Made by a program: the position numbers and the translations under genes
Assembly: GCA_028718125.1 (NCBI GenBank)
Contig: JAQUMN010000001.1
Location: forward strand, 1 to 64,000
DNA length: 64,000 nt
Origin: Kiritimatiellia bacterium
GTDB taxonomy: Bacteria; Verrucomicrobiota; Kiritimatiellia; JAAZAB01
Direction of reading: 5' to 3'
Notes under the pieces: generated by a model
The model's database searches: none
What the model saw: the letters and a program-made list of their open reading frames with translations, nothing else
What the model was told of the DNA's origin: nothing
Shown here: positions 1-64,000 of the stretch, piece after piece
Numbering within the stretch: the first letter of the stretch is position 1
Layout: the number at the start of each line of letters is the position of its first letter

Positions 1-3000
1 ATATCCACGACACCCTTTTGCCATTGGTAAGAGAAGGGGGCGGTTCCCGATGCCGCCACGGTAAAGCTTACTGCGGAGCCCGCTGCTTTGGTCTGCGACT
101 GCGGCTGGGTAATGATGGCTAACGGAGTGGATAACACTGTCATGGCCGCATCCGTGTACCAGGGGAAGTATGTGACGTTGACGCTGATCTTGTCGCCGCT
201 GCCGCGACCCACCGGACCCGGGCCATCCGCCGCGCCCCAGTAGTTGGAGGAGGCATCGGCGGCGCCGGCATACAAACTGAGGCCGCCGGCAGAGAGGCCG
301 TAGAGGGTACCTGCCGTACCATCAGGATCGTTGCCTGCAATGCTGTTATTGCGTAGTATAAATGTTGCTCCGGCTGAGCCCATTACGACACCAAACCCGT
401 TGGTGAGAATGCGGTTATTGTTAAACTCTGCGGTCTGCGCACTGGCGGCCACACCGCCTTTAGTGTTGTTATGAATGTAATTATTATTGATCTTTGCGCC
501 GACGGCGCCGGTATCTATAGAAACGCCGGCATACCCGGCTATATCATAAATCTCGTTGCTGTCGATGTTAACATTTACGGCGGCAGCATCAACTTGGACG
601 CCATTCTCGCCAATATCGTGTATTATATTTCCGCGAATACTTAGGCCTGCGCCGCTGGACTGCGCAAAAATGCCATGATCGCCCTCCACCACGCCAACTA
701 TCGTATTGTGATCTATATTGGCAACGCCGGTAAAGGCATTCAAATTTATCCCGGCGCAGGTGAAGCCGTCTAGCGTGTTGCCCGTAATGGTTACGTTGAC
801 GGGCCCAAAGACTTCTATTGGGCGAGCTACATTAGCCAACGTATTACCGGATATGATCAGATTGCCATTGTTGAAGGCACAAATACCGCCATATTCCTGA
901 CCGGAGATCGTATTGTTCGACACCGTGGTGGTGCCGGTAATGCCCGGAGGCCCGTCAAACTGCATGGCGCGTTGGCCGCCGCTGATAGTATTATATTTCA
1001 TGGTATTGCTGCCAGTTCCGGCGTTTACAACCGTGACATATATCTGGTAGCCACAATCAGAAGGTGAAGACATGGTGAGGGTATTGCCGTCGGCTGCGGT
1101 ATCTCCCCCAATAATGGTTCCATCACATGTGGCATCGAGCAGCATGGAGAACTGCTGACAGCCCGTGATGGTGTTGCACTTCACTATTGAGTTGACGAGG
1201 TGGTATAATGCCACGCCTTGGAAGCAATCGCTAATCGTGTTGCTGCTGACTGTAACGCCCATTGCGGCGATCCTATCGTAAAAATGTATCGCTTCACCGG
1301 GAACAGTCACGCTGGAGTGGTTGCTTATCGTGTTCCCGGTGAGCGATGTGATGACCGCGCCGTATTCAGCGAAGATGCCGTGTCGCGCGGAAGATGAGCC
1401 CATAACCGTGTTGTTGACTACCGTTATCACCGGATCATCCGATGTCACATACGGCTCCCCGTTCCCTTGCGTGTCAATACCTTCACGATCATAGCCGCCG
1501 ACCGTATTGCCAGCGACTGCCAGCAGTGAATTGCCGTAAACCCCTATGCCTCTCGATATAGCACCCAGATTTTTTACCTCACAACCGGATATTCCGGCAT
1601 TTGGACCCGATACATTATTGAACATAGCGCCGAACATCATAGTGGCCGGCGCTATCGGGCCGGTGCTATTGCCATCGATTGTGAAGCCTTCGACTTTTAC
1701 AGCGATAGCGCCACCGGCAGGATTAGCCCCCACCACATAGTCCCATTTAAGGCCGTTGGGCATTGTAATAAATGTTCGGCCTGATGATGGTGCGACGATA
1801 GTGGTCGTAACCTTACCAGCGCCGCTAAGATTGAGCGACCTGGCAACCGTTACCTGTTCGGTATACGTGCCCTCCGCGACGTTAACCGTGCCGCTGGTGG
1901 CGATAACGTTGATGCCCTCCTGGATGTTGGTAAAGGCATCGTAGCCCCACACATGCCCGCCACTGTTCGTCACGCTGTAGTCGTCGTCCACCCAGGCCGC
2001 CGTTGGCGTGCCATAATAATAAATATACGCCGCTCCCTGTTCGGCATGCGTTCCCACAGTGTGATAGGGCGCCCCGGCCACGAGCATATTCCCCGACACG
2101 CCCAGAAAACCGCCGAATAGATCGCCTACTGAGCCATCCGAGGCGGTAATTTTTGTCGCCTGGCCCCAATTGTTTGTCCCTCCTGTGTTGCGCTCAAACA
2201 CATAGACCGCACCCGGCGTGGTTTCATAACGATAACTGGGCGCCCCGACGTAGATCCGATCCCCCAGCACGTTTACCCAAAGGCCGAATTCGTCTTTTGT
2301 CGCGCCGTCCGAGGCAACCAGTTGTTTCGTCTGGCCCCAGTTGTCCGGCCCGCCCGCGTTGCGCTCAAACACGTACGCTGCGCCCTGATCGTAGTTCCCC
2401 CCCACTGTATGCCAACCCGACCCAATGACAATCACGTCCCCCGACTGCCTAACGCATTCGACCTGATTCTTCACGCCATCCGAAATGCTCAGTTTTTTCA
2501 CCTCGCCCCAGTTATCCGACCCACCAACATCGCGCTCAAACACATAGGCCGCATTCGGATGGTCCTTCTCATTCGGATTGGAATTGGACGCCTCGATGAC
2601 GATCCGATCCCCCTCCATACTCACGGACATGCCGAACAGATCATTGGCTATACCGTCCGAAGCGGTCAGTTTTTTCATCTGGCCCCAGTTGTTCGGTCCA
2701 CCCGCGTTGCGCTCAAATATGTAGGCCGCGCCCATCATGTTATCCGGTCCGCCATACGGTTTATAAGGCGCCCCGATTACGATGCGATCCCCATCCACGC
2801 TCACGTCCGCGCCGAATACATCATCGGGGGCGGCATCCGAAGGAACCAATTTTTTCACGAATCCCCAATTGTCCGGTCCTCCCGCGTTGCGCTCATACAC
2901 ATACGCCGCGCCTCGGTATCCATTCCAGCCCTTGGCCGTGGCTACGATCACATCCCCGGTCCTCGACACACTCACACCGCCGCCGAACACTCCGCCGCCG

Positions 3001-3323
3001 AAATCGGCGCCGTCCTCGGGGTCCGAGGCAATCAGTTCTTTCACCAGACCCCAGTTGTTGGAACCACCCGCGTCGCGCTCATACACATACGCCACGCCCT
3101 GAGCGAGATTGGCGGGAGCAAATGACGCGGCGGCCACGATCACATCTTGCGCCGCGTTCACACTCCATCCCAAGCGATCACCGGCTTGACCGTCCGCGAC
3201 CGTAAGTTTTTTTGATTCGACGACCTGAATCGGATTGGCATCGGCCAGTCGTGTCGACGCTATCAACCCCAGGCAAAGCACCGCCGCAACTGCAAAACCC
3301 CAGTTATATGGCGTTCTTTTCAT
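1..3323 (-). CDS. Giant secreted beta-propeller / beta-helix / Ig-like protein (C-terminus outside window)
   Basis: The minus-strand frame is open from an ATG at 3323 to the window edge, giving at least 1107 residues without a stop. The N-terminus is a signal peptide (MKRTPYNWGFAVAAVLCLG...). Residues about 30-440 hold seven FG-GAP-like repeats, each with an 'AYVFERNAGGPDNWG' core followed by 'DGDRIVIGAP', as in a beta-propeller. From about 450 to 1040 come many short N/G-rich rungs ('VSNNTISG', 'ITGNTLDG') of a right-handed parallel beta-helix. The visible end is an Ig-like segment ('SGTAPFSYQWQKG'). The reading frame was checked at both ends. An AAGAAAGGGAT stretch before the ATG serves as ribosome binding site. 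Family knowledge points to a cell-surface or exported adhesin or polysaccharide-binding protein; no catalytic residues are identifiable and substrate is unknown. Confidence 0.85.
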   Translation of the reverse strand, partial: MKRTPYNWGFAVAAVLCLGLIASTRLADANPIQVVESKKLTVADGQAGDRLGWSVNAAQDVIVAAASFAPANLAQGVAYVYERDAGGSNNWGLVKELIASDPEDGADFGGGVFGGGVSVSRTGDVIVATAKGWNGYRGAAYVYERNAGGPDNWGFVKKLVPSDAAPDDVFGADVSVDGDRIVIGAPYKPYGGPDNMMGAAYIFERNAGGPNNWGQMKKLTASDGIANDLFGMSVSMEGDRIVIEASNSNPNEKDHPNAAYVFERDVGGSDNWGEVKKLSISDGVKNQVECVRQSGDVIVIGSGWHTVGGNYDQGAAYVFERNAGGPDNWGQTKQLVASDGATKDEFGLWVNVLGDRIYVGAPSYRYETTPGAVYVFERNTGGTNNWGQATKITASDGSVGDLFGGFLGVSGNMLVAGAPYHTVGTHAEQGAAYIYYYGTPTAAWVDDDYSVTNSGGHVWGYDAFTNIQEGINVIATSGTVNVAEGTYTEQVTVARSLNLSGAGKVTTTIVAPSSGRTFITMPNGLKWDYVVGANPAGGAIAVKVEGFTIDGNSTGPIAPATMMFGAMFNNVSGPNAGISGCEVKNLGAISRGIGVYGNSLLAVAGNTVGGYDREGIDTQGNGEPYVTSDDPVITVVNNTVMGSSSARHGIFAEYGAVITSLTGNTISNHSSVTVPGEAIHFYDRIAAMGVTVSSNTISDCFQGVALYHLVNSIVKCNTITGCQQFSMLLDATCDGTIIGGDTAADGNTLTMSSPSDCGYQIYVTVVNAGTGSNTMKYNTISGGQRAMQFDGPPGITGTTTVSNNTISGQEYGGICAFNNGNLIISGNTLANVARPIEVFGPVNVTITGNTLDGFTCAGINLNAFTGVANIDHNTIVGVVEGDHGIFAQSSGAGLSIRGNIIHDIGENGVQVDAAAVNVNIDSNEIYDIAGYAGVSIDTGAVGAKINNNYIHNNTKGGVAASAQTAEFNNNRILTNGFGVVMGSAGATFILRNNSIAGNDPDGTAGTLYGLSAGGLSLYAGAADASSNYWGAADGPGPVGRGSGDKISVNVTYFPWYTDAAMTVLSTPLAIITQPQSQTKAAGSAVSFTVAASGTAPFSYQWQKGVVD

Positions 3324-3551
3324 GATCCAATCCCTTTCTTTACCGGCGTCTCCGGCCGGTTTCTGAGATGGCTATTCGAGTGTTTTAATCAGCACCTGCG
3401 ACAGATGCATATTTTAAAGATATAAAAAATGATAGCTATTCCACTCAGCGCTGTCTGTCGGCAGGAAAGGAAATCAGGTTAATATTTATCTGTCGGACGA
3501 AGAGGGGGCTGGTTGTAAGGGTTTTCCTACAAAGGAAAAAAGGAAAAGACA

Positions 3552-5933
3552 TTGACAGCGATAGCGGCTGTGACAATCTACAATTTTAAGCCCAATTTGA
3601 ATCAAATGAGGCGCCCCGCGCCTTCCGGCACAAGGAGACACTTGCCTATCGCCAACACCATTCCGGTAGTTAAGCAAGGGTCATCGGCGGCAGAACTGCG
3701 AGCCGCAAATCAGCGGCTGGTTCGTCGGATGGCCCGAATGGAGCGCACCCTCGCGCCGCTTCGTCAAACCGAAGCGATATTCAAGACGCTGGCGAGTAAA
3801 GCCTTACGTGGAATTGTGGTGTCCCGTCTGGTCAACAACAAGCCCACCACCTTGTATGCCAACCGCACGTTCTGCCGCATGACCAGGTATTCGGCGTCTG
3901 AAATAAAGGCGGTTGACCCTAAAATCTTTTTCCGGCCCTGCGATCTGAAGATGCTGCAGCGGTGCTACCGCGCGAGGCTTGCAGGTAATCAGTCTTTTTC
4001 ACGCTACGAAACCTGTCTGGTGCGCAAAGACAAATCCACGGTTCCAGTGGAAGTCACCGGAACCCGCACAATATGGAACGGGCAGCCGGCCAACCTTATT
4101 ACCTTTTTTGACCTTAGCGAGATGAAGAAATCGTATGCCGCCAACCAGGAGAACGAACTCCGCTATCGCACATTGGCCGAAAGCTCGCCGGATATAATTT
4201 TCCTCATCGATCGAACCGGGCATGTATGCTACGTCAATCCCCGCGCCGCCGTCTACCTGCGCCGCCGGGCACCTGAGATTATCGGCCGGCAGGTAAAAGA
4301 GCTGTTTCCAAGGCAGGCGGCCATCGGCTACTTGAAAGGCATCCGGTCAGTATTTGAAACCGGCAAGCCGCTTTTTGCCATTCCGGGACGACTGCCGCAT
4401 TCCGGGAGATGGATTGAAACCCGCCTGATCCCGATCCAGGATGCTGCCGGGCACATCACCCATGTGATGGGTATTTCCCGGGATGTGACCCGCCAATTCC
4501 AGGCGGAAGAAGCGCTGAAGGAAAACGCCGAGCTGTTCCGACTGCTGACGACCAACTCATTCGACGGCGTCAACATTTGCGCTTTTAACCCCCGGACCAG
4601 GCAGCGGCGCCTGGTTTACAGCAATGCCCGTTACGTAAAGATCTCGGGGTATTCATGCAAAGCCCTCAAGCAGGCCAGAGACCTTAACGCGTTAGTGACA
4701 CTGCATGCTGCAAAGAGCGAGCGGAAACGCTATTACCGGTGCACCCTCCATGGGATCCCTTACTCGGGCGTCGCTTCCTGGAACCGGCCCGACGGCCGAC
4801 CCAATACCTACGAATGGACCGCCATACCGTATAAAAAGGACGGACGGTATTTCATTCTCGGGATTGACCGCGACATCACCAAACGCCAGGCCATCGAAAC
4901 GGCCTTGCGGCTGTCCGAGGAAAAATTTTCCAGGGCCTTCATGGTCAGCCCGATCATGATAGTTATCACCACGTTAAAGGAAGGACGCATAATTGATGTC
5001 AGTATCGCTGCCCAGCGCGTCTCGGGTTATACCCGTCAGGAATTAATCGGCCGGCGGATGGTAGACGTGAAGATCTGGCGCCACCCGGCGGACCGGCGAC
5101 GCATGCGCCGGGCGCTCCGGCGCACCGGCACGATACACGACATGGAATTCCAGTTTCAGAATAAAGCCGGCAATCCGGTCTGGGTGTCCCTGTCAGCGAA
5201 TATTATCGAGATCCATAACGAGCGCTGCGTGCTGTCCATATTGCGCGACATTACTGAACGCAAACACTTTGAAGCGGAACGCCGGCAACTGCCCATCCGG
5301 ATTTTGGAGGCCCAGGAAAAGGAACGCCATGCCATCAGCGCCATGCTGCACGATCATCTCGGCCAGTTGCTTACCCTGGCAAAAATGGAGGTGCATTCGG
5401 TCCGGTCCGCCGATGACGAATCCCGCCGCCGGCGGAAGAATGCCGTCAAGCACATTGGCAAGGCATTGGTGTCAATACGCAATATTGCCATGACGCTGCG
5501 GCCGCCGATGCTTGACGATCTAGGCCTGGAGGTTGCCCTCGAAACCCTGGTCGAGGACGTGGCGCACAGCTGCCGGTTGCGGGTCACCCTGACGCGCCAG
5601 GGCCCTCTACCTGTTCTCGACGCGTCCCAAAAAACATGCCTATACAGGGTCCTGCAGGAAGCGCTGAACAATGCCGTGCGCCATTCCAAGGGCAGCAGGA
5701 TCCGGGTAACGTTACGCACCCATGCCTCCCATATTTATCTCCAAGTCGAAGATAACGGGCAGGGATTTCATGCAAAAGACAAGGGCCATCGCCCAGGCCT
5801 TGGTATGCTGGGCATGCAGGAACGTTTGGCCAACTGCGGCGGACATCTTCAGGTTCAGTCCCAACCTCACAAGGGAACCGTGCTGACGGCGGTCCTGCCC
5901 CTGTCCCCTTCTACCAGCGGAGTTTCTTCATGA
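3552..5933 (+). CDS. Multi-PAS sensor histidine kinase, NarL/UhpB type
   Basis: The protein carries an N-terminal coiled stretch, then about four PAS domains (roughly residues 75-210, 215-340, 345-455 and 460-580), and a HisKA_3/HATPase_c kinase core. The phosphoacceptor is H600 in 'MLHDHLGQLL'. The N box is 'LQEALNNAVRHS' and the G boxes are 'EDNGQGF' and 'GLGMLGMQERL'. No membrane segment is evident, so a cytoplasmic sensor is likely, perhaps binding a redox or gas ligand. It overlaps the response regulator by 4 bp (ATGA), so the two form a pair. The start is uncertain: TTG at 3552 has an upstream AGGAAAAGAC, while ATG at 3606 is in frame but has no clear binding site. Confidence 0.9.
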   Translation: MTAIAAVTIYNFKPNLNQMRRPAPSGTRRHLPIANTIPVVKQGSSAAELRAANQRLVRRMARMERTLAPLRQTEAIFKTLASKALRGIVVSRLVNNKPTTLYANRTFCRMTRYSASEIKAVDPKIFFRPCDLKMLQRCYRARLAGNQSFSRYETCLVRKDKSTVPVEVTGTRTIWNGQPANLITFFDLSEMKKSYAANQENELRYRTLAESSPDIIFLIDRTGHVCYVNPRAAVYLRRRAPEIIGRQVKELFPRQAAIGYLKGIRSVFETGKPLFAIPGRLPHSGRWIETRLIPIQDAAGHITHVMGISRDVTRQFQAEEALKENAELFRLLTTNSFDGVNICAFNPRTRQRRLVYSNARYVKISGYSCKALKQARDLNALVTLHAAKSERKRYYRCTLHGIPYSGVASWNRPDGRPNTYEWTAIPYKKDGRYFILGIDRDITKRQAIETALRLSEEKFSRAFMVSPIMIVITTLKEGRIIDVSIAAQRVSGYTRQELIGRRMVDVKIWRHPADRRRMRRALRRTGTIHDMEFQFQNKAGNPVWVSLSANIIEIHNERCVLSILRDITERKHFEAERRQLPIRILEAQEKERHAISAMLHDHLGQLLTLAKMEVHSVRSADDESRRRRKNAVKHIGKALVSIRNIAMTLRPPMLDDLGLEVALETLVEDVAHSCRLRVTLTRQGPLPVLDASQKTCLYRVLQEALNNAVRHSKGSRIRVTLRTHASHIYLQVEDNGQGFHAKDKGHRPGLGMLGMQERLANCGGHLQVQSQPHKGTVLTAVLPLSPSTSGVSS

Positions 5934-6562
5934 TTAAACTGATGATTGTAGATGACCACGCGATGTTTCGCGACGGCTTGCGCAGTCAGATCCAGACCTG
6001 CGACGACATCAAGCTGATCGGCGAAGCCGACAGCGCCGCGCAGATGCTGGCCCAGTTGGCCACGCTACGGCCAGACGTCATTATCCTGGACATCAAACTG
6101 CCGGATGGTAGCGGCACCAGCCTGATCCCGATAATTAAAGCGAAACATACCTACTGCAGGGTGATCATCCTGACTATGTATGACCATGTGCGCTATGCGG
6201 CGCACGCACTCGATCAGGGCGCCGACGGATTCGTGCTGAAAGGCGCGCCTTTCGAGGAACTCAAGGCCGCCGTCCTGAGCGTGGCGGCGGGAAAGATATT
6301 CATTTCCCAAGAAATGGCCGGCAAACTGGTCGTTCACACCCTGCACGGAAAGCACGGCAACACCCCCCTGGACACCCTATCCAAGCGGGAGTTTGAAGTT
6401 CTGACGCACCTGGGCCGCGGGATGTCCGTGAAAAAAACGGCGGACGTTCTGAAGCTCAGCGTGAAAACCATCAGCACGTACAAGCAACGGCTCATGCAGA
6501 AGCTGAACCTCCACAACCAGGCTGAGTTCATGCGGTTCGCCATCGACTCCGAACTGGAGTAA
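5930..6562 (+). CDS. NarL/FixJ-family response regulator
   Basis: This is a two-domain regulator of 210 residues. The receiver domain has the acidic pair D8/D9, phosphoacceptor D54 in 'ILDIKLPDGSG', T82 and K104. The C-terminal LuxR-type helix-turn-helix runs from about residue 145 ('LSKREFEVLTHLGRGMSVKK' followed by 'LKLSVKTISTY'). It should be phosphorylated by the adjacent PAS kinase and then bind DNA as a dimer. The ATG overlaps the kinase stop codon, implying translational coupling. Targets cannot be read from the sequence; the divergent giant surface protein gene upstream of the kinase is a possible one (inference). Confidence 0.93.
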   Translation: MIKLMIVDDHAMFRDGLRSQIQTCDDIKLIGEADSAAQMLAQLATLRPDVIILDIKLPDGSGTSLIPIIKAKHTYCRVIILTMYDHVRYAAHALDQGADGFVLKGAPFEELKAAVLSVAAGKIFISQEMAGKLVVHTLHGKHGNTPLDTLSKREFEVLTHLGRGMSVKKTADVLKLSVKTISTYKQRLMQKLNLHNQAEFMRFAIDSELE

Positions 6563-6652
6563 TAGCCGCAATTCAGCGGTGACGTCCAGGGCCTTGCGCC
6601 AAACGCGTTATGTGCGCCCGGCCTTTACAGCTGCAGGCTAAGCGGCGTGCGA

Positions 6653-7747
6653 TTAATTCAACCGCAGAGGCATCAGGACGTATAGGAAGGGAATTTCGCA
6701 CTTGATGACGGCCGGGCTCAGTTCATCCACCAGCTCGATGGCCACCTCGTCGCTGGTCAGGGTGCGGAGGGGATCCATCAGGTATTCCGGGTTGAAGACC
6801 ATGGTTATGGATTTGCCCGTATACTTGATGGGAATGGACTCATGCGCCTCGCCGACATCCGGAGTTACCACGACAATTTGAACCTGATTTTTGGCGAAAG
6901 TCAGCTTGACCGATGGATTCTTTTCGCTGGTCAAGAGCGACACGCGCCGGATGGCGGCCAGAAGATTTTCGCGATCCAGGGCAATGCGCTCTTCGCACTG
7001 GCTGGGAATAACCTGCTTGAAGTTGGGATAATTGCCTTCAATCAGCTTGGAGGTGATCAGCACGTCTGCCATTTCAAAGGCCGCCATATTGGGCAGCGCT
7101 TGGATCTTGACGGTGCCTTCATCGCCAAGCACTTTGATTAATTCGTTGACGGTTTTGGTCGGGATGACCAGGTCGCTCTGCGTCCCTGGCGGCAACTCTA
7201 TTTCCTGTTCAATCAGCGCCAGCCGCCGGCCATCGGTCGCCACCATGGTCAATTTCTGGTCCCGCATTGCCAGCATAATACCATTCAAAATCTGGCGGCT
7301 TTCATCAATGGATGCCGCGTAAACCGTTTTTTTCAGCATTTCCTTGAATGTCCCCTGATTTATCGTTACCGCTTTGCTGTCATCGAAAGAAGGCAAGGGT
7401 GGAAATTCATCCGCCGCCAGGCCAAAAATTTTATAAGCGGACGATCCGCATTGAATGGAGGCCACATTGTTATCCATGACTTCAATTTCCACTTCTTCCT
7501 GGGGCAATTCACGGATAATGTTCAGCAGCCGCCTGGCAGGGAACGTGCTGGCGCCTGTTTTTTTGATATTAGCTTCCACATTGCAACGCATGCTCACGGC
7601 CAGATCCGTAGCCACCAGCGAAAGTTTCTGTTTTTCAGCCTTGATCAAAACGTTGAATAAAATCGCAAGCGTGGAATGTGTGCTGATCACGGATTGGACC
7701 TGTTGCAGGCCTTTTAAAAAAGATTCTTTGGTTATAGAAAATTTCAT
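6653..7747 (-). CDS. dnaN: DNA polymerase III subunit beta (sliding clamp)
   Basis: The protein has 364 residues, the usual length for the clamp, and starts MKFSITKESFLKGLQQVQSV, typical of the family. The C-terminus 'FLYVLMPLRLN' matches the conserved MPMRL-type clamp ending. It forms the homodimeric ring that tethers DNA polymerase III. AAGGAAG lies 4 bases before the ATG. It follows dnaA on the same strand after a 221-base AT-rich spacer, the classical dnaA-dnaN order found at many bacterial origins. Confidence 0.97.
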   Translation of the reverse strand: MKFSITKESFLKGLQQVQSVISTHSTLAILFNVLIKAEKQKLSLVATDLAVSMRCNVEANIKKTGASTFPARRLLNIIRELPQEEVEIEVMDNNVASIQCGSSAYKIFGLAADEFPPLPSFDDSKAVTINQGTFKEMLKKTVYAASIDESRQILNGIMLAMRDQKLTMVATDGRRLALIEQEIELPPGTQSDLVIPTKTVNELIKVLGDEGTVKIQALPNMAAFEMADVLITSKLIEGNYPNFKQVIPSQCEERIALDRENLLAAIRRVSLLTSEKNPSVKLTFAKNQVQIVVVTPDVGEAHESIPIKYTGKSITMVFNPEYLMDPLRTLTSDEVAIELVDELSPAVIKCEIPFLYVLMPLRLN

Positions 7748-7968
7748 AGTGCTTCCTTTGCTGATAGTATTAGTTTATTTATATCTATTCTTATTATTAT
7801 GGATGTTCAATCTGTTGATAAATAATTTTAAGTTATACGCGCGCTTGTTATTCAGCTGTCAGTCGATTTGTTAATAAAAATGTTAACTCTGTTTATAAAT
7901 TTAGATAATGAATTTAATATTGAATTAACATCAGTTTTATAATCAGACTGTATTCAATCTGTCAACGG
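7748..7968. other. AT-rich dnaA-dnaN spacer with DnaA-box-like sites; candidate oriC
   Basis: The spacer is strongly AT-rich and carries three DnaA-box-like nonamers, all reading on the minus strand: TTATCAACA (7813-7821), TTATTAACA (7869-7877) and TTATAAACA (7890-7898). All fit TTATNAACA, one base from the classical TTATCCACA. The AT-rich tracts at 7765-7812 and 7899-7945 could serve as the unwinding region. The same stretch may hold the dnaN promoter. Origin function is an inference from the gene order and the box cluster. Confidence 0.5.
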
Positions 7969-9357
7969 TCATTTAACAGGATTCATTTCAATTTGTTTAG
8001 AAAGTTTAACAACAGCCTGCTTAATGGGAGCTTCTTTTTCCATGCGTTGGCCAACGCGGCGGCAGGCATGCAAAACGGTGGCATGGGTCTTGCCGAACGC
8101 CATGCCGATTTCCGGAAACGAGGCGGTTGTCAATGTGCGGCACAAGTACATGGCCACCTGACGCGGCAAGGCCACGCTTTGGGATCGGTGCGCGCTGGTC
8201 ATATCCGCCAGTCGAATGTCGAAATATTCAGCCACGTTGCGCTGAATGACCATAAGCGTGACCGGCTCCTTCTTTTCCTGGTCCAGCGTGCTTTGCAGAA
8301 GGTGCTCGGCCAACTGGGCCGTTACCGGCTTGCGATACAGCGATGCATACGAGGTCAACCGGATCAGGGCCCCCTCAAGGACGCGGATATTGGATTGGAT
8401 GTGGGTGGCAATGAAAACAATCACATCTTCCGGAAGCTGGATTTTCATGGCCTGCTGCTTGAAACGCAGAATGGCCATGCGCGTCTCGAAGTCCGGTGGA
8501 ATCAGCTCCGTCACCAGGCCCCACTCAAAACGCGAAACCAGCCGCTGTTCCAAGTGCTGAATTTCGTTTACCGGCCGGTCACTGGTCACGACAATCTGTT
8601 TATGGGCATCGTATAAGACGTTAAAGGTGTGAAAAAATTCCTCCTGCAGGGCCGCCTTGTTGGACAGAAAATGAATGTCGTCGATCAGCAGCAAATCGGT
8701 ATTGCGATATTTATCGCGGAAGTGCTTGACGCGCCGGTTCTGCAGCGAGTCGATGTATTCGTTCATCAACGCTTCGCAGGAAATATAATTTACGTGCGCC
8801 TTGGAATGGCCATGCACATAATGCCCGATGGCCTGCATCAGGTGCGTTTTACCGAGCCCCGTGCCGCCGTAGATGAAAAGCGGGTTATAGGCTTTTCCGG
8901 GCGCCTGGGCCACGGCCAGCGCGGTAGCGTGGGCAAACTCGTTGGAAGGTCCCACCACGAAAGACTCAAACAGGTATTTTGGATTCAGCGGGCCTGCGCC
9001 CGGCCCCGCCTTCTCGCCGAAGCGCGGTCCCTTGGCGACAGCGGGCCGGTCAGTGGACGGCTTTTTTGCGGTTGCCGTGCTCGGCGACGCGGCAGACAGC
9101 GCTTCGGGGTGGACTTCCAAAACAACCTTCAAGTCATAACCGCAAATCCGGTTGGCCGCTTCTTTGATCAGCGGCAGATAATTTTCTTCCAGCCAGGACT
9201 GATAAAAGTCGTTGCTTACCGACAGCACCAGCGTATCCGCTTCCAACTTCCGGGGATTGATTACCGCAATCCAGCGTGCATACACATCCGCGTTCAATTG
9301 CTCTTTCAGCGCCTGGCAAATTTTTGGCCAGGTCGTTTCAAGATGAACTGTTGTCAA
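7969..9357 (-). CDS. dnaA: Chromosomal replication initiator protein DnaA
   Basis: The protein has the N-terminal domain I, a variable linker, an AAA+ ATPase with Walker A 'GGTGLGKTHLMQAIGH' and Walker B 'LLLIDDIHFLS', and the C-terminal DnaA-box binding domain with the signature around 'GMAFGKTHATVLHACRRV'. I place the start at the TTG at 9357 because a perfect GGAGG (9367-9363) sits 5 bases before it. A longer frame from the TTG at 9369 would translate the Shine-Dalgarno itself. The resulting 462 residues are a normal DnaA length. dnaN follows on the same strand. Confidence 0.96.
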   Translation of the reverse strand: MTTVHLETTWPKICQALKEQLNADVYARWIAVINPRKLEADTLVLSVSNDFYQSWLEENYLPLIKEAANRICGYDLKVVLEVHPEALSAASPSTATAKKPSTDRPAVAKGPRFGEKAGPGAGPLNPKYLFESFVVGPSNEFAHATALAVAQAPGKAYNPLFIYGGTGLGKTHLMQAIGHYVHGHSKAHVNYISCEALMNEYIDSLQNRRVKHFRDKYRNTDLLLIDDIHFLSNKAALQEEFFHTFNVLYDAHKQIVVTSDRPVNEIQHLEQRLVSRFEWGLVTELIPPDFETRMAILRFKQQAMKIQLPEDVIVFIATHIQSNIRVLEGALIRLTSYASLYRKPVTAQLAEHLLQSTLDQEKKEPVTLMVIQRNVAEYFDIRLADMTSAHRSQSVALPRQVAMYLCRTLTTASFPEIGMAFGKTHATVLHACRRVGQRMEKEAPIKQAVVKLSKQIEMNPVK

Positions 9358-9882
9358 GGGAACCTCCAAATATTCTAATCCGTAAATGAGGCTAAGTTTA
9401 AACGCAACCGTTAACCTTGATCAATACAAAATTATCGATCACCGATCTAGTTGCCCGAAAAAAAATCAGAAAAAAAATAAAAAAGTGAAAACGCCGGCAA
9501 TGAAGGCAAGGCGAGACAAAACGGAGGCAATATCGTTCCACGGCCTGTTTGCAACTGTTTCCGCGCTATCCAAGCCGACCTGCTTGCAATCTGTCAACAA
9601 GTTATTAACAACCCCGCTTGCATATCACTCAAGCCTTTATGGGCTTGAAATTAATCGTTCAGTAACCGGCTGACAAGCAAAATAAAATGTTTTTTACTTT
9701 ATTTTTTAAAACCACCATATATTGTATAAACAAATTTAAAAACAACCAAATGAAGCATATACAAATTATATTTTCGTATTAACCTCGTGCCGGACATGCG
9801 AACCGCACGGCGTGATAAGCCTTTGGGAGGAGGCGCGGACCTCGGCAAACACCAGTAATTACAAGGGTGCAATGCCAATTTT
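9358..9882. other. dnaA upstream region, AT-rich, no supported gene
   Basis: These 525 bases lie between the divergent dnaA and M24 peptidase genes. A DnaA-box-like TTATTAACA is at 9602-9610 and a related GTATAAACA at about 9726. The section from 9670 to 9785 is very AT-rich with T and A runs. Both divergent promoters should lie here, and it is an alternative or second part of a bipartite origin. A 95-codon frame at 9386-9673 was judged non-coding. Confidence 0.45.
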
Positions 9883-11007
9883 ATGGGCAAGCAATTAACA
9901 GGCGCGATTTTGGCTCTGGGGTCACCCCAGGAAAAGCCCGATATTCGCTATCAGGCCGGTTTTTCCGTGCCGGATCCCGTGGTGTATGTTCAGCAGGCTG
10001 GAAAAAAATATCTGGTCGTGTCCCTGCTCGACCGCGAGCTGGCGCGGCGCGTTGCGCCGGGCATCCAGATTTATTCGCCGGATGCCCTGAGTATTCCACG
10101 CGCTTTACGCGGGACTTTGAGCGGATGGATCGTGGGCCTGCTGCGGGAACTTGATCTTCGCGCCGTCACCGTTGCCGCGGATTTTCCCGTGCGCGCGGCC
10201 GATCAACTCCGGCGCGCCGGTGTACGCCTGCTTGTGGCGGATGGGCCGCTGATGCCCGAGCGGGCGATCAAGACGTGCGTTGAAGTTGACCGGATCGCAG
10301 CCTGTCAGCATGCCGCGGTTCAGGCGATGCGCGAGGCCATCCGCATGATTGCCCGCGCCCGCGCGGATAAAAAAAACCGCTTGCGCATCCGGGGCCGGTT
10401 ACTAACTTCCGAACATGTGCGGCGTGCCATTTGCCGCGTGTTGTTGGATCACAATTGCGCCGGCGAGGGAACTATCGTGGCTTGCGGCGAACAGGCGGCA
10501 ACCCCGCACGGTGTGGGCCATGGTCCTTTGTGCGCGCACCAGAGCATTGTGATCGATATTTTTCCCCGGCATCTCGAACACGGGTATTGGGGGGATCTCA
10601 CGCGCACGGTTGTGAAAGGGAATCCGTCGCCGACGTTGAAAAAAATGTATTTCGCCGTGAAAGCGGCCCAGGCCGCCGCCCTGGCCGAGATCCGCGCCGG
10701 CGTAAGCACCCGGAGCGTGCACCGCTTGACGACCGCCGTGCTGGAGCGCCATGGATTCAAGACCGGCCTCCTGGACGGCAAAGCCCAGGGGTTCATTCAT
10801 TCAACCGGGCATGGGATTGGGCTCGAGGTGCATGAAGCGCCATCGCTCAGCCTGCGGCCGGGGCGTTTACGGGCGGGGCATGTGGTCACGGTAGAGCCGG
10901 GGCTGTATTATTTCCAGCACGGGGGAGTGCGGATCGAAGACACCGTGCTGGTCACACGCAGCGGTTACCGGGAACTGTCGGCCTGCGCGGATGTATTCCA
11001 GGTTTGA
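9883..11007 (+). CDS. M24-family metallopeptidase, Xaa-Pro aminopeptidase-like
   Basis: The protein has 374 residues: an N-terminal creatinase-like domain (about 1-145) and a pita-bread M24 catalytic domain. The dinuclear metal ligands are visible: D in 'IVIDIFPR', D in 'GDLTRTVVKG', H in 'HSTGHGIGLEVHE', E in 'VTVEPGLYY' and E in 'GGVRIEDTVLV'. It should be a cytoplasmic aminopeptidase acting on peptides with proline at position 2. AGGGTG lies upstream of the ATG. It is divergent from dnaA and convergent with the next gene, so it appears to be monocistronic. Confidence 0.92.
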   Translation: MGKQLTGAILALGSPQEKPDIRYQAGFSVPDPVVYVQQAGKKYLVVSLLDRELARRVAPGIQIYSPDALSIPRALRGTLSGWIVGLLRELDLRAVTVAADFPVRAADQLRRAGVRLLVADGPLMPERAIKTCVEVDRIAACQHAAVQAMREAIRMIARARADKKNRLRIRGRLLTSEHVRRAICRVLLDHNCAGEGTIVACGEQAATPHGVGHGPLCAHQSIVIDIFPRHLEHGYWGDLTRTVVKGNPSPTLKKMYFAVKAAQAAALAEIRAGVSTRSVHRLTTAVLERHGFKTGLLDGKAQGFIHSTGHGIGLEVHEAPSLSLRPGRLRAGHVVTVEPGLYYFQHGGVRIEDTVLVTRSGYRELSACADVFQV

Positions 11008-11013
11008 AAACCT

Positions 11014-11745
11014 TCACCGGTCATCGGCGCCCGCATCCTCGTCGACATTTTGAACATGGATATCCAAGGTGCAATATCCGGAACATTCCGTATCCAGACG
11101 GGAACCGATGGTGACGGACAGCGGCCCGGAAAAAATCGGACCATCCACAACGATGGTATGATACTCGCCGTTTTCACCGCACGGATCGATCCCGATTTTC
11201 TGGAACTCGCCGATGATTTTCGCGTCAATTGTTCGACCGAGGAATTCCCGGCTTAGTTTGCTTTCGTTGATGCGGACAATCAAAGCCTTGTAACCAAGCG
11301 CGATGAACTCGCGCAACAGAGCCGGCCGGGCGTCTCCCCACAGCGGCAGGTAAGGGATGAGCCCGGCTTGGGCGCATACTTTTTCTTCCCATTCCCGGTG
11401 GGGCGGAAAATCAATGTCCCCGAATATCCCGCCCTGGATGCCTTTTGCGCGAATTGCATGCAGCGCATCGACAAAGGCGGCTTCGTATCCCGCCCAGGTG
11501 GCGCATCTGGTAAGCAGGGGTATGCCCAGCGCCGTCGCCTGCGCGGCGATGACATCCCTGCGCAAACCGTGTGATCTTGACCGCAGGCCGTCTTCGCAGA
11601 TGATGGTCAACAGGCAGGCCGGCTTGGCGCCCGCCATGCAGGCGCGATGCAGCGCCAGACATGAATCCTTGCCGCCGCTCCACGAGCTGAAAAACAAGGC
11701 ATTGCTGGGCGGCGTTAGATTTGGTTGGGCATTTATTTTTTTCAT
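11014..11745 (-). CDS. DUF71 / Dph6-like PP-loop ATPase, B12-linked subgroup
   Basis: The protein has 243 residues with the N-type ATP pyrophosphatase PP-loop 'SSWSGGKDSCLALHRA' at about 19-34 and the family's C-terminal block 'GENGEYHTIVVDGPIFSGPL'. Archaeal and eukaryotic members (Dph6) amidate diphthine, but bacteria lack diphthamide. A bacterial DUF71 subgroup was predicted from comparative genomics to act in cobalamin salvage. Here the gene lies downstream of btuD on the same strand, ending the btu cluster, which supports that role. The exact reaction is unknown. The 116-base gap to btuD holds two strong hairpins, so expression may be partly uncoupled. Confidence 0.85.
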   Translation of the reverse strand: MKKINAQPNLTPPSNALFFSSWSGGKDSCLALHRACMAGAKPACLLTIICEDGLRSRSHGLRRDVIAAQATALGIPLLTRCATWAGYEAAFVDALHAIRAKGIQGGIFGDIDFPPHREWEEKVCAQAGLIPYLPLWGDARPALLREFIALGYKALIVRINESKLSREFLGRTIDAKIIGEFQKIGIDPCGENGEYHTIVVDGPIFSGPLSVTIGSRLDTECSGYCTLDIHVQNVDEDAGADDR

Positions 11746-11792
11746 ATGCTTTCCCGTAAAAACAAACGGCTTTGCGTGGATGTTTTGGGAAG

Positions 11793-11833
11793 GGACAGCG
11801 TAGCGCTGTCCGGGGCGGGCAACATGCCCGCCC
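11793..11833. repeat. Two adjacent perfect hairpins (REP-like or terminator)
   Basis: GGACAGCG-TAG-CGCTGTCC (11793-11811) is followed directly by GGGCGGGC-AACAT-GCCCGCCC (11813-11833). Both are perfect 8-bp stems in the btuD/DUF71 gap. No T-run follows on either strand, so this looks like a dispersed intergenic palindrome rather than a classical terminator. Confidence 0.6.
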
Positions 11834-11861
11834 TCCCGTGGGTTACGGGCATAAGCCCGCC

Positions 11862-12671
11862 TTAATCCATCTTCTGCCTGCGATGGGCTTCCTTGGCCGC
11901 TTCGGAAACGGCCATGACATAAGGTTTGCGCGAAATAGGGTTTTTCTCAACAATCACGACCGTTTTATAGACATCCTCGATAATCCTGTAATCAAGCACT
12001 TCCTCCGGCAATCCGAATTTATGCATGACGCCCTTGTTGAAAAGCGCCAGGTGGTGGCAATACTCGCCAGCCAGGTTCAGATCGTGCAGCACCATAACCA
12101 CCGTAAGCGCGAAGTTGATGTTCAGCCTCCTTATAAGGTCGAGAATGCCCACCTGGTGGGTAATGTCAAGATAGGTGGTCGGTTCGTCCAGGAGCAGCAA
12201 ATTCGGCTCCTGGGCCAGCGCGCGCGCGATCAAAGCCAGCTGGCGTTCTCCGCCGCTGATCCGGCTCATAATTTGGTCCTTTAGCCTGAGCGCGTCGGTT
12301 GACGCCATGGCGTCGCGGGCGATCTGCAGGTCGTGCTTGGTTTCGAGGAAGCGGAAGCGGTCGTAATAGGGTGTCCGGCCCAGGAGCACAAATTCTTCCA
12401 CGGTCATAAAACCGGATTCGGCGCTTTGCGAAACAACCGCTATCTTGCGCGCCAGGTCCCGAATTTTCATTCGGCGGATGTCCTGACCCTCCAGGCGAAT
12501 GACGCCTCCGGATGGTTTCAGTGTTCGCGTTATGGCCCTTAGCAAGGTTGTTTTCCCGGAGCCGTTCGGGCCGATGATGCCGATGATTTCGCCGGCCGGC
12601 ACGCGCAAATTGATATCCCGGATGGCGAACCCGGAGTCATAACCGCAGGTCAGGTTGCTTATATCGAGCAT
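11862..12671 (-). CDS. btuD: Cobalamin/iron-siderophore ABC transporter ATP-binding protein (BtuD-like)
   Basis: The protein is a canonical ABC ATPase of 269 residues. Walker A is 'GPNGSGKTTLL', the signature is 'ISGGERQLALIARALA', and Walker B is 'NLLLLDEPTTYLD' followed by the H-loop region 'VVMVLHDLNLA'. I place the start at ATG 12671, which has GGAGGG nine bases upstream; the longer open frame reaching 12818 overlaps btuC too far to be real. The gene overlaps the 3' end of btuC by 13 bp. Being in the riboswitch-led operon, it should energise periplasm-to-cytoplasm corrinoid uptake. Confidence 0.92.
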   Translation of the reverse strand: MLDISNLTCGYDSGFAIRDINLRVPAGEIIGIIGPNGSGKTTLLRAITRTLKPSGGVIRLEGQDIRRMKIRDLARKIAVVSQSAESGFMTVEEFVLLGRTPYYDRFRFLETKHDLQIARDAMASTDALRLKDQIMSRISGGERQLALIARALAQEPNLLLLDEPTTYLDITHQVGILDLIRRLNINFALTVVMVLHDLNLAGEYCHHLALFNKGVMHKFGLPEEVLDYRIIEDVYKTVVIVEKNPISRKPYVMAVSEAAKEAHRRQKMD

Positions 12672-13681
12672 CGGATTTTGCCCTCCGGCCGGCGGCATAA
12701 AACATAAATAAAAATAATGCCACCCAGCAATCCCGTAACAACGCCGACCGGCAATTCCGTCGGGCTGATGACCGTTCGCGCCAGCGTATCGCAAGCGACC
12801 ATAAATACCCCGCCGCAAAGCCAGGCGGCGGGCAGCAAAATGCGGTGGTCGCCGCCCACGAAAAGGCGCATGAAATGTGGAACGACCAGGCCCACGAAGC
12901 CGATGATGCCGGCCACAGCAACGCTCAATCCCGTCATGATCGCCGCCAGGATAAAGAGCAGGCGTTTGGCGGTTTCGGTGTTGACGCCGAGATGAAAAGC
13001 CTCCTCCTCGCCGAGCAGCAGGGCGTTAAGCTCCAGGCAGAAGAAATAAGCAACCCCCAGCGCAACCACGGAAACAATCAGCGCGATTCTGACCAGCAGC
13101 TGGTTGGGCTGCTCCAGGGAGCCCATGGCCCAGAAGATGATGCCGTGCAAATCTTCCACCTTGGAAATCGCCATGATCAGCGTAATCAGCGCCGAGCAGA
13201 TAAAACTTATCATTATGCCGATCAGCAGCAGGTTCCGGATATTCAGGCCGCCTTTGCCGATGCTTAAAAAATAAACAGCGAAAATGGCGGCGGCTGCCCC
13301 GATCGAGCCGGCCGCCGGCAAAGACCAAACGCCGAAAATTTTGCCAAGCCTTAAAATGATTGCCAGGCATACACCCAGCGCGGCGCCGCCGGAAATTCCC
13401 ATGGTATAAGGCTCAACCAACGGATTGCGGAACAATCCCTGCAAAATGACTCCGGCCAGGCTTAGCGCGCCGCCGACCGCAATGCCGAGCAAAATACGCG
13501 GTAGGCGGACGTCCCACAGGATGGTGCGCTCGATCGTGTCTCCGCCCTGCACAAGCGCCGAAAAAAGTTTTGCGAGCGGGATGTCGGCCGCGCCGATACA
13601 CAGGGAAATAATCCCGACGCACGCCAGCAAGCCGCATAAAATCAGGAGCGCTGCCGCCCAATGTGCAGATCTGTTTTTCAA
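12659..13681 (-). CDS. btuC: Corrinoid ABC transporter permease (BtuC/FecCD family)
   Basis: The protein has 340 residues and about ten hydrophobic segments, typical of the FecCD family, with the conserved 'SLAGVILQGLFRNPLVEPYT' region near residue 75 and 'GFVGLVVPHFMR' near 265. It forms the membrane channel with BtuD. It starts at a TTG whose bases overlap the btuB stop (TTGA), with AAGG upstream, so translation is coupled to the receptor gene. FecCD permeases also move siderophores; the riboswitch and btuB context favour cobalamin. Confidence 0.92.
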   Translation of the reverse strand: MKNRSAHWAAALLILCGLLACVGIISLCIGAADIPLAKLFSALVQGGDTIERTILWDVRLPRILLGIAVGGALSLAGVILQGLFRNPLVEPYTMGISGGAALGVCLAIILRLGKIFGVWSLPAAGSIGAAAAIFAVYFLSIGKGGLNIRNLLLIGIMISFICSALITLIMAISKVEDLHGIIFWAMGSLEQPNQLLVRIALIVSVVALGVAYFFCLELNALLLGEEEAFHLGVNTETAKRLLFILAAIMTGLSVAVAGIIGFVGLVVPHFMRLFVGGDHRILLPAAWLCGGVFMVACDTLARTVISPTELPVGVVTGLLGGIIFIYVLCRRPEGKIRCSI

Positions 13682-15597
13682 AACGTTGCCTTCATGCCGC
13701 CCACCACGCTTGCGCCGGGCATGGGGTAGCCATTGAGCATTTGATATTGCTTATTCAGGATGTTGTCGCCGCGCGCAAATATTTCCACGTTCTTGAAGAT
13801 GGTCTGCGCCGCATAAGCGCCGAAGGTCATAAAGCCGCCCAATTCTTGCGTATTGGCACGGTCAGCATAAACCGAGTCGGTATACTCGGCGTTCACGTTC
13901 AATTTCAACCCCCATTTGCTCTGGTAGCCCAGGCGGCCGCCCACTTTATTCTTCGGCCGGTAGGTCAGGATGTCGCCGTCATACTCGCCGCTGGTGTCCC
14001 GCGCGTCAAGCAATGTGTAGCTCAGGGCGCCGGAAATTTCCTCGGTGAATTGCATGCTTAATTCGGTTTCCAGACCCTGTATGCAGGCGTCATTGATGTT
14101 TTGAGCCGTATATACTCCCATGCCGTCATCGAACCAGGCGATCAGTTTTTTTACGTGGCTTTGGAACAGGGAAACCTGCAGCATGCTTTTTGCCCCAAGT
14201 TGCTGTTGGATCCCGGCATCGTAACTGAACGACTCCTCCGGTTTCAAATCCGGGTTCCCCGCGGAATAGTCGTCCCGCCAATAGAGTTCATCGATCGTCG
14301 GCGCCCTGAATCCGCGGCCGATGGAAGCTTTCAGTCCGGTGCTTGCAGTAATCTTATAGAGGCCGCTGATTTTCGGGCTGAGTTCGGCCCCCCATTTTGA
14401 CTGGACGTCGCAACGCAAGCCGGGGGTTACGACCAGCGCCTTTAGCAGCGATATCTCGTCCTGCAGGAAACCTGCGCCGGTGAAGAGATCGCGGTTGCCG
14501 CCGATCAGCGATAATCCATCGGCATCCTTGATGTTCACATAATCGTTTTCCAGGTAAATTCCTCCCAGGAGCAATTGCCTCTCGCCTAAAGGCAAGGTCT
14601 GCTGGACATCTAATCCTGCTTTCTGGTTGCGGCTGATGTCAGTGGTCAAAATGTCCGGGTCCTTGTAGTCCTGCCAGTCCTGGTTCAGAAAGGCCTTGCT
14701 GGTGAGCACCGTATTGGTTGCGAATTCATACTTATGCGTGAGGTCGACCCAATAATGTTCGTCATACTGCTTGGCATTGGGCGTAGGCCAGCTTGTTGAT
14801 CCGGGGACGCCTTTATTCTGCCGCGAAAATCCTGAATTCAAGACCAGCCGCGATTCCCGGGTAATGTCATAATCCAGTTTGACGGCGATATTGTAGCCTT
14901 CGCAGGCGCTGTTTTCACGCCAGCCGTCGGAAGCATTCTGACTGGCCATGACGAGGTACCCGAAGTCGCCGATCCTGGCCCCGTTATCCAACCGGAGAAT
15001 GCGCGTGTTTTTCGTGCCATACGACGCCTCTAAATCGGTGGTAAATTTTTCCGGCGGGTCCCTGGTGACGATATTGACCACCCCGGCCATAGCGCCGGCG
15101 CCGTAAAGGACCGAGCCGGGCCCCCGGATCACCTCGATGCGCTCAATCTGATCGACGGGATACATGGAAAGATCGGCCATTCCAACGGAGGCAACATTAA
15201 CTGGTCGGCCGTCAACCATGACCAGGACCTGCTCCCTGGAAGAACCGCGCAGAGTTATTTCGCTCTCCGACCCCATGGAACCGTAACTGTTGATGCGCGC
15301 GTCGGTAACTTCTTCCAGGACCTCGCCGACATCCAGAGCGTTCAATTCCTCAATCCTTTCCCGCGAAACCACGGAAACGCTCACCCCCACGTCACGGATT
15401 GCCTGAGGAATGCGTGTTGCGGATACAACCACGGTATTGGCCTCGGTGGCCTCAGACACTGCCTGGGTGACGACCGACGCGGTGGATTGAACCGCCTCTT
15501 TCTCCGCGTCAGCCCCTTGCGCCCGACTATCGGTTGAAATCGTCAATATTGCTGCGCTGCCGATCAATGCGGCAATTATGCGTCTGTTTGTTTTCAT
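13678..15597 (-). CDS. btuB: TonB-dependent outer-membrane cobalamin receptor (BtuB-like)
   Basis: The protein has 639 residues with a signal peptide (MKTNRRIIAALIGSAAILTI...). A TonB-box-like 'NTVVVSATRIPQ' is followed by a plug domain at about 60-170 ('ITLRGSSREQVLVMVDGRPV', 'RIEVIRGPGSVLYG') and a 22-strand-type barrel ending in aromatic F ('GGMKATF'). Length fits BtuB better than the larger siderophore receptors. It lies 21 bases after the Rossmann-protein gene and overlaps btuC, inside the cobalamin-riboswitch operon. Confidence 0.92.
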   Translation of the reverse strand: MKTNRRIIAALIGSAAILTISTDSRAQGADAEKEAVQSTASVVTQAVSEATEANTVVVSATRIPQAIRDVGVSVSVVSRERIEELNALDVGEVLEEVTDARINSYGSMGSESEITLRGSSREQVLVMVDGRPVNVASVGMADLSMYPVDQIERIEVIRGPGSVLYGAGAMAGVVNIVTRDPPEKFTTDLEASYGTKNTRILRLDNGARIGDFGYLVMASQNASDGWRENSACEGYNIAVKLDYDITRESRLVLNSGFSRQNKGVPGSTSWPTPNAKQYDEHYWVDLTHKYEFATNTVLTSKAFLNQDWQDYKDPDILTTDISRNQKAGLDVQQTLPLGERQLLLGGIYLENDYVNIKDADGLSLIGGNRDLFTGAGFLQDEISLLKALVVTPGLRCDVQSKWGAELSPKISGLYKITASTGLKASIGRGFRAPTIDELYWRDDYSAGNPDLKPEESFSYDAGIQQQLGAKSMLQVSLFQSHVKKLIAWFDDGMGVYTAQNINDACIQGLETELSMQFTEEISGALSYTLLDARDTSGEYDGDILTYRPKNKVGGRLGYQSKWGLKLNVNAEYTDSVYADRANTQELGGFMTFGAYAAQTIFKNVEIFARGDNILNKQYQMLNGYPMPGASVVGGMKATF

Positions 15598-15618
15598 GTT
15601 CAGAATCTTCTTTCCATG

Positions 15619-16285
15619 TTATTTTTTAAACAAATTCAGTACTCCATGGCACAGGCAGGCTGTTCCTACGGCCAGCGTTTTAGGTTTTTTAACCTCAACC
15701 GTCTTCATAAATGCCAGAAATTCCGGGCCCTTTATTGCGCCGACGCCGGGGGCCATTTGTGCGGATGCGAAAATTTTTGCGCAGTCGAACAAGTCAAATA
15801 CGGCGTATTCCAGCAATTTATACAAGGGCGCCGGCCGCGGCTCGCGCGTTAAGGTGCACTCGTTTGTGAGGTGCGGGCATTCTTCGGAGCACAATTTTCC
15901 CCTGGTCATGTAGCTGAAAATCAGCCTGGCGTCCGACTCGTCACAGTCGAGGAACAGGCTTTGCGGAATCCTTTTCAGCACGTTGGGAATGACGCCGGGC
16001 AACGGCGTCAAACGGAAGTATTCCTTGATCCATTTCCCGCACGTATGGCCCGGCTGGGTGGGCACGATAAAATCGGGTTCGAGCTTTAAAGTCAAATCCC
16101 AGGCGCTCTGCGCATCCTTCAGGATAAAATCACTCCCGGCCACAAGTTCCTGCGCCTTGCAGGCGGGATCGTTATCCACAAGAATTACGCGTGTGTGTTG
16201 TTCCTTGAAATAACGGCAGGCCTTGGCTCCGAATTTGCCGCCGCCGATAACCAGCGCTGTTTTACCGAACATGGTGGCACTCATT
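15619..16285 (-). CDS. Unknown Rossmann-fold, Cys-rich protein in the btu operon
   Basis: The protein has 222 residues. It opens with a nucleotide-binding motif 'ALVIGGGKFGAKACRYF' and 'VILVDNDPACK', the pattern of a TrkA-N/NAD-type Rossmann domain. The rest holds cysteines in suggestive groups ('HTCGKW', 'DCDESDAR', 'LCSEECPHLTNEC', 'CLCHG'), which might bind metal, an Fe-S cluster or a corrinoid. I chose ATG 16285 because it overlaps the btuF stop as ATGA; an internal ATG at 16273 is the alternative. It sits between btuF and btuB in the riboswitch-controlled operon. I do not recognise a characterised family; a role in B12 uptake or processing is inference. Confidence 0.8.
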
Positions 16286-17147
16286 CTTCGTTTGTTCCTT
16301 GTATGCTTTCCTGATGGATGCGCTTTTGAAGTGCAGGCAGGCCGTATAAAATCAGGCGCGGCGAGGGAATGGTGATGACTTGGGAACCTATGTCGTCGTA
16401 GACGCGGCCGGTTTTGATGGCGGCGATCTTTTCCCATCCTTGTCTCTGCTTCAAGGCTTCTTTACCGAAATTTCTTCCCATGTAGGGAAGGATGATCACT
16501 TCGGGATCGCGGTTAATGACAAATTCCGAAGATATGCGCGGAAAGGGCTGGGAGATGTCGCCGGCAATGTTTTTCCCGCCGGCGATTTCGATCATCTCGT
16601 GGATGAACGATCCCTTGCCGCAAGTGAACAAAGGATCACAGCCGGTTTCCAGGTAGACCCGCGGGCGAGCAGGCAGCGTCTCGGTCAGGCGCCTGGCGGT
16701 TGCGATGGCGCCCCGCATGCGTTTGAGCAACGCTTCCGTACGTGCCGGTATTCCGAGAATATCCCCGATTTGTCTGGTTGTGGCGAAAATCTCTTCGATG
16801 CCCTGCGTATCGTCAAGGACTATGACGTGCAGGCCCAGGGCGGATAGTTTATCGTCGGCGGATTGTTGCCCCGCAAAACCGGTGGCTAGGACAAGATCGG
16901 GCTTGAGCGCGACGATTTTTTCGATGTTGGGCTTGGCATACACCCCGATCCGTGCCGCGTGTTTGACTTCCTCCAGATAATCGGAGGACGTTGTCACGCC
17001 CACGATCCGGTCCTTTAATCCCAGTTCGATCAGGGTTTCATCATAGCTGGGCGCAAGGCTTATAATCCGTTTGGGCGCAGTGTCCTCGGCAAGGATATGC
17101 GTGCCGATAAAAATCGAAAAACAGACGGCAATAATAATCTTGGGCAT
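16281..17147 (-). CDS. btuF: Periplasmic cobalamin-binding protein (BtuF-like)
   Basis: The protein has 288 residues with an N-terminal signal peptide (MPKIIIAVCFSIFIGTHILA) and the type III periplasmic binding fold. Markers are 'RIISLAPSYDETLIELGLKD', 'VALKPDLVLATG' and 'YLETGCDPLFTCGKGSFI'. It should hand corrinoid to BtuCD. It is the first gene of the operon. The ATG directly follows a U-run and a hairpin containing its own Shine-Dalgarno, downstream of the cobalamin riboswitch, so it is the direct regulatory target. Confidence 0.92.
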   Translation of the reverse strand: MPKIIIAVCFSIFIGTHILAEDTAPKRIISLAPSYDETLIELGLKDRIVGVTTSSDYLEEVKHAARIGVYAKPNIEKIVALKPDLVLATGFAGQQSADDKLSALGLHVIVLDDTQGIEEIFATTRQIGDILGIPARTEALLKRMRGAIATARRLTETLPARPRVYLETGCDPLFTCGKGSFIHEMIEIAGGKNIAGDISQPFPRISSEFVINRDPEVIILPYMGRNFGKEALKQRQGWEKIAAIKTGRVYDDIGSQVITIPSPRLILYGLPALQKRIHQESIQGTNEE

Positions 17148-17188
17148 AAAAAAACCTCCGATACGCTCGTAGGCGGATATCGAAGGTT
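17148..17188 (-). terminator. Riboswitch expression platform: terminator hairpin that also holds the btuF ribosome binding site
   Basis: On the minus strand AACCTTCGATA (17188-17178) pairs with TATCGGAGGTT (17163-17153), with a single G-U pair, and is followed by seven Us and then at once by the btuF ATG at 17147. The 3' arm contains GGAGG, the btuF Shine-Dalgarno. The same hairpin could therefore stop transcription and block initiation. Confidence 0.75.
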
Positions 17189-17256
17189 CCCGGCTGCATG
17201 CCCCTCATCCTCTCCACCTGCGAGAGAGTTAACCCGGCTTGGGCCGGGTTCCGATG

Positions 17257-17408
17257 AGCGTGTAAAGCAACGTCTTCTGACTTCCGGGTGCAATCCTACT
17301 CTCCCGCCTTCTTCCAGCCTGAGCTGGGATGGCTTCTGGGATTTCGTCCCCGGTTACAGCGGCGCAACCGCGTCCGATTTTCACGGACTTCCGTACGCCT
17401 TCCACGCT
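17257..17408 (-). promoter_or_regulatory. Cobalamin riboswitch controlling the btu operon
   Basis: The minus-strand RNA contains the B12-box core GCCGCTGTAA (17363-17354), the upstream 'GGAAGTCCGTG' and 'GGACGCGGTTGC' elements, and the conserved 3' 'GGAAGTCAGAAGAC' region. The closing P1 stem AGCGTG/CACGCT pairs 17408-17403 with 17262-17257. The layout matches the adenosylcobalamin class. An 8-bp GC hairpin (17250-17231) and the terminator beside btuF follow. Ligand binding should repress btuF and the five genes behind it. Confidence 0.93.
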
Positions 17409-17520
17409 TGAATAAACTGCGACTCAAAGAACAACGGATTGCATGCAAACATAACCGGCGCCGTTCGTCAAGCCGATTATCTAGCATACAGAACGCCCTC
17501 GTTATAGGGAGGGCCTTATG

Positions 17521-17590
17521 AGATTCCTCGCTTACGCTCGGAATGACCCTTTCTGTGTGTCATGTCGAGCGAAGTCGAGACATCTCTGGG
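17521..17590. repeat. Intergenic dispersed palindromic repeat
   Basis: Two short motifs lie side by side between the riboswitch and cbiB: GATTCCTCGCTTACGCTCGG (17522-17541), and a near-palindrome centred on GTCGAGCGAAGTCGAGAC (about 17564-17581). Such sequences are familiar as dispersed intergenic repeats. No gene is visible here. Confidence 0.5.
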
Positions 17591-17618
17591 GTGAGAAGGC
17601 TTTATCGAGTATAAAGAT

Positions 17619-18611
17619 TTATAAGGTTATCCTCCAGGCATGCCACACATAAACGATTCCGCCACGGAGGCCCAAGCCGAGCGCCAGAAATAACACCAGC
17701 GTGACGAACATCACGGCATTGGCCGCGAGGATGTGTTCGGCGGCAATGGGAACGTTCGGTTCGCCGCTAACGATCGGTGCGCCGATGGCGGGCGTTTCCA
17801 GCCTCTCGCCATCGTAATAGTTTGTCCCGCCCAGTTGAATGCCCAGAGCGCCGGCCATCGCGGCCTCCGGCAATCCTGCATTGGGGCTGGCGTGCTTGCA
17901 TCCGTCGCGCCACAGGATCCGCCACGATTGGACCGGCCGCCGGCCCAGGAGCGCCGCCGTGCAACCCATCAACGGGGCCGTGATGCGCGCGGGCAGGTAA
18001 TTGGCCAGATCGTCCAGCTTTGCCGAAGCCCAGCCGAACCGGATATAGCGGTTGGTTGTATAGCCGAAGGTCGAATCAAGGGTGTTGATCGCCCGATATA
18101 CCATTGCTCCCACCGGCCCGGCCAGGATCGCGAAAAATAACGGCGCTGTGACGCCATCCACCGTGCTTTCGGCCACGCATTCAACCGCCGCGCGGGCGAC
18201 CCCGGCCTCGTCAAGATGGGCCGTGTCCCGGCCGACAATCTTTGCCACGCGCCGCCGGGCCTGCTCCAGATTGCCCGCGGCCAAAGCGCGAAATACTGCG
18301 CAACTGTGCCGTACCAAGTCGTGCGCGGCGATGGTTGTGTAGATCAGGAGCACGGAGACAATGTCGTCGGCCAGGGGATGGCAAAGCCCGGCGAGACGAA
18401 TCGATCCCCACGCGCTCACCCCGGTCGTTGCCACCACGAGCAGGACCGTCACAATGCCGGCGGCTTTCTCATTGCGAATCATACGCCGCAAGGGACTCTC
18501 CAGCCGTTGAGACAGCCAGCCGATGCCCCGCACGGGATGCGGCAACCAGCGCGGATCGCCCGCCAGGAGATCCAAAACCACGGCGGCCAGCATTTGATAA
18601 GTTAAATTCAT
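17619..18611 (-). CDS. cbiB: Adenosylcobinamide-phosphate synthase (CbiB/CobD type)
   Basis: The protein has 330 residues and several membrane segments, with family signatures 'LDLLAGDPRWLPHPVRGIGW' at the N-terminus, 'ECVAESTVDGVTAPLFFAIL' and 'YRAINTLDSTFGYTTNRYI' in the middle, and 'GALGIQLGGTNYYDG' later. It attaches the aminopropanol-phosphate arm to adenosylcobyric acid in the membrane. I place the start at ATG 18611, which overlaps the cobD stop as ATGA; the upstream open extension lies inside cobD. Together with cobD it supplies the nucleotide-loop arm step of cobalamin assembly. Confidence 0.93.
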   Translation of the reverse strand: MNLTYQMLAAVVLDLLAGDPRWLPHPVRGIGWLSQRLESPLRRMIRNEKAAGIVTVLLVVATTGVSAWGSIRLAGLCHPLADDIVSVLLIYTTIAAHDLVRHSCAVFRALAAGNLEQARRRVAKIVGRDTAHLDEAGVARAAVECVAESTVDGVTAPLFFAILAGPVGAMVYRAINTLDSTFGYTTNRYIRFGWASAKLDDLANYLPARITAPLMGCTAALLGRRPVQSWRILWRDGCKHASPNAGLPEAAMAGALGIQLGGTNYYDGERLETPAIGAPIVSGEPNVPIAAEHILAANAVMFVTLVLFLALGLGLRGGIVYVWHAWRITL

Positions 18612-19741
18612 TGCAACTTCGCTGGCATGCACCGCGCCTTGGGGTGCGCCTTGCGGTCGTTCAGAACTCGCTGGACCGGCCATTGCCGGCGGAGCGCCGC
18701 GATCAGGCGCGCGTTTTCGTCCGCTGTTCGCACGGCCACGCGGAAAAAACGAGCATTCAGCCCCTCGAAGTTAGCGCATACGCGAATTGCAATGCCGTCT
18801 TCGGACAGCAACCGTTGCGCCAGTATGCGCGCATCCGGAGCAGGCGCATTCAGTCGCCCCAGCAAGAAATTAGCAGCGCCGGGGTAAGTCGTCAGCTCCG
18901 GAATTCGTCGCAATTCCGCCAGCAACGCCTCCCGCTCCCTGTGCACCATGGAGCGCGAACGGGCAACATAATCCGTATCTTCAAGCGCGGCAACGCCCAC
19001 CGCCTGCGCCAAGGTGTTGACGCTCCACGGCGGCTGGCGCTCACGAACGCTTCTGGCCAGTGCCGCATCGACCACCGCGCACCCCAGCCGCAGGCCGGGG
19101 ATGGCAAAGATTTTGGTCAGCGACAACAGGACGGCAACGTTGGACGGCCGGTTAAGCGTCAGGCTCTCAAAATGCTCCACAAAATCGCCAAAGGCTTCGT
19201 CCACAACAAAGAGGCATTCAGGATGCATTTGAGCCAATGTCCGGATGGACCGGGCAGGACAGACCAGGCCAGTGGGATTATTGGGGCAGCCGATGAAAAC
19301 CGCCGCTGGTTCGTTCAATAACGCAGCGAGCCGCGCCGGGTCGAACTGGAATCCATCTTGCACCGCAAGGGGCACGCTGACCAATTCCATGCCGGCCAGC
19401 CGGGCGGCGCGGGCATAATCCGTGTAACACGGCACGAGGATGACGGCCCGCTTCATTCCGGCGACCTGCGCAAGCAAATAGAGCAACTCCGTCGAGCCGT
19501 TGCCGGACAAGATTTCATCGGCCGCGACGCCATAGCGGCGGGACGCGGCCGCGACCAGAGCGCCCGCCGCGGGGTCTGGATAGTGAACCAACTTGCCAAG
19601 GTGACGACTGATGACCGGCTGCAGCCAGTCAGGCGGGCCCAGCGGGTTGATATTTGCGGAAAAATCAAGGATATCGTCCGGCGTCTTGCCGGCCAGTTGC
19701 GCCAGCCGGTCCCGATTTCCGCCATGTCCATCTGTTGTCAT
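18608..19741 (-). CDS. cobD: L-threonine-O-3-phosphate decarboxylase (CobD)
   Basis: The protein is a 377-residue fold-type I PLP enzyme. Markers are the N-terminal 'DFSANINPLGPPDWL', 'GNGSTELLYLLAQV', 'CPNNPTGLV', D181 in 'VVDEAFGDF' and the PLP lysine K210 in 'SLTKIFAIPGLRLG'. The family makes (R)-1-amino-2-propanol phosphate for CbiB, and cbiB follows with a 4-bp overlap, which separates it from histidinol-phosphate aminotransferase. ATG 19741 fits the family start; the open frame continues upstream through a terminator hairpin and is unlikely to be translated. No clear Shine-Dalgarno precedes the ATG. Confidence 0.9.
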   Translation of the reverse strand: MTTDGHGGNRDRLAQLAGKTPDDILDFSANINPLGPPDWLQPVISRHLGKLVHYPDPAAGALVAAASRRYGVAADEILSGNGSTELLYLLAQVAGMKRAVILVPCYTDYARAARLAGMELVSVPLAVQDGFQFDPARLAALLNEPAAVFIGCPNNPTGLVCPARSIRTLAQMHPECLFVVDEAFGDFVEHFESLTLNRPSNVAVLLSLTKIFAIPGLRLGCAVVDAALARSVRERQPPWSVNTLAQAVGVAALEDTDYVARSRSMVHREREALLAELRRIPELTTYPGAANFLLGRLNAPAPDARILAQRLLSEDGIAIRVCANFEGLNARFFRVAVRTADENARLIAALRRQWPVQRVLNDRKAHPKARCMPAKLQ

Positions 19742-19876
19742 GAGTGCGTGCAACAAAAAAGCATCCCGAACCCCGTTCCGGGGGATTCGGGATGCCGATA
19801 TTTCATCCCTGCCACACCGTCTTCCCGATGCCAACGTCTAGCAATGACGTTATTGCATGCCTGGCACCGATGTCAA
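19742..19876 (-). promoter_or_regulatory. cobD leader with promoter-like site and mutually exclusive hairpins (attenuator)
   Basis: A TTGACA (19876-19871) may be the -35 box. The leader can fold GGGATG (19809-19804) with CATCCC (19794-19789), or CATCCCGAA can pair in a 10-bp perfect terminator stem (19795-19786 with 19770-19761) with a GC-rich inner stem and six Us (19760-19755), ending 13 bases before the cobD ATG. The two folds share CATCCC and exclude each other. No B12 box is present, so the signal is unknown. Confidence 0.6.
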
Positions 19877-20039
19877 CCTGTTTTTCGGGATTGTTTTTTG
19901 CTTGCGGCTCGGCATGAAATCGCCACAATAGCGATCCCAGTCATCAGTAAAGGAGCAAGTGGTTTGCGTCTGTTTATGAGTGCGGCGAACAGATCAAAAC
20001 AAAAATAAGTCGTCAGGCCAAGCAGAAGGAGGGTGCTTT

Positions 20040-20237
20040 ATGGGGAAGAAGTTTATATTCGCTTTTGTGCTGATTATTGCCACGGCAGTCGTATTGCTAT
20101 ACAACATGAAAGGGGTTCTTTTCACTCCCACAATTGACGTGGACCTGGTCTTTACCTCGATTAAGGGCGTATATACCTCAATTGTCTTTCTGGCCTTTAC
20201 CGTTATCGGCGTGCTGATCGGCCTGTTTATTAAGTAG
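20040..20237 (+). CDS. Small two-helix membrane protein, function unknown
   Basis: The protein has 65 residues: MGKKFIFAFVLIIATAVVLL opens a first membrane segment, and a second spans about residues 43-63 ('SIVFLAFTVIGVLIGLFIK'). A strong AAGGAGG seven bases upstream selects the ATG at 20040 over an upstream in-frame GTG-like extension. The two-helix layout resembles LapA-like small membrane proteins, but similarity is too weak to name it. It is divergent from cobD, with the shared 300-base spacer holding both promoters. Confidence 0.75.
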   Translation: MGKKFIFAFVLIIATAVVLLYNMKGVLFTPTIDVDLVFTSIKGVYTSIVFLAFTVIGVLIGLFIK

Positions 20238-20507
20238 AAATTGATTGACTTCTGCCGGGCTGACGCCACAATATAGCCTTTTCTTATAGAAAAGAACAGG
20301 AGGTGATGAAAGCAGGGTTTAGTGAGCCGGTGTGCTCTGGTCCGCCAGTTTCCGGCGGGGGGGGCGCGTTGTGGACCGGCCAGAACCGAGATAACCAAAA
20401 CACAGTAGTTGTCAGCAAGACTGTATCCGGTGTACGCAAGTATTTAACAATACCGGGATTACGTCTGTTTGAACAGTAAAAATCGGCGTTTTATTAGGAA
20501 TATAACC
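20238..20507 (+). other. Intergenic region with a structured, SD-like segment; possible small RNA
   Basis: Downstream of the small membrane gene lies a hairpin CTTTTC-TTATA-GAAAAG (20278-20294). Next comes AGGAGGTGAT (20299-20308), which is a perfect 10-base complement of the anti-Shine-Dalgarno. A GC-rich nested stem follows at about 20335-20389 (CTGGTCC with GGACC...CCAG outside, CCGCC with GGCGG inside). A 57-codon frame begins at the ATG at 20306, too close to the SD to be convincing. The region could be a leader or small RNA. Confidence 0.35.
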
Positions 20508-20984
20508 ATGAACAGTAAATTTTTAAGAATATTGAGCGTGGCAATTGTTAGCGCAGGCATGATAATGGCGTTCCATACGGTCTCTGCTCAGGAAGCGGCA
20601 GCGCCTGCGGCAGCTCCGGCGGCAGTAGCGCCTGTAGCAGCCCCTGCGGAAGCCCCGGCGGCAGTCCCTGCCGTGGCAGCCCCTGCAGCGGCTCCGGCTG
20701 TCACCAGCGCGTTGGAGCTCCGGAAAACCGGCATTGTCAGTGCGGTCAAAGATGCCACCGGGAAAGTCACGGCATTAAAATTGATCGTCAATAGCTATGA
20801 CATTCCGCTTGATGATGGCAGCAAGCCGCTTGAGAGCATGGACGGGCAGAAGGTCCGCGTGACCGGCACGTTCAGTAACGAGGGTGGCAAGCGGCTGTTC
20901 TATGTGAAGAGCGTGGAGCCGGTTGCCGCCGACGGCACGGTTGCTGCGCCCGCGAGCCCCGCAGGAGCGGCTCCGGCAAAGTAA
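20508..20984 (+). CDS. Secreted Ala/Pro-linker protein with small OB-like domain
   Basis: The protein has 158 residues. A signal peptide (MNSKFLRILSVAIVSAGMIM...VSAQ) is followed by an Ala/Pro-rich linker at about 30-75 and a compact beta domain at about 78-150 ('GIVSAVKDATGKVTALKLIV', 'GQKVRVTGTFSNEGGKRLFY'). That pattern resembles small OB-fold periplasmic domains; I cannot assign a family firmly. ATG 20508 gives a proper signal peptide, while an upstream GTG-type start in the same frame does not. A strong terminator follows, so it is the last gene of its transcript. Confidence 0.75.
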   Translation: MNSKFLRILSVAIVSAGMIMAFHTVSAQEAAAPAAAPAAVAPVAAPAEAPAAVPAVAAPAAAPAVTSALELRKTGIVSAVKDATGKVTALKLIVNSYDIPLDDGSKPLESMDGQKVRVTGTFSNEGGKRLFYVKSVEPVAADGTVAAPASPAGAAPAK

Positions 20985-21002
20985 GGATATTTCAGCAGAT
21001 AT

Positions 21003-21042
21003 AAAAATGGCCGCGGAGGCTTTTCCCCGCGGCCATTTTTTT
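21003..21042 (+). terminator. Rho-independent terminator
   Basis: ATGGCCGCGG (21007-21016) pairs perfectly with CCGCGGCCAT (21027-21036) and a T-run follows. It ends the transcript of the secreted OB-like protein gene. Confidence 0.9.
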
Positions 21043-21179
21043 ATGTCCGGCTCCGGTCCCTTCCTTGGCCCTGGCTTCTACAGATATTCCGTCCTCCGCC
21101 ATTGGGTGTTCGACGTTCGGCGTTGGATCCGCCGTAGGCGGACATGTGCTTGCTCGCCTGTGGCGAGTTGGGCGTTTGC

Positions 21180-21950
21180 TTATTTACCCGCCGTTGTCTT
21201 CCGTTGTCCGTCGCCCCTCTTCTTCCGTTCCGCCATCCATACGATCCAAATACAGGCTTCATACAACAGCATCATCGGAACGGCCATGATAAGTTGGGAA
21301 AATACGTCCGGTCCCGGGGTAAGCAACATGGCGATGATCAGGATGATTACGAAGGCATGCCGTCGTTTGGATCGCAGAAAGGCCGCGGACACGATGCCCA
21401 GGTACCCCAACACCACCACGACCACCGGCAATTCAAACGCCAGCCCGAAGGCCAGCAATAATTTCACCGCAAATGAGACATAGCTGACGGCCGTCCATTC
21501 GGCGCGGATGCCGAGCCAGTCGTGCAGGCCGAACATAATTTTGAGCGCCACAGGCAGAGTGATGAAATAAGCGATCCCGACGCCCAGGATAAACAACCCG
21601 GCCACAAAACCCAGCGACCCTACAAGCGCCTTCCGCTCCAGGCGGGTCAGGCCGGGCAGAATAAACCGGGCGAGTAAAAATGTAATGAACGGGGCGCTGA
21701 CCAGCAGTCCGCCCCATAGCACGATCTGCAGGGCAATTGAAAAACCGCCGGTGATTTCCAGGGAGCGCAGAAACTGCTCCGGGTGCTCCGTGATCTGGGT
21801 AAGCGGCGCTCTTAAAAGGGTGAACAAGCGGGGCGCAAACGGCATGACGATGGCCATGCCGATCCCCCATGCCGCCAGGCACCCCAGGAGGGTCATCCGC
21901 AAATCAGCCAGGTGCTCCAGGAACGGCTTGGGCTGGTCCTCGATAGTCAT
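21180..21950 (-). CDS. tatC: Sec-independent protein translocase TatC
   Basis: The protein has 256 residues and six predicted membrane segments. The N-terminal twin-arginine recognition site 'PFLEHLADLRMTLLGCLAAW' is present, with the F-x-E-H-L-x-E/D-L-R pattern that defines TatC. It forms the signal-peptide receptor of the Tat pathway in the inner membrane. No tatA or tatB is beside it; the gene just upstream encodes a small basic protein, not a TatA. ATG 21950 has little Shine-Dalgarno support but matches family starts. Confidence 0.94.
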   Translation of the reverse strand: MTIEDQPKPFLEHLADLRMTLLGCLAAWGIGMAIVMPFAPRLFTLLRAPLTQITEHPEQFLRSLEITGGFSIALQIVLWGGLLVSAPFITFLLARFILPGLTRLERKALVGSLGFVAGLFILGVGIAYFITLPVALKIMFGLHDWLGIRAEWTAVSYVSFAVKLLLAFGLAFELPVVVVVLGYLGIVSAAFLRSKRRHAFVIILIIAMLLTPGPDVFSQLIMAVPMMLLYEACIWIVWMAERKKRGDGQRKTTAGK

Positions 21951-21985
21951 TGATCAAAACGACGGGTAAAGCGCCGGAACAGTCT

Positions 21986-22189
21986 TCATTTCTTTGCCGC
22001 CCATTGCTTGCGGACTTTTTCCGGGCGCACCAGCATCTGCCGGATGGCCTTGGAGGTCATCTTGTTCACTTTGGCGTCCGGCACGCCGAGTGCCAGCAGG
22101 CGTTTTTTCTGGATGGCTTCGCGCCGCCGGCGATCGCGCGGCTTTTTGGCGGAATATGTTAATTCATCGTTCGCTCGTCCTGATCCCAT
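21986..22189 (-). CDS. Small basic protein, function unknown
   Basis: The protein has 67 residues, rich in Lys and Arg ('KKPRDRRRREAIQKKRLLAL'), with no signal or membrane segment. I chose ATG 22189 because GAAAGGAA lies 8 bases upstream; a TTG 18 bases earlier would include that site. It is 35 bases ahead of tatC on the same strand and probably co-transcribed. The charge suggests nucleic-acid or ribosome binding, but this is only inference. Confidence 0.65.
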   Translation of the reverse strand: MGSGRANDELTYSAKKPRDRRRREAIQKKRLLALGVPDAKVNKMTSKAIRQMLVRPEKVRKQWAAKK

Positions 22190-22440
22190 AGTGTTGATTC
22201 CTTTCAACCAAGTGTTTTACCGCGATGTGGATTTTAGGGCGCCCGCAATCATGGCGCTGGGCATACTATTAAATCAAGGGCGGGAAAGCAACAGCGCTCT
22301 ATGTGTCCCAAATGTGCGGCTAAGACCGGCGGGCTGTGTTGCAAAGGTGCTTTTCGCTCTACGCCCACGCTCCGGAAAAATCATCTCGCGAGCCTCGATA
22401 ACATTCCATGGAGGGCGACGGGCCTCCGCCGCCGCATGGG

Positions 22441-23622
22441 CTACACTCTCAGACCTAATTCGTTTGCGCACGGAACGGATGGTTTGCTGGCCGGCGCCAA
22501 AAACTGCCGCTCAAACCGCTCCCACACGATTTTTTTCTGCCATGTTCGGATCTGCGCTGCGACGTCCGGCGGCATGGGCTGGTCCGGATGCCGTGCGGCC
22601 CATTGCAGGATGTCGTTGGATAACATCAAGTAGGGTTCCAGTCCATAAGGGGCGGCCGTGAGCGCCCGCCACGCCTGCATGGCTTTCAAGCGCTGCTCAT
22701 AGCCGCTCTTTGAGCGGGGTCGTTTAATGAGGTGCGGGTGGGACTCTTCCGGCGCCAATTGTCCCTGCCGGACCGCTTCCAGCAAACGTTGGGCCGTGCG
22801 CTCCCGGTACATGGCCGGATGCAGGCTTTTTACCTGCCGGAGCTCGTCTATCGTTGCCGGCGGCTTGGTCGCCATCCGCAGAAGCAGGTCATTGCGAATG
22901 ATAAAATGCACCGGCCGATTGACGGAACGAGCGATTTCGTCGCGCAACCGGGTGAGCGACCCCAAGATCGCCAACTGGCGCGGGGTCAGCAGGGCGCTTT
23001 GCTTAATGCGGTGATGAGGCGGCATGAGGTCGGGTGCGGGCTCGATCAGTTCAGCGCGACGGAACTCCTCCCGTGCCCAGTCGAGGCGGCCGAGTTCTAC
23101 CAGCTTGCGGGTTAAAATATCCTTCAGCGTGTGCAGGGAGGCAGTATCGCGGGCGGCATAATCCAGCGCTTCCTTAGGGAGCGGCCGCTTCAGCCAGTCG
23201 ATCTTCTGGAATTTCTTGTCGGTCTGGGTGTTCAATAAATCCTGGAGAAGATTAGCCAGGCCGAACTTCCGGAACCCGCATAGTTGCGCCGCGATTTTTG
23301 TGTCGAAGACATTGATCAGATTCAGCCCATAAACCTGGCGGCACGTGCGCCGGTCGAAATCGGCGTCGTGGACGATCAATTCAATTTGAGGATTGCTGAA
23401 AATGGCGTTCAAGGGCGCCAGGTTAAGGCCGGCTAGCGGATCAAAGATAAAATTATGATGTTCCGATGTTGAGATCTGGATCAGGGCCACGTGCAGGCCG
23501 TAATGATGCCGCTGGTTTTCCATCTCCAGGTCCAGCGCCAGGCAATGACGCCCTTGTAAACATGCCAGAGCCTTCCGCAGGGCATCGTCCCGATCGATAA
23601 ATTCATAACGGATTGATTCCAT
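22441..23622 (-). CDS. rnd: Ribonuclease D-like 3'-5' exonuclease with HRDC domain
   Basis: The protein has 393 residues. The DEDD exonuclease domain (about 5-190) shows ExoI 'LALDLEME', ExoII 'LIVHDADFDRRTCRQVYG' and ExoIII 'ALDYAARDTASLHTL'. An HRDC helical domain follows ('LRDEIARSVNRPVHFIIRND'), as in RNase D, which trims tRNA 3' ends. I chose ATG 23622 to match RNase D N-termini; the frame extends to 23754 without family similarity. It shows no close operon partner. Confidence 0.9.
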   Translation of the reverse strand: MESIRYEFIDRDDALRKALACLQGRHCLALDLEMENQRHHYGLHVALIQISTSEHHNFIFDPLAGLNLAPLNAIFSNPQIELIVHDADFDRRTCRQVYGLNLINVFDTKIAAQLCGFRKFGLANLLQDLLNTQTDKKFQKIDWLKRPLPKEALDYAARDTASLHTLKDILTRKLVELGRLDWAREEFRRAELIEPAPDLMPPHHRIKQSALLTPRQLAILGSLTRLRDEIARSVNRPVHFIIRNDLLLRMATKPPATIDELRQVKSLHPAMYRERTAQRLLEAVRQGQLAPEESHPHLIKRPRSKSGYEQRLKAMQAWRALTAAPYGLEPYLMLSNDILQWAARHPDQPMPPDVAAQIRTWQKKIVWERFERQFLAPASKPSVPCANELGLRV

Positions 23623-23755
23623 GAATGAGCGAACATACGCTCTTTTGCGGCCTGATTCAACCTGATTATCCGAAAGTGTTATCCGAAAGTGATTGCATGG
23701 CTGCCCCATGTTCGATAGGTTGATGCCGGTAATTACGCCTTCGTCAGAAAACAAA

Positions 23756-23811
23756 AGCCGGAATCCAGAATAAAATGCCCATGGCGGCTTTCCTTATTCT
23801 GAATTCTGGCT
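23756..23811. repeat. Long imperfect inverted repeat (hairpin)
   Basis: AGCCGGAATCCAGAATAA (23756-23773) pairs with TTATTCTGAATTCTGGCT (23794-23811) with two mismatches across 18 bp and a 20-base loop. It lies between divergent genes (rnd and the PHP protein), so a plain terminator role is odd; a small mobile palindrome is more likely. Confidence 0.55.
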
Positions 23812-23854
23812 TCTGAGCAGTTACGATGCCAACCCATTAAGGGAAAGAGCCTGT

Positions 23855-24697
23855 ATGATTGACCTGCATACGCATTCGACGTTTTCCGATGGCAGTCTTA
23901 CGCCTGAGCAGCTCGTGCGTGAAGCGGAGCACTGCCGGCTTTCGGCCTTGGCGCTGACCGACCACGACAGTATCGAAGGCCTGGAACGGTTTATGGCCGC
24001 TTGCTCCAAAAGCATAGTGCGCGGTGTGCCCGGCGTGGAAATCAGCGTGGATTGCAACCCCAGCGATGCCACCATGCACATTCTCGGCTATTTCATCGAC
24101 CCGGCCAATGCGGAACTTAATGAACATGTCAACCGGCTTCGTGACGGACGCCGGCAGCGCAACGAGGAAATCCTCAAGCGGCTGAATGCGCTGGGCCTGA
24201 TGCTCTCCATGAACGAAATCTCCTCGTTTGCCGGCGAAAATAACGTGGGGCGCCTGCACTTTGCCCAGGCCCTCGTAATGCGCGGCTATGTCCGTACCAC
24301 CCAGGAGGCGTTCGATAAATACCTGGCCAAGGGCAAATCCGGCTATGCCAATCGCCTGCGGTTCAAGCCCCTCGGCGGCGTGGAAATGATTCGCAAGGCC
24401 GGCGGCATTGCCGTCCTGGCGCATCCCTTTACCTTGAAACTGGGCAAACAGGCGCTGGCCGATTGCGTCAGCGAACTCGTGCAGGGCGGGCTCCAGGGCA
24501 TCGAAACATATTACCCCCAGCATTCGCCCAAACTGGTCCAGCAATATCTTGACCTGGCCGAGCAGTTTCACCTGGTCGCCACGGGGGGCACCGATTTCCA
24601 CGGAACCCCCATGCCGGATGTCAAGCTCGGCCGCGGGTTCGGCGTGCTCGATGTTGCCAATTCGGTGCTGGATCAATTGGATGCGCTCCGCTCGTAA
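23855..24697 (+). CDS. PHP-domain phosphoesterase (YciV/RNase AM-like)
   Basis: The protein has 280 residues and a full PHP metal-binding pattern: 'MIDLHTHSTFSDG', 'LALTDHDS', 'GVEIS', 'LAHP' at about 190 and 'GGTDFHG' near the end. Family members are nucleoside 3',5'-bisphosphate phosphatases or 5'-3' exoribonucleases acting on short RNAs. GGGAAAGAG precedes the ATG. The 3' end overlaps hemW by 17 bp, so the two are co-transcribed. Confidence 0.9.
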   Translation: MIDLHTHSTFSDGSLTPEQLVREAEHCRLSALALTDHDSIEGLERFMAACSKSIVRGVPGVEISVDCNPSDATMHILGYFIDPANAELNEHVNRLRDGRRQRNEEILKRLNALGLMLSMNEISSFAGENNVGRLHFAQALVMRGYVRTTQEAFDKYLAKGKSGYANRLRFKPLGGVEMIRKAGGIAVLAHPFTLKLGKQALADCVSELVQGGLQGIETYYPQHSPKLVQQYLDLAEQFHLVATGGTDFHGTPMPDVKLGRGFGVLDVANSVLDQLDALRS

Positions 24698-25817
24698 TAT
24701 CACCGGCCTTTACGTGCACGTCCCCTTTTGCGACGGCAAATGCGCTTACTGCGCGTTTTACTCCGTCCGCTATGAAAAGGCCCTGGCCGACCGATATCTC
24801 GCCGGCTTGGCCCTGGAACTGGATAAGTTCAAGCCGCTGGCGCCGGAAACAATTTACATCGGCGGCGGCACGCCCTCCGTGCTTTCCGCGCGCCAGCTTG
24901 CCGCGCTTTGCCGGTTGCTCCGTGACCGCGTGAGCACCCGCCGGCTAATCGAGTGGTCGGTTGAAATCAATCCCGGCTCCGTGGATGCCGCCAAGGCGGC
25001 CGTGCTGGCGGAGGCGGGTGTCAACCGGGTCAGCCTGGGCGCGCAATCGTTCGATGATCGTATTCTGAAAGCACTGGGACGCCGCCATGCGGCGGCGTAT
25101 ACGGTTAAGGCCGCCGCCATCCTGCGCGCCGCGGGCATTGAGAATATTGGCCTGGACCTGATTGCCTGTGTGCCGGGGTGCACGCGCGCGCTCTGGCGTA
25201 AAACGCTCCGGCAGGCCTTGGCATTGGCGCCGAAGCATGTGTCCGTATATGCCCTGACCAGCGAGGAAGGCACGCGCCTGAACAGGGCTATCGGCCAGGG
25301 TCAAACGGCGTTGCTCTCGGAGGAAGCGCAACTGGCCATGTTGGACCTGGCGGAAGCTGAATTAACTCGCGCCGGCTTCGAACGTTATGAAATTTCCAAT
25401 TATGCCCGGAGCGGCTTTGAATGCCGCCATAACGTGGCCTGCTGGCGGGGCGAGGAATATATCGGGCTCGGGCCCGCCGCCGCCTCGCACGTCGCTCTCA
25501 AGCGCTGGACTAACCGCCCATGTGTGAGCGCTTATCTGGCGGCGATCGAAGCAAACCACAACCTGCCGCGCGATGTGGAAGAATTGACCCGGGCGCTCAA
25601 GCGGCAGGAGCAGGTGATTTTCGGCCTGCGCATGGCCGAAGGTATTGCAGGGGACATCGCTTCAGGATATACGCATGCCTTGGAGCGGCTTCGGACCGAT
25701 GGCCTGGTGGATTTACGTGCTGGCCGTTGGCAGCTGACCGCGCGCGGCCGCAACCTGGCCGATTACGTGGCCGTGGAATTAATGCGCGAAAATGTGTTCT
25801 GGGTGCGCCACCGATAG
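24681..25817 (+). CDS. hemW: Radical SAM heme chaperone HemW
   Basis: The protein has 378 residues and starts MRSARNITGLYVHVPFCDGK. The radical-SAM cluster motif is CxxxCxxC in 'CDGKCAYC', followed by 'YIGGGTPSVL', 'SVEINPGS' and a C-terminal HemW domain ('HNVACWRGEEYIGLGPAAAS'). HemW was long annotated as oxygen-independent coproporphyrinogen oxidase but inserts heme into respiratory enzymes; the missing HemN-type N-terminal extension fits HemW. I place the start at ATG 24681 because the upstream part of the frame lies in the PHP gene. Confidence 0.92.
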   Translation: MRSARNITGLYVHVPFCDGKCAYCAFYSVRYEKALADRYLAGLALELDKFKPLAPETIYIGGGTPSVLSARQLAALCRLLRDRVSTRRLIEWSVEINPGSVDAAKAAVLAEAGVNRVSLGAQSFDDRILKALGRRHAAAYTVKAAAILRAAGIENIGLDLIACVPGCTRALWRKTLRQALALAPKHVSVYALTSEEGTRLNRAIGQGQTALLSEEAQLAMLDLAEAELTRAGFERYEISNYARSGFECRHNVACWRGEEYIGLGPAAASHVALKRWTNRPCVSAYLAAIEANHNLPRDVEELTRALKRQEQVIFGLRMAEGIAGDIASGYTHALERLRTDGLVDLRAGRWQLTARGRNLADYVAVELMRENVFWVRHR

Positions 25818-25818
25818 C

Positions 25819-25977
25819 GTAGTGTCCCATCATTAACTTTACTTTGATTGTCATTCCGGGCTTGACCCGGAATCCAGTCTTTCTGGTCTGGATTCCCGCT
25901 GGAGTTTACCCCGTGCTTTGACACGGGGCGGGAATGACAGATTCAGAATTAATGTAAAGAAGCGTTAGAAACACTAC
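25819..25977. repeat. MITE-like nested palindromic element
   Basis: The outer ends are GTAGTGT (25819-25825) and ACACTAC (25971-25977). Inside, GTCATTCC (25850-25857) and GGAATGAC (25931-25938) enclose further arms, such as TTCCGGGCTTGACCCGGAA. There is no coding frame. The element begins 2 bases after the hemW stop. Confidence 0.65.
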
Positions 25978-26045
25978 ACTATAAAAACACCTTTGTTCTT
26001 TGCCGACGATAGATTATTATATGCGCGAGTTTGATGGGAGAGCTC

Positions 26046-26930
26046 ATGCCGTCAACCTGGACACAATCGCTGATTGAACTGATCCGGCGGACCTCGGCGG
26101 ACCTGCCCCGCGATGTGGAGGCGGCCCTGCGCAAAGCCCGGCGGAATGAAAAGCCGCAATCGCCCGCACGCTGGGCGCTGGACACCATCCTGGACAATGT
26201 CCGGCTGGCGCGCGCACGCGGCGCGCCGCTCTGCCAGGATACGGGCACGTTGGTATTTTACTGCGAAGTTCCGTTCCGATTCGATACCCGCCGGCTGACC
26301 CCTGCCATTCGTGCGGCCGTCCGGCAAGCCACCGGTCAGGGTAGTTTGCGGCCGAATACGATAGACCCGCTAACCGGGTGTTCCTGCGCACATAATCTCG
26401 GCGCCGGCGCGCCGGTGATCCATTTTGAGTTTGCTCAGCGCCGGAATGTAGCCATCCGCCTCGTCATGAAAGGCGGCGGAAGCGAAAACGTCAGCGCCCA
26501 GTTTAGCCTGCCGGATACACGCCTCAAGGCCGGACGCGACCTGGAAGGCGTACGCCGCTGTTTGCTCGCGGCCGTGGCGCAAGCCCAGGGCAACGGGTGC
26601 GCGCCCGGTGTGCTGGGGGTCTGCATAGGCGGCGACCGCGCCACCGGCGCCGAATGCGCCAAGCGCCAGCTCCTGCGGCTCTTGAGCGATCATGCGGTGG
26701 AGCCGCGCCTGGCCGCGCTGGAACGGCACGTGCTTGCCGGCGCGCAGAAACTGGGCATCGGTCCCATGGGATTTGGCGGCGCGACCACGCTCCTGGGCGT
26801 CAAGATCGGCGCCCTGGCCCGCTTGCCGGCAAGTTACTTCGTGAGCGTGGCTTACATGTGCTGGGCGTTCCGGCGGCGGGGCGTGGCATTGGGTAAGAAG
26901 GGCAATATCAAGCGGTGGTTATATTTTTAA
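26046..26930 (+). CDS. Class I fumarate hydratase, alpha subunit/domain
   Basis: The protein has 294 residues and matches the N-terminal half of class I (4Fe-4S) fumarase and tartrate dehydratase alpha chains: 'RGAPLCQDTGTLVFYCEVP', 'VMKGGGSENVS', 'GNGCAPGVLGVCIGGDRATG' and the C-terminal 'YFVSVAYMCWAFRRRG'. The cysteines in these blocks fit the cluster ligands. It interconverts fumarate and malate, or a related hydroxy-acid, with the beta subunit. ATG 26046 has GGGAG five bases upstream. The matching beta gene lies 4.3 kb downstream at 31199, beyond an inserted block on the other strand. Confidence 0.9.
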   Translation: MPSTWTQSLIELIRRTSADLPRDVEAALRKARRNEKPQSPARWALDTILDNVRLARARGAPLCQDTGTLVFYCEVPFRFDTRRLTPAIRAAVRQATGQGSLRPNTIDPLTGCSCAHNLGAGAPVIHFEFAQRRNVAIRLVMKGGGSENVSAQFSLPDTRLKAGRDLEGVRRCLLAAVAQAQGNGCAPGVLGVCIGGDRATGAECAKRQLLRLLSDHAVEPRLAALERHVLAGAQKLGIGPMGFGGATTLLGVKIGALARLPASYFVSVAYMCWAFRRRGVALGKKGNIKRWLYF

Positions 26931-26942
26931 CGGTGAGCCACA

Positions 26943-26973
26943 CGTTGTTTCACCCGCTGCGGGTGAAACAACG
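26943..26973. terminator. Bidirectional-looking terminator hairpin
   Basis: CGTTGTTTCACCC and GGGTGAAACAACG form a perfect 13-bp stem with a GCTGC loop between the convergent fumarase alpha and DUF2059 genes. There is no T-run, but its position suits a shared transcription stop. Confidence 0.6.
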
Positions 26974-26997
26974 CTTCAGGTAGTTATTCGGCTCTTC

Positions 26998-27516
26998 CTA
27001 TTTGCTTTCCTGGCTAGTTGATGCAGAGGGCGCTGCTTGCGGTTCCTTCTTCATGGCTTGGATCTTCGGCATGATCTGCAACATCAACTTCTGCGTTAAC
27101 TCCATGGACCGCTTCATCAACTCCGGCTGTTTCTTTATAAACGCCTGCCCTGCAGAGGATTTGTAGAAGTCGATGATGCCTTTCATCTCTTCCTCGGTAA
27201 AGGTCTCGGCATATAGGGTGATATAGTTGTCCTTCATCTTGTCCCAACTGAGCGCTTGGGTCATCATGTCCATTATCGTGTCTGTCTGACTCGACACGTT
27301 TGATGGCATGTTTGTCTGACCCGTTGCCTGCTTCATCTTCTCCATCTGTGCCGGGATCATCTGCTTTACCATCGCAAATGACTTTTCGATGCCTTCCTGC
27401 GCGTTCATCACGTTCAGGAGTTCCTCGGCCATAGCACGTCGTGAAGCCTCCTGCGCATTGGCCGACCACACAACCAACCACAAACTTACCGCAATCAATC
27501 CGATTATCTTTTTCAT
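26998..27516 (-). CDS. DUF2059 domain protein, secreted
   Basis: The protein has 172 residues with a signal peptide (MKKIIGLIAVSLWLVVWSANA). Its C-terminal half matches the DUF2059 pattern: 'YAETFTEEEMKGIIDFYKSS' followed by 'AGQAFIKKQPELMKRSMEL'. The tail is Ala/Ser/Gln-rich. Function is not established; these proteins are periplasmic or exported. AAGGAG lies before the ATG. It is the last gene of the block that separates the two fumarase genes, on the opposite strand to them. Confidence 0.85.
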   Translation of the reverse strand: MKKIIGLIAVSLWLVVWSANAQEASRRAMAEELLNVMNAQEGIEKSFAMVKQMIPAQMEKMKQATGQTNMPSNVSSQTDTIMDMMTQALSWDKMKDNYITLYAETFTEEEMKGIIDFYKSSAGQAFIKKQPELMKRSMELTQKLMLQIMPKIQAMKKEPQAAPSASTSQESK

Positions 27517-27691
27517 ACGGTCTCCTTGCTTATGTCACGGTCACTTACGTGAATAAGTATTGCACTTGTCGATTCAATATTTGATATAAGATGAACTACC
27601 CTCCTCCCTTTGATAAATAATAACTTCGCATGGGGCTTAAAAATAATTTGTACCCCTTGCACCCGCAAAGCGATTTATTATCATCGCCTGA

Positions 27692-29518
27692 CTACTGATT
27701 GGTGGAAGACGCACCTTGATCAAGTGCCACGTTTGTCGAAACATTGCCCGCCGGGCTGACGGTGCCAACCCAGGCAGGCGTGGCCGCCCCTTTTGGATTG
27801 TTACCGGCTTTCGGCATCAGGAAATCCTTCATCGCAAAGGTCTTCTTGAATGAACCGAGAGATGATTTCTTAAAACACACCAATTCGGCGTCTTTCAACC
27901 ACTCGTCGCTCAGTTCCGGAAAATCGAGCTTAAGATCCACGTAATCCAGCCGGTTGGGCTTCCACATCCGGATTGACATTGTCATCATGTAGAGCAAGTC
28001 ATCTGGCGAAACGGATTCACACCGCACGACTTCGTTGCCGCGTTTTCGGTTGAGCAGGAGATACTCCGAATCAGTCCAGGGCATCATTCGGCGCATCATA
28101 CTATTCATCCTGTTGTCGAGAGTTCCGGATTTTTCCTGCCCCGCAAACAGCAGGGATACCGTCTGTTTCCGAAGAAGGATATCCCTGGTTGGGATATTAC
28201 AGCTGATGTTGATAACACGATCCCGGGATGCTTCCGCAACCAGGCACGCCCCCGTTTTCAATGGTGCCGCACCAGCCCTTCTATACTCAGAAAGGTTTAA
28301 ACGCACCTCCCCGGAAACGGTTGCCCGCTCTCCGACGTACTGCGCATAGTCTCCTGAATCAGTGGTGGTGAACTGCGCATTCAACTCCATGTTACTTGTG
28401 GTGGAACCTGGATTGAAATTGAGAACACGAAATTTACCGACATCCGCTTCGACGGCGTTCCACAACCCCGGACAATTCACAGCAACATGACCGTCCAATG
28501 AAAACGCACTTGCATCGAGACCGATGGCATTCCCACGTAGAGAATGCCCATTGGAACGTGTAAAGGTCATATTGCCATCAACAACTTCTACCGTCCTATC
28601 CTGGGGAATCCCATTGAGATTAAATGCCAGATTGAAGGCCTGGTATTTGCGTGACCCAAAAGGGGGGGTCTTTTTCGGCTCAATATTGGCAATGGATAGA
28701 GAAACACTGTCTGGATTGACAGAGGCCACCGCCGGGGCGCGCTCTTGACCTTTCAGGAAATCAAGATGCCAGGCACTCTGTAGCGTCATTATGCCCAGTG
28801 CTCCCATGATCGCCATAATAACCGATACTGTTGTTTTGCGCGTCAGGTACTGCCAGGACAAAAGGCAACAACCAACCAGGATGGTTGCGACCGATGCAAC
28901 CACGTCGCGTGACTGCATCATGCTGACACTGAGCAACGAGTCAGCCGCATCATGACCGTACCCGAAGAGCCCGGCGGAGAAGATGCTCATAAGAAAACCA
29001 ACAATCTTAATGGCAACGAAATAGGAAACAACCGCAATGGCAAAACGGGCAAAGTTCGCTGTCAGCATCGCGAGTACACCAATGATGCTCAGGCGGCACA
29101 GCACAATCAGCAGGATCTCCGGAACCGCCAGCAGGAGATTACGCCCGGCGATTCCGTTGCACGCCAGCACAATGATCTCGCCCAGCAACACCGGTAAAAT
29201 GACGATCAATCCCATGAAACCGAGTTTGCTCACCAGCAATGTCTTCCGGGAGATCGGACGCGTCAGCCAGAAGGCGCGCGCGTCCACCGTCGGATCCTGG
29301 TGAATGACAAGCGGTATTAGTACCAACAACAGAACGAATTGAAGTATCGGCCCAGCCATCGATACCATCTGGTAGGTCGTCCACAGCACCGGCCTGCCGA
29401 TGATTGCAGGCACCCACGCCTCGACCATGGTTTGAAGAAAGATCCATCCAAGCCAGAACATCACGACCATCCGAAGACTGCGGATATCTTTCCATAACAA
29501 ATGCCAGACCATATTCAT
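27692..29518 (-). CDS. ABC-2 type permease with large C-terminal extracytoplasmic region
   Basis: The protein has 608 residues. The first 265 or so carry about six to seven membrane segments ('FVLLLVLIPLVIHQD', 'LIVILPVLLGEIIVLACNGI'), as in ABC-2 permeases that clear antimicrobials or export lipids. The remaining 340 residues are soluble, beta-rich by appearance, and match nothing I recognise. AAGGAA lies before the ATG. It follows the ATPase and YtrA-type regulator on the same strand, so it should be the membrane half of that transporter. The long soluble tail is unusual for the family. Confidence 0.75.
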   Translation of the reverse strand: MNMVWHLLWKDIRSLRMVVMFWLGWIFLQTMVEAWVPAIIGRPVLWTTYQMVSMAGPILQFVLLLVLIPLVIHQDPTVDARAFWLTRPISRKTLLVSKLGFMGLIVILPVLLGEIIVLACNGIAGRNLLLAVPEILLIVLCRLSIIGVLAMLTANFARFAIAVVSYFVAIKIVGFLMSIFSAGLFGYGHDAADSLLSVSMMQSRDVVASVATILVGCCLLSWQYLTRKTTVSVIMAIMGALGIMTLQSAWHLDFLKGQERAPAVASVNPDSVSLSIANIEPKKTPPFGSRKYQAFNLAFNLNGIPQDRTVEVVDGNMTFTRSNGHSLRGNAIGLDASAFSLDGHVAVNCPGLWNAVEADVGKFRVLNFNPGSTTSNMELNAQFTTTDSGDYAQYVGERATVSGEVRLNLSEYRRAGAAPLKTGACLVAEASRDRVINISCNIPTRDILLRKQTVSLLFAGQEKSGTLDNRMNSMMRRMMPWTDSEYLLLNRKRGNEVVRCESVSPDDLLYMMTMSIRMWKPNRLDYVDLKLDFPELSDEWLKDAELVCFKKSSLGSFKKTFAMKDFLMPKAGNNPKGAATPAWVGTVSPAGNVSTNVALDQGASSTNQ

Positions 29519-29575
29519 TTTTTATTCCTTTCTTGATGAGTATGGATATTCCTATATACATTTCACTTCCACTCG

Positions 29576-29602
29576 GTCATTCCCGCTCAAGGCGGGAATG
29601 AC
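29576..29602. repeat. Perfect palindrome GTCATTCCCGC / GCGGGAATGAC
   Basis: Eleven-base perfect arms with a TCAAG loop lie in the permease/ATPase gap. The arms share GTCATTCC/GGAATGAC with the element at 25850-25938, so this is a dispersed repeat family. It could also attenuate the permease transcript. Confidence 0.65.
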
Positions 29603-29635
29603 ATTTGCATTTAGACACACGTAGCATTTAAATAC

Positions 29636-30538
29636 CTACACATCGATTTTGTAACTTTGTGTCAAGGCGATGAATATCTCGCGCAAGGTCATGCCGGATG
29701 CCTCGATGTTGGCGCAATCGGGGAAAATCCGGCGGATATTATCGTTCACAGATTGTTCCTCATAGGCGCTGTTAATAAATGTTACGATGCGGTTTTCATA
29801 CTTGGCCTGCAACCATGCTATCGGAAAATCCGGCAAACGGGTTAGCGGCGAACTCAAGGTGACGGTCATCTTCCTGAACCGTGTTTGCAACGCATCAAGC
29901 GGTTCAACCAGTTTGAGTTTGCCCCGGTCAAGCAGACCGACCATGTCCGCCAGCATTTCCACCTCATAGAGGTCGTGCGACGAAATAAAAACCGTCCAAT
30001 GTTCGGCGGTCGTCAATTCCAGAATTCCGCGAATCAATTCATCCCGCACCAACGGGTCAAGACCGGTAAACGGTTCATCCAGAACCAGCAGGCGCGGCCG
30101 ATAGGCAAGGGAGATGAGAAAAGTCGACTTGATTTTCATGCCGCGGGAAAAATTGCTTATTCGGCGGTCAAGTGGCAGATCAAAAAGGTGGATGAGTTTG
30201 CCGCAAAATGTTTCATCCCAAGTCGGATACAGTGGCTTGCAAAAAGCCATCAATTGCCTGACCGTCATCCAGTCGTATAGCTCTTGGTTTTCCGAGACGT
30301 AGCCAATCTGGGCAAGTTCCTTTGGGCCGAGTTTGCCGGATGTTACGCCCAGCACTTCGGATATGCCGCCGGTCGGTTCAATCAGGTTCATCAACAGTTT
30401 GATCGTGGTCGTTTTGCCGGCGCCATTGGGTCCGAGCAAAGCAAAAATATTGCCTTCGGGAACGGTCAGGTCAAGATGATCAACCGCTACCACCCGGCTG
30501 AATTTTATTGTCAGACTTTGCGTTGTGATAATATTCAT
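29636..30538 (-). CDS. ABC transporter ATP-binding protein (YtrB-like)
   Basis: The protein has 300 residues. Walker A is 'GPNGAGKTTTIKLLMN', the signature is the variant 'NFSRGMKIKS' and Walker B is 'LLVLDEPFTGLDPL' followed by 'FISSHDLYEVE'. The FSRGMK signature is common in ATPases regulated by YtrA-type GntR repressors. A C-terminal domain of about 90 residues follows. It lies 33 bases after the GntR gene and 117 before the permease, all on one strand. Confidence 0.9.
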   Translation of the reverse strand: MNIITTQSLTIKFSRVVAVDHLDLTVPEGNIFALLGPNGAGKTTTIKLLMNLIEPTGGISEVLGVTSGKLGPKELAQIGYVSENQELYDWMTVRQLMAFCKPLYPTWDETFCGKLIHLFDLPLDRRISNFSRGMKIKSTFLISLAYRPRLLVLDEPFTGLDPLVRDELIRGILELTTAEHWTVFISSHDLYEVEMLADMVGLLDRGKLKLVEPLDALQTRFRKMTVTLSSPLTRLPDFPIAWLQAKYENRIVTFINSAYEEQSVNDNIRRIFPDCANIEASGMTLREIFIALTQSYKIDV

Positions 30539-30571
30539 TTATTCTCCCTGATTTTGCATCACAATTCTGTT

Positions 30572-30961
30572 TTATGCCTGATAATTTTTCATATCCATCC
30601 AGTGTTTTTGTAAGGCTTTGGTCAGTTCGCGTTCGCTTAATCCAAGGCGTTTTGCTTCCACAACCAATTGTTCTATTTTCTTTTCTAAAATAACTTCACG
30701 TTGTTCAGCCGTAGCGGGGAAAGCGGCCGCCACGGTGCAACCGATGCCCGGTCGCACTTCAATAATTTTTTCCTGAAGCAGACGCGTCATAGCTTTCTGC
30801 GCCGTGTTGGGATTGATGTTCAATTCCTGGCTTAAATTTCTTACGGAGGGCAGGCGATCACCGGGGATAAGTTGGCCAAAGGCTACCGCCTTCTTGACCG
30901 CATAAACCACCTGTTCGTAAATGGGGGTGCCGGCTTTTAATTCGATGTGAAACGGTATCAT
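30572..30961 (-). CDS. GntR-family transcriptional regulator, YtrA subfamily
   Basis: The protein has 129 residues. A winged helix at about 10-75 ('PGDRLPSVRNLSQELNINPN', 'AQKAMTRLLQEKIIEVRPGI') is followed by a short helical tail, the YtrA architecture. YtrA regulators repress ABC transporter operons and respond to cell-envelope antibiotics. ATG 30961 has AAGGAAAA upstream and matches family starts better than the longer frame. A dyad at 30994-31012 just upstream is a likely autoregulatory operator. Confidence 0.9.
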   Translation of the reverse strand: MIPFHIELKAGTPIYEQVVYAVKKAVAFGQLIPGDRLPSVRNLSQELNINPNTAQKAMTRLLQEKIIEVRPGIGCTVAAAFPATAEQREVILEKKIEQLVVEAKRLGLSERELTKALQKHWMDMKNYQA

Positions 30962-30993
30962 TATTTTCCTTAAATATTTAAACTGACGCAACC

Positions 30994-31012
30994 GTACTAT
31001 TAGTATTAGTAC
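30994..31012. promoter_or_regulatory. Likely YtrA-type operator
   Basis: GTACTATTAGTATTAGTAC has perfect GTACTA/TAGTAC outer arms and lies 33 bases upstream of the GntR start. YtrA-type operators are AT-rich dyads at this position; regulation is inferred. Confidence 0.5.
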
Positions 31013-31198
31013 ACGTCAAGAACTATTATTAACTATTATTTTCCGCCAGATGAGTCTGGTGTCCGTGCCGCTGCGGATATATTATTGACGGCTACATAGC
31101 GGAGCCGAGTGTAACCTGCTTCTTGAGCAGGATGGCGTTTGGATCCTCAAACTGCCGGATGGGATTGCAATGCGGCCTTATTATATTGGGTAAATCAA

Positions 31199-31765
31199 AT
31201 GTGGAAAATACGTAGGATAGAATATCCGTTCACTTTAAAACAGGTGCGTCAATTGAAAGTCGGCGAGCGGGTGCTCCTCTCCGGGCTGATTTTCACCGGG
31301 CGTGACCGGCTGCACAAATATCTGGCGGAAGGCGGGCGCGCGCCTGTTTCCTTGAAGAACGGCGCCATGTATCATTGCGGACCGGTGGTGATCCGGGAAA
31401 AGGGAAAGTGGATCGTGCGCGCCGCCGGGCCGACCACGTCTATCCGTGAAGAGCCTTACATGGCTGCTATCATCAGGCAACAGGGCCTGACGGTAATTAT
31501 CGGCAAGGGCGGAATGGGCGAAGGCACGCGCCAAGCCTGCCGCCGTTATGGGTGCGTTTATCTCCATGCCGTCGGCGGGGCCGCCCAAGTGCTGGCCGAT
31601 ACGGTTAAACATGTTGCCGGCGTTTATTTCCATGACACCTTTGGGCCGACAGAAGCCCTGTGGGAACTCGAAGTTGCCGATTTCCCCTGCCTGGTGACGA
31701 TGGACGCACACGGGCACAGTTTGCACGATGAAATTGCCAGGCGATCCAAATTAAAAAAAATATAA
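31199..31765 (+). CDS. Class I fumarate hydratase, beta subunit/domain
   Basis: The protein has 188 residues and matches the C-terminal domain of class I fumarase/tartrate dehydratase: 'VLLSGLIFTGRDRLHKYL', 'YHCGPVVI', 'AGPTTSIREEPYMAAII', 'IGKGGMGEGTRQACRRYGCV' and 'HDTFGPTEALWELEV'. It pairs with the alpha chain at 26046. I use ATG 31199; a TTG in the same frame at 31139 would add 20 residues. Ribosome binding is weak (GGG). It is separated by only 13 bases from the URO-D-like gene downstream. Confidence 0.9.
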   Translation: MWKIRRIEYPFTLKQVRQLKVGERVLLSGLIFTGRDRLHKYLAEGGRAPVSLKNGAMYHCGPVVIREKGKWIVRAAGPTTSIREEPYMAAIIRQQGLTVIIGKGGMGEGTRQACRRYGCVYLHAVGGAAQVLADTVKHVAGVYFHDTFGPTEALWELEVADFPCLVTMDAHGHSLHDEIARRSKLKKI

Positions 31766-31778
31766 ACAAGGCCATTCC

Positions 31779-32906
31779 ATGCATGCCCGGAAACGTTACC
31801 TGAAAACCCTGCTGTTCGATCATCCCGACAAAGTACCGCTCGAGCCCGGCAGAGGACGCAAAGCTACGCTTGCGCGCTGGTGCCGGGAAGGCTTGCCGGA
31901 AACGGTGACCGATGTGGCCGAATATGCCTATCGGTGCGCAGGCGGCAAACAGGAATGGCCGCGGATGGGAGCAGGGTTCCCCGTAAAGGAGCGCATGATC
32001 CCGCAATTTGAGGAAAAGGTCATCGAGCGCCGGGCCACTTCCCAGGTCGTACAGGACTGGAAAGGTAATATCTGCGAGATCGGCCTGGAATTTACCGTGG
32101 AACATTTGCGGACGGCCGTGGATTTCGTCACCCGCCGCTGGATCAAGTGCCCGGTCGAAACGCGGGCGGACTGGGCGGACATGCAACGCCGCTATAATGC
32201 GGATGATCCGGCGCGGTATCCGGCGGATGCGGCGGCTGTGGGCCGGCAACTGGCCGCGCGCGAGCACGTGGTGGGCTTGTCGTTTTCGGGACCGTTTTGG
32301 CAGTTGCGCGAATGGCTGGGGTTTGAGCAACTGTGCGTGCTGTTTCATGACGATCCCGATTGGATCCGGGAGATGGTGGCCTTCTGGGAAGCGCATGTGG
32401 CGCGGCTCATGGAAAACGCTTTCCGGTTCGTCCAGCCCGATTTTGTGCACCTCTCGGAAGACATGGCGTACAAGGAGCACGCCATGATTTCGCCGGCCAT
32501 GACTCGCGAGTTTCTGTTGCCGACCTATCGGCGCTGGGGCGCCATCATCCGGCAAAACAAATGCCCGATTTACGCCATGGATTCCGACGGCCACGTGGGT
32601 GAATTGATCCCCATCTGGATCGATGCCGGGATTAATGTCTGCGATCCCATGGAAGTGGCCGCCGGCAACGATATTTTGGAATATCGCAAGCAGTTCGGGA
32701 AACAGATGGCCTTTCGCGGCGGCGTGGACAAGCGGCTCATCGCCAAGGGCGGCGCCGCCATCGAGGGCGAAATCAAACGCCTGACCCCGCTCATCCGCGA
32801 GGGCGGCTATCTTCCCGGTTGCGATCACGGTGTGCCTGCGGACGTGTCCTGGCCCGATTTTGTGTATTACACCAAACTCCTGGCCCACGCCACGGGCTGG
32901 CTGTAG
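31779..32906 (+). CDS. Uroporphyrinogen decarboxylase-like (corrinoid methyltransferase-type) protein
   Basis: The protein has 375 residues and the TIM-barrel fold of the URO-D/MtaA superfamily: 'VGLSFSGPFWQLREWLG', 'FVQPDFVHLSEDMAYKEHAM', 'MDSDGHVGELIPIWIDAGIN' and 'GGVDKR'. Such proteins often transfer methyl groups from O- or N-methyl compounds to corrinoid proteins rather than make heme. The nearby cobalamin genes fit a corrinoid-dependent metabolism, but no corrinoid protein gene is adjacent. AAGG precedes the ATG, and the gene lies 13 bases after fumarase beta. Confidence 0.85.
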   Translation: MHARKRYLKTLLFDHPDKVPLEPGRGRKATLARWCREGLPETVTDVAEYAYRCAGGKQEWPRMGAGFPVKERMIPQFEEKVIERRATSQVVQDWKGNICEIGLEFTVEHLRTAVDFVTRRWIKCPVETRADWADMQRRYNADDPARYPADAAAVGRQLAAREHVVGLSFSGPFWQLREWLGFEQLCVLFHDDPDWIREMVAFWEAHVARLMENAFRFVQPDFVHLSEDMAYKEHAMISPAMTREFLLPTYRRWGAIIRQNKCPIYAMDSDGHVGELIPIWIDAGINVCDPMEVAAGNDILEYRKQFGKQMAFRGGVDKRLIAKGGAAIEGEIKRLTPLIREGGYLPGCDHGVPADVSWPDFVYYTKLLAHATGWL

Positions 32907-33056
32907 ACTTCACGGGATGAACAGGTGGATAAGGGAACGATACGCAGCAATACGGCTCCATCTTTGAAGAATGGTAGGGACCCCTCTCCGAGCAATCCGC
33001 CAATCGAAAGAACAGGTAGAGACGCCTCTCCGAGCCGTCCGTCTCAAGGGGTGTCA

Positions 33057-33118
33057 GGTAGGGACGGTTCTCCGAACCGTCCTCCGCGCAACGGACGCCT
33101 CGGAGAGGCGTCCCTACC
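33057..33118. repeat. REP copy 1, 5' side of the RAYT
   Basis: This 62-bp unit runs from GGTAGGGACGG to GGCGTCCCTACC, with two internal hairpins (GACGGTTC/GAACCGTC and GACGCCTC/GAGGCGTC). It differs from the copy at 33606-33667 at two positions. Partial related units lie at about 32971-33043. Confidence 0.85.
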
Positions 33119-33605
33119 GTGGCGCAAATGGTTGTATCATCAAACGCCGGCGTGGGTTAGGCATGGTATTTTTTTCATCACTATGAATTGTGCTCAAAGG
33201 GGTGCGGCTTGTCTCTGTTCGCCATCTTTTATTTCTGTCGTCGTTCAGTCCCTCAACAATTACCATATCAGGCGCTGGTGGGTGCATTTATGGCTGGTTA
33301 TGCCGGACCACATCCATGCGCTTTTGTCATTTCCTGAGACCGAGAGAATGGTTAGCGTAGTTGCCGATCGGAAACGTTTCGTAGCCAAACAGACTGGTAT
33401 TACATGGCAGAAAGGCTTTTTCGATCACCGCCTGCGGCAAGACGAGTCATTTATTGAGAAGGCGCAGTACATTCGCCAAAATCCTGTCCGAGCAGGCTTG
33501 GTCAAACGTTTGGAAGATTGGCCTTATGTGTGGACATTCAATGAGATAGATTCTCAGATCAAAGGTACGGATGGTTCTCCGAACCATCCGGATCGTGGGG
33601 AAGCA

Positions 33606-33667
33606 GGTAGGGACGATTCTCCGAACCGTCCTCCGTGCAACGGACGCCTCGGAGAGGCGTCCCTACC
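33606..33667. repeat. REP copy 2, 3' side of the RAYT
   Basis: This 62-bp unit matches the copy at 33057-33118 at 60 of 62 positions in the same orientation. Its end lies 32 bases before the fmt start, and the RAYT stop follows it directly. Confidence 0.85.
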
Positions 33668-33698
33668 ATAAGATATTGTGTATCTAAAAAGGACAACC

Positions 33699-34628
33699 AT
33701 GCGCATCATTTTCATGGGCTCGGCGGAACTGGCGTGTCCCTGCCTGGATCGCCTGCTGGCTAATCCGGCTGACCAGGTTGTCGGCGTGGTGACCCAGCCG
33801 GATCGCCCGAAGGGGCGCTCGCTCCAGGTGGCGCCCTGCGCCGTGCGCGCCCACGTGGCGGAACGAGGGATACCCGTGTTTACACCCGAGAATGTCAATG
33901 CGCCCGACAGCGTAACAGCGCTCCGGGCATTGGCGCCCGATCTGATTGTTGTTGTAGCCTACGGGCAATTCCTGAAGGCGGAGATCCTTAACCTGCCGCC
34001 GCTTGGATGCATTAATGTGCATGCCTCGCTGTTGCCGAAATACCGCGGGGCAGCGCCCATCCAGTGGGCCGTGGCCAATGGCGAAACCGAAACCGGCGTG
34101 ACAACCATGTTCGTCAACGCGCGCATGGATGCCGGCGACATCATCGATCAGCGTGTGGAATCCATCCGGACGGATGATACCGCTGGCAGTCTGCACGATC
34201 GCCTGGCCCACTGCGGGGCGGACCTGCTGGCGCGCACGATCGAGGCGCTCCGGCAAGGTTCGATCCGGCGCCGGCCCCAGGACGAAGCCGGGGCAACCTT
34301 TGCGCCGCGCATCAAAAAAACCGATGGCCGCATGGACTGGAATCTGCCGGCCACCCAACTCCATAACCGCGTTCGAGGTTTTAATCCCTGGCCAGGCTGT
34401 TTTTGCGAACTGCCTCCGGCGGGCGTCATAAAGGTCTTAAAAACACGGGTGGAACCCGGCCGGAACAAAGCGGCCGGCGCCGTTCTGGAAGCCGCCGACG
34501 AGGGACCCTTGATTCAATCCGGCCAGGATGCCCTGCGGCTGCTGGAAGTCCAGCCGGAGGGTCGTAAAGTCATGTCCGGCGCCGCCTTCCTCCGCGGTCA
34601 TCCGCTCGCCGCGGGCTCCGCGCACTAA
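33699..34628 (+). CDS. fmt: Methionyl-tRNA formyltransferase
   Basis: The protein has 309 residues. It shows 'MRIIFMGSAELACPCLDRLL', 'QPDRPKGR', 'VVVAYGQFLKAEIL' and the formyl-folate signature 'CINVHASLLPKYRGAAPIQWA', then the C-terminal OB-like tRNA-binding domain ('LHNRVRGFNPWPGCF'). It formylates initiator Met-tRNA. ATG 33699 has AAAAAGGA upstream and matches family starts; the open frame extends only seven codons further. def, its usual partner, is not in the window. Confidence 0.95.
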   Translation: MRIIFMGSAELACPCLDRLLANPADQVVGVVTQPDRPKGRSLQVAPCAVRAHVAERGIPVFTPENVNAPDSVTALRALAPDLIVVVAYGQFLKAEILNLPPLGCINVHASLLPKYRGAAPIQWAVANGETETGVTTMFVNARMDAGDIIDQRVESIRTDDTAGSLHDRLAHCGADLLARTIEALRQGSIRRRPQDEAGATFAPRIKKTDGRMDWNLPATQLHNRVRGFNPWPGCFCELPPAGVIKVLKTRVEPGRNKAAGAVLEAADEGPLIQSGQDALRLLEVQPEGRKVMSGAAFLRGHPLAAGSAH

Positions 34629-34654
34629 AGACCATCCGTCCCGCGCCGGAGGGA

Positions 34655-35407
34655 TCACACGTAGATCATTTTCCGGGTCATGCCGCCATCCACCATAAAA
34701 TTGGCGGCAGTGATGAAACCGGCGCTGTCGGAGCACAGGTAATCAACCAGGGCCGCAATGTCGGCGGGCGTGCCGACCCGGCCGGCGGGATGCTGCTGAC
34801 GATCGGCGGCCGAGAGAACTGGGACGCACCGTGCGCTCGTTTTTTTCGAGGATTCGGTTTCGATCCAGCCCGGGCTGATGCAATTGACCCGTATCGTGGG
34901 TCCCAGGCTCATTGCAAGGGCATGGGTCAGCGCCACCAGCCCGCCCTTGGAGGCCGAATAGGCTTCCGTGTTAGGTTCCGACATATAGGCGCGCGTCGAG
35001 GCGATGTTGACGATCGTGCCCTGGCGCCGGTTGAGATGGGGGGCAGCATGCTTGGCGCACAGGAACGCGCCCGTCAGGTTTACCGCCAGCACCCGGTTCC
35101 AGTCCGCCAGCGAGAGCTTGGTGGGCGCCGTGTTTGCCGAGATGGCGGCGTTGTTGACCAATACATCGAGCCGGCCGAATGCCTTGAGCGTGGCCGCCAC
35201 CAGCTTCTTGACCTGGGGTTCGCTGGCCACGTCGGCGGCGATAAAGCGCACGGCGCCCAGCGCCTGGAACTCGGCCAGGGTTTCCCGCCCGGCTTCCTTG
35301 TCGTTATCCGCCATGACAATCGCCATGCCGTGGCTGAGCAATTTCCGGCCGATGGCCTTGCCGATGCCCTGCGCGCCGCCCGTTATAATAGCCACTTTGG
35401 TATTCAT
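34655..35407 (-). CDS. Short-chain dehydrogenase/reductase
   Basis: The protein has 250 residues with the classical SDR pattern: 'TGGAQGIGKAIG' for NAD(P), 'NNAAIS', catalytic S in 'IVNIAST', 'YSASKGG' with Y and K, and 'PGWIETES'. The C-terminal 'FMVDGGMTRKMIYV' is typical. The substrate cannot be told from sequence. ATG 35407 is 3 bases after the stop of the aromatic-repeat protein gene, so the two share a transcript. Confidence 0.9.
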   Translation of the reverse strand: MNTKVAIITGGAQGIGKAIGRKLLSHGMAIVMADNDKEAGRETLAEFQALGAVRFIAADVASEPQVKKLVAATLKAFGRLDVLVNNAAISANTAPTKLSLADWNRVLAVNLTGAFLCAKHAAPHLNRRQGTIVNIASTRAYMSEPNTEAYSASKGGLVALTHALAMSLGPTIRVNCISPGWIETESSKKTSARCVPVLSAADRQQHPAGRVGTPADIAALVDYLCSDSAGFITAANFMVDGGMTRKMIYV

Positions 35408-35409
35408 AG

Positions 35410-37266
35410 TTATAACGGTATCTTTGGAGAGAAAAATATCCGCCAATAACGGCCGGAACTGTCCCTATTATACTCGAACAGACGCCAAACAACAGAAACG
35501 TGTTTGGTGTCCGCCGCCGTGGAATACATGAACAGCGGCTGGAATTCGATAGCCGTCTCGTCCTCCCGATGCTGATACCGGAGCAGCCGCCATAACACGC
35601 GCCAGTCGGTTCCCCGGTCGTCGCTTTGATTGTACAGCAGGGGAAACAGCATTTTTTTATCGTTCCATTGCCAATACAGCGGGAAAACATGAAAATAATC
35701 CCGGCCCCACCAGACCGGGCCGACGCCCTTGTTGCCGTTAACGTTCCAAGCCAGCGGCAAAATTAAATTATTGGTGGCATTCCAGTTCCAGTAGAGCGGA
35801 AACACGCTGAGATAATCCCGGCCCCACCAGACCGGGCCGACGCCCTTGTTGCCATTAACGTTCCAGGCCAGCGGCAACAACATCCGGTTCTGGTCCCACT
35901 GCCAATACAGGGGCACGACGTTAACGTAATCCGGTCCCCAGAAAACCGGCACCACCGCCTTGCTATCGTTGACCTTCCAGGCCAGGGGTAAAAACAAGTG
36001 GTTGTTGTTCCAGTGCCAGTAGAGCGGAAACACATTAAAATAATCCTCACCCCACCAGACCGGGAAAACGCCTTTGTTGTCGTTGATATTCCAGGCCAGG
36101 GGTAAGAGCAGATGGTTGTCATCCCAGTGCCAATAGAGCGGGAATACGTCAAAATAGGTACGGCCCCACCAGACCGGGCCGATGCCCTTGTTGGCGTTGA
36201 TGTCCCAGGCCAGGGGGAACAGCAGGTGGTTGTTATCCCAGTGCCAATAGAGCGGGAATACGTCAAAATAGGTGCGGCCCCACCAGACCGGGCCGATGCC
36301 CTTGTGGCCATGCACCGACCAGGCCGCCGGGAATAAAATCGTATTGGCATTCCAATGCCAATACACCGGAAACACATGGAAATAGTCCGGGCCCCACCAG
36401 ACCGGGCCGACCGCGGCATTGTCATTGACCTTCCAGCCTAACGGTACCAGCCACCAGTTGGTCCCATACTGCCAGTAAAACGGGACGACATTAACATAGT
36501 TTGTTCCCCAGCAGACGGGTCCGATCCCCTTGTTCCCGTTGATCGTCCAGGCCAGCGGGACCAGCAGGTGGTTGTTGTTCCAATGCCAGTAAAGCGGGAA
36601 TAGATCGAAATAATGGTCCCCCCAGAAAACCGGGCCGGCAATATTATTGCCGCCTTCCAGCCATACCAGGGGTACCACATAAAAATAATCGCGGCCCCAG
36701 AAAACGGGGCCGATGCCTTTGTCGCCGTTCAAATCCCAGGCCAGGGGCAATAACAGGCGATTGTCCCGCCATTGCCAATACAGCGGGAAGACATGGAAAT
36801 AATCCCGGCCCCACCAAACCGGGCCGATGCCCTTGTTGCCATCGATGTTCCAGGCTAATGGAACGACCAGCCAGCCGGAATTCCATTGCCAGTAAAGCGG
36901 CGGAACGTAGACGTAGTCTTTCCCCCAGAAAACCAGGCCCACGGCGCGGCCCTCATCCAGCTTGCCCCCGAAGGGAATGAGGATGGTATTATCGTTCCAA
37001 TGCCAGTAGAGGGGCGCCACGTGGAAATAATTGGTTCCCCAGAAAACAGGAATCAGGTTGCCGGAAACCGCGCCGTCCGCCGACTTGCGGCAGGTAAACG
37101 CGCTGAACAGGATTTCGCGGTCATAGGCGCCGTCGGGTTGAACCGTGGAGTAGTAAAGCGGCCACAGAGGCACGGTGGTGGCAGGATCCGCCTGTGCCGC
37201 GCCATGGGATGGCACAAGGCTCAGCCAGAAGGCGACCATCAGGCAGACCCAGCCATAGTTCATCAT
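35410..37266 (-). CDS. Secreted protein of 13 tandem aromatic 38-residue repeats
   Basis: The protein has 618 residues: a signal peptide (MMNYGWVCLMVAFWLSLVPS...), then 13 tandem repeats of about 38 residues. Each repeat follows the plan 'GPVWWGRDYFHVFPLYWHW' then 'NDNHLLLPLAWNINGNKG'. Trp, Tyr and Phe are extremely frequent. Copy 4 is shortened by about 13 residues. A different C-terminal domain follows ('DWRVLWRLLRYQHREDET' to 'GRYWRIFFSPKIPL'). Each repeat looks like a beta-hairpin, so the whole could be a solenoid, propeller or barrel in the outer membrane or periplasm. ATG 37266 gives a good signal peptide; an in-frame GTG lies at 37275. I recognise no characterised family. Confidence 0.8.
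   Translation of the reverse strand: MMNYGWVCLMVAFWLSLVPSHGAAQADPATTVPLWPLYYSTVQPDGAYDREILFSAFTCRKSADGAVSGNLIPVFWGTNYFHVAPLYWHWNDNTILIPFGGKLDEGRAVGLVFWGKDYVYVPPLYWQWNSGWLVVPLAWNIDGNKGIGPVWWGRDYFHVFPLYWQWRDNRLLLPLAWDLNGDKGIGPVFWGRDYFYVVPLVWLEGGNNIAGPVFWGDHYFDLFPLYWHWNNNHLLVPLAWTINGNKGIGPVCWGTNYVNVVPFYWQYGTNWWLVPLGWKVNDNAAVGPVWWGPDYFHVFPVYWHWNANTILFPAAWSVHGHKGIGPVWWGRTYFDVFPLYWHWDNNHLLFPLAWDINANKGIGPVWWGRTYFDVFPLYWHWDDNHLLLPLAWNINDNKGVFPVWWGEDYFNVFPLYWHWNNNHLFLPLAWKVNDSKAVVPVFWGPDYVNVVPLYWQWDQNRMLLPLAWNVNGNKGVGPVWWGRDYLSVFPLYWNWNATNNLILPLAWNVNGNKGVGPVWWGRDYFHVFPLYWQWNDKKMLFPLLYNQSDDRGTDWRVLWRLLRYQHREDETAIEFQPLFMYSTAADTKHVSVVWRLFEYNRDSSGRYWRIFFSPKIPL
35620..37062 (-). repeat. Tandem 114-bp coding repeats
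   Basis: Thirteen copies of a 114-bp unit encode the aromatic 38-residue repeats; one copy is about 39 bp shorter. Neighbouring copies differ by synonymous and conservative changes, with copies 8 and 9 (about 36100-36300) nearly identical, a sign of recent duplication or gene conversion. Ends are approximate. Confidence 0.85.
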
Positions 37267-37353
37267 GATTTTCACCGGGTTAGCGTCTTGAACATGCGAA
37301 ACCGCGATCAAAAAAAGAGATTACACCACGAAGAACACGAAGGATATTTAAAG

Positions 37354-37487
37354 GAGCCTCTTGCAGAACTCCCGGACCCGGACGGGCGGGGTGGAACCCG
37401 ACCTTCCCAACCACGAGGGAAACCGGGTGTTCAAAACGCAGGGAGGGCGCGGTTCCACCCGCGACGCAGGAGTTCTGCAAGAGGCTC
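37354..37487. repeat. 134-bp inverted-repeat element with nested arms
   Basis: GAGCCTCTTGCAGAACTCC (37354-37372) and its exact reverse complement (37469-37487) bound the element. Inside, GGGTGGAACC (37389-37398) faces GGTTCCACCC (37451-37460). No coding frame fits. It lies between two genes on the same strand and looks like a MITE or large structured RNA. Confidence 0.75.
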
Positions 37488-37546
37488 AGAGGATAAATCA
37501 TGTGGCACTTTCTGCGAGCGCTTAGCCCGCCTTAGTCGTTCGGATA

Positions 37547-38125
37547 TCAATGGACCATCTGCCACGATTTGATCGTATCGATCGGGTAAATTAACATCAG
37601 GATATTCAACGTCAAATTGTCCCGGACCCAGAACAGCAGAACACCTTCCGTCACCACGAAGAGAACCAGTGACCAGCGTAATCCGAGCTGGCGGGCCAGG
37701 ATAAACCCGATGACGCAACACAGGATATCCGCCATCGAGTTGACGATGGAGTCTCCCTCGTAGCCCAGCCCGATCGTTGCTTCGCGATAGCGCTGAATAA
37801 TAAACGGCGTATTCTCGAACACTTCCCATGCCGCTTCCAGCCCGATGGCGAGGCAAAGCCGCCAGGCGAACGACATGCGCGCAAACAGCCGCGCCATGAT
37901 CCCATAAAACACAATGCCATGGAGCACGTGGGTGAAACTGTAAGGGTCAAACACATGCTGGGAATTGTGGGCGCTCCAGATGTCGCCGGCCCACAGATTC
38001 AGCTTGCCGCACGCGCACCACCAGATGCGTCCCTGGCTGTGCAGTTGATATACGGTGGCGGCCAGGAGCGCACCGACGGCAACCCATGGCCAGCTTTTCC
38101 CTTGATGACCGTCCCGATACATCAT
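37547..38125 (-). CDS. DUF2585 (UPF0314) membrane protein
   Basis: The protein has 192 residues and about five membrane segments. Family hallmarks are 'WWCACGKLNLWAGDIWSAHN', 'SQHVFDPYSFTHVLHG', 'EAAWEVFENTPFIIQRYRE' and 'GDSIVNSMADILCC'. The family is conserved but uncharacterised. It lies 26 bases after the MltF-like gene on the same strand, so it is likely co-transcribed and may act at the envelope. Confidence 0.88.
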   Translation of the reverse strand: MMYRDGHQGKSWPWVAVGALLAATVYQLHSQGRIWWCACGKLNLWAGDIWSAHNSQHVFDPYSFTHVLHGIVFYGIMARLFARMSFAWRLCLAIGLEAAWEVFENTPFIIQRYREATIGLGYEGDSIVNSMADILCCVIGFILARQLGLRWSLVLFVVTEGVLLFWVRDNLTLNILMLIYPIDTIKSWQMVH

Positions 38126-38151
38126 CGCGTTTTTTCAACCCGACCCGCCGG

Positions 38152-40323
38152 TCAAGGCTTCAGGGCCGGGTGTGTTTTATCGGCTTTCTGCTGCTCGATC
38201 AGGTCCATGTAGGTCCGGTAACGGGCGACGATCTGACGCACGTAATTGATCGGCTCCTGGCCGCGGACGAACCCGCATTTCGCGCGCCGGGCGTATTCCG
38301 GCTTGGAAAGGAGCCGCATGGCGTCCTCTACGTTGCCGAACCAGAGATTCGGATTGCGGCCCATTTGCCGGGCCAGGATGCGCGCATCCATAACGTGTCC
38401 CGCGCCGGCGTTGTACGAGGCCAGCGCAAAATATACGCGGTTGGAGGCATCCAATTCCTGTGGTCCGCGGTTCTGCATAGTATCCAGGTATTTTACCCCG
38501 GCATGAATGCCGGTGGGCGGATCCTTTACATTCCGGAATCCCATCTCTTTGGCCGTGCTGGGCATAACCTGCATGAGTCCGCGCGCGCCGGATGGCGAGA
38601 CCACGTTCGGGTCGAACCGGCTTTCCTGGAACATCTGCGCAACGATCAGGCGCCAGTCGAAATTATACATGCCCGCGAACCGCCGCACCAGGGGATCATA
38701 CGGGGAAATGCTGCCATCCCGATAAAGGCGCGCCTGCTGCTGCACAGCTTTCCGGATTTGAGAAGCGCTTTTGAAGTACCGATTATATGCGATGTTGTAA
38801 TCGGTGCTGCGATATTCCTTTTTCCAGAAGCCGTTGATTGACTTGAGCAGTTGCTTGTCCTGGGCGCGCGCGACCCAGCCTTCCGGCTGGGGCGTACCCA
38901 GAGTCAGGACCATCTTAACGCCGTCGAGCCAGCCTAATGCCATGGCCAATACCTGGTCATCCACCACCGTCAAATCAATTTTGCCTTCGGCCACCCATTC
39001 GAGCATGTCGTCCGGCTGGGCGCCGGAGGGCGCCGCCCGGCGGTTCACCTTGATGCCCTGGGCGCGCAGATTGCCCAGCAAGGTCCACGGGTACGAAGAA
39101 CGCGCCGCCATGACTTCGCGCCCGGCCAAGTCCTGGATGGTTTTGATGCGGCGCTCGGTCGTGCGGGCCACGACCGTTTCGGCGGCGTAATTATAAGGCA
39201 CGGAAAATTCAACACCCCTGGCCCGTCGTTCATCGGTAATGGTCAGGAAGGCGGCGATGAAGTCGCCTTGCCCGGCCAGCAGCATGGGAATCAGGGCGTC
39301 ATAATCGTCCGCCACGATCACTTCCAGCTGCAACCCGTTTTGCTTGGCGAACCGGCCGGCCATCTCGTATTCGAACCCCTTGAGCTCGCCTTTCCAGAGA
39401 AAGTATGTGGCCGCCGTGTTGACCGTGATCATGCGCAGGATTTTACGCTTCTTGATTTGCGGCCAGTCTTCCCGATAAACGGCGGCATTGCGCGCGGCCA
39501 GCGGCGCTTGTTTTAAATAACTGTTGAGTGCGGCCAGCAATTGCACGTTCCCGGGGCGGGCGCCCCAGACCAAGCCGCGCTCGATCCCTAAATCGAGCAC
39601 CGACTTGAAATCGGAGCGGTATTGCCGCGCAATGCCCAGTGAATGATCGTCGGTCAGGACCAGGTCCAGCTTGCCCGCTGCGAGTGCGTCCAGGATAGCA
39701 TCGGCGGGTAACGTTTCCGGCAGAACCTGCAAGCGGATTTCCGGATAGCGCCGGTTCAGCGCCTGGGCGGTGTCCCACTGGGCCGTTTCCTTCTGCACAG
39801 CGAGCGTATGCCCTTTTAAATCGGTAATTTGCTTTAGCGCGGCCGTGCTGAGGCGGCCGGCAATCACCTCACGATAAGAAAAAAGAGGGGCCGAAAAGGA
39901 GAGTTTCTTTTTCAAGGTCTCCGTGGGCGTCATATAGCTGGCAATAAGATCGCCCTTGCCGGCCAGCAGGGCGGTGGTCAGATTGGCGCGGGTTTCAACG
40001 AAGACCGCGGCCGGGCGCACACCGATGGAAGCGCAGAATCCAACGGCCAGCTCTACTTCCCGATTGGGCGGATCCCCTGCGCGGGGGAGATATTGCTCAT
40101 CCTGCCGCAGAATCAGGAACCGCAGGCAGCCGCGTTTTTGCAGGACGGCCAGGTCGCCGGTTTCGATATAATCCGTGTCCGGCGCCACTCTCTCTTCGGC
40201 GGGCGTGTCCCCCGGCGTTGTCTCCGGCGCCGGGAGATCCGGCGCGGGTGCTTCCGTCTTTTTACCACAGCCCGTTGCCATGAGCAGGAGCACAACGCCA
40301 ATCATGGTTATTTTATCGACCAT
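38152..40323 (-). CDS. MltF-like lipoprotein lytic transglycosylase with two binding-protein domains
   Basis: The protein has 723 residues. The N-terminus is a lipoprotein signal with lipobox 'LLLMATGCGKK'. Two consecutive SBP_bac_3 domains follow (about 40-290 and 295-520), then an SLT domain at about 550-690 with catalytic E567 in 'FQESRFDPNVVSPSGARGLM' and 'LASYNAGAGHV'. MltF normally has a single SBP domain and about 500 residues, so a duplication is likely. It cleaves peptidoglycan glycan strands. I use ATG 40323, one base after the upstream stop; the frame also opens from a TTG at 40344 inside that gene. Confidence 0.9.
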   Translation of the reverse strand: MVDKITMIGVVLLLMATGCGKKTEAPAPDLPAPETTPGDTPAEERVAPDTDYIETGDLAVLQKRGCLRFLILRQDEQYLPRAGDPPNREVELAVGFCASIGVRPAAVFVETRANLTTALLAGKGDLIASYMTPTETLKKKLSFSAPLFSYREVIAGRLSTAALKQITDLKGHTLAVQKETAQWDTAQALNRRYPEIRLQVLPETLPADAILDALAAGKLDLVLTDDHSLGIARQYRSDFKSVLDLGIERGLVWGARPGNVQLLAALNSYLKQAPLAARNAAVYREDWPQIKKRKILRMITVNTAATYFLWKGELKGFEYEMAGRFAKQNGLQLEVIVADDYDALIPMLLAGQGDFIAAFLTITDERRARGVEFSVPYNYAAETVVARTTERRIKTIQDLAGREVMAARSSYPWTLLGNLRAQGIKVNRRAAPSGAQPDDMLEWVAEGKIDLTVVDDQVLAMALGWLDGVKMVLTLGTPQPEGWVARAQDKQLLKSINGFWKKEYRSTDYNIAYNRYFKSASQIRKAVQQQARLYRDGSISPYDPLVRRFAGMYNFDWRLIVAQMFQESRFDPNVVSPSGARGLMQVMPSTAKEMGFRNVKDPPTGIHAGVKYLDTMQNRGPQELDASNRVYFALASYNAGAGHVMDARILARQMGRNPNLWFGNVEDAMRLLSKPEYARRAKCGFVRGQEPINYVRQIVARYRTYMDLIEQQKADKTHPALKP

Positions 40324-40324
40324 A

Positions 40325-41542
40325 TCATCGCCATACGTCCGCAATAATCTCCCGCGTCAATTGCACCCAGCGCCGGATCCGGTCCGGATCTTTTTCCACG
40401 GTTTCCACGTCCTTCAGGGTGATATCCACATGGCATCGGCGGCAGGCCTGCAGGTCGCGGCTGATGATGTTGCGGATGCGTGCCGTGTCAAAGCCATAAC
40501 TCACCATATCCGCCGGGCTGGGGCGATAACTCATCACGTAATCGCGAGCGATCTGCTCGGCGCACCGGGCAACATTCGCCGACGGCGCAACCGCGATCCG
40601 GCGTAAATTAGGAATTTGCCGCAGCATATCTATTTTACGGGTCAAATCTTCACAGCAGCCGTAGGCCACCAGGCCGAAGCGCCGCAGAATCGGCAATTGA
40701 TACCGCAGTAAAAATTCATCGTGCATGGCCGGGGACACCCCCGTAAATTCCTGCGCCGCCATGAACACCCATAATTGCCGGCGCTGCACTCCATTGACGT
40801 TCGGCGCCGGATCCGGCAATTCCTCCGCATAGGGCATGGCTTGATTCTCATGTGACCCAAGCCCCCAATCCCCCGCCGCTTCCGCCTCGGCATGGACCTT
40901 GAGAATAGCGGCGCTTAAAAATTCAACGAGGCTATGCAACCATGCGGGATTATCGTACATGTCGGCCATGAAGTTTTCAATTCCCCGCAAATGGCCCAGA
41001 TAAGTGGAAATATCCCCTGACCACCTCCAGTAAAAGGGCGCACGATCGAGATTGATGTTTATGAGGTCGCCGATGGCTTCCTGCAAGCGCTCCACGTTGG
41101 CGGCAGTTTGCTGTTCGTCAATTGCATGTCCGGGAACAACCAGTTTTTTCAAGTCTTCAGGAGTTTTAAGCGGATAATCTATCTTGAATGAACCGCCCGC
41201 TTCACCGGAATAGTGGCGGGTTATTTCCACGCCCCACCCTCTCCGCCGATAGACTGCCGGGACCGTCACCCACGGCTCGAACACGGAATCGTCATTTAAC
41301 GAGTCCCAGAACAACCGGCAGCGGAAAAAATCCTCGTATTGCCTGAACAACGGGTCTTTGCAGGCACATTTTGATTCCGGCATTTCCGGCCAGGCAAAGG
41401 CCCGGACATAAATGAGCGGGCGGGTATCTTTCAGGCTGTTATGGCGGCGCCACAGGTCGCGGCGGATTTTCTGGGCAGGGTTCGTACATATTTCCGCGTA
41501 ACGCCGGGCCAAATCACGCAAAATGGTTTTGTCGTTGTTCAT
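40325..41542 (-). CDS. Uroporphyrinogen decarboxylase-like protein
   Basis: The protein has 405 residues and a URO-D/MtaA-type barrel by pattern: 'INLDRAPFYWRWSGDISTYL', 'FMAAQEFTGVSPAMHDEFLL', 'LVAYGCCEDLTRKIDML' and a C-terminal Arg-rich end. The N-terminal part ('CACKDPLFRQYEDFFRCRLF') differs from the paralogues at 31779 and 41742, so these are divergent members. AGGATAAG precedes the ATG. The stop is one base from the MltF-like start. Confidence 0.8.
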   Translation of the reverse strand: MNNDKTILRDLARRYAEICTNPAQKIRRDLWRRHNSLKDTRPLIYVRAFAWPEMPESKCACKDPLFRQYEDFFRCRLFWDSLNDDSVFEPWVTVPAVYRRRGWGVEITRHYSGEAGGSFKIDYPLKTPEDLKKLVVPGHAIDEQQTAANVERLQEAIGDLININLDRAPFYWRWSGDISTYLGHLRGIENFMADMYDNPAWLHSLVEFLSAAILKVHAEAEAAGDWGLGSHENQAMPYAEELPDPAPNVNGVQRRQLWVFMAAQEFTGVSPAMHDEFLLRYQLPILRRFGLVAYGCCEDLTRKIDMLRQIPNLRRIAVAPSANVARCAEQIARDYVMSYRPSPADMVSYGFDTARIRNIISRDLQACRRCHVDITLKDVETVEKDPDRIRRWVQLTREIIADVWR

Positions 41543-41610
41543 CTTATCCTATGCTTATCTATAAAAGTATTGAAAACACAATACCATCTTCAAGCTGCCG
41601 ATAGACGAGA

Positions 41611-41699
41611 CCTCATCCTCTCCCTCGGGAGAGGACCGAGGTGAGGGGGCACATTTGCAAGCATTCCCCTCACCCTATCCCTCTCCCAAGGGAGAGGGA
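41611..41699. repeat. Paired GC-rich hairpins, dispersed repeat
   Basis: CCTCTCCC-TC-GGGAGAGG is followed after about 45 bases by CCCTCTCCC-AA-GGGAGAGGG. Such CTCTCCC palindromes recur in intergenic DNA of many genomes. The spacer 41543-41741 holds nothing else. Confidence 0.6.
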
Positions 41700-41741
41700 A
41701 TATTTTTGGACATCAAAGATCTTATCCTCTAAGCCTGTTGC

Positions 41742-42746
41742 CTAACCCGGGACATCGATTTTGGCCAGCGCGGCAAACCGGGCATACGCCCATAGATCCC
41801 ATTCTGGTTTGACTCCGATGCCCTTCAAATCGCCGTAATTTTTGGCAATGAATCGTCCGTTTTGGTTGAAAAACAGTTCCACCATGCGCTCAGCTGTTTT
41901 TTCAATCAATTCCCTGTTCCCGGTCGGCATAATCTTCTGGATATCCACCGGCGACCATAAACAAACACCCAGAGGTTTCAACTTCGCCGCCAGTCGCTCA
42001 ATGCCGTATATCTCCGGCTGGTCGAATTGAAACGCATTAATGCCGACCTCCGCCAGGTCATCCAGGATGGCCCAGTTATACCCGCACGAATGCATCAGGA
42101 CCTGAATGCCTGCCTTGTGCGCGGCATCGCACAGACGCCGGTAGAGCGGCTTGAAAATTTCGCGCCACATATCGGGATGGATCAGCAGCCGGTCTTGAAT
42201 GCCCCAGTCCTCGCAGAAAAAAACGCCGTCGGCGCCGGCGGCGGAGAATTGCCGGATCATCTTCTCCAGAAGCCCGGTCACTTTGTCGTGCAGTTCGTCG
42301 ATGTGCTCGCGTTCCAGGATCAGGTCCTGGAAATAGATTTCCATTTTGCGCAAGTAGCGGGAAATGGCGAACGGGAATCCCGGCAGACATCCCATGTGAA
42401 ATTTATCCGGCCAGGACTCAAATGCGGTTTGGACGGAAGCATAGCGCTTAGCCTCGCCAAAATCCGGCAGGCGCCAATCTTTCAATTGATTCCAGTCCTG
42501 AAGTGCTGGCTTGAAAATTTCGCCGCCGGCGCTCATGCCGACCAACCGGTGCCAGGTGTTGCCCCACTCATCGGTAGAAAACTCGGTGACGCCCTCAGTC
42601 CATGTCTTTTTTGTCCAGATGGCGGACGCAGAAGGACCCGCTCCCACAAAATCTTCTTGCCGGCCTCCGCCGAAATTCATGCCGAACCGGCTGGCATTTC
42701 CGGAAGATAAATTCCGCTTAATGATTTCGCGTGAAGTCATAGTCAT
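41742..42746 (-). CDS. Uroporphyrinogen decarboxylase-like (MtaA/CmuA-type) protein
   Basis: The protein has 334 residues with 'FGMNFGGGRQEDFVGAG', 'DEWGNTWHRL', 'GVFFCEDWGIQDRLLIHPDM', 'MHSCGYNWAILDDLAEVGIN' and 'LWSPVDIQKIMPTGNRELI'. The 'HSCG' motif is typical of methyl-transfer members of the superfamily that bind a zinc ion; it is absent from heme-pathway HemE. AAAGGAA precedes the ATG. Third paralogue in 11 kb. Confidence 0.85.
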   Translation of the reverse strand: MTMTSREIIKRNLSSGNASRFGMNFGGGRQEDFVGAGPSASAIWTKKTWTEGVTEFSTDEWGNTWHRLVGMSAGGEIFKPALQDWNQLKDWRLPDFGEAKRYASVQTAFESWPDKFHMGCLPGFPFAISRYLRKMEIYFQDLILEREHIDELHDKVTGLLEKMIRQFSAAGADGVFFCEDWGIQDRLLIHPDMWREIFKPLYRRLCDAAHKAGIQVLMHSCGYNWAILDDLAEVGINAFQFDQPEIYGIERLAAKLKPLGVCLWSPVDIQKIMPTGNRELIEKTAERMVELFFNQNGRFIAKNYGDLKGIGVKPEWDLWAYARFAALAKIDVPG

Positions 42747-42835
42747 AGAGTTCCTTTGATTTCCTTTGTAGATAAGTTTGCCGCGAATGGCAAGCTCGGT
42801 TTAGGGGGCATGTTTAGGGGCATGATTATTGCCCC

Positions 42836-42863
42836 TTGACTCTCGGAAACAATCATATATTGT
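42836..42863 (+). promoter_or_regulatory. Sigma-70-like promoter for the small membrane gene
   Basis: TTGACT (42836-42841) and TATTGT (42858-42863) are 16 bases apart. A small hairpin GTGATCT/AGATCAC follows at about 42876-42896. Downstream is the ORF starting at 42961. Confidence 0.45.
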
Positions 42864-42960
42864 ATTTTTAAGGGTGTGATCTGCTTTTTAGATCACAGGA
42901 AAACATCTGAATGGTCGGGCCACCATTCTGCATAATGCCTTTATTATGTGGAGCAATGTC

Positions 42961-43308
42961 ATGGCCCAACAACTCGTTCCTACAGAGTCCCCCTCCGGTT
43001 GCCTCGTTCGTCTTTTCTGGATGGGAATTGGCAATATCGTTCTGCTCGTTTGTGCCATTTACATTGTGCACACCCCGGCTCGATTCCTGTCGTTTGCAGA
43101 CTTGGGCTATTGGCTTTCGGTGCTGGCCATGATCGCGGTGCGCTATGTGGACATCCATCGGTATGGTGGCGCCACAGCCACAGGCGAACCAGCCACGACT
43201 GCCCACTGGCGGCGCTATGCCATCCGGCTGACGGCGGGGGCTCTGGTAGCTTGGATCGGCATTCACCTCCTGGCCCTGACCGGCATCCTGTCGCCTACAC
43301 TTAACTGA
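42961..43308 (+). CDS. Small membrane protein, function unknown
   Basis: The protein has 115 residues and three hydrophobic segments: about 16-35 ('MGIGNIVLLVCAIYIV'), 44-60 and 85-110. Between the last two is a charged, His-containing loop ('RYVDIHRYGG'). GGAG lies 8 bases before ATG 42961. An in-frame start five codons earlier is possible. No family is recognised. The next gene is on the same strand after 175 bases. Confidence 0.7.
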   Translation: MAQQLVPTESPSGCLVRLFWMGIGNIVLLVCAIYIVHTPARFLSFADLGYWLSVLAMIAVRYVDIHRYGGATATGEPATTAHWRRYAIRLTAGALVAWIGIHLLALTGILSPTLN

Positions 43309-43483
43309 GAAGCAGCCTTGCATGAGCCGGCTGATTCCCTTGCCTTCGCCTGCTGCGGCTGGGAGACAGAGTTAAAATCGTTGCGATGGGCTTTGATCCT
43401 TACCCGGATCGATGCCGTCAACATTCAATTGGATCTATCGATTTGGCTGCGAGTATCCGTGTCATGATCTTTTTTCCTTTCAT

Positions 43484-44851
43484 ATGACGGAATCCTTACA
43501 TTATTGGCGGAATTTAAGTGCGGCCATGTCCCTGTTGAGCGCGCTTCCTTTCGCCGTCCTGATTCTGTTAATTGCGATCCTGCCCTTCTTTCAGAGCGCC
43601 GCTTCCTGGTGGGAGCAACACCGCAATAAGTTCAAGGTGGCGCTGGTTTGCGCCACGGGCGGAATTCTGTTGTATGTCATCCCGACCGGCGATCTGAATA
43701 AAATCGGGATGACGTATCTTGAATACGCAGCTTTCCTGATGATGCTGGCTTCTTTGTTCGTCATCTCCGGCGGCATTCACATCAGCGGCGCGTTTGCAGG
43801 CTTTCCCTATACCAACACTCTGGTTTTGGCTATCGGCGCCGTCTTAGCGAGTCTGTTGGGCACCACCGGGGCTAGTATGGTGCTGATCCGACCTTTGCTG
43901 CGGGCCAACCACCAACGCAGGCATAAGACCCATATCGTCATTTTTTTCATCTTCGTGGTTAGCAATTGCGGTGGTCTATTAACACCCCTGGGCGATCCGC
44001 CCCTTTACCTAGGATTTCTACGCGGAGTGCCCTTTGACTGGACCCTCCGTTTAGCGCCCCAATGGCTGCTGGTTAATTTTCTGCTATTGTTCGTTTTTCA
44101 CATGCTCGATACCTGGCATTTCCGCCGGGAGGAAGCCCATATGCGAGCCACGTTCATTGGCGAAATCAAGCAGGCCAAGAAGAAAATCCATATCCAAGGC
44201 TGGATCAACGTACTGTTCCTGATGGGCATAACGAGTGTTATCCTGGCTTCGGGCTACTATATCCACCCGCTTCTGGCCCGCGGCTGGGGCGACCCTACGG
44301 CCGAAATCGGCTCAAAGATAATCCAGATTATCATGATGGGCCTTTTGGCGTTTGGGTCGTATCGCCTGACATCCGAACGAATTCACCACGTAAATGAATT
44401 CACCTTCGTGCCTATTCGGGAAGTGACTATTTTATTTTTCGGTATTTTCGGCGCCATGATTCCGGCCCTGGCCTTGCTGGAGGCCAAGAGCCAGGTTCTG
44501 GCCTTGCGGGAACCCTGGCAATATTTCTGGATGAGCGGCATACTGAGCAGCTGTCTGGACAACGCGCCGGCCTATCTTGTCTATAGCACACTGGCTACCA
44601 ATCAACATCATCTCTCTGCCCTCCATCTGGGCGAATTGGCGGATCAATTTCCTTCGCTCCTGGCAGCGATCTCCTGCGGCACGGTATTCATGGGCGCGCT
44701 CACGTATATCGGCAACGGCCCGAATTTCATGGTGAAGTCCATGGCCGAACATGCCCGAATAAAAATGCCATCCTTCGGCGGGTATATACTCTGGTCGGGC
44801 GCCATTCTCGTGCCTATATTTATTCTGCAAACATTAATATTCTTCAGGTAA
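43484..44851 (+). CDS. Citrate/sodium-proton antiporter-type transporter (CitMHS_2-like)
   Basis: The protein has 455 residues and about twelve membrane segments. A signature block 'SNCGGLLTPLGDPPLYLGFL' follows 'GTTGASMVLIRPLL', and 'GILSSCLDNAPAYLVY' mirrors it in the second half, as in the ion-transporter superfamily (ArsB/NhaD). Members are annotated as Na+/H+ antiporters or citrate transporters; the substrate is unproven. I use ATG 43484; an in-frame ATG at 43526 is possible because neither has a clear Shine-Dalgarno. Upstream frames in the same register reach 43412. Confidence 0.85.
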   Translation: MTESLHYWRNLSAAMSLLSALPFAVLILLIAILPFFQSAASWWEQHRNKFKVALVCATGGILLYVIPTGDLNKIGMTYLEYAAFLMMLASLFVISGGIHISGAFAGFPYTNTLVLAIGAVLASLLGTTGASMVLIRPLLRANHQRRHKTHIVIFFIFVVSNCGGLLTPLGDPPLYLGFLRGVPFDWTLRLAPQWLLVNFLLLFVFHMLDTWHFRREEAHMRATFIGEIKQAKKKIHIQGWINVLFLMGITSVILASGYYIHPLLARGWGDPTAEIGSKIIQIIMMGLLAFGSYRLTSERIHHVNEFTFVPIREVTILFFGIFGAMIPALALLEAKSQVLALREPWQYFWMSGILSSCLDNAPAYLVYSTLATNQHHLSALHLGELADQFPSLLAAISCGTVFMGALTYIGNGPNFMVKSMAEHARIKMPSFGGYILWSGAILVPIFILQTLIFFR

Positions 44852-44929
44852 TACCAGGGTTACCCATGGGGTGGCACCATCAGCCATTGCCAACAAGGGT
44901 GCGACGAACAGCCAACGAAGGAGTGAGTC

Positions 44930-46183
44930 ATGATTCTGCTAATTCTATGCATTGTTATCTCGATGGGCGTGTCGTTCCTGTGTTCATTGACCGAAGCCTG
45001 CCTGCTCAGCCTATCCATGGCGGATGTTGCCGAATTCGCTGAAACAAGGCCCCGCCGGGGCCTTGTCCTACGGCACATGAAAGAGTCCATCCAGCGACCG
45101 ATCGCGGCGATCCTGATTGTCAATAATTTTTCAAATATTGTGGGTGCCGCACTTGCGGGCATGATTGTGAGCGATCTATATGGGCATAAATGGGTCGGCC
45201 TATTTTCGGTTGCCCTTTCGCTGGCGATCATTCAATGGTCGGAGTATCTCCCGAAAACATTGGGCGTATTGCATAATCGTTCCCTGATGGGCGCGCTTGT
45301 CTGGCCGCTGCACTATGTGGTTCGGTTCCTCAATCCCATTGTATTGCTATTGGAGCGCATCAACCGCCCGTTTCAAGGCGGGGCCACATACAAGTCGGCA
45401 GCGGATGCGCTTAATGAGATTCGGGTGCTGGTCCGGTTTGCCTCGGTCAACAAGTTGATTTCCCGCGAACAAGTCGACCTGGTCACACGCAGCATCAGGC
45501 TCTCACAGTCCCGGGTCCAGGACATCATGGTTGGGCGCGATGAAAGCAAGTTTATCTCCACGAGCATGACGATGGCCGATGCCCTGATCGAGGCCCATAT
45601 TCATCATCACACCCGTTACATCCTCGTCCGGGAGGGAAACCTGGATGACATTGTCGGCTACGTGAACGTGAAAGATATTGTCAGCGCCCTGCAGATCAAC
45701 CCCGCGGATCCATCGCTTAAAGGCATTGCGCGGCCGGTGCTGACGGTAAGCGCCACGCTTCTGGTGCCCGCCCTGTTGAAGGAGTTGACCCGCGGCTACC
45801 AGCACATGGCTGTCGTCAAGAATGACCAGGCTAAAACCGTGGGCCTGGTGACGCTCGAGGATGTGGTCGAAGCCATTGTCGGCGACTTGGAGGACGAATA
45901 CGATGTTCTGCCCAGCAACGTCATTCCCATTTCGGATATCCGCTTCCTGGCGGGCGGCGGCGTCAGCCTGGCAACGCTCAGGGCAATAACAAACTTCGAT
46001 CTGCCGGAGCTGCCGACGACCTTGCATGATTGGTTATGTTCGTTGAATCACGACCTGCCGCATGCGGAACGCACGATCCCATTTAAGGATATGACATTTG
46101 TGGTGCGTAAAATAAGGCGCTCGAAGATCCACGAAGTATTGGTGGAAAAGCGTTCCCGGGTCCTGCCGTCGGCGGGCAGATAG
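44930..46183 (+). CDS. DUF21/CNNM-type CBS-domain membrane protein (CorC/HlyC-like)
   Basis: The protein has 417 residues. The N-terminal DUF21 (about 1-175) has four hydrophobic segments and 'LPKTLGVLHN'. Two CBS domains follow at about 195-315 ('RVQDIMVGRDESKFIS', 'KTVGLVTLEDVVEAIVGDLE'). A C-terminal CorC_HlyC domain closes the protein. Homologues act in magnesium/cobalt transport or resistance. GGAG lies 6 bases before the ATG. It sits between two transporters on the same strand. Confidence 0.9.
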   Translation: MILLILCIVISMGVSFLCSLTEACLLSLSMADVAEFAETRPRRGLVLRHMKESIQRPIAAILIVNNFSNIVGAALAGMIVSDLYGHKWVGLFSVALSLAIIQWSEYLPKTLGVLHNRSLMGALVWPLHYVVRFLNPIVLLLERINRPFQGGATYKSAADALNEIRVLVRFASVNKLISREQVDLVTRSIRLSQSRVQDIMVGRDESKFISTSMTMADALIEAHIHHHTRYILVREGNLDDIVGYVNVKDIVSALQINPADPSLKGIARPVLTVSATLLVPALLKELTRGYQHMAVVKNDQAKTVGLVTLEDVVEAIVGDLEDEYDVLPSNVIPISDIRFLAGGGVSLATLRAITNFDLPELPTTLHDWLCSLNHDLPHAERTIPFKDMTFVVRKIRRSKIHEVLVEKRSRVLPSAGR

Positions 46184-46215
46184 CACCGGAACGGGAAAAT
46201 TCCAGGGCATTGATA

Positions 46216-47835
46216 ATGAATACATTAGACTGGAGTATTGTCGCCGTTTATATGCTCGGTATGGTCGGATTGTCCATAAGGCTGGGGCGGACCCAGCGGA
46301 CGGGCAGCGATTATTTTCTGGGCGGCAATCGGATCGGTCATTGGGCGATCAGCATTTCCATTCTGGCCACCCAGTGCTCTACGAACAGCCTGTTGGGAGC
46401 ACCGGCTTTCGTCATCGCCGTCGGCGGTCTCCTGTGGTTGCAATACGAGTTAGCCGTGCCGTTGGCGATGATCGGCGTCATGATGTTCCTGTTGCCGTTT
46501 TTCCGGAGCCTGCATGTTGTTTCGGTGTATGAATACATCGGGCGGCGTTTCGGACCGGGCAGCCGCATGCTGCTTTCGCTCCTGTTTCAATTTTTGCGCG
46601 CTTTTTCGACAGGGGTCACCGTCTATGGAATTTCGCTCGTTATTCAGCAGTTAGTCGGCCTGCCGTTTTGGGCATCCGTGTTATTGATCGGCGTTGTGGC
46701 GATGATTTACGAATTTCTGGGCGGCATCCGCGCCGACATATATTCAGACGTCATCCAGATGATCGTTCTCTATGCCGGAATTGTTGTGTGCTTGATCTAT
46801 GCCGTGCACCTGACCGGCGGCTGGAATGAAATACTGGCCACATTTCCAAGGGAAAAGATGCGCACGCTCGATTTCCGGAGCTTGGGATTTGCCGGTGCGA
46901 ATCCGTTTGCTTTCTGGCCGATGTTGTTGGGCGGATTTTTTCTCTACCTGAGCTACTATGGATGCGATCAAACTCAGGTCCAAAGGGGTCTTTCCACGCG
47001 TGATGTGGACGGCACCAATATGGCTTTGTTTTTAAACGGTCTTTTAAGGTTTCCCCTGACGCTGACCTATTGTCTGATCGGGGTTGCGATCGGGGCCTAT
47101 ATGATCAAGCATCCGGACTTCATACAGCTCTTGACCGATCCCTCAACCAACACCGTAAACTACAATCTAGCTGTGCCTGCCTTTTGCCTGCATGCCTTAC
47201 CTCATGGGGTGATTGGATTAATGATGGTGGCCCTGTTTGCCGCGGCCATGTCTTCGCTGGATTCCACAATCAACTCACTCTCGGCCCTGACGATCCGCGA
47301 CGTCGTGGAGCGGTTCCGTTCCGCAGGCCCGCTAAGCGAATACGAGATGATTGGATGGGGACGTTTGATTACCATTGGCTGGGGAATTCTCTGTATGACG
47401 TTTTCTTTCTTTGTCGGGGACATTTCCCCTTCAATCATTGAGACAATCAATAAGATCGGTTCGCTGGTCAATGGCCCGATTCTGGCAACGTTTCTGCTGG
47501 CAACACTGACCCGACGCGCCAATGATCCGGGGGTGATAATAGGCATTATCGCCGGATTTATCGCCAACCTGATGACGTGGCTGATGGTGCCAGGGGTCTC
47601 CTGGCTCTGGTGGAATGTCAACGGCTGCCTGATAACCTTCAGCGTGGGATACGGCGCCAGCTTTCTGTTCCGCTCGCCCCAAGTTCTGGATCTGGATGCG
47701 CTTGTTTATCATGTCGATGCGGCGAAACAATTCAACTATCGCCGGAACTGGCGCGTTTATCTGTGGATTCTGGCCGGATATTTTCTTCTGTTGATGGTCG
47801 TACTTAAGGGTATAAAATGGATAGCCCTTGACTAA
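46216..47835 (+). CDS. Sodium:solute symporter family protein
   Basis: The protein has 539 residues and about 13 membrane segments with SSS marks: 'GSDYFLGGNRIGHWAISIS', 'ATQCSTNSLLGAPA', 'FLGGIRADIYSDVIQMIVLY', 'CDQTQVQRGLSTRD' and 'FAAAMSSLDSTINSLSALTI'. The substrate could be a sugar, polyol or proline-like solute. ATG 46216 is used; a TTG two codons earlier is the alternative. It ends overlapping the convergent GH13 gene by 4 bp. Import of an osmolyte or sugar would fit the next locus (inference). Confidence 0.92.
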   Translation: MNTLDWSIVAVYMLGMVGLSIRLGRTQRTGSDYFLGGNRIGHWAISISILATQCSTNSLLGAPAFVIAVGGLLWLQYELAVPLAMIGVMMFLLPFFRSLHVVSVYEYIGRRFGPGSRMLLSLLFQFLRAFSTGVTVYGISLVIQQLVGLPFWASVLLIGVVAMIYEFLGGIRADIYSDVIQMIVLYAGIVVCLIYAVHLTGGWNEILATFPREKMRTLDFRSLGFAGANPFAFWPMLLGGFFLYLSYYGCDQTQVQRGLSTRDVDGTNMALFLNGLLRFPLTLTYCLIGVAIGAYMIKHPDFIQLLTDPSTNTVNYNLAVPAFCLHALPHGVIGLMMVALFAAAMSSLDSTINSLSALTIRDVVERFRSAGPLSEYEMIGWGRLITIGWGILCMTFSFFVGDISPSIIETINKIGSLVNGPILATFLLATLTRRANDPGVIIGIIAGFIANLMTWLMVPGVSWLWWNVNGCLITFSVGYGASFLFRSPQVLDLDALVYHVDAAKQFNYRRNWRVYLWILAGYFLLLMVVLKGIKWIALD

Positions 47836-49571
47836 TGCGGCGACACTTCCGTCAACCATACGGTTTGGTAGGGCGCCAGATTAACCGAGGCGTGTTTATA
47901 TACCCGGTGGCCGTGCAGGATGTCCCGCAAGGAATCGGACCATGGCGGAAGAGAGACCCGATTCAGTTCCAGATGCCGCGCGGTGCAATTGCTGACGCAA
48001 AGAATCGATTCGCTTTCGTCGGGTGCCGTGCGTTCCAGTACAAAACAGGACTGGCCGCAATCGAGAATCCTTTGTCCGCCTTCCGGATGAAAGGCGGGAT
48101 GCTGGGCCCGCAAGCGGAGAACGCGGCGATATTCATGAAAGACACGCGCTGCAGCGTTCGTCGGATCGTTCATCTGTTCCAGCAAATCCTTTTCCATCCA
48201 TTTCCGGCGATTGATGGCGCGCGGTTGCTGGGTGCGCTCCACGCCGGCGGTATCATTGGGGGTTGCCACGAGATTATTAAGGTACACCGCGGGTACGCCC
48301 TTTAAGGCCAAGGCAATCCATTGCGAGCACAGATAGCGCTGGACATGCTCCAGACCGGCATAGGGACCTGTCCCTGTCAGCGCATCGAACCAGGAAATGT
48401 TGAGCTCGTAGGGGCTGGATGAACCATCGGCATTCGTTCGTTCAGACACATATCCGCCCTGCTGCCGCACGATGGCACACAGGCGCCGGATATCCGCCTG
48501 CGCCAGCATCCCTTCCAGCGGCCGCACCCCGATGCCGTCATGTGAAGCTGTAAAATTCAGAAACGTGCAGCCGGGCGGCGGCTCCGGCAAAGCCCCGGCC
48601 CACTGCGTCAGCGCGGCCGTATTTCCCGCAAGCAGGCTATGCAGCAGGAGGGGGGGCAGGGAAAACTGATACACCAGGTGCGCTTCATCGCCTGCGCCGA
48701 AGTAGCTGAAATTTTCAGCCTGCGGCACATTGGTCTCCGTTAGCAGCATGACATCAGGCGCCGTCAGTGCCAGCCAATCCCGGAACAAGCGGATGATTTC
48801 ATGGGTTTCAGGCAGATGAATACAGGAGGTTCCGGGTCCTTTCCAAAGATAGGCAATCGCATCAAGGCGAATCATCCGCGCGCCCATGGCGATATAATAT
48901 AGAAGCAGATCGAGAATCTCAAACAGCACATCGGGCTGGGCATAATTCAGGTCAATCTGGTCGGCACTGAACGTCGTCCATACATGCCGGACGCCTGCAC
49001 GGGTTATAAACGGTGCGAACGGAGCTCCGCAGCGGGGGCGCACAACGGCCGACCAATTCGAATTCGGATCAGCCTCAATAAAATAATGCCGCCCCGGCGC
49101 CACACCGGCCAGATAATCGCTGAACCAGCCGCTTTTGGCGGACACATGATTGAGCACCAGGTCGAAGACCGGCAGGAAATGCTCGCCCAGAGCCTGAATG
49201 TCAGCCCAGGTGCCCAGTTCGGGATTAACGTTGCGATAATGCACGACAGCAAAACCGTCGTCGGACGAATATGGGAAAAAAGGCAAGAGATGCATCCAGG
49301 TGAAGTCGTGCTTCAGGTGCTGGTCCAGAAAACGCTTGAGCACGACCAACGGACGTTCGGATGGATTCTGCACCATGTTGCCGTAAGCGATCAAAAGAGC
49401 GTCCGCCTGCGTCCAGCGGGGCCGGGGCGAAGGTCTGCGATCGGAGGTAATGCCGTAGCGGCCCGCCGTCATGATCAAGCGAAGGAGACAGGCATCTGCG
49501 TTTGCGCCATACAGGCGTTCCAGCCGCCGGCGTATGCGCTGCAGGTCGGGATGCGAGTTGTATAAATTCAT
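47832..49571 (-). CDS. GH13_18 glycoside phosphorylase (sucrose or glucosylglycerate phosphorylase)
   Basis: The protein has 579 residues and the GH13 catalytic set: nucleophile D237 in 'MIRLDAIAYLWK', acid/base E279 in 'LLTETNVP', and D345 in 'NFTASHDGIG'. The overall layout is that of subfamily 18, which includes sucrose, sucrose-6-phosphate and glucosylglycerate phosphorylases. Beside GpgS- and MggA-like genes, glucosylglycerate is the more likely substrate (inference). It overlaps the glycosyltransferase gene upstream by 4 bp (ATGA) and is last in that operon. Confidence 0.88.
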   Translation of the reverse strand: MNLYNSHPDLQRIRRRLERLYGANADACLLRLIMTAGRYGITSDRRPSPRPRWTQADALLIAYGNMVQNPSERPLVVLKRFLDQHLKHDFTWMHLLPFFPYSSDDGFAVVHYRNVNPELGTWADIQALGEHFLPVFDLVLNHVSAKSGWFSDYLAGVAPGRHYFIEADPNSNWSAVVRPRCGAPFAPFITRAGVRHVWTTFSADQIDLNYAQPDVLFEILDLLLYYIAMGARMIRLDAIAYLWKGPGTSCIHLPETHEIIRLFRDWLALTAPDVMLLTETNVPQAENFSYFGAGDEAHLVYQFSLPPLLLHSLLAGNTAALTQWAGALPEPPPGCTFLNFTASHDGIGVRPLEGMLAQADIRRLCAIVRQQGGYVSERTNADGSSSPYELNISWFDALTGTGPYAGLEHVQRYLCSQWIALALKGVPAVYLNNLVATPNDTAGVERTQQPRAINRRKWMEKDLLEQMNDPTNAAARVFHEYRRVLRLRAQHPAFHPEGGQRILDCGQSCFVLERTAPDESESILCVSNCTARHLELNRVSLPPWSDSLRDILHGHRVYKHASVNLAPYQTVWLTEVSPH

Positions 49572-50839
49572 GATCCCTGGATGGCCACCCCGTGCACGTT
49601 GGCAATGAGTGTACGCAGCGAGCGGCGCAACACGCCATAACTGTAGTGCCGGACGGCCACTTGATAATTATGTTCCACCATCTTTTCGCGATACACGCGG
49701 TTTTCGAGAATGTGACGCACTTCCTCGACAATTTCGCGGGTTAAATACCCCTCAATAATGGGCACTTGGAAGCCCTTGGGCTCGATATCGCGGACAAAAT
49801 TTCCATAGCGATTGACCAGAATCGGTTTACGGAAATAAATGGCTTCCAGAAAGGCGTTCCCGAACCCCTCATACTCGCTCGGGTAGGTGACAAAATCGGC
49901 ATGGGGATACAAATCCCAAAGGGTATAGGTCTTTTTCCCTTCCGCATTAGTCTGACGCACCTCGGTGACGCGCGTGGCGACAAACCGCAAATCCACGCCG
50001 GCGCGCCGGGCAAAACCCACCAGCATGTCGCGATAGTCCAACCCCTCATCCCCGGCTTCATGCGACACCACCAGTTTGTATTTTGGGTTACCCAGCATCT
50101 GCACCAGATTGATTGCGTGGCCAATGCCTTTGCGCGGAATAACGCGCGTCGGTTGAAGAATCAACACATCGTCCGGCTGGAATCCCAGTTCTGCGCGCAT
50201 GTCGTCCGCGTAAGTATCCGGCTGTGCCGGCGGATGTTCAAAATCAAAAACGTTGGGGATCAAGGTGGACGAAATTGCCTTGCGGCGAGCCAGCTCCTCC
50301 TGTGAAGACTGATTGATAACAACGTGTTGCAAGTCATGATCACGCGGCGGAAAGGCCATGTCCAGATAATCGTTAACGGCATTGACCGAGAATCGCGTGC
50401 GTTCCCAGTAGAAATCATGGTGATGGCCTATAGAGGGAATATGCGTTTCCGAGAGCAACTCTGCAATGGCCAAACCCAACGGGACATGCATCGGGATGGC
50501 CAGCACATTTTCGAACACCAGCAGCTCAATCTCATAGCGGCGGATGAACGCATACAGCGTTTCTTTCAGGTAGGCCGCCAGGGCATGCACCCGCGCGGTG
50601 ACATCCGGAGACCGCGCCGTTTTGCCCCAAATCTGACTCTGGATCCAGGCATTTTCAGGATGGTTGAAATAGGCCTCCGGCACACAGGCGCTGACGGCCT
50701 CAGGATGATCATGCCGCCCCGCATACCAGAAACAGGCATACCCCTGCTCTTCCAGAACCTTGGCCCATTTGGCCGACTCCAGAGAGACGCCATCCGTTCC
50801 CACAAACCGCGTCGAAACAAACCCGATATGAATGGACAT
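49568..50839 (-). CDS. GT4 glycosyltransferase, mannosylglucosyl-3-phosphoglycerate synthase (MggA)-like
   Basis: The protein has 423 residues and a GT-B fold. The N-terminus 'IGFVSTRFVGTDGVSLESAK' matches the MggA-type sequence I recall. The C-terminal donor domain has 'QPTRVIPRKGIGHAINLVQM' and the E-x7-E-like 'YPSEYEGFGNAFLEAIYF'. MggA adds mannose to glucosyl-3-phosphoglycerate, giving mannosylglucosyl-3-phosphoglycerate. AAGGATAC precedes the ATG. It is first in the minus-strand operon, with the GH13 gene overlapping its stop. The assignment rests on similarity from memory and context. Confidence 0.75.
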   Translation of the reverse strand: MSIHIGFVSTRFVGTDGVSLESAKWAKVLEEQGYACFWYAGRHDHPEAVSACVPEAYFNHPENAWIQSQIWGKTARSPDVTARVHALAAYLKETLYAFIRRYEIELLVFENVLAIPMHVPLGLAIAELLSETHIPSIGHHHDFYWERTRFSVNAVNDYLDMAFPPRDHDLQHVVINQSSQEELARRKAISSTLIPNVFDFEHPPAQPDTYADDMRAELGFQPDDVLILQPTRVIPRKGIGHAINLVQMLGNPKYKLVVSHEAGDEGLDYRDMLVGFARRAGVDLRFVATRVTEVRQTNAEGKKTYTLWDLYPHADFVTYPSEYEGFGNAFLEAIYFRKPILVNRYGNFVRDIEPKGFQVPIIEGYLTREIVEEVRHILENRVYREKMVEHNYQVAVRHYSYGVLRRSLRTLIANVHGVAIQGS

Positions 50840-50972
50840 GCTTCGTATCCTTTTGCCATGTGCCGCACGCCATACCCTAATGAGATTATCTTATGGACGA
50901 GTCAGGACGATTGCAATAGAATCTTTAGGCTTAGAAATGTATTTTAAAATGGCAAAAAGGTAGTTTCAGCAG

Positions 50973-52151
50973 ATGGCCGTAAGCATCGAATCCATCCTCC
51001 AGGAATTGCCGCGCTGCCGGGATGAAGCGCAGGCCATGCAGGATATCGTCCTGGCCAATCTGGTGGCCATTGGCGAAGTCCCGGCGCCGTCCCGGAACGA
51101 AGATCGGCGCATCCGGATGCTGCTGGAACGCTTCAACGAATGCGGGTTGCAGACGTGTTCGACCGATGTCTTCGGCAATGGGATGGGCATGCTGCCGGGA
51201 ACGGACGGCAAGACCAACATCTTGTTGTTTTCCAATGTGGACACACTGGCCGACGAACATTTCGAACCATCCCTGTCTTTCCGGAAGGATGAGATCATCG
51301 GGCCGTTTATCGGCGACAACTCCCTGGCCCTGGCGGCTATGACATCGCTGCCGATCCTCCTGGATCGCCTGCAGATCCGCCTGAAGTCAAATCTGATTGT
51401 CATGGGAGCCGTACGCATGCTGGGCCATGGCAACCTGGAAGGCCTGAATGGGTTTCTTAATTCCAGCGCAATCCCTATTCATTATGGTCTTTCGCTGGAA
51501 GGGATCCAACTGGGCCGCCTGAACTATGCCTGTCTTGGCCAACAGCTGTGCGACATCACGGTGCGCCTGCCGGAAGATTACAACTGGGTGCAATTCGGCG
51601 CCACGGGCGCCATTATTCCAATGAATGACATCATTAACCGTATTAATAAAATTCCCTTGCCCCGGCGGCCGATGACAACCATTGTCTTCGGAATGATCCG
51701 GGGTGGCGTCAGCTATCGCAATATCGCCCGCGATGCGGTGCTTAGTTTCGAGGTCCGCAGCGAATCGGCCGAATTGCTCAACCAGATTGCCCAGCAGATC
51801 GAAGACATAACAGAAGATGTGACCGCCAGCGCGGGCGTTCATGCCACGTTCGACATATTTGCGCGTCGCGCGCCGGGTGGGTTGGACATCTCGCATCCGT
51901 TTATAAGGCAGACTCGCGCCATTCATACAGCCCTGGGCATGACATCGCAGCTGTATCCCACAACGTTCGCTCTCGGCGCCCTGGTTGAGAAAAAAATCCC
52001 GGCGCTGGTGCTGGGCCTGACCTCTGGAACACGGCGTGGCGATCTGCCGGAAATGGAAGAAGCCGCCGCCATCGAGCCGATGTGGACCGGGCTGGCCCAG
52101 CTTATCGGAGTGCTCCTGGCAATAGATGGGGGGTTTTGCGATGTGGTTTAA
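50973..52151 (+). CDS. M20-fold metallopeptidase-like protein lacking usual metal ligands
   Basis: The protein has 392 residues and reads like an M20/M42 hydrolase ('LLERFNECGLQTCSTDVFGN', 'GPFIGDNSLALAAM', 'GGVSYRNIARDAVLSFEVRS', 'DISHPFIRQTRAIHTALGM'). The normal metal site is degenerate. The family's 'HxDT' is here 'LLFSNVDTLAD', with Asn in place of His. The usual 'EE' block is replaced by 'GAVRMLGHGNLEG'. It may be a non-peptidase relative tied to the solute pathway. It leads the plus-strand operon; its 3' end overlaps gpgS by 11 bp. Confidence 0.8.
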   Translation: MAVSIESILQELPRCRDEAQAMQDIVLANLVAIGEVPAPSRNEDRRIRMLLERFNECGLQTCSTDVFGNGMGMLPGTDGKTNILLFSNVDTLADEHFEPSLSFRKDEIIGPFIGDNSLALAAMTSLPILLDRLQIRLKSNLIVMGAVRMLGHGNLEGLNGFLNSSAIPIHYGLSLEGIQLGRLNYACLGQQLCDITVRLPEDYNWVQFGATGAIIPMNDIINRINKIPLPRRPMTTIVFGMIRGGVSYRNIARDAVLSFEVRSESAELLNQIAQQIEDITEDVTASAGVHATFDIFARRAPGGLDISHPFIRQTRAIHTALGMTSQLYPTTFALGALVEKKIPALVLGLTSGTRRGDLPEMEEAAAIEPMWTGLAQLIGVLLAIDGGFCDVV

Positions 52152-53184
52152 GCGTTGGCGGGTCAAATCCACAGCCGAACAACCCTCTGCGGTATGTCCG
52201 CTGGCGGACTTGGCCGCGTGGTTGCGGACCAACACGTTTCATCACTCCAATTTTTCGGACTTGCGCGCCCTGGTCTCGAAAAAGCAAGAGCAAGGTCTGA
52301 CAATTTCACTCTGTCTGCCCACGTTCAACGAAGAAAAGACCATAGGGAAGGAAATTACGGTTTTAAAATCGGAATTGATGAGCCGGTATCCCCTGGTCGA
52401 CGAAATTGCCGTCATGGATTCCGGGTCAACGGATAAAACCTGCGAGGTGGCCAGGGCCTTTGGCGCCGAGGCTTATCTGGCATCCGACATTCTTCCGGAA
52501 GCCGGAGCTCGTAAAGGCAAAGGCGAAAATCTCTGGAAGGCTATCTACCAGCTTAAAGGGGATATCATCGTTTATGTGGATGCCGATATTAACAATATTC
52601 ACGCCCGTTTTGCTTACGGATTGATTGCCCCCCTCCTGCTGAAACCGGAAGTGAAATATGTAAAGGCTTTTTACGACCGCCCTTTAACGGTAGCCAAAGG
52701 AATGCGTGTATCCGGAGGCGGTCGGGTTACGGAAATTCTCATCCGCCCGCTGTTCTCTCTTTTCTTTCCCGACCTGACCGCCATCATACAACCGCTTTCC
52801 GGAGAATACGCGGCCCGGCGCGAGGTTCTTGAAAGTATTCCATTTCCTATCGGGTATGGGGTCGAAACCGCCCATTTAATTGACGTGTATCGGCTCTGGG
52901 GCCTCCAGGCCTTTGCCCAGACCGATTTGGACCAGCGCATTCATCGCAATCAATCCACGCAGGCGTTGGGTAAAATGGCGTTCGGTATTTTACAGACATT
53001 TCTATCCAGAGCCCGTTCCATGGGTCTGGTCACAAAGATACCGGACCCATCGCAGGTTCTTCGCCAGTTCCAAGTGCGCGACAATGTATATGAACAACAG
53101 GAATCCGTGTTCCAGGAAATCGAGCGCCCACCCATGTTGGAGATCCCCGCCTACCGGAAGAAATTCAAGCGTCAGGAGCCATGA
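52141..53184 (+). CDS. gpgS: Glucosyl-3-phosphoglycerate synthase (GpgS-like, GT81)
   Basis: The protein has 347 residues and a GT-A fold: 'ISLCLPTFNEEKTIGKEI', 'EIAVMDSGSTDKT', the DxD-type 'IVYVDADINN', 'GGGRVTEILIRPLF', 'QPLSGEYAARREVLESIPFP' and 'IGYGVETAHLIDVYRLWGLQ'. GpgS transfers glucose from a nucleotide sugar to 3-phosphoglycerate, the first step of glucosylglycerate synthesis. ATG 52141 has a G-run 7 bases upstream and is preferred over ATG 52126. The gene overlaps both neighbours, 11 bp with the M20-like gene and 4 bp with the next GT. Confidence 0.88.
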   Translation: MWFKRWRVKSTAEQPSAVCPLADLAAWLRTNTFHHSNFSDLRALVSKKQEQGLTISLCLPTFNEEKTIGKEITVLKSELMSRYPLVDEIAVMDSGSTDKTCEVARAFGAEAYLASDILPEAGARKGKGENLWKAIYQLKGDIIVYVDADINNIHARFAYGLIAPLLLKPEVKYVKAFYDRPLTVAKGMRVSGGGRVTEILIRPLFSLFFPDLTAIIQPLSGEYAARREVLESIPFPIGYGVETAHLIDVYRLWGLQAFAQTDLDQRIHRNQSTQALGKMAFGILQTFLSRARSMGLVTKIPDPSQVLRQFQVRDNVYEQQESVFQEIERPPMLEIPAYRKKFKRQEP

Positions 53185-54653
53185 GGTCGCCTCGCATAGC
53201 CATCGTGCATTATCACCTGCGTCCCGGCGGTGTCACGCGCGTGATTCAACATGCGGCGGCAGCGTTGCGCGAGTTTCCCTGCGCATTCGCGGTTTTGACC
53301 GGCAGGTTGCCCGCGGCGGGCAGCTTCCTTCCGGGTGAAGTTCATGGTGTAGATGAACTGGATTATCCAGAAACCGGAACCGGCGGCCACTCCCCGTCTC
53401 GATTGGTCAATTCCCTGATGGACGCGGCAAAAAAAGCGCTCGGCGCCTTGCCGGATATCTGGCACATTCACAACCACACGCTGGGGAAAAACACGGCGTT
53501 GCCGCAGGCCGTTTACACGCTGGCCTGCCGCGGCCAGAAACTGCTGCTTCAGATTCACGACTTTCCCGAGGACGGCCGGCCAGCCAACTACCAGACATTA
53601 ATGAAGGATATCGGAGGCGGCTCGCCGACAACGTTGGCAGCCAGACTCTATCCCCGGGCCCCCCACGTCCATTATGCCGTCATTAATAACCGGGACCGCA
53701 CCTTGTTGTGTCAAGCCGGTCTGCCGGAATCCCAGGTTCATTTTCTTTCCAACGCGGTTGATCTCGGAAACACGGACACGTTGATCGCGGCGCCATCCGG
53801 GCCGCCGGGCCGATTATTCCTGTATCCAACCAGGGCAATTCGCCGCAAAAACCTGGGCGAATTTCTGTTCTGGGCCGCCCTGGCCGGTCCCGAAGACCAT
53901 TTTGCCACAACGCTCGCTCCCAGCAGCCCTGTAGATCGAATATTCTATAAGCAATGGCGCGCCCTGGCGCAGCGCTTAAAATTGCCGGTGACCTTCGAAA
54001 TTGGCCGAACGACGCTCCTGCCGTTCCCCGCTTTACTTGCATCGGCCAAGGCGATTGTCACCACCAGTGTGGCGGAAGGATTCGGCCTCGCGTTCCTTGA
54101 ACCCTGGCTGGTCGGCCGGCCGTTGGCCGGCCGGGATTTGCCCGATATCACCGGCGATTTCAAAGAGCACCATATCCATTTTGACGGACTCTACAATCGC
54201 CTGCTGATTCCCGGTGACTGGATTGACCTGACTATGTTCCGGCGCAAAATTAAATCCGGGTATACGCAGTTGCTCGCGGCCTATAATCGGCCGCAAAATT
54301 CCGTAAAAACTGAACAGGCCTTTCAAGCGGCCTTGACCGATAATCGGATTGATTTTGGCCGCCTCGATGAAGCGTTGCAACACCGCGTTATCTCCAGGCT
54401 GAAGACCTCTGTTCAAATGCCTTCCGAAATCAAGCCGGGGCGTCTGTTCTATGCCGGAGCAACACGACCAAGGCTCATGCAGAATCGCAAAATAATCCGC
54501 CGGGTGTATGGTCCCGGCCGGTACCGGCAGCAATTGGAACAAGTTTATGCGCGGGTCGGCCAATCAGAGTCGGGGCCGCTGGATACCATCGACGGGGCCG
54601 CCTTGCTCGATCGGTTTCTGACCCCGGAGCGGTTTTATCTCCTGAGAACATAA
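53181..54653 (+). CDS. GT4-family glycosyltransferase
   Basis: The protein has 490 residues and a GT-B fold with 'HYHLRPGGVTRVIQHAAAAL', 'WHIHNHTLGKN', 'LYPTRAIRRKNLGEFLFWAAL' and 'TTSVAEGFGLAFLEPWL'. The 'RRKNLGE' and 'EGFGLAFLEP' blocks are the donor-binding side. It overlaps gpgS by 4 bp (ATGA), so it belongs to the same pathway. Acceptor and donor are unknown; a further sugar on glucosylglycerate is the simplest idea (inference). Confidence 0.8.
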   Translation: MRSPRIAIVHYHLRPGGVTRVIQHAAAALREFPCAFAVLTGRLPAAGSFLPGEVHGVDELDYPETGTGGHSPSRLVNSLMDAAKKALGALPDIWHIHNHTLGKNTALPQAVYTLACRGQKLLLQIHDFPEDGRPANYQTLMKDIGGGSPTTLAARLYPRAPHVHYAVINNRDRTLLCQAGLPESQVHFLSNAVDLGNTDTLIAAPSGPPGRLFLYPTRAIRRKNLGEFLFWAALAGPEDHFATTLAPSSPVDRIFYKQWRALAQRLKLPVTFEIGRTTLLPFPALLASAKAIVTTSVAEGFGLAFLEPWLVGRPLAGRDLPDITGDFKEHHIHFDGLYNRLLIPGDWIDLTMFRRKIKSGYTQLLAAYNRPQNSVKTEQAFQAALTDNRIDFGRLDEALQHRVISRLKTSVQMPSEIKPGRLFYAGATRPRLMQNRKIIRRVYGPGRYRQQLEQVYARVGQSESGPLDTIDGAALLDRFLTPERFYLLRT

Positions 54654-54661
54654 GAGGATCC

Positions 54662-55684
54662 ATGCCGCAGAATGCTACCACGCGGGGTGATGATTTCCTG
54701 ATCCGACGCATTCGGGATCTTTCTCGTCCCATGCGCCCCAGGCCAACCGGTGTTCATCCAAAAATTCGACATATTCCGGGTGTTAAAGCCGTATTGTTCG
54801 ACGTATATGGAACCCTGCTGATATCGGGCGCCGGAGATATCGCTCCCGCTCCGGAAGTGGGCAAGGCGCGCGATTTGCAAACCGCCATCGAAGCGGCAGG
54901 ATTGCACCGGGTTGACGCCAGAGCGGCCGCTCGGTGCATGGTTGCTTTGAAAAGAAAAATAGTCACGCTTCGGCTTAACCGACAGCAGGACGGAATCCGA
55001 TATCCGGAAATTAATATCGAACAGGTCTGGCGCGGCTTGATCAAGTCATGGCGACGTACCCAACAACTCGATGCCCGCGGCGGGCCGTCTCTCAGCCGGC
55101 GTTTAGCCATCGAATACGAATGCCGAGCCAACCCCGTTTGGCCCATGCCGGGCCTAAGCAATGTCATCCCCTGCCTGCATGCAGCCGGCTTGATCCTGGG
55201 AATTGTCTCTAACGCCCAGTTTTTCACGCCGTTAGCTCTTGCGGCTTTTCCGGAAACCGGATGGACCCGGGAATCGTTCGATCGAAGCCTCTGCGCCTGG
55301 TCCTACGCGTGGGGCGAAGCCAAACCGTCACCCCGTATGCTCGGAGTCCTCTTGCGCCGGCTTGCCCGCTGTTACAACATTGCGCCCCATGAAACCTTGG
55401 TTGTCGGAAATGATATGCGCAATGACATTCTTCCTGCCAGCCGGTTGGGATGTCAGACCGCTCTATTTGCCGGCGATGCTCGCTCTTTAAGGTGGCACAA
55501 AGAAAGCTCGGATTGCACAGGCATCACGCCGGACCTGGTCCTGACCCGGATGCCGCAATTGCTGAAAGCCGTCCTTCGGCTCGGTGACCGCTCTTGCATG
55601 ACGAAACGAGGAATGATTTTATCGGCATCCCTATGCGACAATGCCCGTGACGCGGCCCGGCGTATAGCCGAAAGCCATTCATAA
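54662..55684 (+). CDS. HAD-superfamily phosphatase
   Basis: The protein has 340 residues: an N-terminal extension of about 40 residues, then the HAD motifs 'VLFDVYGTLL' (I), 'GIVSNAQFF' (II), 'GEAKPSPRM' (III, Lys) and 'VVGNDMRNDILPA' (IV). In this operon it is well placed to dephosphorylate glucosyl- or mannosylglucosyl-3-phosphoglycerate, a step normally done by GpgP or MggB; those are distinct HAD or histidine phosphatases, so the role is inferred. It lies 8 bases after the GT gene. AGAGGATCC precedes the ATG. Confidence 0.82.
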   Translation: MPQNATTRGDDFLIRRIRDLSRPMRPRPTGVHPKIRHIPGVKAVLFDVYGTLLISGAGDIAPAPEVGKARDLQTAIEAAGLHRVDARAAARCMVALKRKIVTLRLNRQQDGIRYPEINIEQVWRGLIKSWRRTQQLDARGGPSLSRRLAIEYECRANPVWPMPGLSNVIPCLHAAGLILGIVSNAQFFTPLALAAFPETGWTRESFDRSLCAWSYAWGEAKPSPRMLGVLLRRLARCYNIAPHETLVVGNDMRNDILPASRLGCQTALFAGDARSLRWHKESSDCTGITPDLVLTRMPQLLKAVLRLGDRSCMTKRGMILSASLCDNARDAARRIAESHS

Positions 55685-55722
55685 TCGCTTGCGTCCTTCC
55701 TTACGGCGCAGGAGGGGTCCGG

Positions 55723-56433
55723 TTACGGGCATAGCCGGCCCAGTATAAATGGGATGGCCGTTTCAACGCGTAAAATACGCGTGCCGATCTCAACCGGACG
55801 GCAGCCGGCCGCCACCAGTTTTTCCAGCTCGAAAGGGATAAACCCACCTTCGGGGCCGACCACCAGCGTCATGGGTGGCGTGACGGCATGCGGGCAACGA
55901 TCGCCGGCGCCGGGGTGCGCGACGAGCGCCAGGGTCCCCTGGATCAGGGCGGGCAATTCGTCCTCGACGAACGGCTTGAAAAGCGGGCGCAGGAGCACTT
56001 CCGGTAGAATCGTGTCGCGCGCCTGCTCCAGTCCGAGAATCAGGGCGTCGCGGATGCCGGCCGGTTTCAAGACCGGGCTTTGCCAATAGCTTTTCTCGAC
56101 CCGGAACCCATTGACAAGAAAAAGGCGTTTGACGCCCAGGCTGGCGACCGAAAGCAGCACTCGCTTGATGACTTTGGGGCGCGGCAAGGCCAGAACCAGG
56201 GTCGCGGCCAGCGGCGCCGGCGGCGCCTCGCTCAAGGCGACCTCCATCTCCACGGCCATGGAGGTTACCTGGGTAATGCGGCCCTTGCCGATCAGGCCGC
56301 CGAGCCGTCCCACGGTCAACTCGTCGCCCACGGCCGGCCGGTGGACCTCGAGAATATGGCTCAAACGGCGCCCCATCAGCCGGACGGAATTGCCGGAAAC
56401 AAAGTCATCGTCATATAGAAGAATCAAGTTCAT
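55723..56433 (-). CDS. rsmE: 16S rRNA (uracil1498-N3)-methyltransferase
   Basis: The protein has 236 residues and the SPOUT fold. 'HILEVHRPAVGDELTVG' forms the N-terminal PUA-like part; 'TLVLALPRPKVIKRVLLSVA', 'LVVGPEGGF' and 'IGTRILRVETA' give the AdoMet knot. It methylates U1498 in the 30S subunit. It lies convergent to the HAD gene and marks the left border of the low-GC island. Confidence 0.95.
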   Translation of the reverse strand: MNLILLYDDDFVSGNSVRLMGRRLSHILEVHRPAVGDELTVGRLGGLIGKGRITQVTSMAVEMEVALSEAPPAPLAATLVLALPRPKVIKRVLLSVASLGVKRLFLVNGFRVEKSYWQSPVLKPAGIRDALILGLEQARDTILPEVLLRPLFKPFVEDELPALIQGTLALVAHPGAGDRCPHAVTPPMTLVVGPEGGFIPFELEKLVAAGCRPVEIGTRILRVETAIPFILGRLCP

Positions 56434-56814
56434 TCGCTTCCCAAAGTGCTCAAGTTAACTACTCTGAACCGCGCAGAAAACCAGGTTCATTTTTTAACAT
56501 GCGTGTAATTCATTGACTACATGAGTGATACCCCAAAGATAAAACCGTATGATTTACACGATAGTGACATGTCGGGCATAACTTTGAGCGAAGTCCGATG
56601 CCACTGTATATTGAATTCGGGTTACACCGGAGAAAAGCAAGGCAAGCTTGGGCCGAATGCAGGTGCGTTACGATGGAAAGAAGCAAACCGATGCAATACT
56701 GACGGAACATCTGTATGTCACGACATACTGTGAAATCAAATGTTATTGGCTTCTATGGAAATGTTAGATTCTATCTTGACTTCCTTTTCATGTGTGATCC
56801 CAATGGCCTTCAAC
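56434..56814. other. Gene-free stretch at the left edge of the low-GC island
   Basis: I see no supported gene, hairpin or repeat in these 381 bases. A 70-codon frame (56521-56733) lacks a ribosome binding site and domain similarity. Composition is AT-richer than rsmE on its left. It may hold the insertion boundary of the island. Confidence 0.5.
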
Positions 56815-57432
56815 CTATTCGGCTTGCAGCGACGCTATCTTACGTGCCGTCTCGTCCAAGCTAATAGGATTCAGATAAGGCATGCGCCTTCCAGCAAGAA
56901 CACTCCTGTCAAGACAATCAGAGACAGTCTCAGCGTGGTGAATGAAGAACTGACAGATAGCCATGCTGGGATACAAGGCAATCGGCACCTCCCCGGCATT
57001 GGCAAGTTCAAGCGTCAAACAACCGGAAAAACCTGGATGAACCCCGGTTGCCGTTGCAATGATTAGACCTCGTCGTCCCCAAGATGAACGAGATGTTACA
57101 TAACCGGCCTTGTTTCTTGGTAGCCTAATCCATTCCATTGTAATTCCAAGGACGAAACTTCGGGGATGAAGAATAAACTTATCACCGAATCGTACGTAGT
57201 GCATCTTCATCATAGATTCTGAATTCAAGTCCGTCGTATCATACGGACCAATGTCTAGCGTACAAACACGGGCATTTCGCAGGACGCCAAACCAACACCC
57301 AAGCCTCAGGTCGAGCGAAGCAGCACCGCTTTCTGCCAGCTCTGTTAAATTTGGCTGAGGCGCAACGATGAGAGGGTCATTTTTCGGTAACCCCTCTTTC
57401 AGTAGTGACGCAATTGTATCTGTCTTCAGCAT
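56815..57432 (-). CDS. dCTP deaminase family protein
   Basis: The protein has 205 residues with the dCTP deaminase/dUTPase trimer fold: 'SGAASLDLRLG', the phosphate loop 'VTSRSSWGRRG' (S114-R120), and catalytic E142 in 'HPGFSGCLTLELANAGEVPI'. It should convert dCTP to dUTP. Housekeeping Dcd enzymes and phage-defence deaminases share this fold. Here the gene starts 7 bp inside the HELGH gene and is the last gene of a low-GC island, which favours a specialised role. The C-terminal tail after 'AGRRMPYLNPISL' is helical. Confidence 0.88.
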   Translation of the reverse strand: MLKTDTIASLLKEGLPKNDPLIVAPQPNLTELAESGAASLDLRLGCWFGVLRNARVCTLDIGPYDTTDLNSESMMKMHYVRFGDKFILHPRSFVLGITMEWIRLPRNKAGYVTSRSSWGRRGLIIATATGVHPGFSGCLTLELANAGEVPIALYPSMAICQFFIHHAETVSDCLDRSVLAGRRMPYLNPISLDETARKIASLQAE

Positions 57433-58673
57433 GATGGTTCGCCTGCCAATCTTTTCTCGATCTCGAAAACTTCGATACTCTTTAGAACAACATCACCTAG
57501 GATGCCATTACGATTTCTATGCTTATCCATTTCCGAAAAAAGCGTTGGGGCAAAATATGCTTGCCAAGCGGCGTTGAGAATACTGGAGAGGCTGTTGATT
57601 CTCTGCGCCGGTACGGCGAGGGCAAATGCTTCCAGGCATTGTGTAATTTCCTCTTGACTCCATGAAGGAATCCCACTTGACCCGACGACGGTGTCGGCGT
57701 CTTGGATGAGCTTATCATGCACGGAAACACGAGCCTGATCAGCCAGTGAAAGAAGAAACTTCACTTGTCGCTGCTCATCGATGGGGCCGATGCGGTCCGT
57801 ATAGAGGCGAACATAGTTCTCAGGGACGTTGACTCCATAATTCTTTGCAGCGGTAACGAGCGTCTGGGCGCGCTCAACCGTGTTTGGATAGTTCTCTGGA
57901 CGCTTTCCCATTGTCAGGGGAGCAAGCATGTAAGCCAGCGCATGAAGATATGATTCGCCGAACACACGGAGGCCCAAGAAGTCACAGAATAATTCTTCCG
58001 CTTGTTTCATTGCCCAACTCCATGCTGGTTTCCATGTTTGCTGAGCAAAAAAGTTCGTATTTAGTTCACTTTGCTCGTATTGAGGAAAAAGCATCTTATA
58101 CTCAGACCATCTTGTTTTAATGCCCTCAAGAATACAATCCTCAATAGGCTTTCTGTATGGAACTGCGCGACTGGTTTCCACCCAAACTGAGTGTCCGAGT
58201 TCATGTCCGGCTAATGGCAGCAGGAGTGGGTTTGCAGACTCAGTGGCGGGCAGACCTATTAGAACGAAACCCGGCAATTGCTGATATCCGATGAACGTGA
58301 ATGGAGAAAAATACCACTCTGATGAGATAAGTAGCTTAGTATCTTTCCCCAGAAGTTTCTGAGCCATACGAAGAAAGGGACCATAAACCTCAAAGGCATT
58401 CCGAACGTTAGTGGAGCGGAGGATAAAGCCCAGAATGTCCAACGAGCTTTTGACACTCGAAAAGGCACTGTTGCATACTAGCGCAACAGTCCCCTTGTCA
58501 GTCGTGCTTGTTAGCTGTAATAGAGATTCCTGATGGTCTTTAAATAGTTGCCGGATTTCATCGAGTGCCTTCTTCGAATGCTCGTATGGAAATTCGGAAC
58601 CTTCAAGGCGGTCAATCTCACAAAGTGTAGCGTCAACCTGCGCTTTCACAACATTGAGCACAAACTCCGACAT
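57426..58673 (-). CDS. HELGH zinc-metalloprotease-like protein, function unknown
   Basis: The protein has 415 residues. A helical N-terminal region of about 110 residues precedes the zinc-binding motif HELGH (157-161) in 'PLLLPLAGHELGHSVWVET'. A second acidic cluster, E226-E227 and D231 in 'AEELFCDFLGLRVFG', lies about 65 residues later and suits the third ligand of a gluzincin. No signal peptide is present, so it should act in the cytoplasm. The stop overlaps the dCTP deaminase start. I find no named family. Protease activity is inferred from the motif alone. Confidence 0.75.
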   Translation of the reverse strand: MSEFVLNVVKAQVDATLCEIDRLEGSEFPYEHSKKALDEIRQLFKDHQESLLQLTSTTDKGTVALVCNSAFSSVKSSLDILGFILRSTNVRNAFEVYGPFLRMAQKLLGKDTKLLISSEWYFSPFTFIGYQQLPGFVLIGLPATESANPLLLPLAGHELGHSVWVETSRAVPYRKPIEDCILEGIKTRWSEYKMLFPQYEQSELNTNFFAQQTWKPAWSWAMKQAEELFCDFLGLRVFGESYLHALAYMLAPLTMGKRPENYPNTVERAQTLVTAAKNYGVNVPENYVRLYTDRIGPIDEQRQVKFLLSLADQARVSVHDKLIQDADTVVGSSGIPSWSQEEITQCLEAFALAVPAQRINSLSSILNAAWQAYFAPTLFSEMDKHRNRNGILGDVVLKSIEVFEIEKRLAGEPSC

Positions 58674-58680
58674 AACAGCA

Positions 58681-59133
58681 CTACCTCCGATACGGACTGT
58701 CGTATGCGGAATCCTGCATGGATTCTCTGTATGCTACGATAGTGTTACCAAAGGCTATGCAGAATGTTCTGAGATGTTCAAATGTCGCCTTGTCTGACTT
58801 TGACTCAATGTCTCCCGCTATCTCCCATGCTTTCTCAACGACCTCACTAACCGTTGTGGCTCCTCCACGCCATTCGGAGTCATTGAGAGCACGTCCGACC
58901 ACTCCCACCGTGTCAACGTCAAGACCCTTCTTTTCGGTATTCGCCACTGCTGGGTCATCAAATGAGGTACGGAGAAAATCTCCAAGACGCTTTGCAGCTT
59001 TAAACTCCACCGACATTCCTTTAGCGGCCATGTCGAACTCGATTGCCGCCTGAGATACGACCAGCGGCAGCCTTGGGCTAGACATCTTCAGCGAACTTCC
59101 TTGCGGTGTTTTGATGGTAGTTGCAGAGTTCAT
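58681..59133 (-). CDS. Unknown helical protein of the island
   Basis: The protein has 150 residues, mostly helical by composition, with no cysteine-rich or membrane segment. I prefer ATG 59133, which follows an AAAGGGGGGGG run; an upstream in-frame start exists at 59157. The HELGH gene starts 7 bases after its stop. I recognise no domain. It may be a sensor or partner for the protease-like protein, since it lies just upstream in the same operon. Confidence 0.65.
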   Translation of the reverse strand: MNSATTIKTPQGSSLKMSSPRLPLVVSQAAIEFDMAAKGMSVEFKAAKRLGDFLRTSFDDPAVANTEKKGLDVDTVGVVGRALNDSEWRGGATTVSEVVEKAWEIAGDIESKSDKATFEHLRTFCIAFGNTIVAYRESMQDSAYDSPYRR

Positions 59134-59210
59134 ATACCCCCCCCTTTTTTGTACCATGCACGGAATTCTTTAACAAGTCCAGCGTCATATGCTCCCTCGC
59201 AAGAAAAGGG

Positions 59211-59396
59211 CTATATCAGCTTGAGTTGTTTTAGTCTATGGACGATTGCGTTTCTATCTTTTTCAGTATACCAACGCCACTTACGGCCATCCCGCTTAGC
59301 TCTTGGTATTTTCTTTTCGTCCTCATAACGAATCAAGGTGGATTTTCCAAGACCAGTGGCTTTGGCAATGTCAGCAATGCGCAGACTGTCAGACAT
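59211..59396 (-). CDS. MerR-type helix-turn-helix regulator (61 residues)
   Basis: The protein is a stand-alone MerR/excisionase-like winged helix: 'LRIADIAKATGLGKSTLIRY' followed by 'EDEKKIPRAKRDGRKWRWYT'. It has only the DNA-binding part and no effector domain. GGGAG lies 7 bases before ATG 59396. Its promoter contains two direct repeats that could be its operators. It is the first gene of the island on the minus strand. Confidence 0.85.
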   Translation of the reverse strand: MSDSLRIADIAKATGLGKSTLIRYEDEKKIPRAKRDGRKWRWYTEKDRNAIVHRLKQLKLI

Positions 59397-59427
59397 ATTG
59401 AGTCTCCCAAGGCTTCCAACAGTCCCA

Positions 59428-59455
59428 AACATACCAAATGTGTTAAATGTGTCAA
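59428..59455 (-). promoter_or_regulatory. Island promoter with paired operator-like repeats
   Basis: On the minus strand TTGACA (59455-59450) and TATGTT (59433-59428) are 16 bases apart. The spacer holds two direct repeats, AAATGTGT on the plus strand at 59436-59443 and 59445-59452, 9 bases apart. They are good candidate sites for the MerR-type regulator just downstream. Confidence 0.65.
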
Positions 59456-59512
59456 CAATTATTTTGAGCCTTTTATAGCCCATTATGGCCCATTATGGCA
59501 TACGGGCTCTTT

Positions 59513-60325
59513 CTACACATACAATGCCTTCAGCATTTCGGCGGCGCCGGGGTCCAGCTGATCGGCGCGGCGCACCTCGTTGAATTGTTCCAGCAAGTCC
59601 TCCGCGCGCAAGCGTTTTTTGGCAACAGCGCTGAAATCGCGGATAATCCGGCCCTGGTGCATCATGATCAGGCGGTCGCCCAGGTTGACCGCCTGGTGCA
59701 TGGAATGGGTCACCATCAGCGTCGTCAGGTTTTCGGCGGCGACGACGCTCTGGGTCAGGCGAATAACCTGGTCGGCGGTCTTGGGGTCCAGCGCCGCGGT
59801 GTGCTCGTCCAGCAGGAGCAACTGGGGCTTGCGCCACGCGGCCATGAGCAGCGTCAGGGCCTGGCGCTGGCCGCCGGAGAGCGAGCCGATTTCGTTATCC
59901 AGCCGGTCCTCGAGGCCCATGCCCAACGCGCGGATCCGGTCGCGGAACGCCTGGCGCAAGTGCCGGGAGAGCGACCAGCCCAGCCCATGGACCTGTCCCC
60001 TCCGCGCCGCCAGCGCCAGGTTTTCGGCAATGGTCATGTGCGGGGCGGTACCGCTGAACGGGTTCTGGAAGACGCGGCCAATCAGCTTGGCCCGGCGATA
60101 TTCCGGCCAGCGCGTGACGTTCCTCCCGGCCAATTTAATTTGACCGGCATCCGGCAGGAACCCGCCCGCCACAGCGTTCAGGAGCGTGGACTTGCCCGAC
60201 CCGTTGGAACCGATCACCACGACAAATGCGCCGGCCTTGATATGCAGGTCCACACCCCGCAAGGCCCGGACTTCGTCGGGCGACCCGGCGTTAAATGTCT
60301 TCCGCAATCCCCGGATGTCAAGCAT
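59513..60325 (-). CDS. ABC transporter ATP-binding protein, partner of the permease at 60318
   Basis: The protein has 270 residues. Walker A is 'IGSNGSGKSTLLNAVAGGF', the signature is 'GSLSGGQRQALTLLMAA' and Walker B is 'LLLLDEHTAALDPKTAD'. The DEH in place of DEP is characteristic of ATPases next to BPD_transp_2 permeases and PF04392-type binding proteins, the amino-acid uptake family sometimes named TrpXYZ. It overlaps the permease gene by 8 bp. It lies beside the island, separated by a tandem GCCCATTATG repeat. Confidence 0.9.
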   Translation of the reverse strand: MLDIRGLRKTFNAGSPDEVRALRGVDLHIKAGAFVVVIGSNGSGKSTLLNAVAGGFLPDAGQIKLAGRNVTRWPEYRRAKLIGRVFQNPFSGTAPHMTIAENLALAARRGQVHGLGWSLSRHLRQAFRDRIRALGMGLEDRLDNEIGSLSGGQRQALTLLMAAWRKPQLLLLDEHTAALDPKTADQVIRLTQSVVAAENLTTLMVTHSMHQAVNLGDRLIMMHQGRIIRDFSAVAKKRLRAEDLLEQFNEVRRADQLDPGAAEMLKALYV

Positions 60326-61256
60326 GGGCCGACGCCTCCTTACGGCGATGGATTTTGGCGGTGAGACCGGGCAAGATCAGGGCCACGAATACGAATACGG
60401 CCGTGATCAGCTTCAAGTCGTTCGGGTTCAGCCCCCAGCGCAGGGCAATGGCCACCATCAGGCGGAAGAGGATCGATCCCATGACCGCTCCCACGATGGT
60501 CATCGCCAAACCGCGCGACCGGACAAGGGCTTCCCCGATGATCACGCTGGCCAGGCCCCAGACCAGCATACCGATTCCCATCTGCACGTCGGCAAATCCC
60601 TGGTACTGCGCCAGCAGGGCGCCGGAGAGGGCGATCAGCCCGTTGGATAGCGCCAGGCCAATGACAATCATGGTGTCCGTATTGACGCCCAGCGCGCGAA
60701 TCATCTGCTGGTTATCGCCCGTGGCCCGCATGGCCGTGCCCAGGTTCGTGCGGAAAAAAAGGTAAAGCCCGATACAGACCACGACCACGGCCATGAAAGT
60801 AAATACCAGCATAGCCATGTCGCAGACCGAAACTTCCCAACCGAAGCAATGTAAGGTGGGAAGCCCGCCCAGCGCCGCCAGGCCGACCGTTTCCGCCTCT
60901 TTGGCCAGTGTCGCGGTCGAGAGCAGGGGCACGTTACTTCGTCCCATGACGTGCAGGTTGAGCGAATAGAGCGCCGTCATGACCAGGATTCCGGCCAGCA
61001 GGCCGTTGATCCGGAAGCGTGTGTGCAGGAGGCCCGTCACGGCGCCGGAGGCGGCGCCGGCCGCCGCGCCGGCCAGCGTAGCGCCTATGGGCGCTACGCC
61101 GTGAACCAGCAGGATGGCCGCCACCGCGGCGCCGAGCGTGATGGAGCCATCGGCGGTCATATCCGGGAAATTGAAAATCCGGAAGGAAATATAAACTCCC
61201 AGCGCCAGCAGGGATAAGATCAAGCCGATCGTGAAGGAGCCGAGTAAAAGGTTCAT
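60318..61256 (-). CDS. ABC transporter permease (BPD_transp_2 family)
   Basis: The protein has 312 residues and about eight membrane segments, with 'FNFPDMTADGSITLGAAVAA' near the N-terminus and 'ALSGALLAQYQGFADVQMGI' near 215. The first is a signature of permeases for aromatic or branched amino-acid-type substrates. ATG 61256 gives a normal N-terminus; the open frame starts 11 codons earlier without similarity. A binding-protein gene normally sits upstream, but none is present. Confidence 0.9.
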   Translation of the reverse strand: MNLLLGSFTIGLILSLLALGVYISFRIFNFPDMTADGSITLGAAVAAILLVHGVAPIGATLAGAAAGAASGAVTGLLHTRFRINGLLAGILVMTALYSLNLHVMGRSNVPLLSTATLAKEAETVGLAALGGLPTLHCFGWEVSVCDMAMLVFTFMAVVVVCIGLYLFFRTNLGTAMRATGDNQQMIRALGVNTDTMIVIGLALSNGLIALSGALLAQYQGFADVQMGIGMLVWGLASVIIGEALVRSRGLAMTIVGAVMGSILFRLMVAIALRWGLNPNDLKLITAVFVFVALILPGLTAKIHRRKEASAHA

Positions 61257-61892
61257 GGTCGTCCCATAAGACCTGAATTCAGGACACACGCATTAGTACC
61301 TCAACCATCGGGAACCGCTAAATAAAACAAGTTAATGTATCATCGCATATATAACACGTCGATTAGACCCTGAACCGTTGGGAACCGCCACAAAAAACAA
61401 GAAACAATTAGCCACGGATTGAACACGGATTAACCACGGATATATAACTTTTTATTGATAATGGGAATAAGAATATAAAATCAGTGTTCAATCCGTGTTT
61501 CATCTGTGGCTAAATTTTGGGTTGCGGGCTTTGCCCGCCTTGGAACATATCTCGAAATCGTTTTAACAGAATAAGCGCTCATTCGGAAGATGATTCGCTT
61601 GCTTTGTCAAATAATCGGATACCCGCGGCGAACACGGCCGCTATCGTTTCATAAAAGAGAATATTTAAGCGGCGTTAAAATCCAGTTTTAAATTCAGAAA
61701 TGCTATTGAATTGTGAAAGCGCGTTCCGCTATGATCATAGTGTAAGAAAAGATTGGTTCCGGTGAAAGACGCACTAGGATTCGTTGCCGAATACGGCGGC
61801 CAAAACTTATAACCTATGATCGTGATAACCTCTCCATAAGGCGGGTAAATCCAAGGTGACAGGAAATCCTGTCGCGAATTCAAGGGAAAACA
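61257..61892. other. Gene-poor, repeat-rich region upstream of the orphan permease
   Basis: There is no supported gene here. A degenerate direct repeat of about 42 bp lies at 61290-61331 and 61360-61401 (shared core GGGAACCGC). Arms TAGCCACGGATTGAACACGG (from 61409) face a related inverted copy at 61492-61513. A 72-codon frame on the minus strand (61665-61883) has no similarity. The binding-protein gene expected here may have been lost. Confidence 0.5.
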
Positions 61893-62178
61893 ATGAAATC
61901 GATGTATTTAATCGGCTTGGTATGGCTGTGGGGTTCCCTGACTGCCGGCGCCGGCCGGCACCGGCAACACCATCAGCAATCCGGCCCTTGTTTCGCTGAG
62001 TGCGGGCAATTATCGGTTGGCGCGCGGTTCGCCCTGTATCGACACCGGGCTCGTGGCACCGTGGATGGCCGAGGCTGTGGATTTAGACGGCCATAGGCGC
62101 CTCGACCGATTCAGCAACAAGGTGGATATGGGCGCTTTTGAGTATAGCCCAACCGGCGCCATGTTTACGTTTCGATAA
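61893..62178 (+). pseudogene. Collapsed beta-helix secreted-protein gene
   Basis: ATG 61893 starts a signal peptide (MKSMYLIGLVWLWGSLTAGA). About 20 codons later the coding sense switches by +1: from about 61954 the other frame reads 'NTISNPALVSLSAGNYRL', 'RGSPCIDTG' and 'DMGAFEY', the typical C-terminal end of large parallel beta-helix proteins. So a leader is joined out of frame to a C-terminal remnant, with the whole middle deleted. The frame ends at TAA 62176-62178. CAAGGG lies before the ATG. Confidence 0.7.
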
Positions 62179-62348
62179 TCATGGTTATATTTCACGGTTG
62201 TTTTGGGCTTCATCATATGCACGGTTTCCCGTACGTTCGCCATGAATCTGTGCGAATACTGATCGGCGTGCTCTTTTATTGAGACTGATTTACGGATCGA
62301 CTACAGTAGCCATATAAATAGGCATATAATAATCATAAGAGTCCAACG

Positions 62349-63104
62349 ATGAAACGATTGATAATGACGTGCGTTGCAGCGGCCGGATTATTTTCTTGGC
62401 CGGCCGCATGGGCGGCGAACGATTCCCCTGCCATTCGCGTCGGCGTGTATGACAGCGGTTTTGGCGCCGGCGGCATCCGCCAGGCGTTGCAGGCGGCGTC
62501 GGGCCTGCAGGTCGCGGCTATCGCCGACTGGGAGGCGGAGACACTGTTTAAATATGACGTCATCGTTTTGGGCAGCGTCAAAGGGCCCCGATATCAGCGC
62601 TGGCAGGATGCCCGCTACTACGGCCGCTACCCGGTGCTGGTGTCGCCGCGATACAGCCTGAATTATCTGGCGCCGGAGGAGTATGACGCACTGGTCGCTT
62701 ACCTCAAGAACGGGGGCGCGCTGATCCTGCTGGATGGCGCGGTTTCCACCTCCCGGCCGGACTTGACCGGCGCTGTGGATCGGACGGCGGAACTGACGGG
62801 CGCACACGGTAAAAGGGCTGCTCAATCGAACGCCATGGTCAAAGTTGAAGGCCCCCTGCTTTGGCCGGGCACCGGCGGCTCGGTCACCGTGGCGTCGTTT
62901 CCGGCCTTGCTGCTCAACGCGATCGGGCGACTGGATGCCACAGCCAGGCCCCTGGTGACCGTCAAGGCGCAAGGACTTCCGGCGTTGATTGAAAACACGA
63001 TGGGGCAGCAAACGCACCCGGACGTACGAGCACGAAATCATCGCTGTGGCGCCGGCCGGCGAGGCGGGCCTACCCGGCCTGGCGGACCCGTGTCCAGCGC
63101 GTAA
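62349..63104 (+). CDS. Secreted ThuA/glutamine-amidotransferase-like protein, probably truncated
   Basis: The frame encodes 251 residues with a signal peptide (MKRLIMTCVAAAGLFSWPAA). The body at about 27-215 has the look of a ThuA/class I amidotransferase-like sandwich ('IRVGVYDSGFGAGGIRQAL', 'YDVIVLGSVKG', 'LVAYLKNGGALILLDG'). The last 35 residues are Arg/Gly-rich junk. From about 63022 the +1 frame reads 'TYEHEIIAVAPAGEAGL', which looks more natural, so a frameshift near 63010 is likely. No catalytic residues can be named. Confidence 0.55.
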   Translation: MKRLIMTCVAAAGLFSWPAAWAANDSPAIRVGVYDSGFGAGGIRQALQAASGLQVAAIADWEAETLFKYDVIVLGSVKGPRYQRWQDARYYGRYPVLVSPRYSLNYLAPEEYDALVAYLKNGGALILLDGAVSTSRPDLTGAVDRTAELTGAHGKRAAQSNAMVKVEGPLLWPGTGGSVTVASFPALLLNAIGRLDATARPLVTVKAQGLPALIENTMGQQTHPDVRARNHRCGAGRRGGPTRPGGPVSSA

Positions 63105-63198
63105 GCAGCCCTAAACAAAGGCTAAGAACAAACAAGGCAACGACGCAATGGGCCGGCACTTGTTAGATCCCGGGATTTCGAACGCCACGAGGTAAACC

Positions 63199-64000
63199 AT
63201 GAACGCCACCATACCATTTTTACAAACAGGCAATCGAACGATTGACAAAGCATTCCGCATTGCGATGGGCGATTTCCTGGGAAATATTCATCCCATTCGG
63301 AAGGGGTTGCTGGCGGTAGAGGCGCCGGTAATTTTCGCGGGAATCCATTATATCGAGCCGTGGATCCGCGACGCGTCTTTTAATGTGTGGAATGGGGCAT
63401 CCTTGATCGCGCCGGAAGCAGCCAAGAACACCTTGATGTCAATCATTGATGAATCACAGGGCATCCGGCGTGTCGGGTATCACAGTAATCATTATTGGGA
63501 TGCCATTATTTCCGTGATCGGCTTCTGGCAGCATTATCTGTATACCGGCGACCGGGAATTTTTGGCGCAGACGTTCGAGGTTGCCCGGAATACAATGCAA
63601 TTTTTCGAAGAAACCGAATACGATCCGCAAGACGGCCTGTTTCGCGGATTGGCATGCTGCATGGATTGCATTTCCGGGTATCCGGACGAGTTGGCCTATC
63701 CGATTCACGATCGCAGCGATTACGCCGGGGCGCGGGGGTGCAAACGGTTGTTTACCGGCGCGCAGGCGCCTGCCAAGGGGGACGGCATTCCCTTTAAGGC
63801 CATGTCCACCAATTGCGTTTATTTCCAGGCTTACAAAGTTTTGGAGCAAATGGCCAAAGCCCTCGGCCAGCCGTCCGATCGCGATTGGCCGGCCAAGGCT
63901 GAAAATCTTAAATGCGCCATTAACCGGAATTTCTGGATCGATGCTAAAAAATATTATTATTACATTGTCGGCTGTCCGATCGGGCCGGGCACCTGCGATC
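63199..64000 (+). CDS. (Alpha/alpha)6-barrel glycosidase, C-terminus outside window
   Basis: The frame is open from ATG 63199 to the edge, giving 267 residues. AGGTAAACC lies before the ATG. 'IHYIEPWIRDASFNVWNGAS' with its W-x-RD-x-SF pattern, 'FWQHYLYTGDREFL' and 'TMQFFEETEYDPQDGLFRGL' fit six-hairpin glycosidases (the GH63/GH78/GH133 type). The substrate is unknown; GH63 includes glucosylglycerate hydrolases, which would link to the solute locus 10 kb away, but this is a guess. Catalytic acids cannot be assigned without the C-terminus. Confidence 0.6.
   Translation, partial: MNATIPFLQTGNRTIDKAFRIAMGDFLGNIHPIRKGLLAVEAPVIFAGIHYIEPWIRDASFNVWNGASLIAPEAAKNTLMSIIDESQGIRRVGYHSNHYWDAIISVIGFWQHYLYTGDREFLAQTFEVARNTMQFFEETEYDPQDGLFRGLACCMDCISGYPDELAYPIHDRSDYAGARGCKRLFTGAQAPAKGDGIPFKAMSTNCVYFQAYKVLEQMAKALGQPSDRDWPAKAENLKCAINRNFWIDAKKYYYYIVGCPIGPGTCD

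Follow-up and report, generated by a model that had tools for sequence, protein, structure and literature searches.

A cysteine-rich Rossmann-type gene without a family name inside the riboswitch-preceded btu operon of a Kiritimatiellia bacterium, with a possible role in processing imported corrinoid

Between btuF and btuB of a vitamin B12 uptake operon, a Kiritimatiellia bacterium carries a gene, here called X, whose 221-residue product joins a Rossmann N-terminal domain to a Cys-rich C-terminal domain and belongs to no named family. X was found in a stretch of 64,000 nucleotides (the window), where it occupies 15619..16284 of the minus strand with its stop codon, and comparison of three species indicates that it is a real, conserved gene under purifying selection. 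Riboswitch-preceded btu operons are familiar, but no description of a Rossmann-plus-Cys gene without a family name inside one was found in the papers searched, and to that extent this variant is new. We tentatively propose that X may be a cytoplasmic NAD(P)H-linked protein that reduces or deligands imported corrinoid between BtuCD and adenosylation, a role that we regard as possible rather than probable. Many bacteria depend on imported corrinoids, and the deliganding or reduction of cobalt after import is known in few. Behind a B12 riboswitch and flanked by the genes for a periplasmic binder and an outer-membrane receptor, X encodes a small protein, putatively nucleotide-binding in one half and Cys-rich in the other, and is a concrete candidate for that step.

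The operon runs in the order riboswitch-btuF-X-btuB-btuC-btuD-DUF71 on the minus strand. The cobalamin riboswitch aptamer RF00174 (17250..17416) was matched by cmscan over the full model (1-189) at 68.2 bits (E 1e-14; cut-off 31.5 bits) and is the nearest RNA element upstream of X on the same strand; the salvage gene cbiB (17619..18608, minus strand; PF03186, E 5.7e-99) adjoins it on the upstream side. Behind the riboswitch, btuF (16281..17147) encodes a periplasmic corrinoid-binding protein (PF01497, E 3.8e-38), for which the BtuF model stands second among the NCBIfam matches at 121.5 bits, under its cut-off of 234. Downstream of X follow btuB (13678..15597), a TonB-dependent receptor whose top NCBIfam match is the B12 receptor TIGR01779 (E 1.5e-62, under the cut-off), btuC (12659..13681), a FecCD-type permease (PF01032, E 4.2e-95), btuD (11862..12671), an ABC ATPase (PF00005, E 1e-32), and a DUF71/COG2102 PP-loop ATPase (11014..11745; PF01902, E 8.4e-40), which lies under the NCBIfam cut-off for diphthine-ammonia ligase. 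The original prediction had X overlapping btuF by ATGA and lying 21 bases before btuB. Both points hold: the ATGA at 16284-16281 is common to the btuF stop and the X start, and 21 bases separate the X stop from the btuB ATG at 15597; the predicted span of 15619-16285 is correct at its 15619 side and one base too long at the other, where X really ends at 16284. No minus-strand terminator-like hairpin was found from the btuF start to the X end, and promoter-like matches in the X region are at shuffle level (5 vs 4.2 expected). X thus has the properties of a btu operon gene: it lies downstream of RF00174 on the same strand, with short spacings, and is kept there across species. Its claimed place in the btu operon behind a B12 riboswitch is borne out by the upstream RF00174, the spacings and all three known copies. 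Of the co-regulation that had been called firm, the operon and riboswitch placement stands, while co-regulation itself is deduced from sequence, and X is predicted to be co-expressed with the btu genes.

The three copies of X, in the window, in genome G290 (L050:10589-11254, 75% identical to the window copy) and in genome G291, a Kiritimatiellaeota MAG (L001:621-1286, 72% identical), all come from one genus of Kiritimatiellota. Each occupies the slot that separates btuF from btuB, with btuC, btuD and DUF71 downstream, and a cobalamin riboswitch accompanies the operon in each genome; in G291 it is located on the preceding contig, which also carries btuF residues 1-81. A tabulation of homologue contexts had been suggested, and within the window's phylum, to which the sensitive search was applied, three of three homologues adjoin btu genes behind a B12 riboswitch; nowhere among everything searched did homologues lie mainly in unrelated contexts. 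Pairwise dN/dS values of X are 0.152, 0.231 and 0.157, within the range of its neighbours btuF, btuB, btuC and DUF71 (0.11-0.31), which marks it as a real gene under purifying selection. The locus is more than chance, since two other species have the protein in the corresponding operon position with 72-75% identity and a dN/dS of 0.15-0.23. GC and GC3 of X are close to or slightly lower than those of its neighbours, and recent import is thus not clearly indicated by base composition.

The genus copies were all that was returned by profile searches (346 class genomes and 387 phylum genomes), by a search with a single sequence (289 phylum genomes) and by one with the C-terminal half (388 phylum genomes); the four sets overlap and comprise an estimated ~700 different genomes in all. 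A scan of 84,980 species genomes, made with a single-sequence query sensitive to close relatives only, gave one X locus, and the plasmids, phages and viral contigs searched gave none. Since the sensitive search was confined to the window's phylum, the term genus-restricted is valid for that phylum only; similar Rossmann-plus-Cys proteins may exist in other phyla. No description of X was found in the literature. Several matches were set aside: one in G102 (L028) is out of frame, contains three stops and lies over another gene; one in G071 (C125, L106) falls inside what reads as a TadA-like deaminase; one in G106 (L107) is weak and inside a 1235-residue frame; and Rossmann-only matches (~30-38% identity, covering residues ~5-65), in frames of ~380-570 aa, were read from PDB and Pfam matches as adenosylhomocysteinase and similar proteins.

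Close relatives without X were also found. In the sister-genus genome G071, which belongs to the same family and is 96% complete, the operon reads riboswitch-btuF-btuB-btuC-btuD-DUF71 without X, and translation of its btuF-btuB gap revealed neither a relic of X nor homologous sequence. G294 carries btuB and DUF71 in another arrangement, without X, and the same-genus genomes G142 and G289 have neither X nor DUF71, with no btuF match in G142 and one at 34% identity only in G289. This pattern suggests either acquisition of X by part of one genus or its retention in that part alone. Genes resembling exbB-exbD-tonB by eye lie between DUF71 and an M24 peptidase gene in G290 (L050:15907-17707) and G291 (L001:5760-7941); they are missing from the window (9883-11745), where DUF71 abuts the M24 peptidase gene. 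Elsewhere in the window, an nhaA-I RNA motif (RF03057, 43.2 bits) occurs at 42872-42928 on the plus strand and lies upstream of an ORF (43412-44851) that resembles a membrane-protein gene.

The Rossmann (NAD-type) domain is assigned to X residues 5-76 (16057..16272, minus strand) from sub-cut-off matches to TrkA_N and NAD_binding_7. The GGGKFG nucleotide motif noticed in the original prediction is present at residues 14-19 and fits GxGxxG, with G14, G15, G16 and G19 invariant in three species, and D37 is the acidic residue closing strand 2. The Rossmann assignment made there holds for residues ~5-76 only, by matches mostly under curated cut-offs, and residues ~77-221 lie outside it. NAD_binding_7, TrkA_N, Shikimate_DH and AdoHcyase_NAD are matched by all three copies (best-member E <= 0.004); the window copy is under the curated cut-off of each matched Pfam NAD-type family, and the G290 copy is over that of NAD_binding_7 (25 bits, genome-wide search). 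Confidence in the AlphaFold model is low (mean pLDDT 47.9; mostly 57-79 in the Rossmann part and ~30-40 over most of the C-terminal part), and the model was used solely as support for a Rossmann-like N-terminal fold; in Foldseek its top matches, at E ~0.01, are to PurT, PurK and PylC, in each case the N-terminal domain, and none reaches 0.001. The GxGxxG motif and D37, with weak NAD-family matches in all three members, point to an NAD-linked protein, and X is predicted to bind NAD(H) through this domain. The top single Pfam match of the window copy is TrkA_N (PF02254, 22.5 bits, E 1.5e-4, residues 11-58), and X is co-encoded with a transporter; by analogy with the TrkA/RCK domains of potassium transporters, X could therefore be imagined as a gate for BtuCD, a regulatory subunit responding to NADH/NAD or to redox state. 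However, the match, which includes the GxGxxG loop, covers only positions 2-49 of 116 under a cut-off of 23.8 bits, no TrkA_C is present, and the Cys-rich half would go unexplained. We know of no TrkA/RCK-style gating of an ABC importer, and we consider such a function of X quite doubtful.

The Cys-rich domain, residues 77-221 (15622..16056, minus strand), was delimited on the three-species alignment and has no Pfam or credible PDB match. X contains 10 cysteines in 221 residues (4.5%, vs a mean of 1.5% over the window ORFs), so the description of it as rich in cysteine is upheld. Nine are invariant in the three species (23, 42, 82, 132, 136, 143, 168, 210 and 212), of which C82, C132, C136, C143, C168, C210 and C212 belong to this domain; five of these make up the motifs C132-x3-C136-P-x5-C143 and C210-x-C212-H-G. 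Pfam gave no match to the C-terminal 152 residues up to E 10, and the PDB gave a single implausible chain, a malate racemase (E 0.0092 for the full-length profile and 0.13 for the C-terminal half alone) that was judged a chance match. In Pfam, NCBIfam and PDB sequence scans, no flavin-, B12- or iron-sulphur-binding family was found in X, which also falls outside the CobR, PduS, BluB and CblC-type families of known corrinoid reductases and decyanases. The maximal 19-residue hydrophobicity mean is 1.14 and no segment is typical of a membrane helix, so X is probably cytoplasmic. Its cysteines are predicted to have a metal or redox role. Because both motifs look metal-binding and the sister operon does without X, the protein might instead handle metal or iron-sulphur, as a cobalt, iron or nickel chaperone or sensor placed in the btu operon and not itself acting on corrinoid; this seems unlikely, given the strict B12-riboswitch context of all three copies and a Rossmann half that a simple chaperone would not explain. 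Even if X turned out to gate transport by redox state or to handle metal, a function would be added to a transport operon held to be well understood.

What the genome does with corrinoids bears on the choice. One TP-methylase was found in the window's genome (C1:134160; genome 93% complete), which argues against a set of corrin-ring methylases; we take this enzyme to be the rRNA methylase RsmI. Corrinoids would accordingly be imported and not built, and imported corrinoid must be processed. A CobA/CobO adenosyltransferase is present, and the bacterium most likely takes up corrinoids from outside for adenosylation. A SirC/Met8-like precorrin-2 dehydrogenase, the enzyme that makes sirohydrochlorin, was considered for X since NAD_binding_7 (PF13241) reaches E 6.6e-5 in one member and the precorrin-2 dehydrogenase of PDB 3dfz, similar in length, was hit at E 0.94. 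But the NAD_binding_7 match is partial and confined to the Rossmann start, the siroheme-synthase central/dimerisation domains are not matched in X, and its Cys-rich half has no known domain; with the corrin-ring pathway missing and a lone TP-methylase where corrin or siroheme methylases would be expected, this identity is highly improbable. In G290, a clear CbiC (precorrin-8X methylmutase; L050:5974-6657, PF02570, E 1.5e-65) was observed though only one TP-methylase was found; that genome is 70% complete, so the corrin pathway beside CbiC may simply be unassembled. Between cbiA and this CbiC homologue lies a radical SAM enzyme (L050:4290-5896) matching NCBIfam CbpB TIGR04163 at 708 bits (cut-off 375), and just upstream of it is a 32-residue peptide ORF, MKKKKTIIAFRRTCKSSGAGLSHYILLEKKVK, possibly its substrate.

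The DUF71-B12 group has been proposed for B12 salvage, as it clusters with btuCDF and anticorrelates with CbiZ (PMC3541065); the window operon fits this proposal, and its DUF71 ATPase is probably a member of that B12-associated subgroup. X may be thought of as a partner of this co-encoded PP-loop ATPase in cobamide remodelling (pseudo-B12 salvage), for example in substrate delivery or preparation: DUF71 is in the operon of all three X genomes, cbiB and CobA/CobO are present, and CbiZ is absent from all 10 family genomes, consistent with the anticorrelation described in PMC3541065. On the other hand, G071 and G294 have DUF71 without X, and in G071 DUF71 shares one frame with BtuD and is not paired with X, so a partnership is hardly to be favoured. 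The G071 frame itself (539 residues; C2, L052:8838-10457) is a possible natural fusion, an assembly error being possible as well; if real, it would directly join the ATPase of the B12 transporter and a DUF71-B12 ATPase. In PMC3541065, BtuD by itself goes unnamed. In G296, of another family of the class, DUF71 follows a CobT-like gene (by eye) behind a cobalamin riboswitch (C27, L053:6150-13118), with a btuF-btuC-btuD set close by on the opposite strand.

Processing of imported corrinoid, in line with the redox or corrinoid-processing step suggested by the original prediction, is the reading of X put forward here. It is favoured by the fixed place of X in the btu operon of all three homologues, always behind a cobalamin riboswitch, by purifying selection comparable to that on its neighbours, by nine invariant cysteines, at a Cys content three times the window mean, and by a salvage-only genome with CobA/CobO; imported corrinoid would be the presumptive substrate. 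When B12 is scarce, X would be made alongside BtuBCDF and the DUF71 PP-loop ATPase. NAD(H) would be bound by its Rossmann domain; its Cys-rich domain would carry a centre of metal or iron-sulphur type, or offer a redox thiol touching the corrin cobalt. X would receive corrinoid from BtuCD and strip off its upper ligand, lower its cobalt from Co(III) towards Co(II), or do both, and the reduced, deliganded corrinoid would pass to the CobA/CobO adenosyltransferase. The main counter-evidence is G071, which has the same operon and CobA/CobO but does without X, so that the step is dispensable or otherwise served; this counts against X as a necessary step. The role is further weakened because X matches no family that binds flavin, B12 or iron-sulphur and the predicted C-terminal structure is unreliable, and in anaerobes flavodoxin or ferredoxin of general use may reduce corrinoids, making a dedicated enzyme unnecessary. 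A bolder extension, that X is the first of a new family of corrinoid-processing proteins, NAD(P)H-linked and Cys-ligated, placed just behind BtuCD and sequence-unrelated to the known reductases and decyanases, is improbable. The rest of the probability falls to something outside the readings considered.

Compared with known systems, the G071 operon resembles that of the window in gene order, cobalamin riboswitch and proteins (63-76% identical) but differs by having no X and by its single BtuD-DUF71 ORF. X shares with TrkA_N/RCK (PF02254) the GxGxxG Rossmann start of residues 11-58, yet scores under the cut-off and has a Cys-rich half in place of TrkA_C. With the NAD_binding_7 precorrin-2 dehydrogenase/siroheme synthase it has in common a Rossmann start and protein size, one homologue passing the domain cut-off, whereas the rest of that enzyme is unmatched and the window's genome has no corrin-ring pathway. 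The DUF71-B12 subgroup is an earlier example in which clustering with btuCDF led to a role in B12 salvage for a family not yet characterised, and one member is in the window operon, but it is another protein, and X is unmentioned in the consulted passages of PMC3541065. The conceptual model for X is BtuM, a B12 transporter with Cys-mediated decyanation (PMC6072759), in which Cys serves as a cobalt ligand in B12 uptake; BtuM is a membrane protein, whereas X has no predicted membrane helix, and the two are likened by concept and not by sequence.
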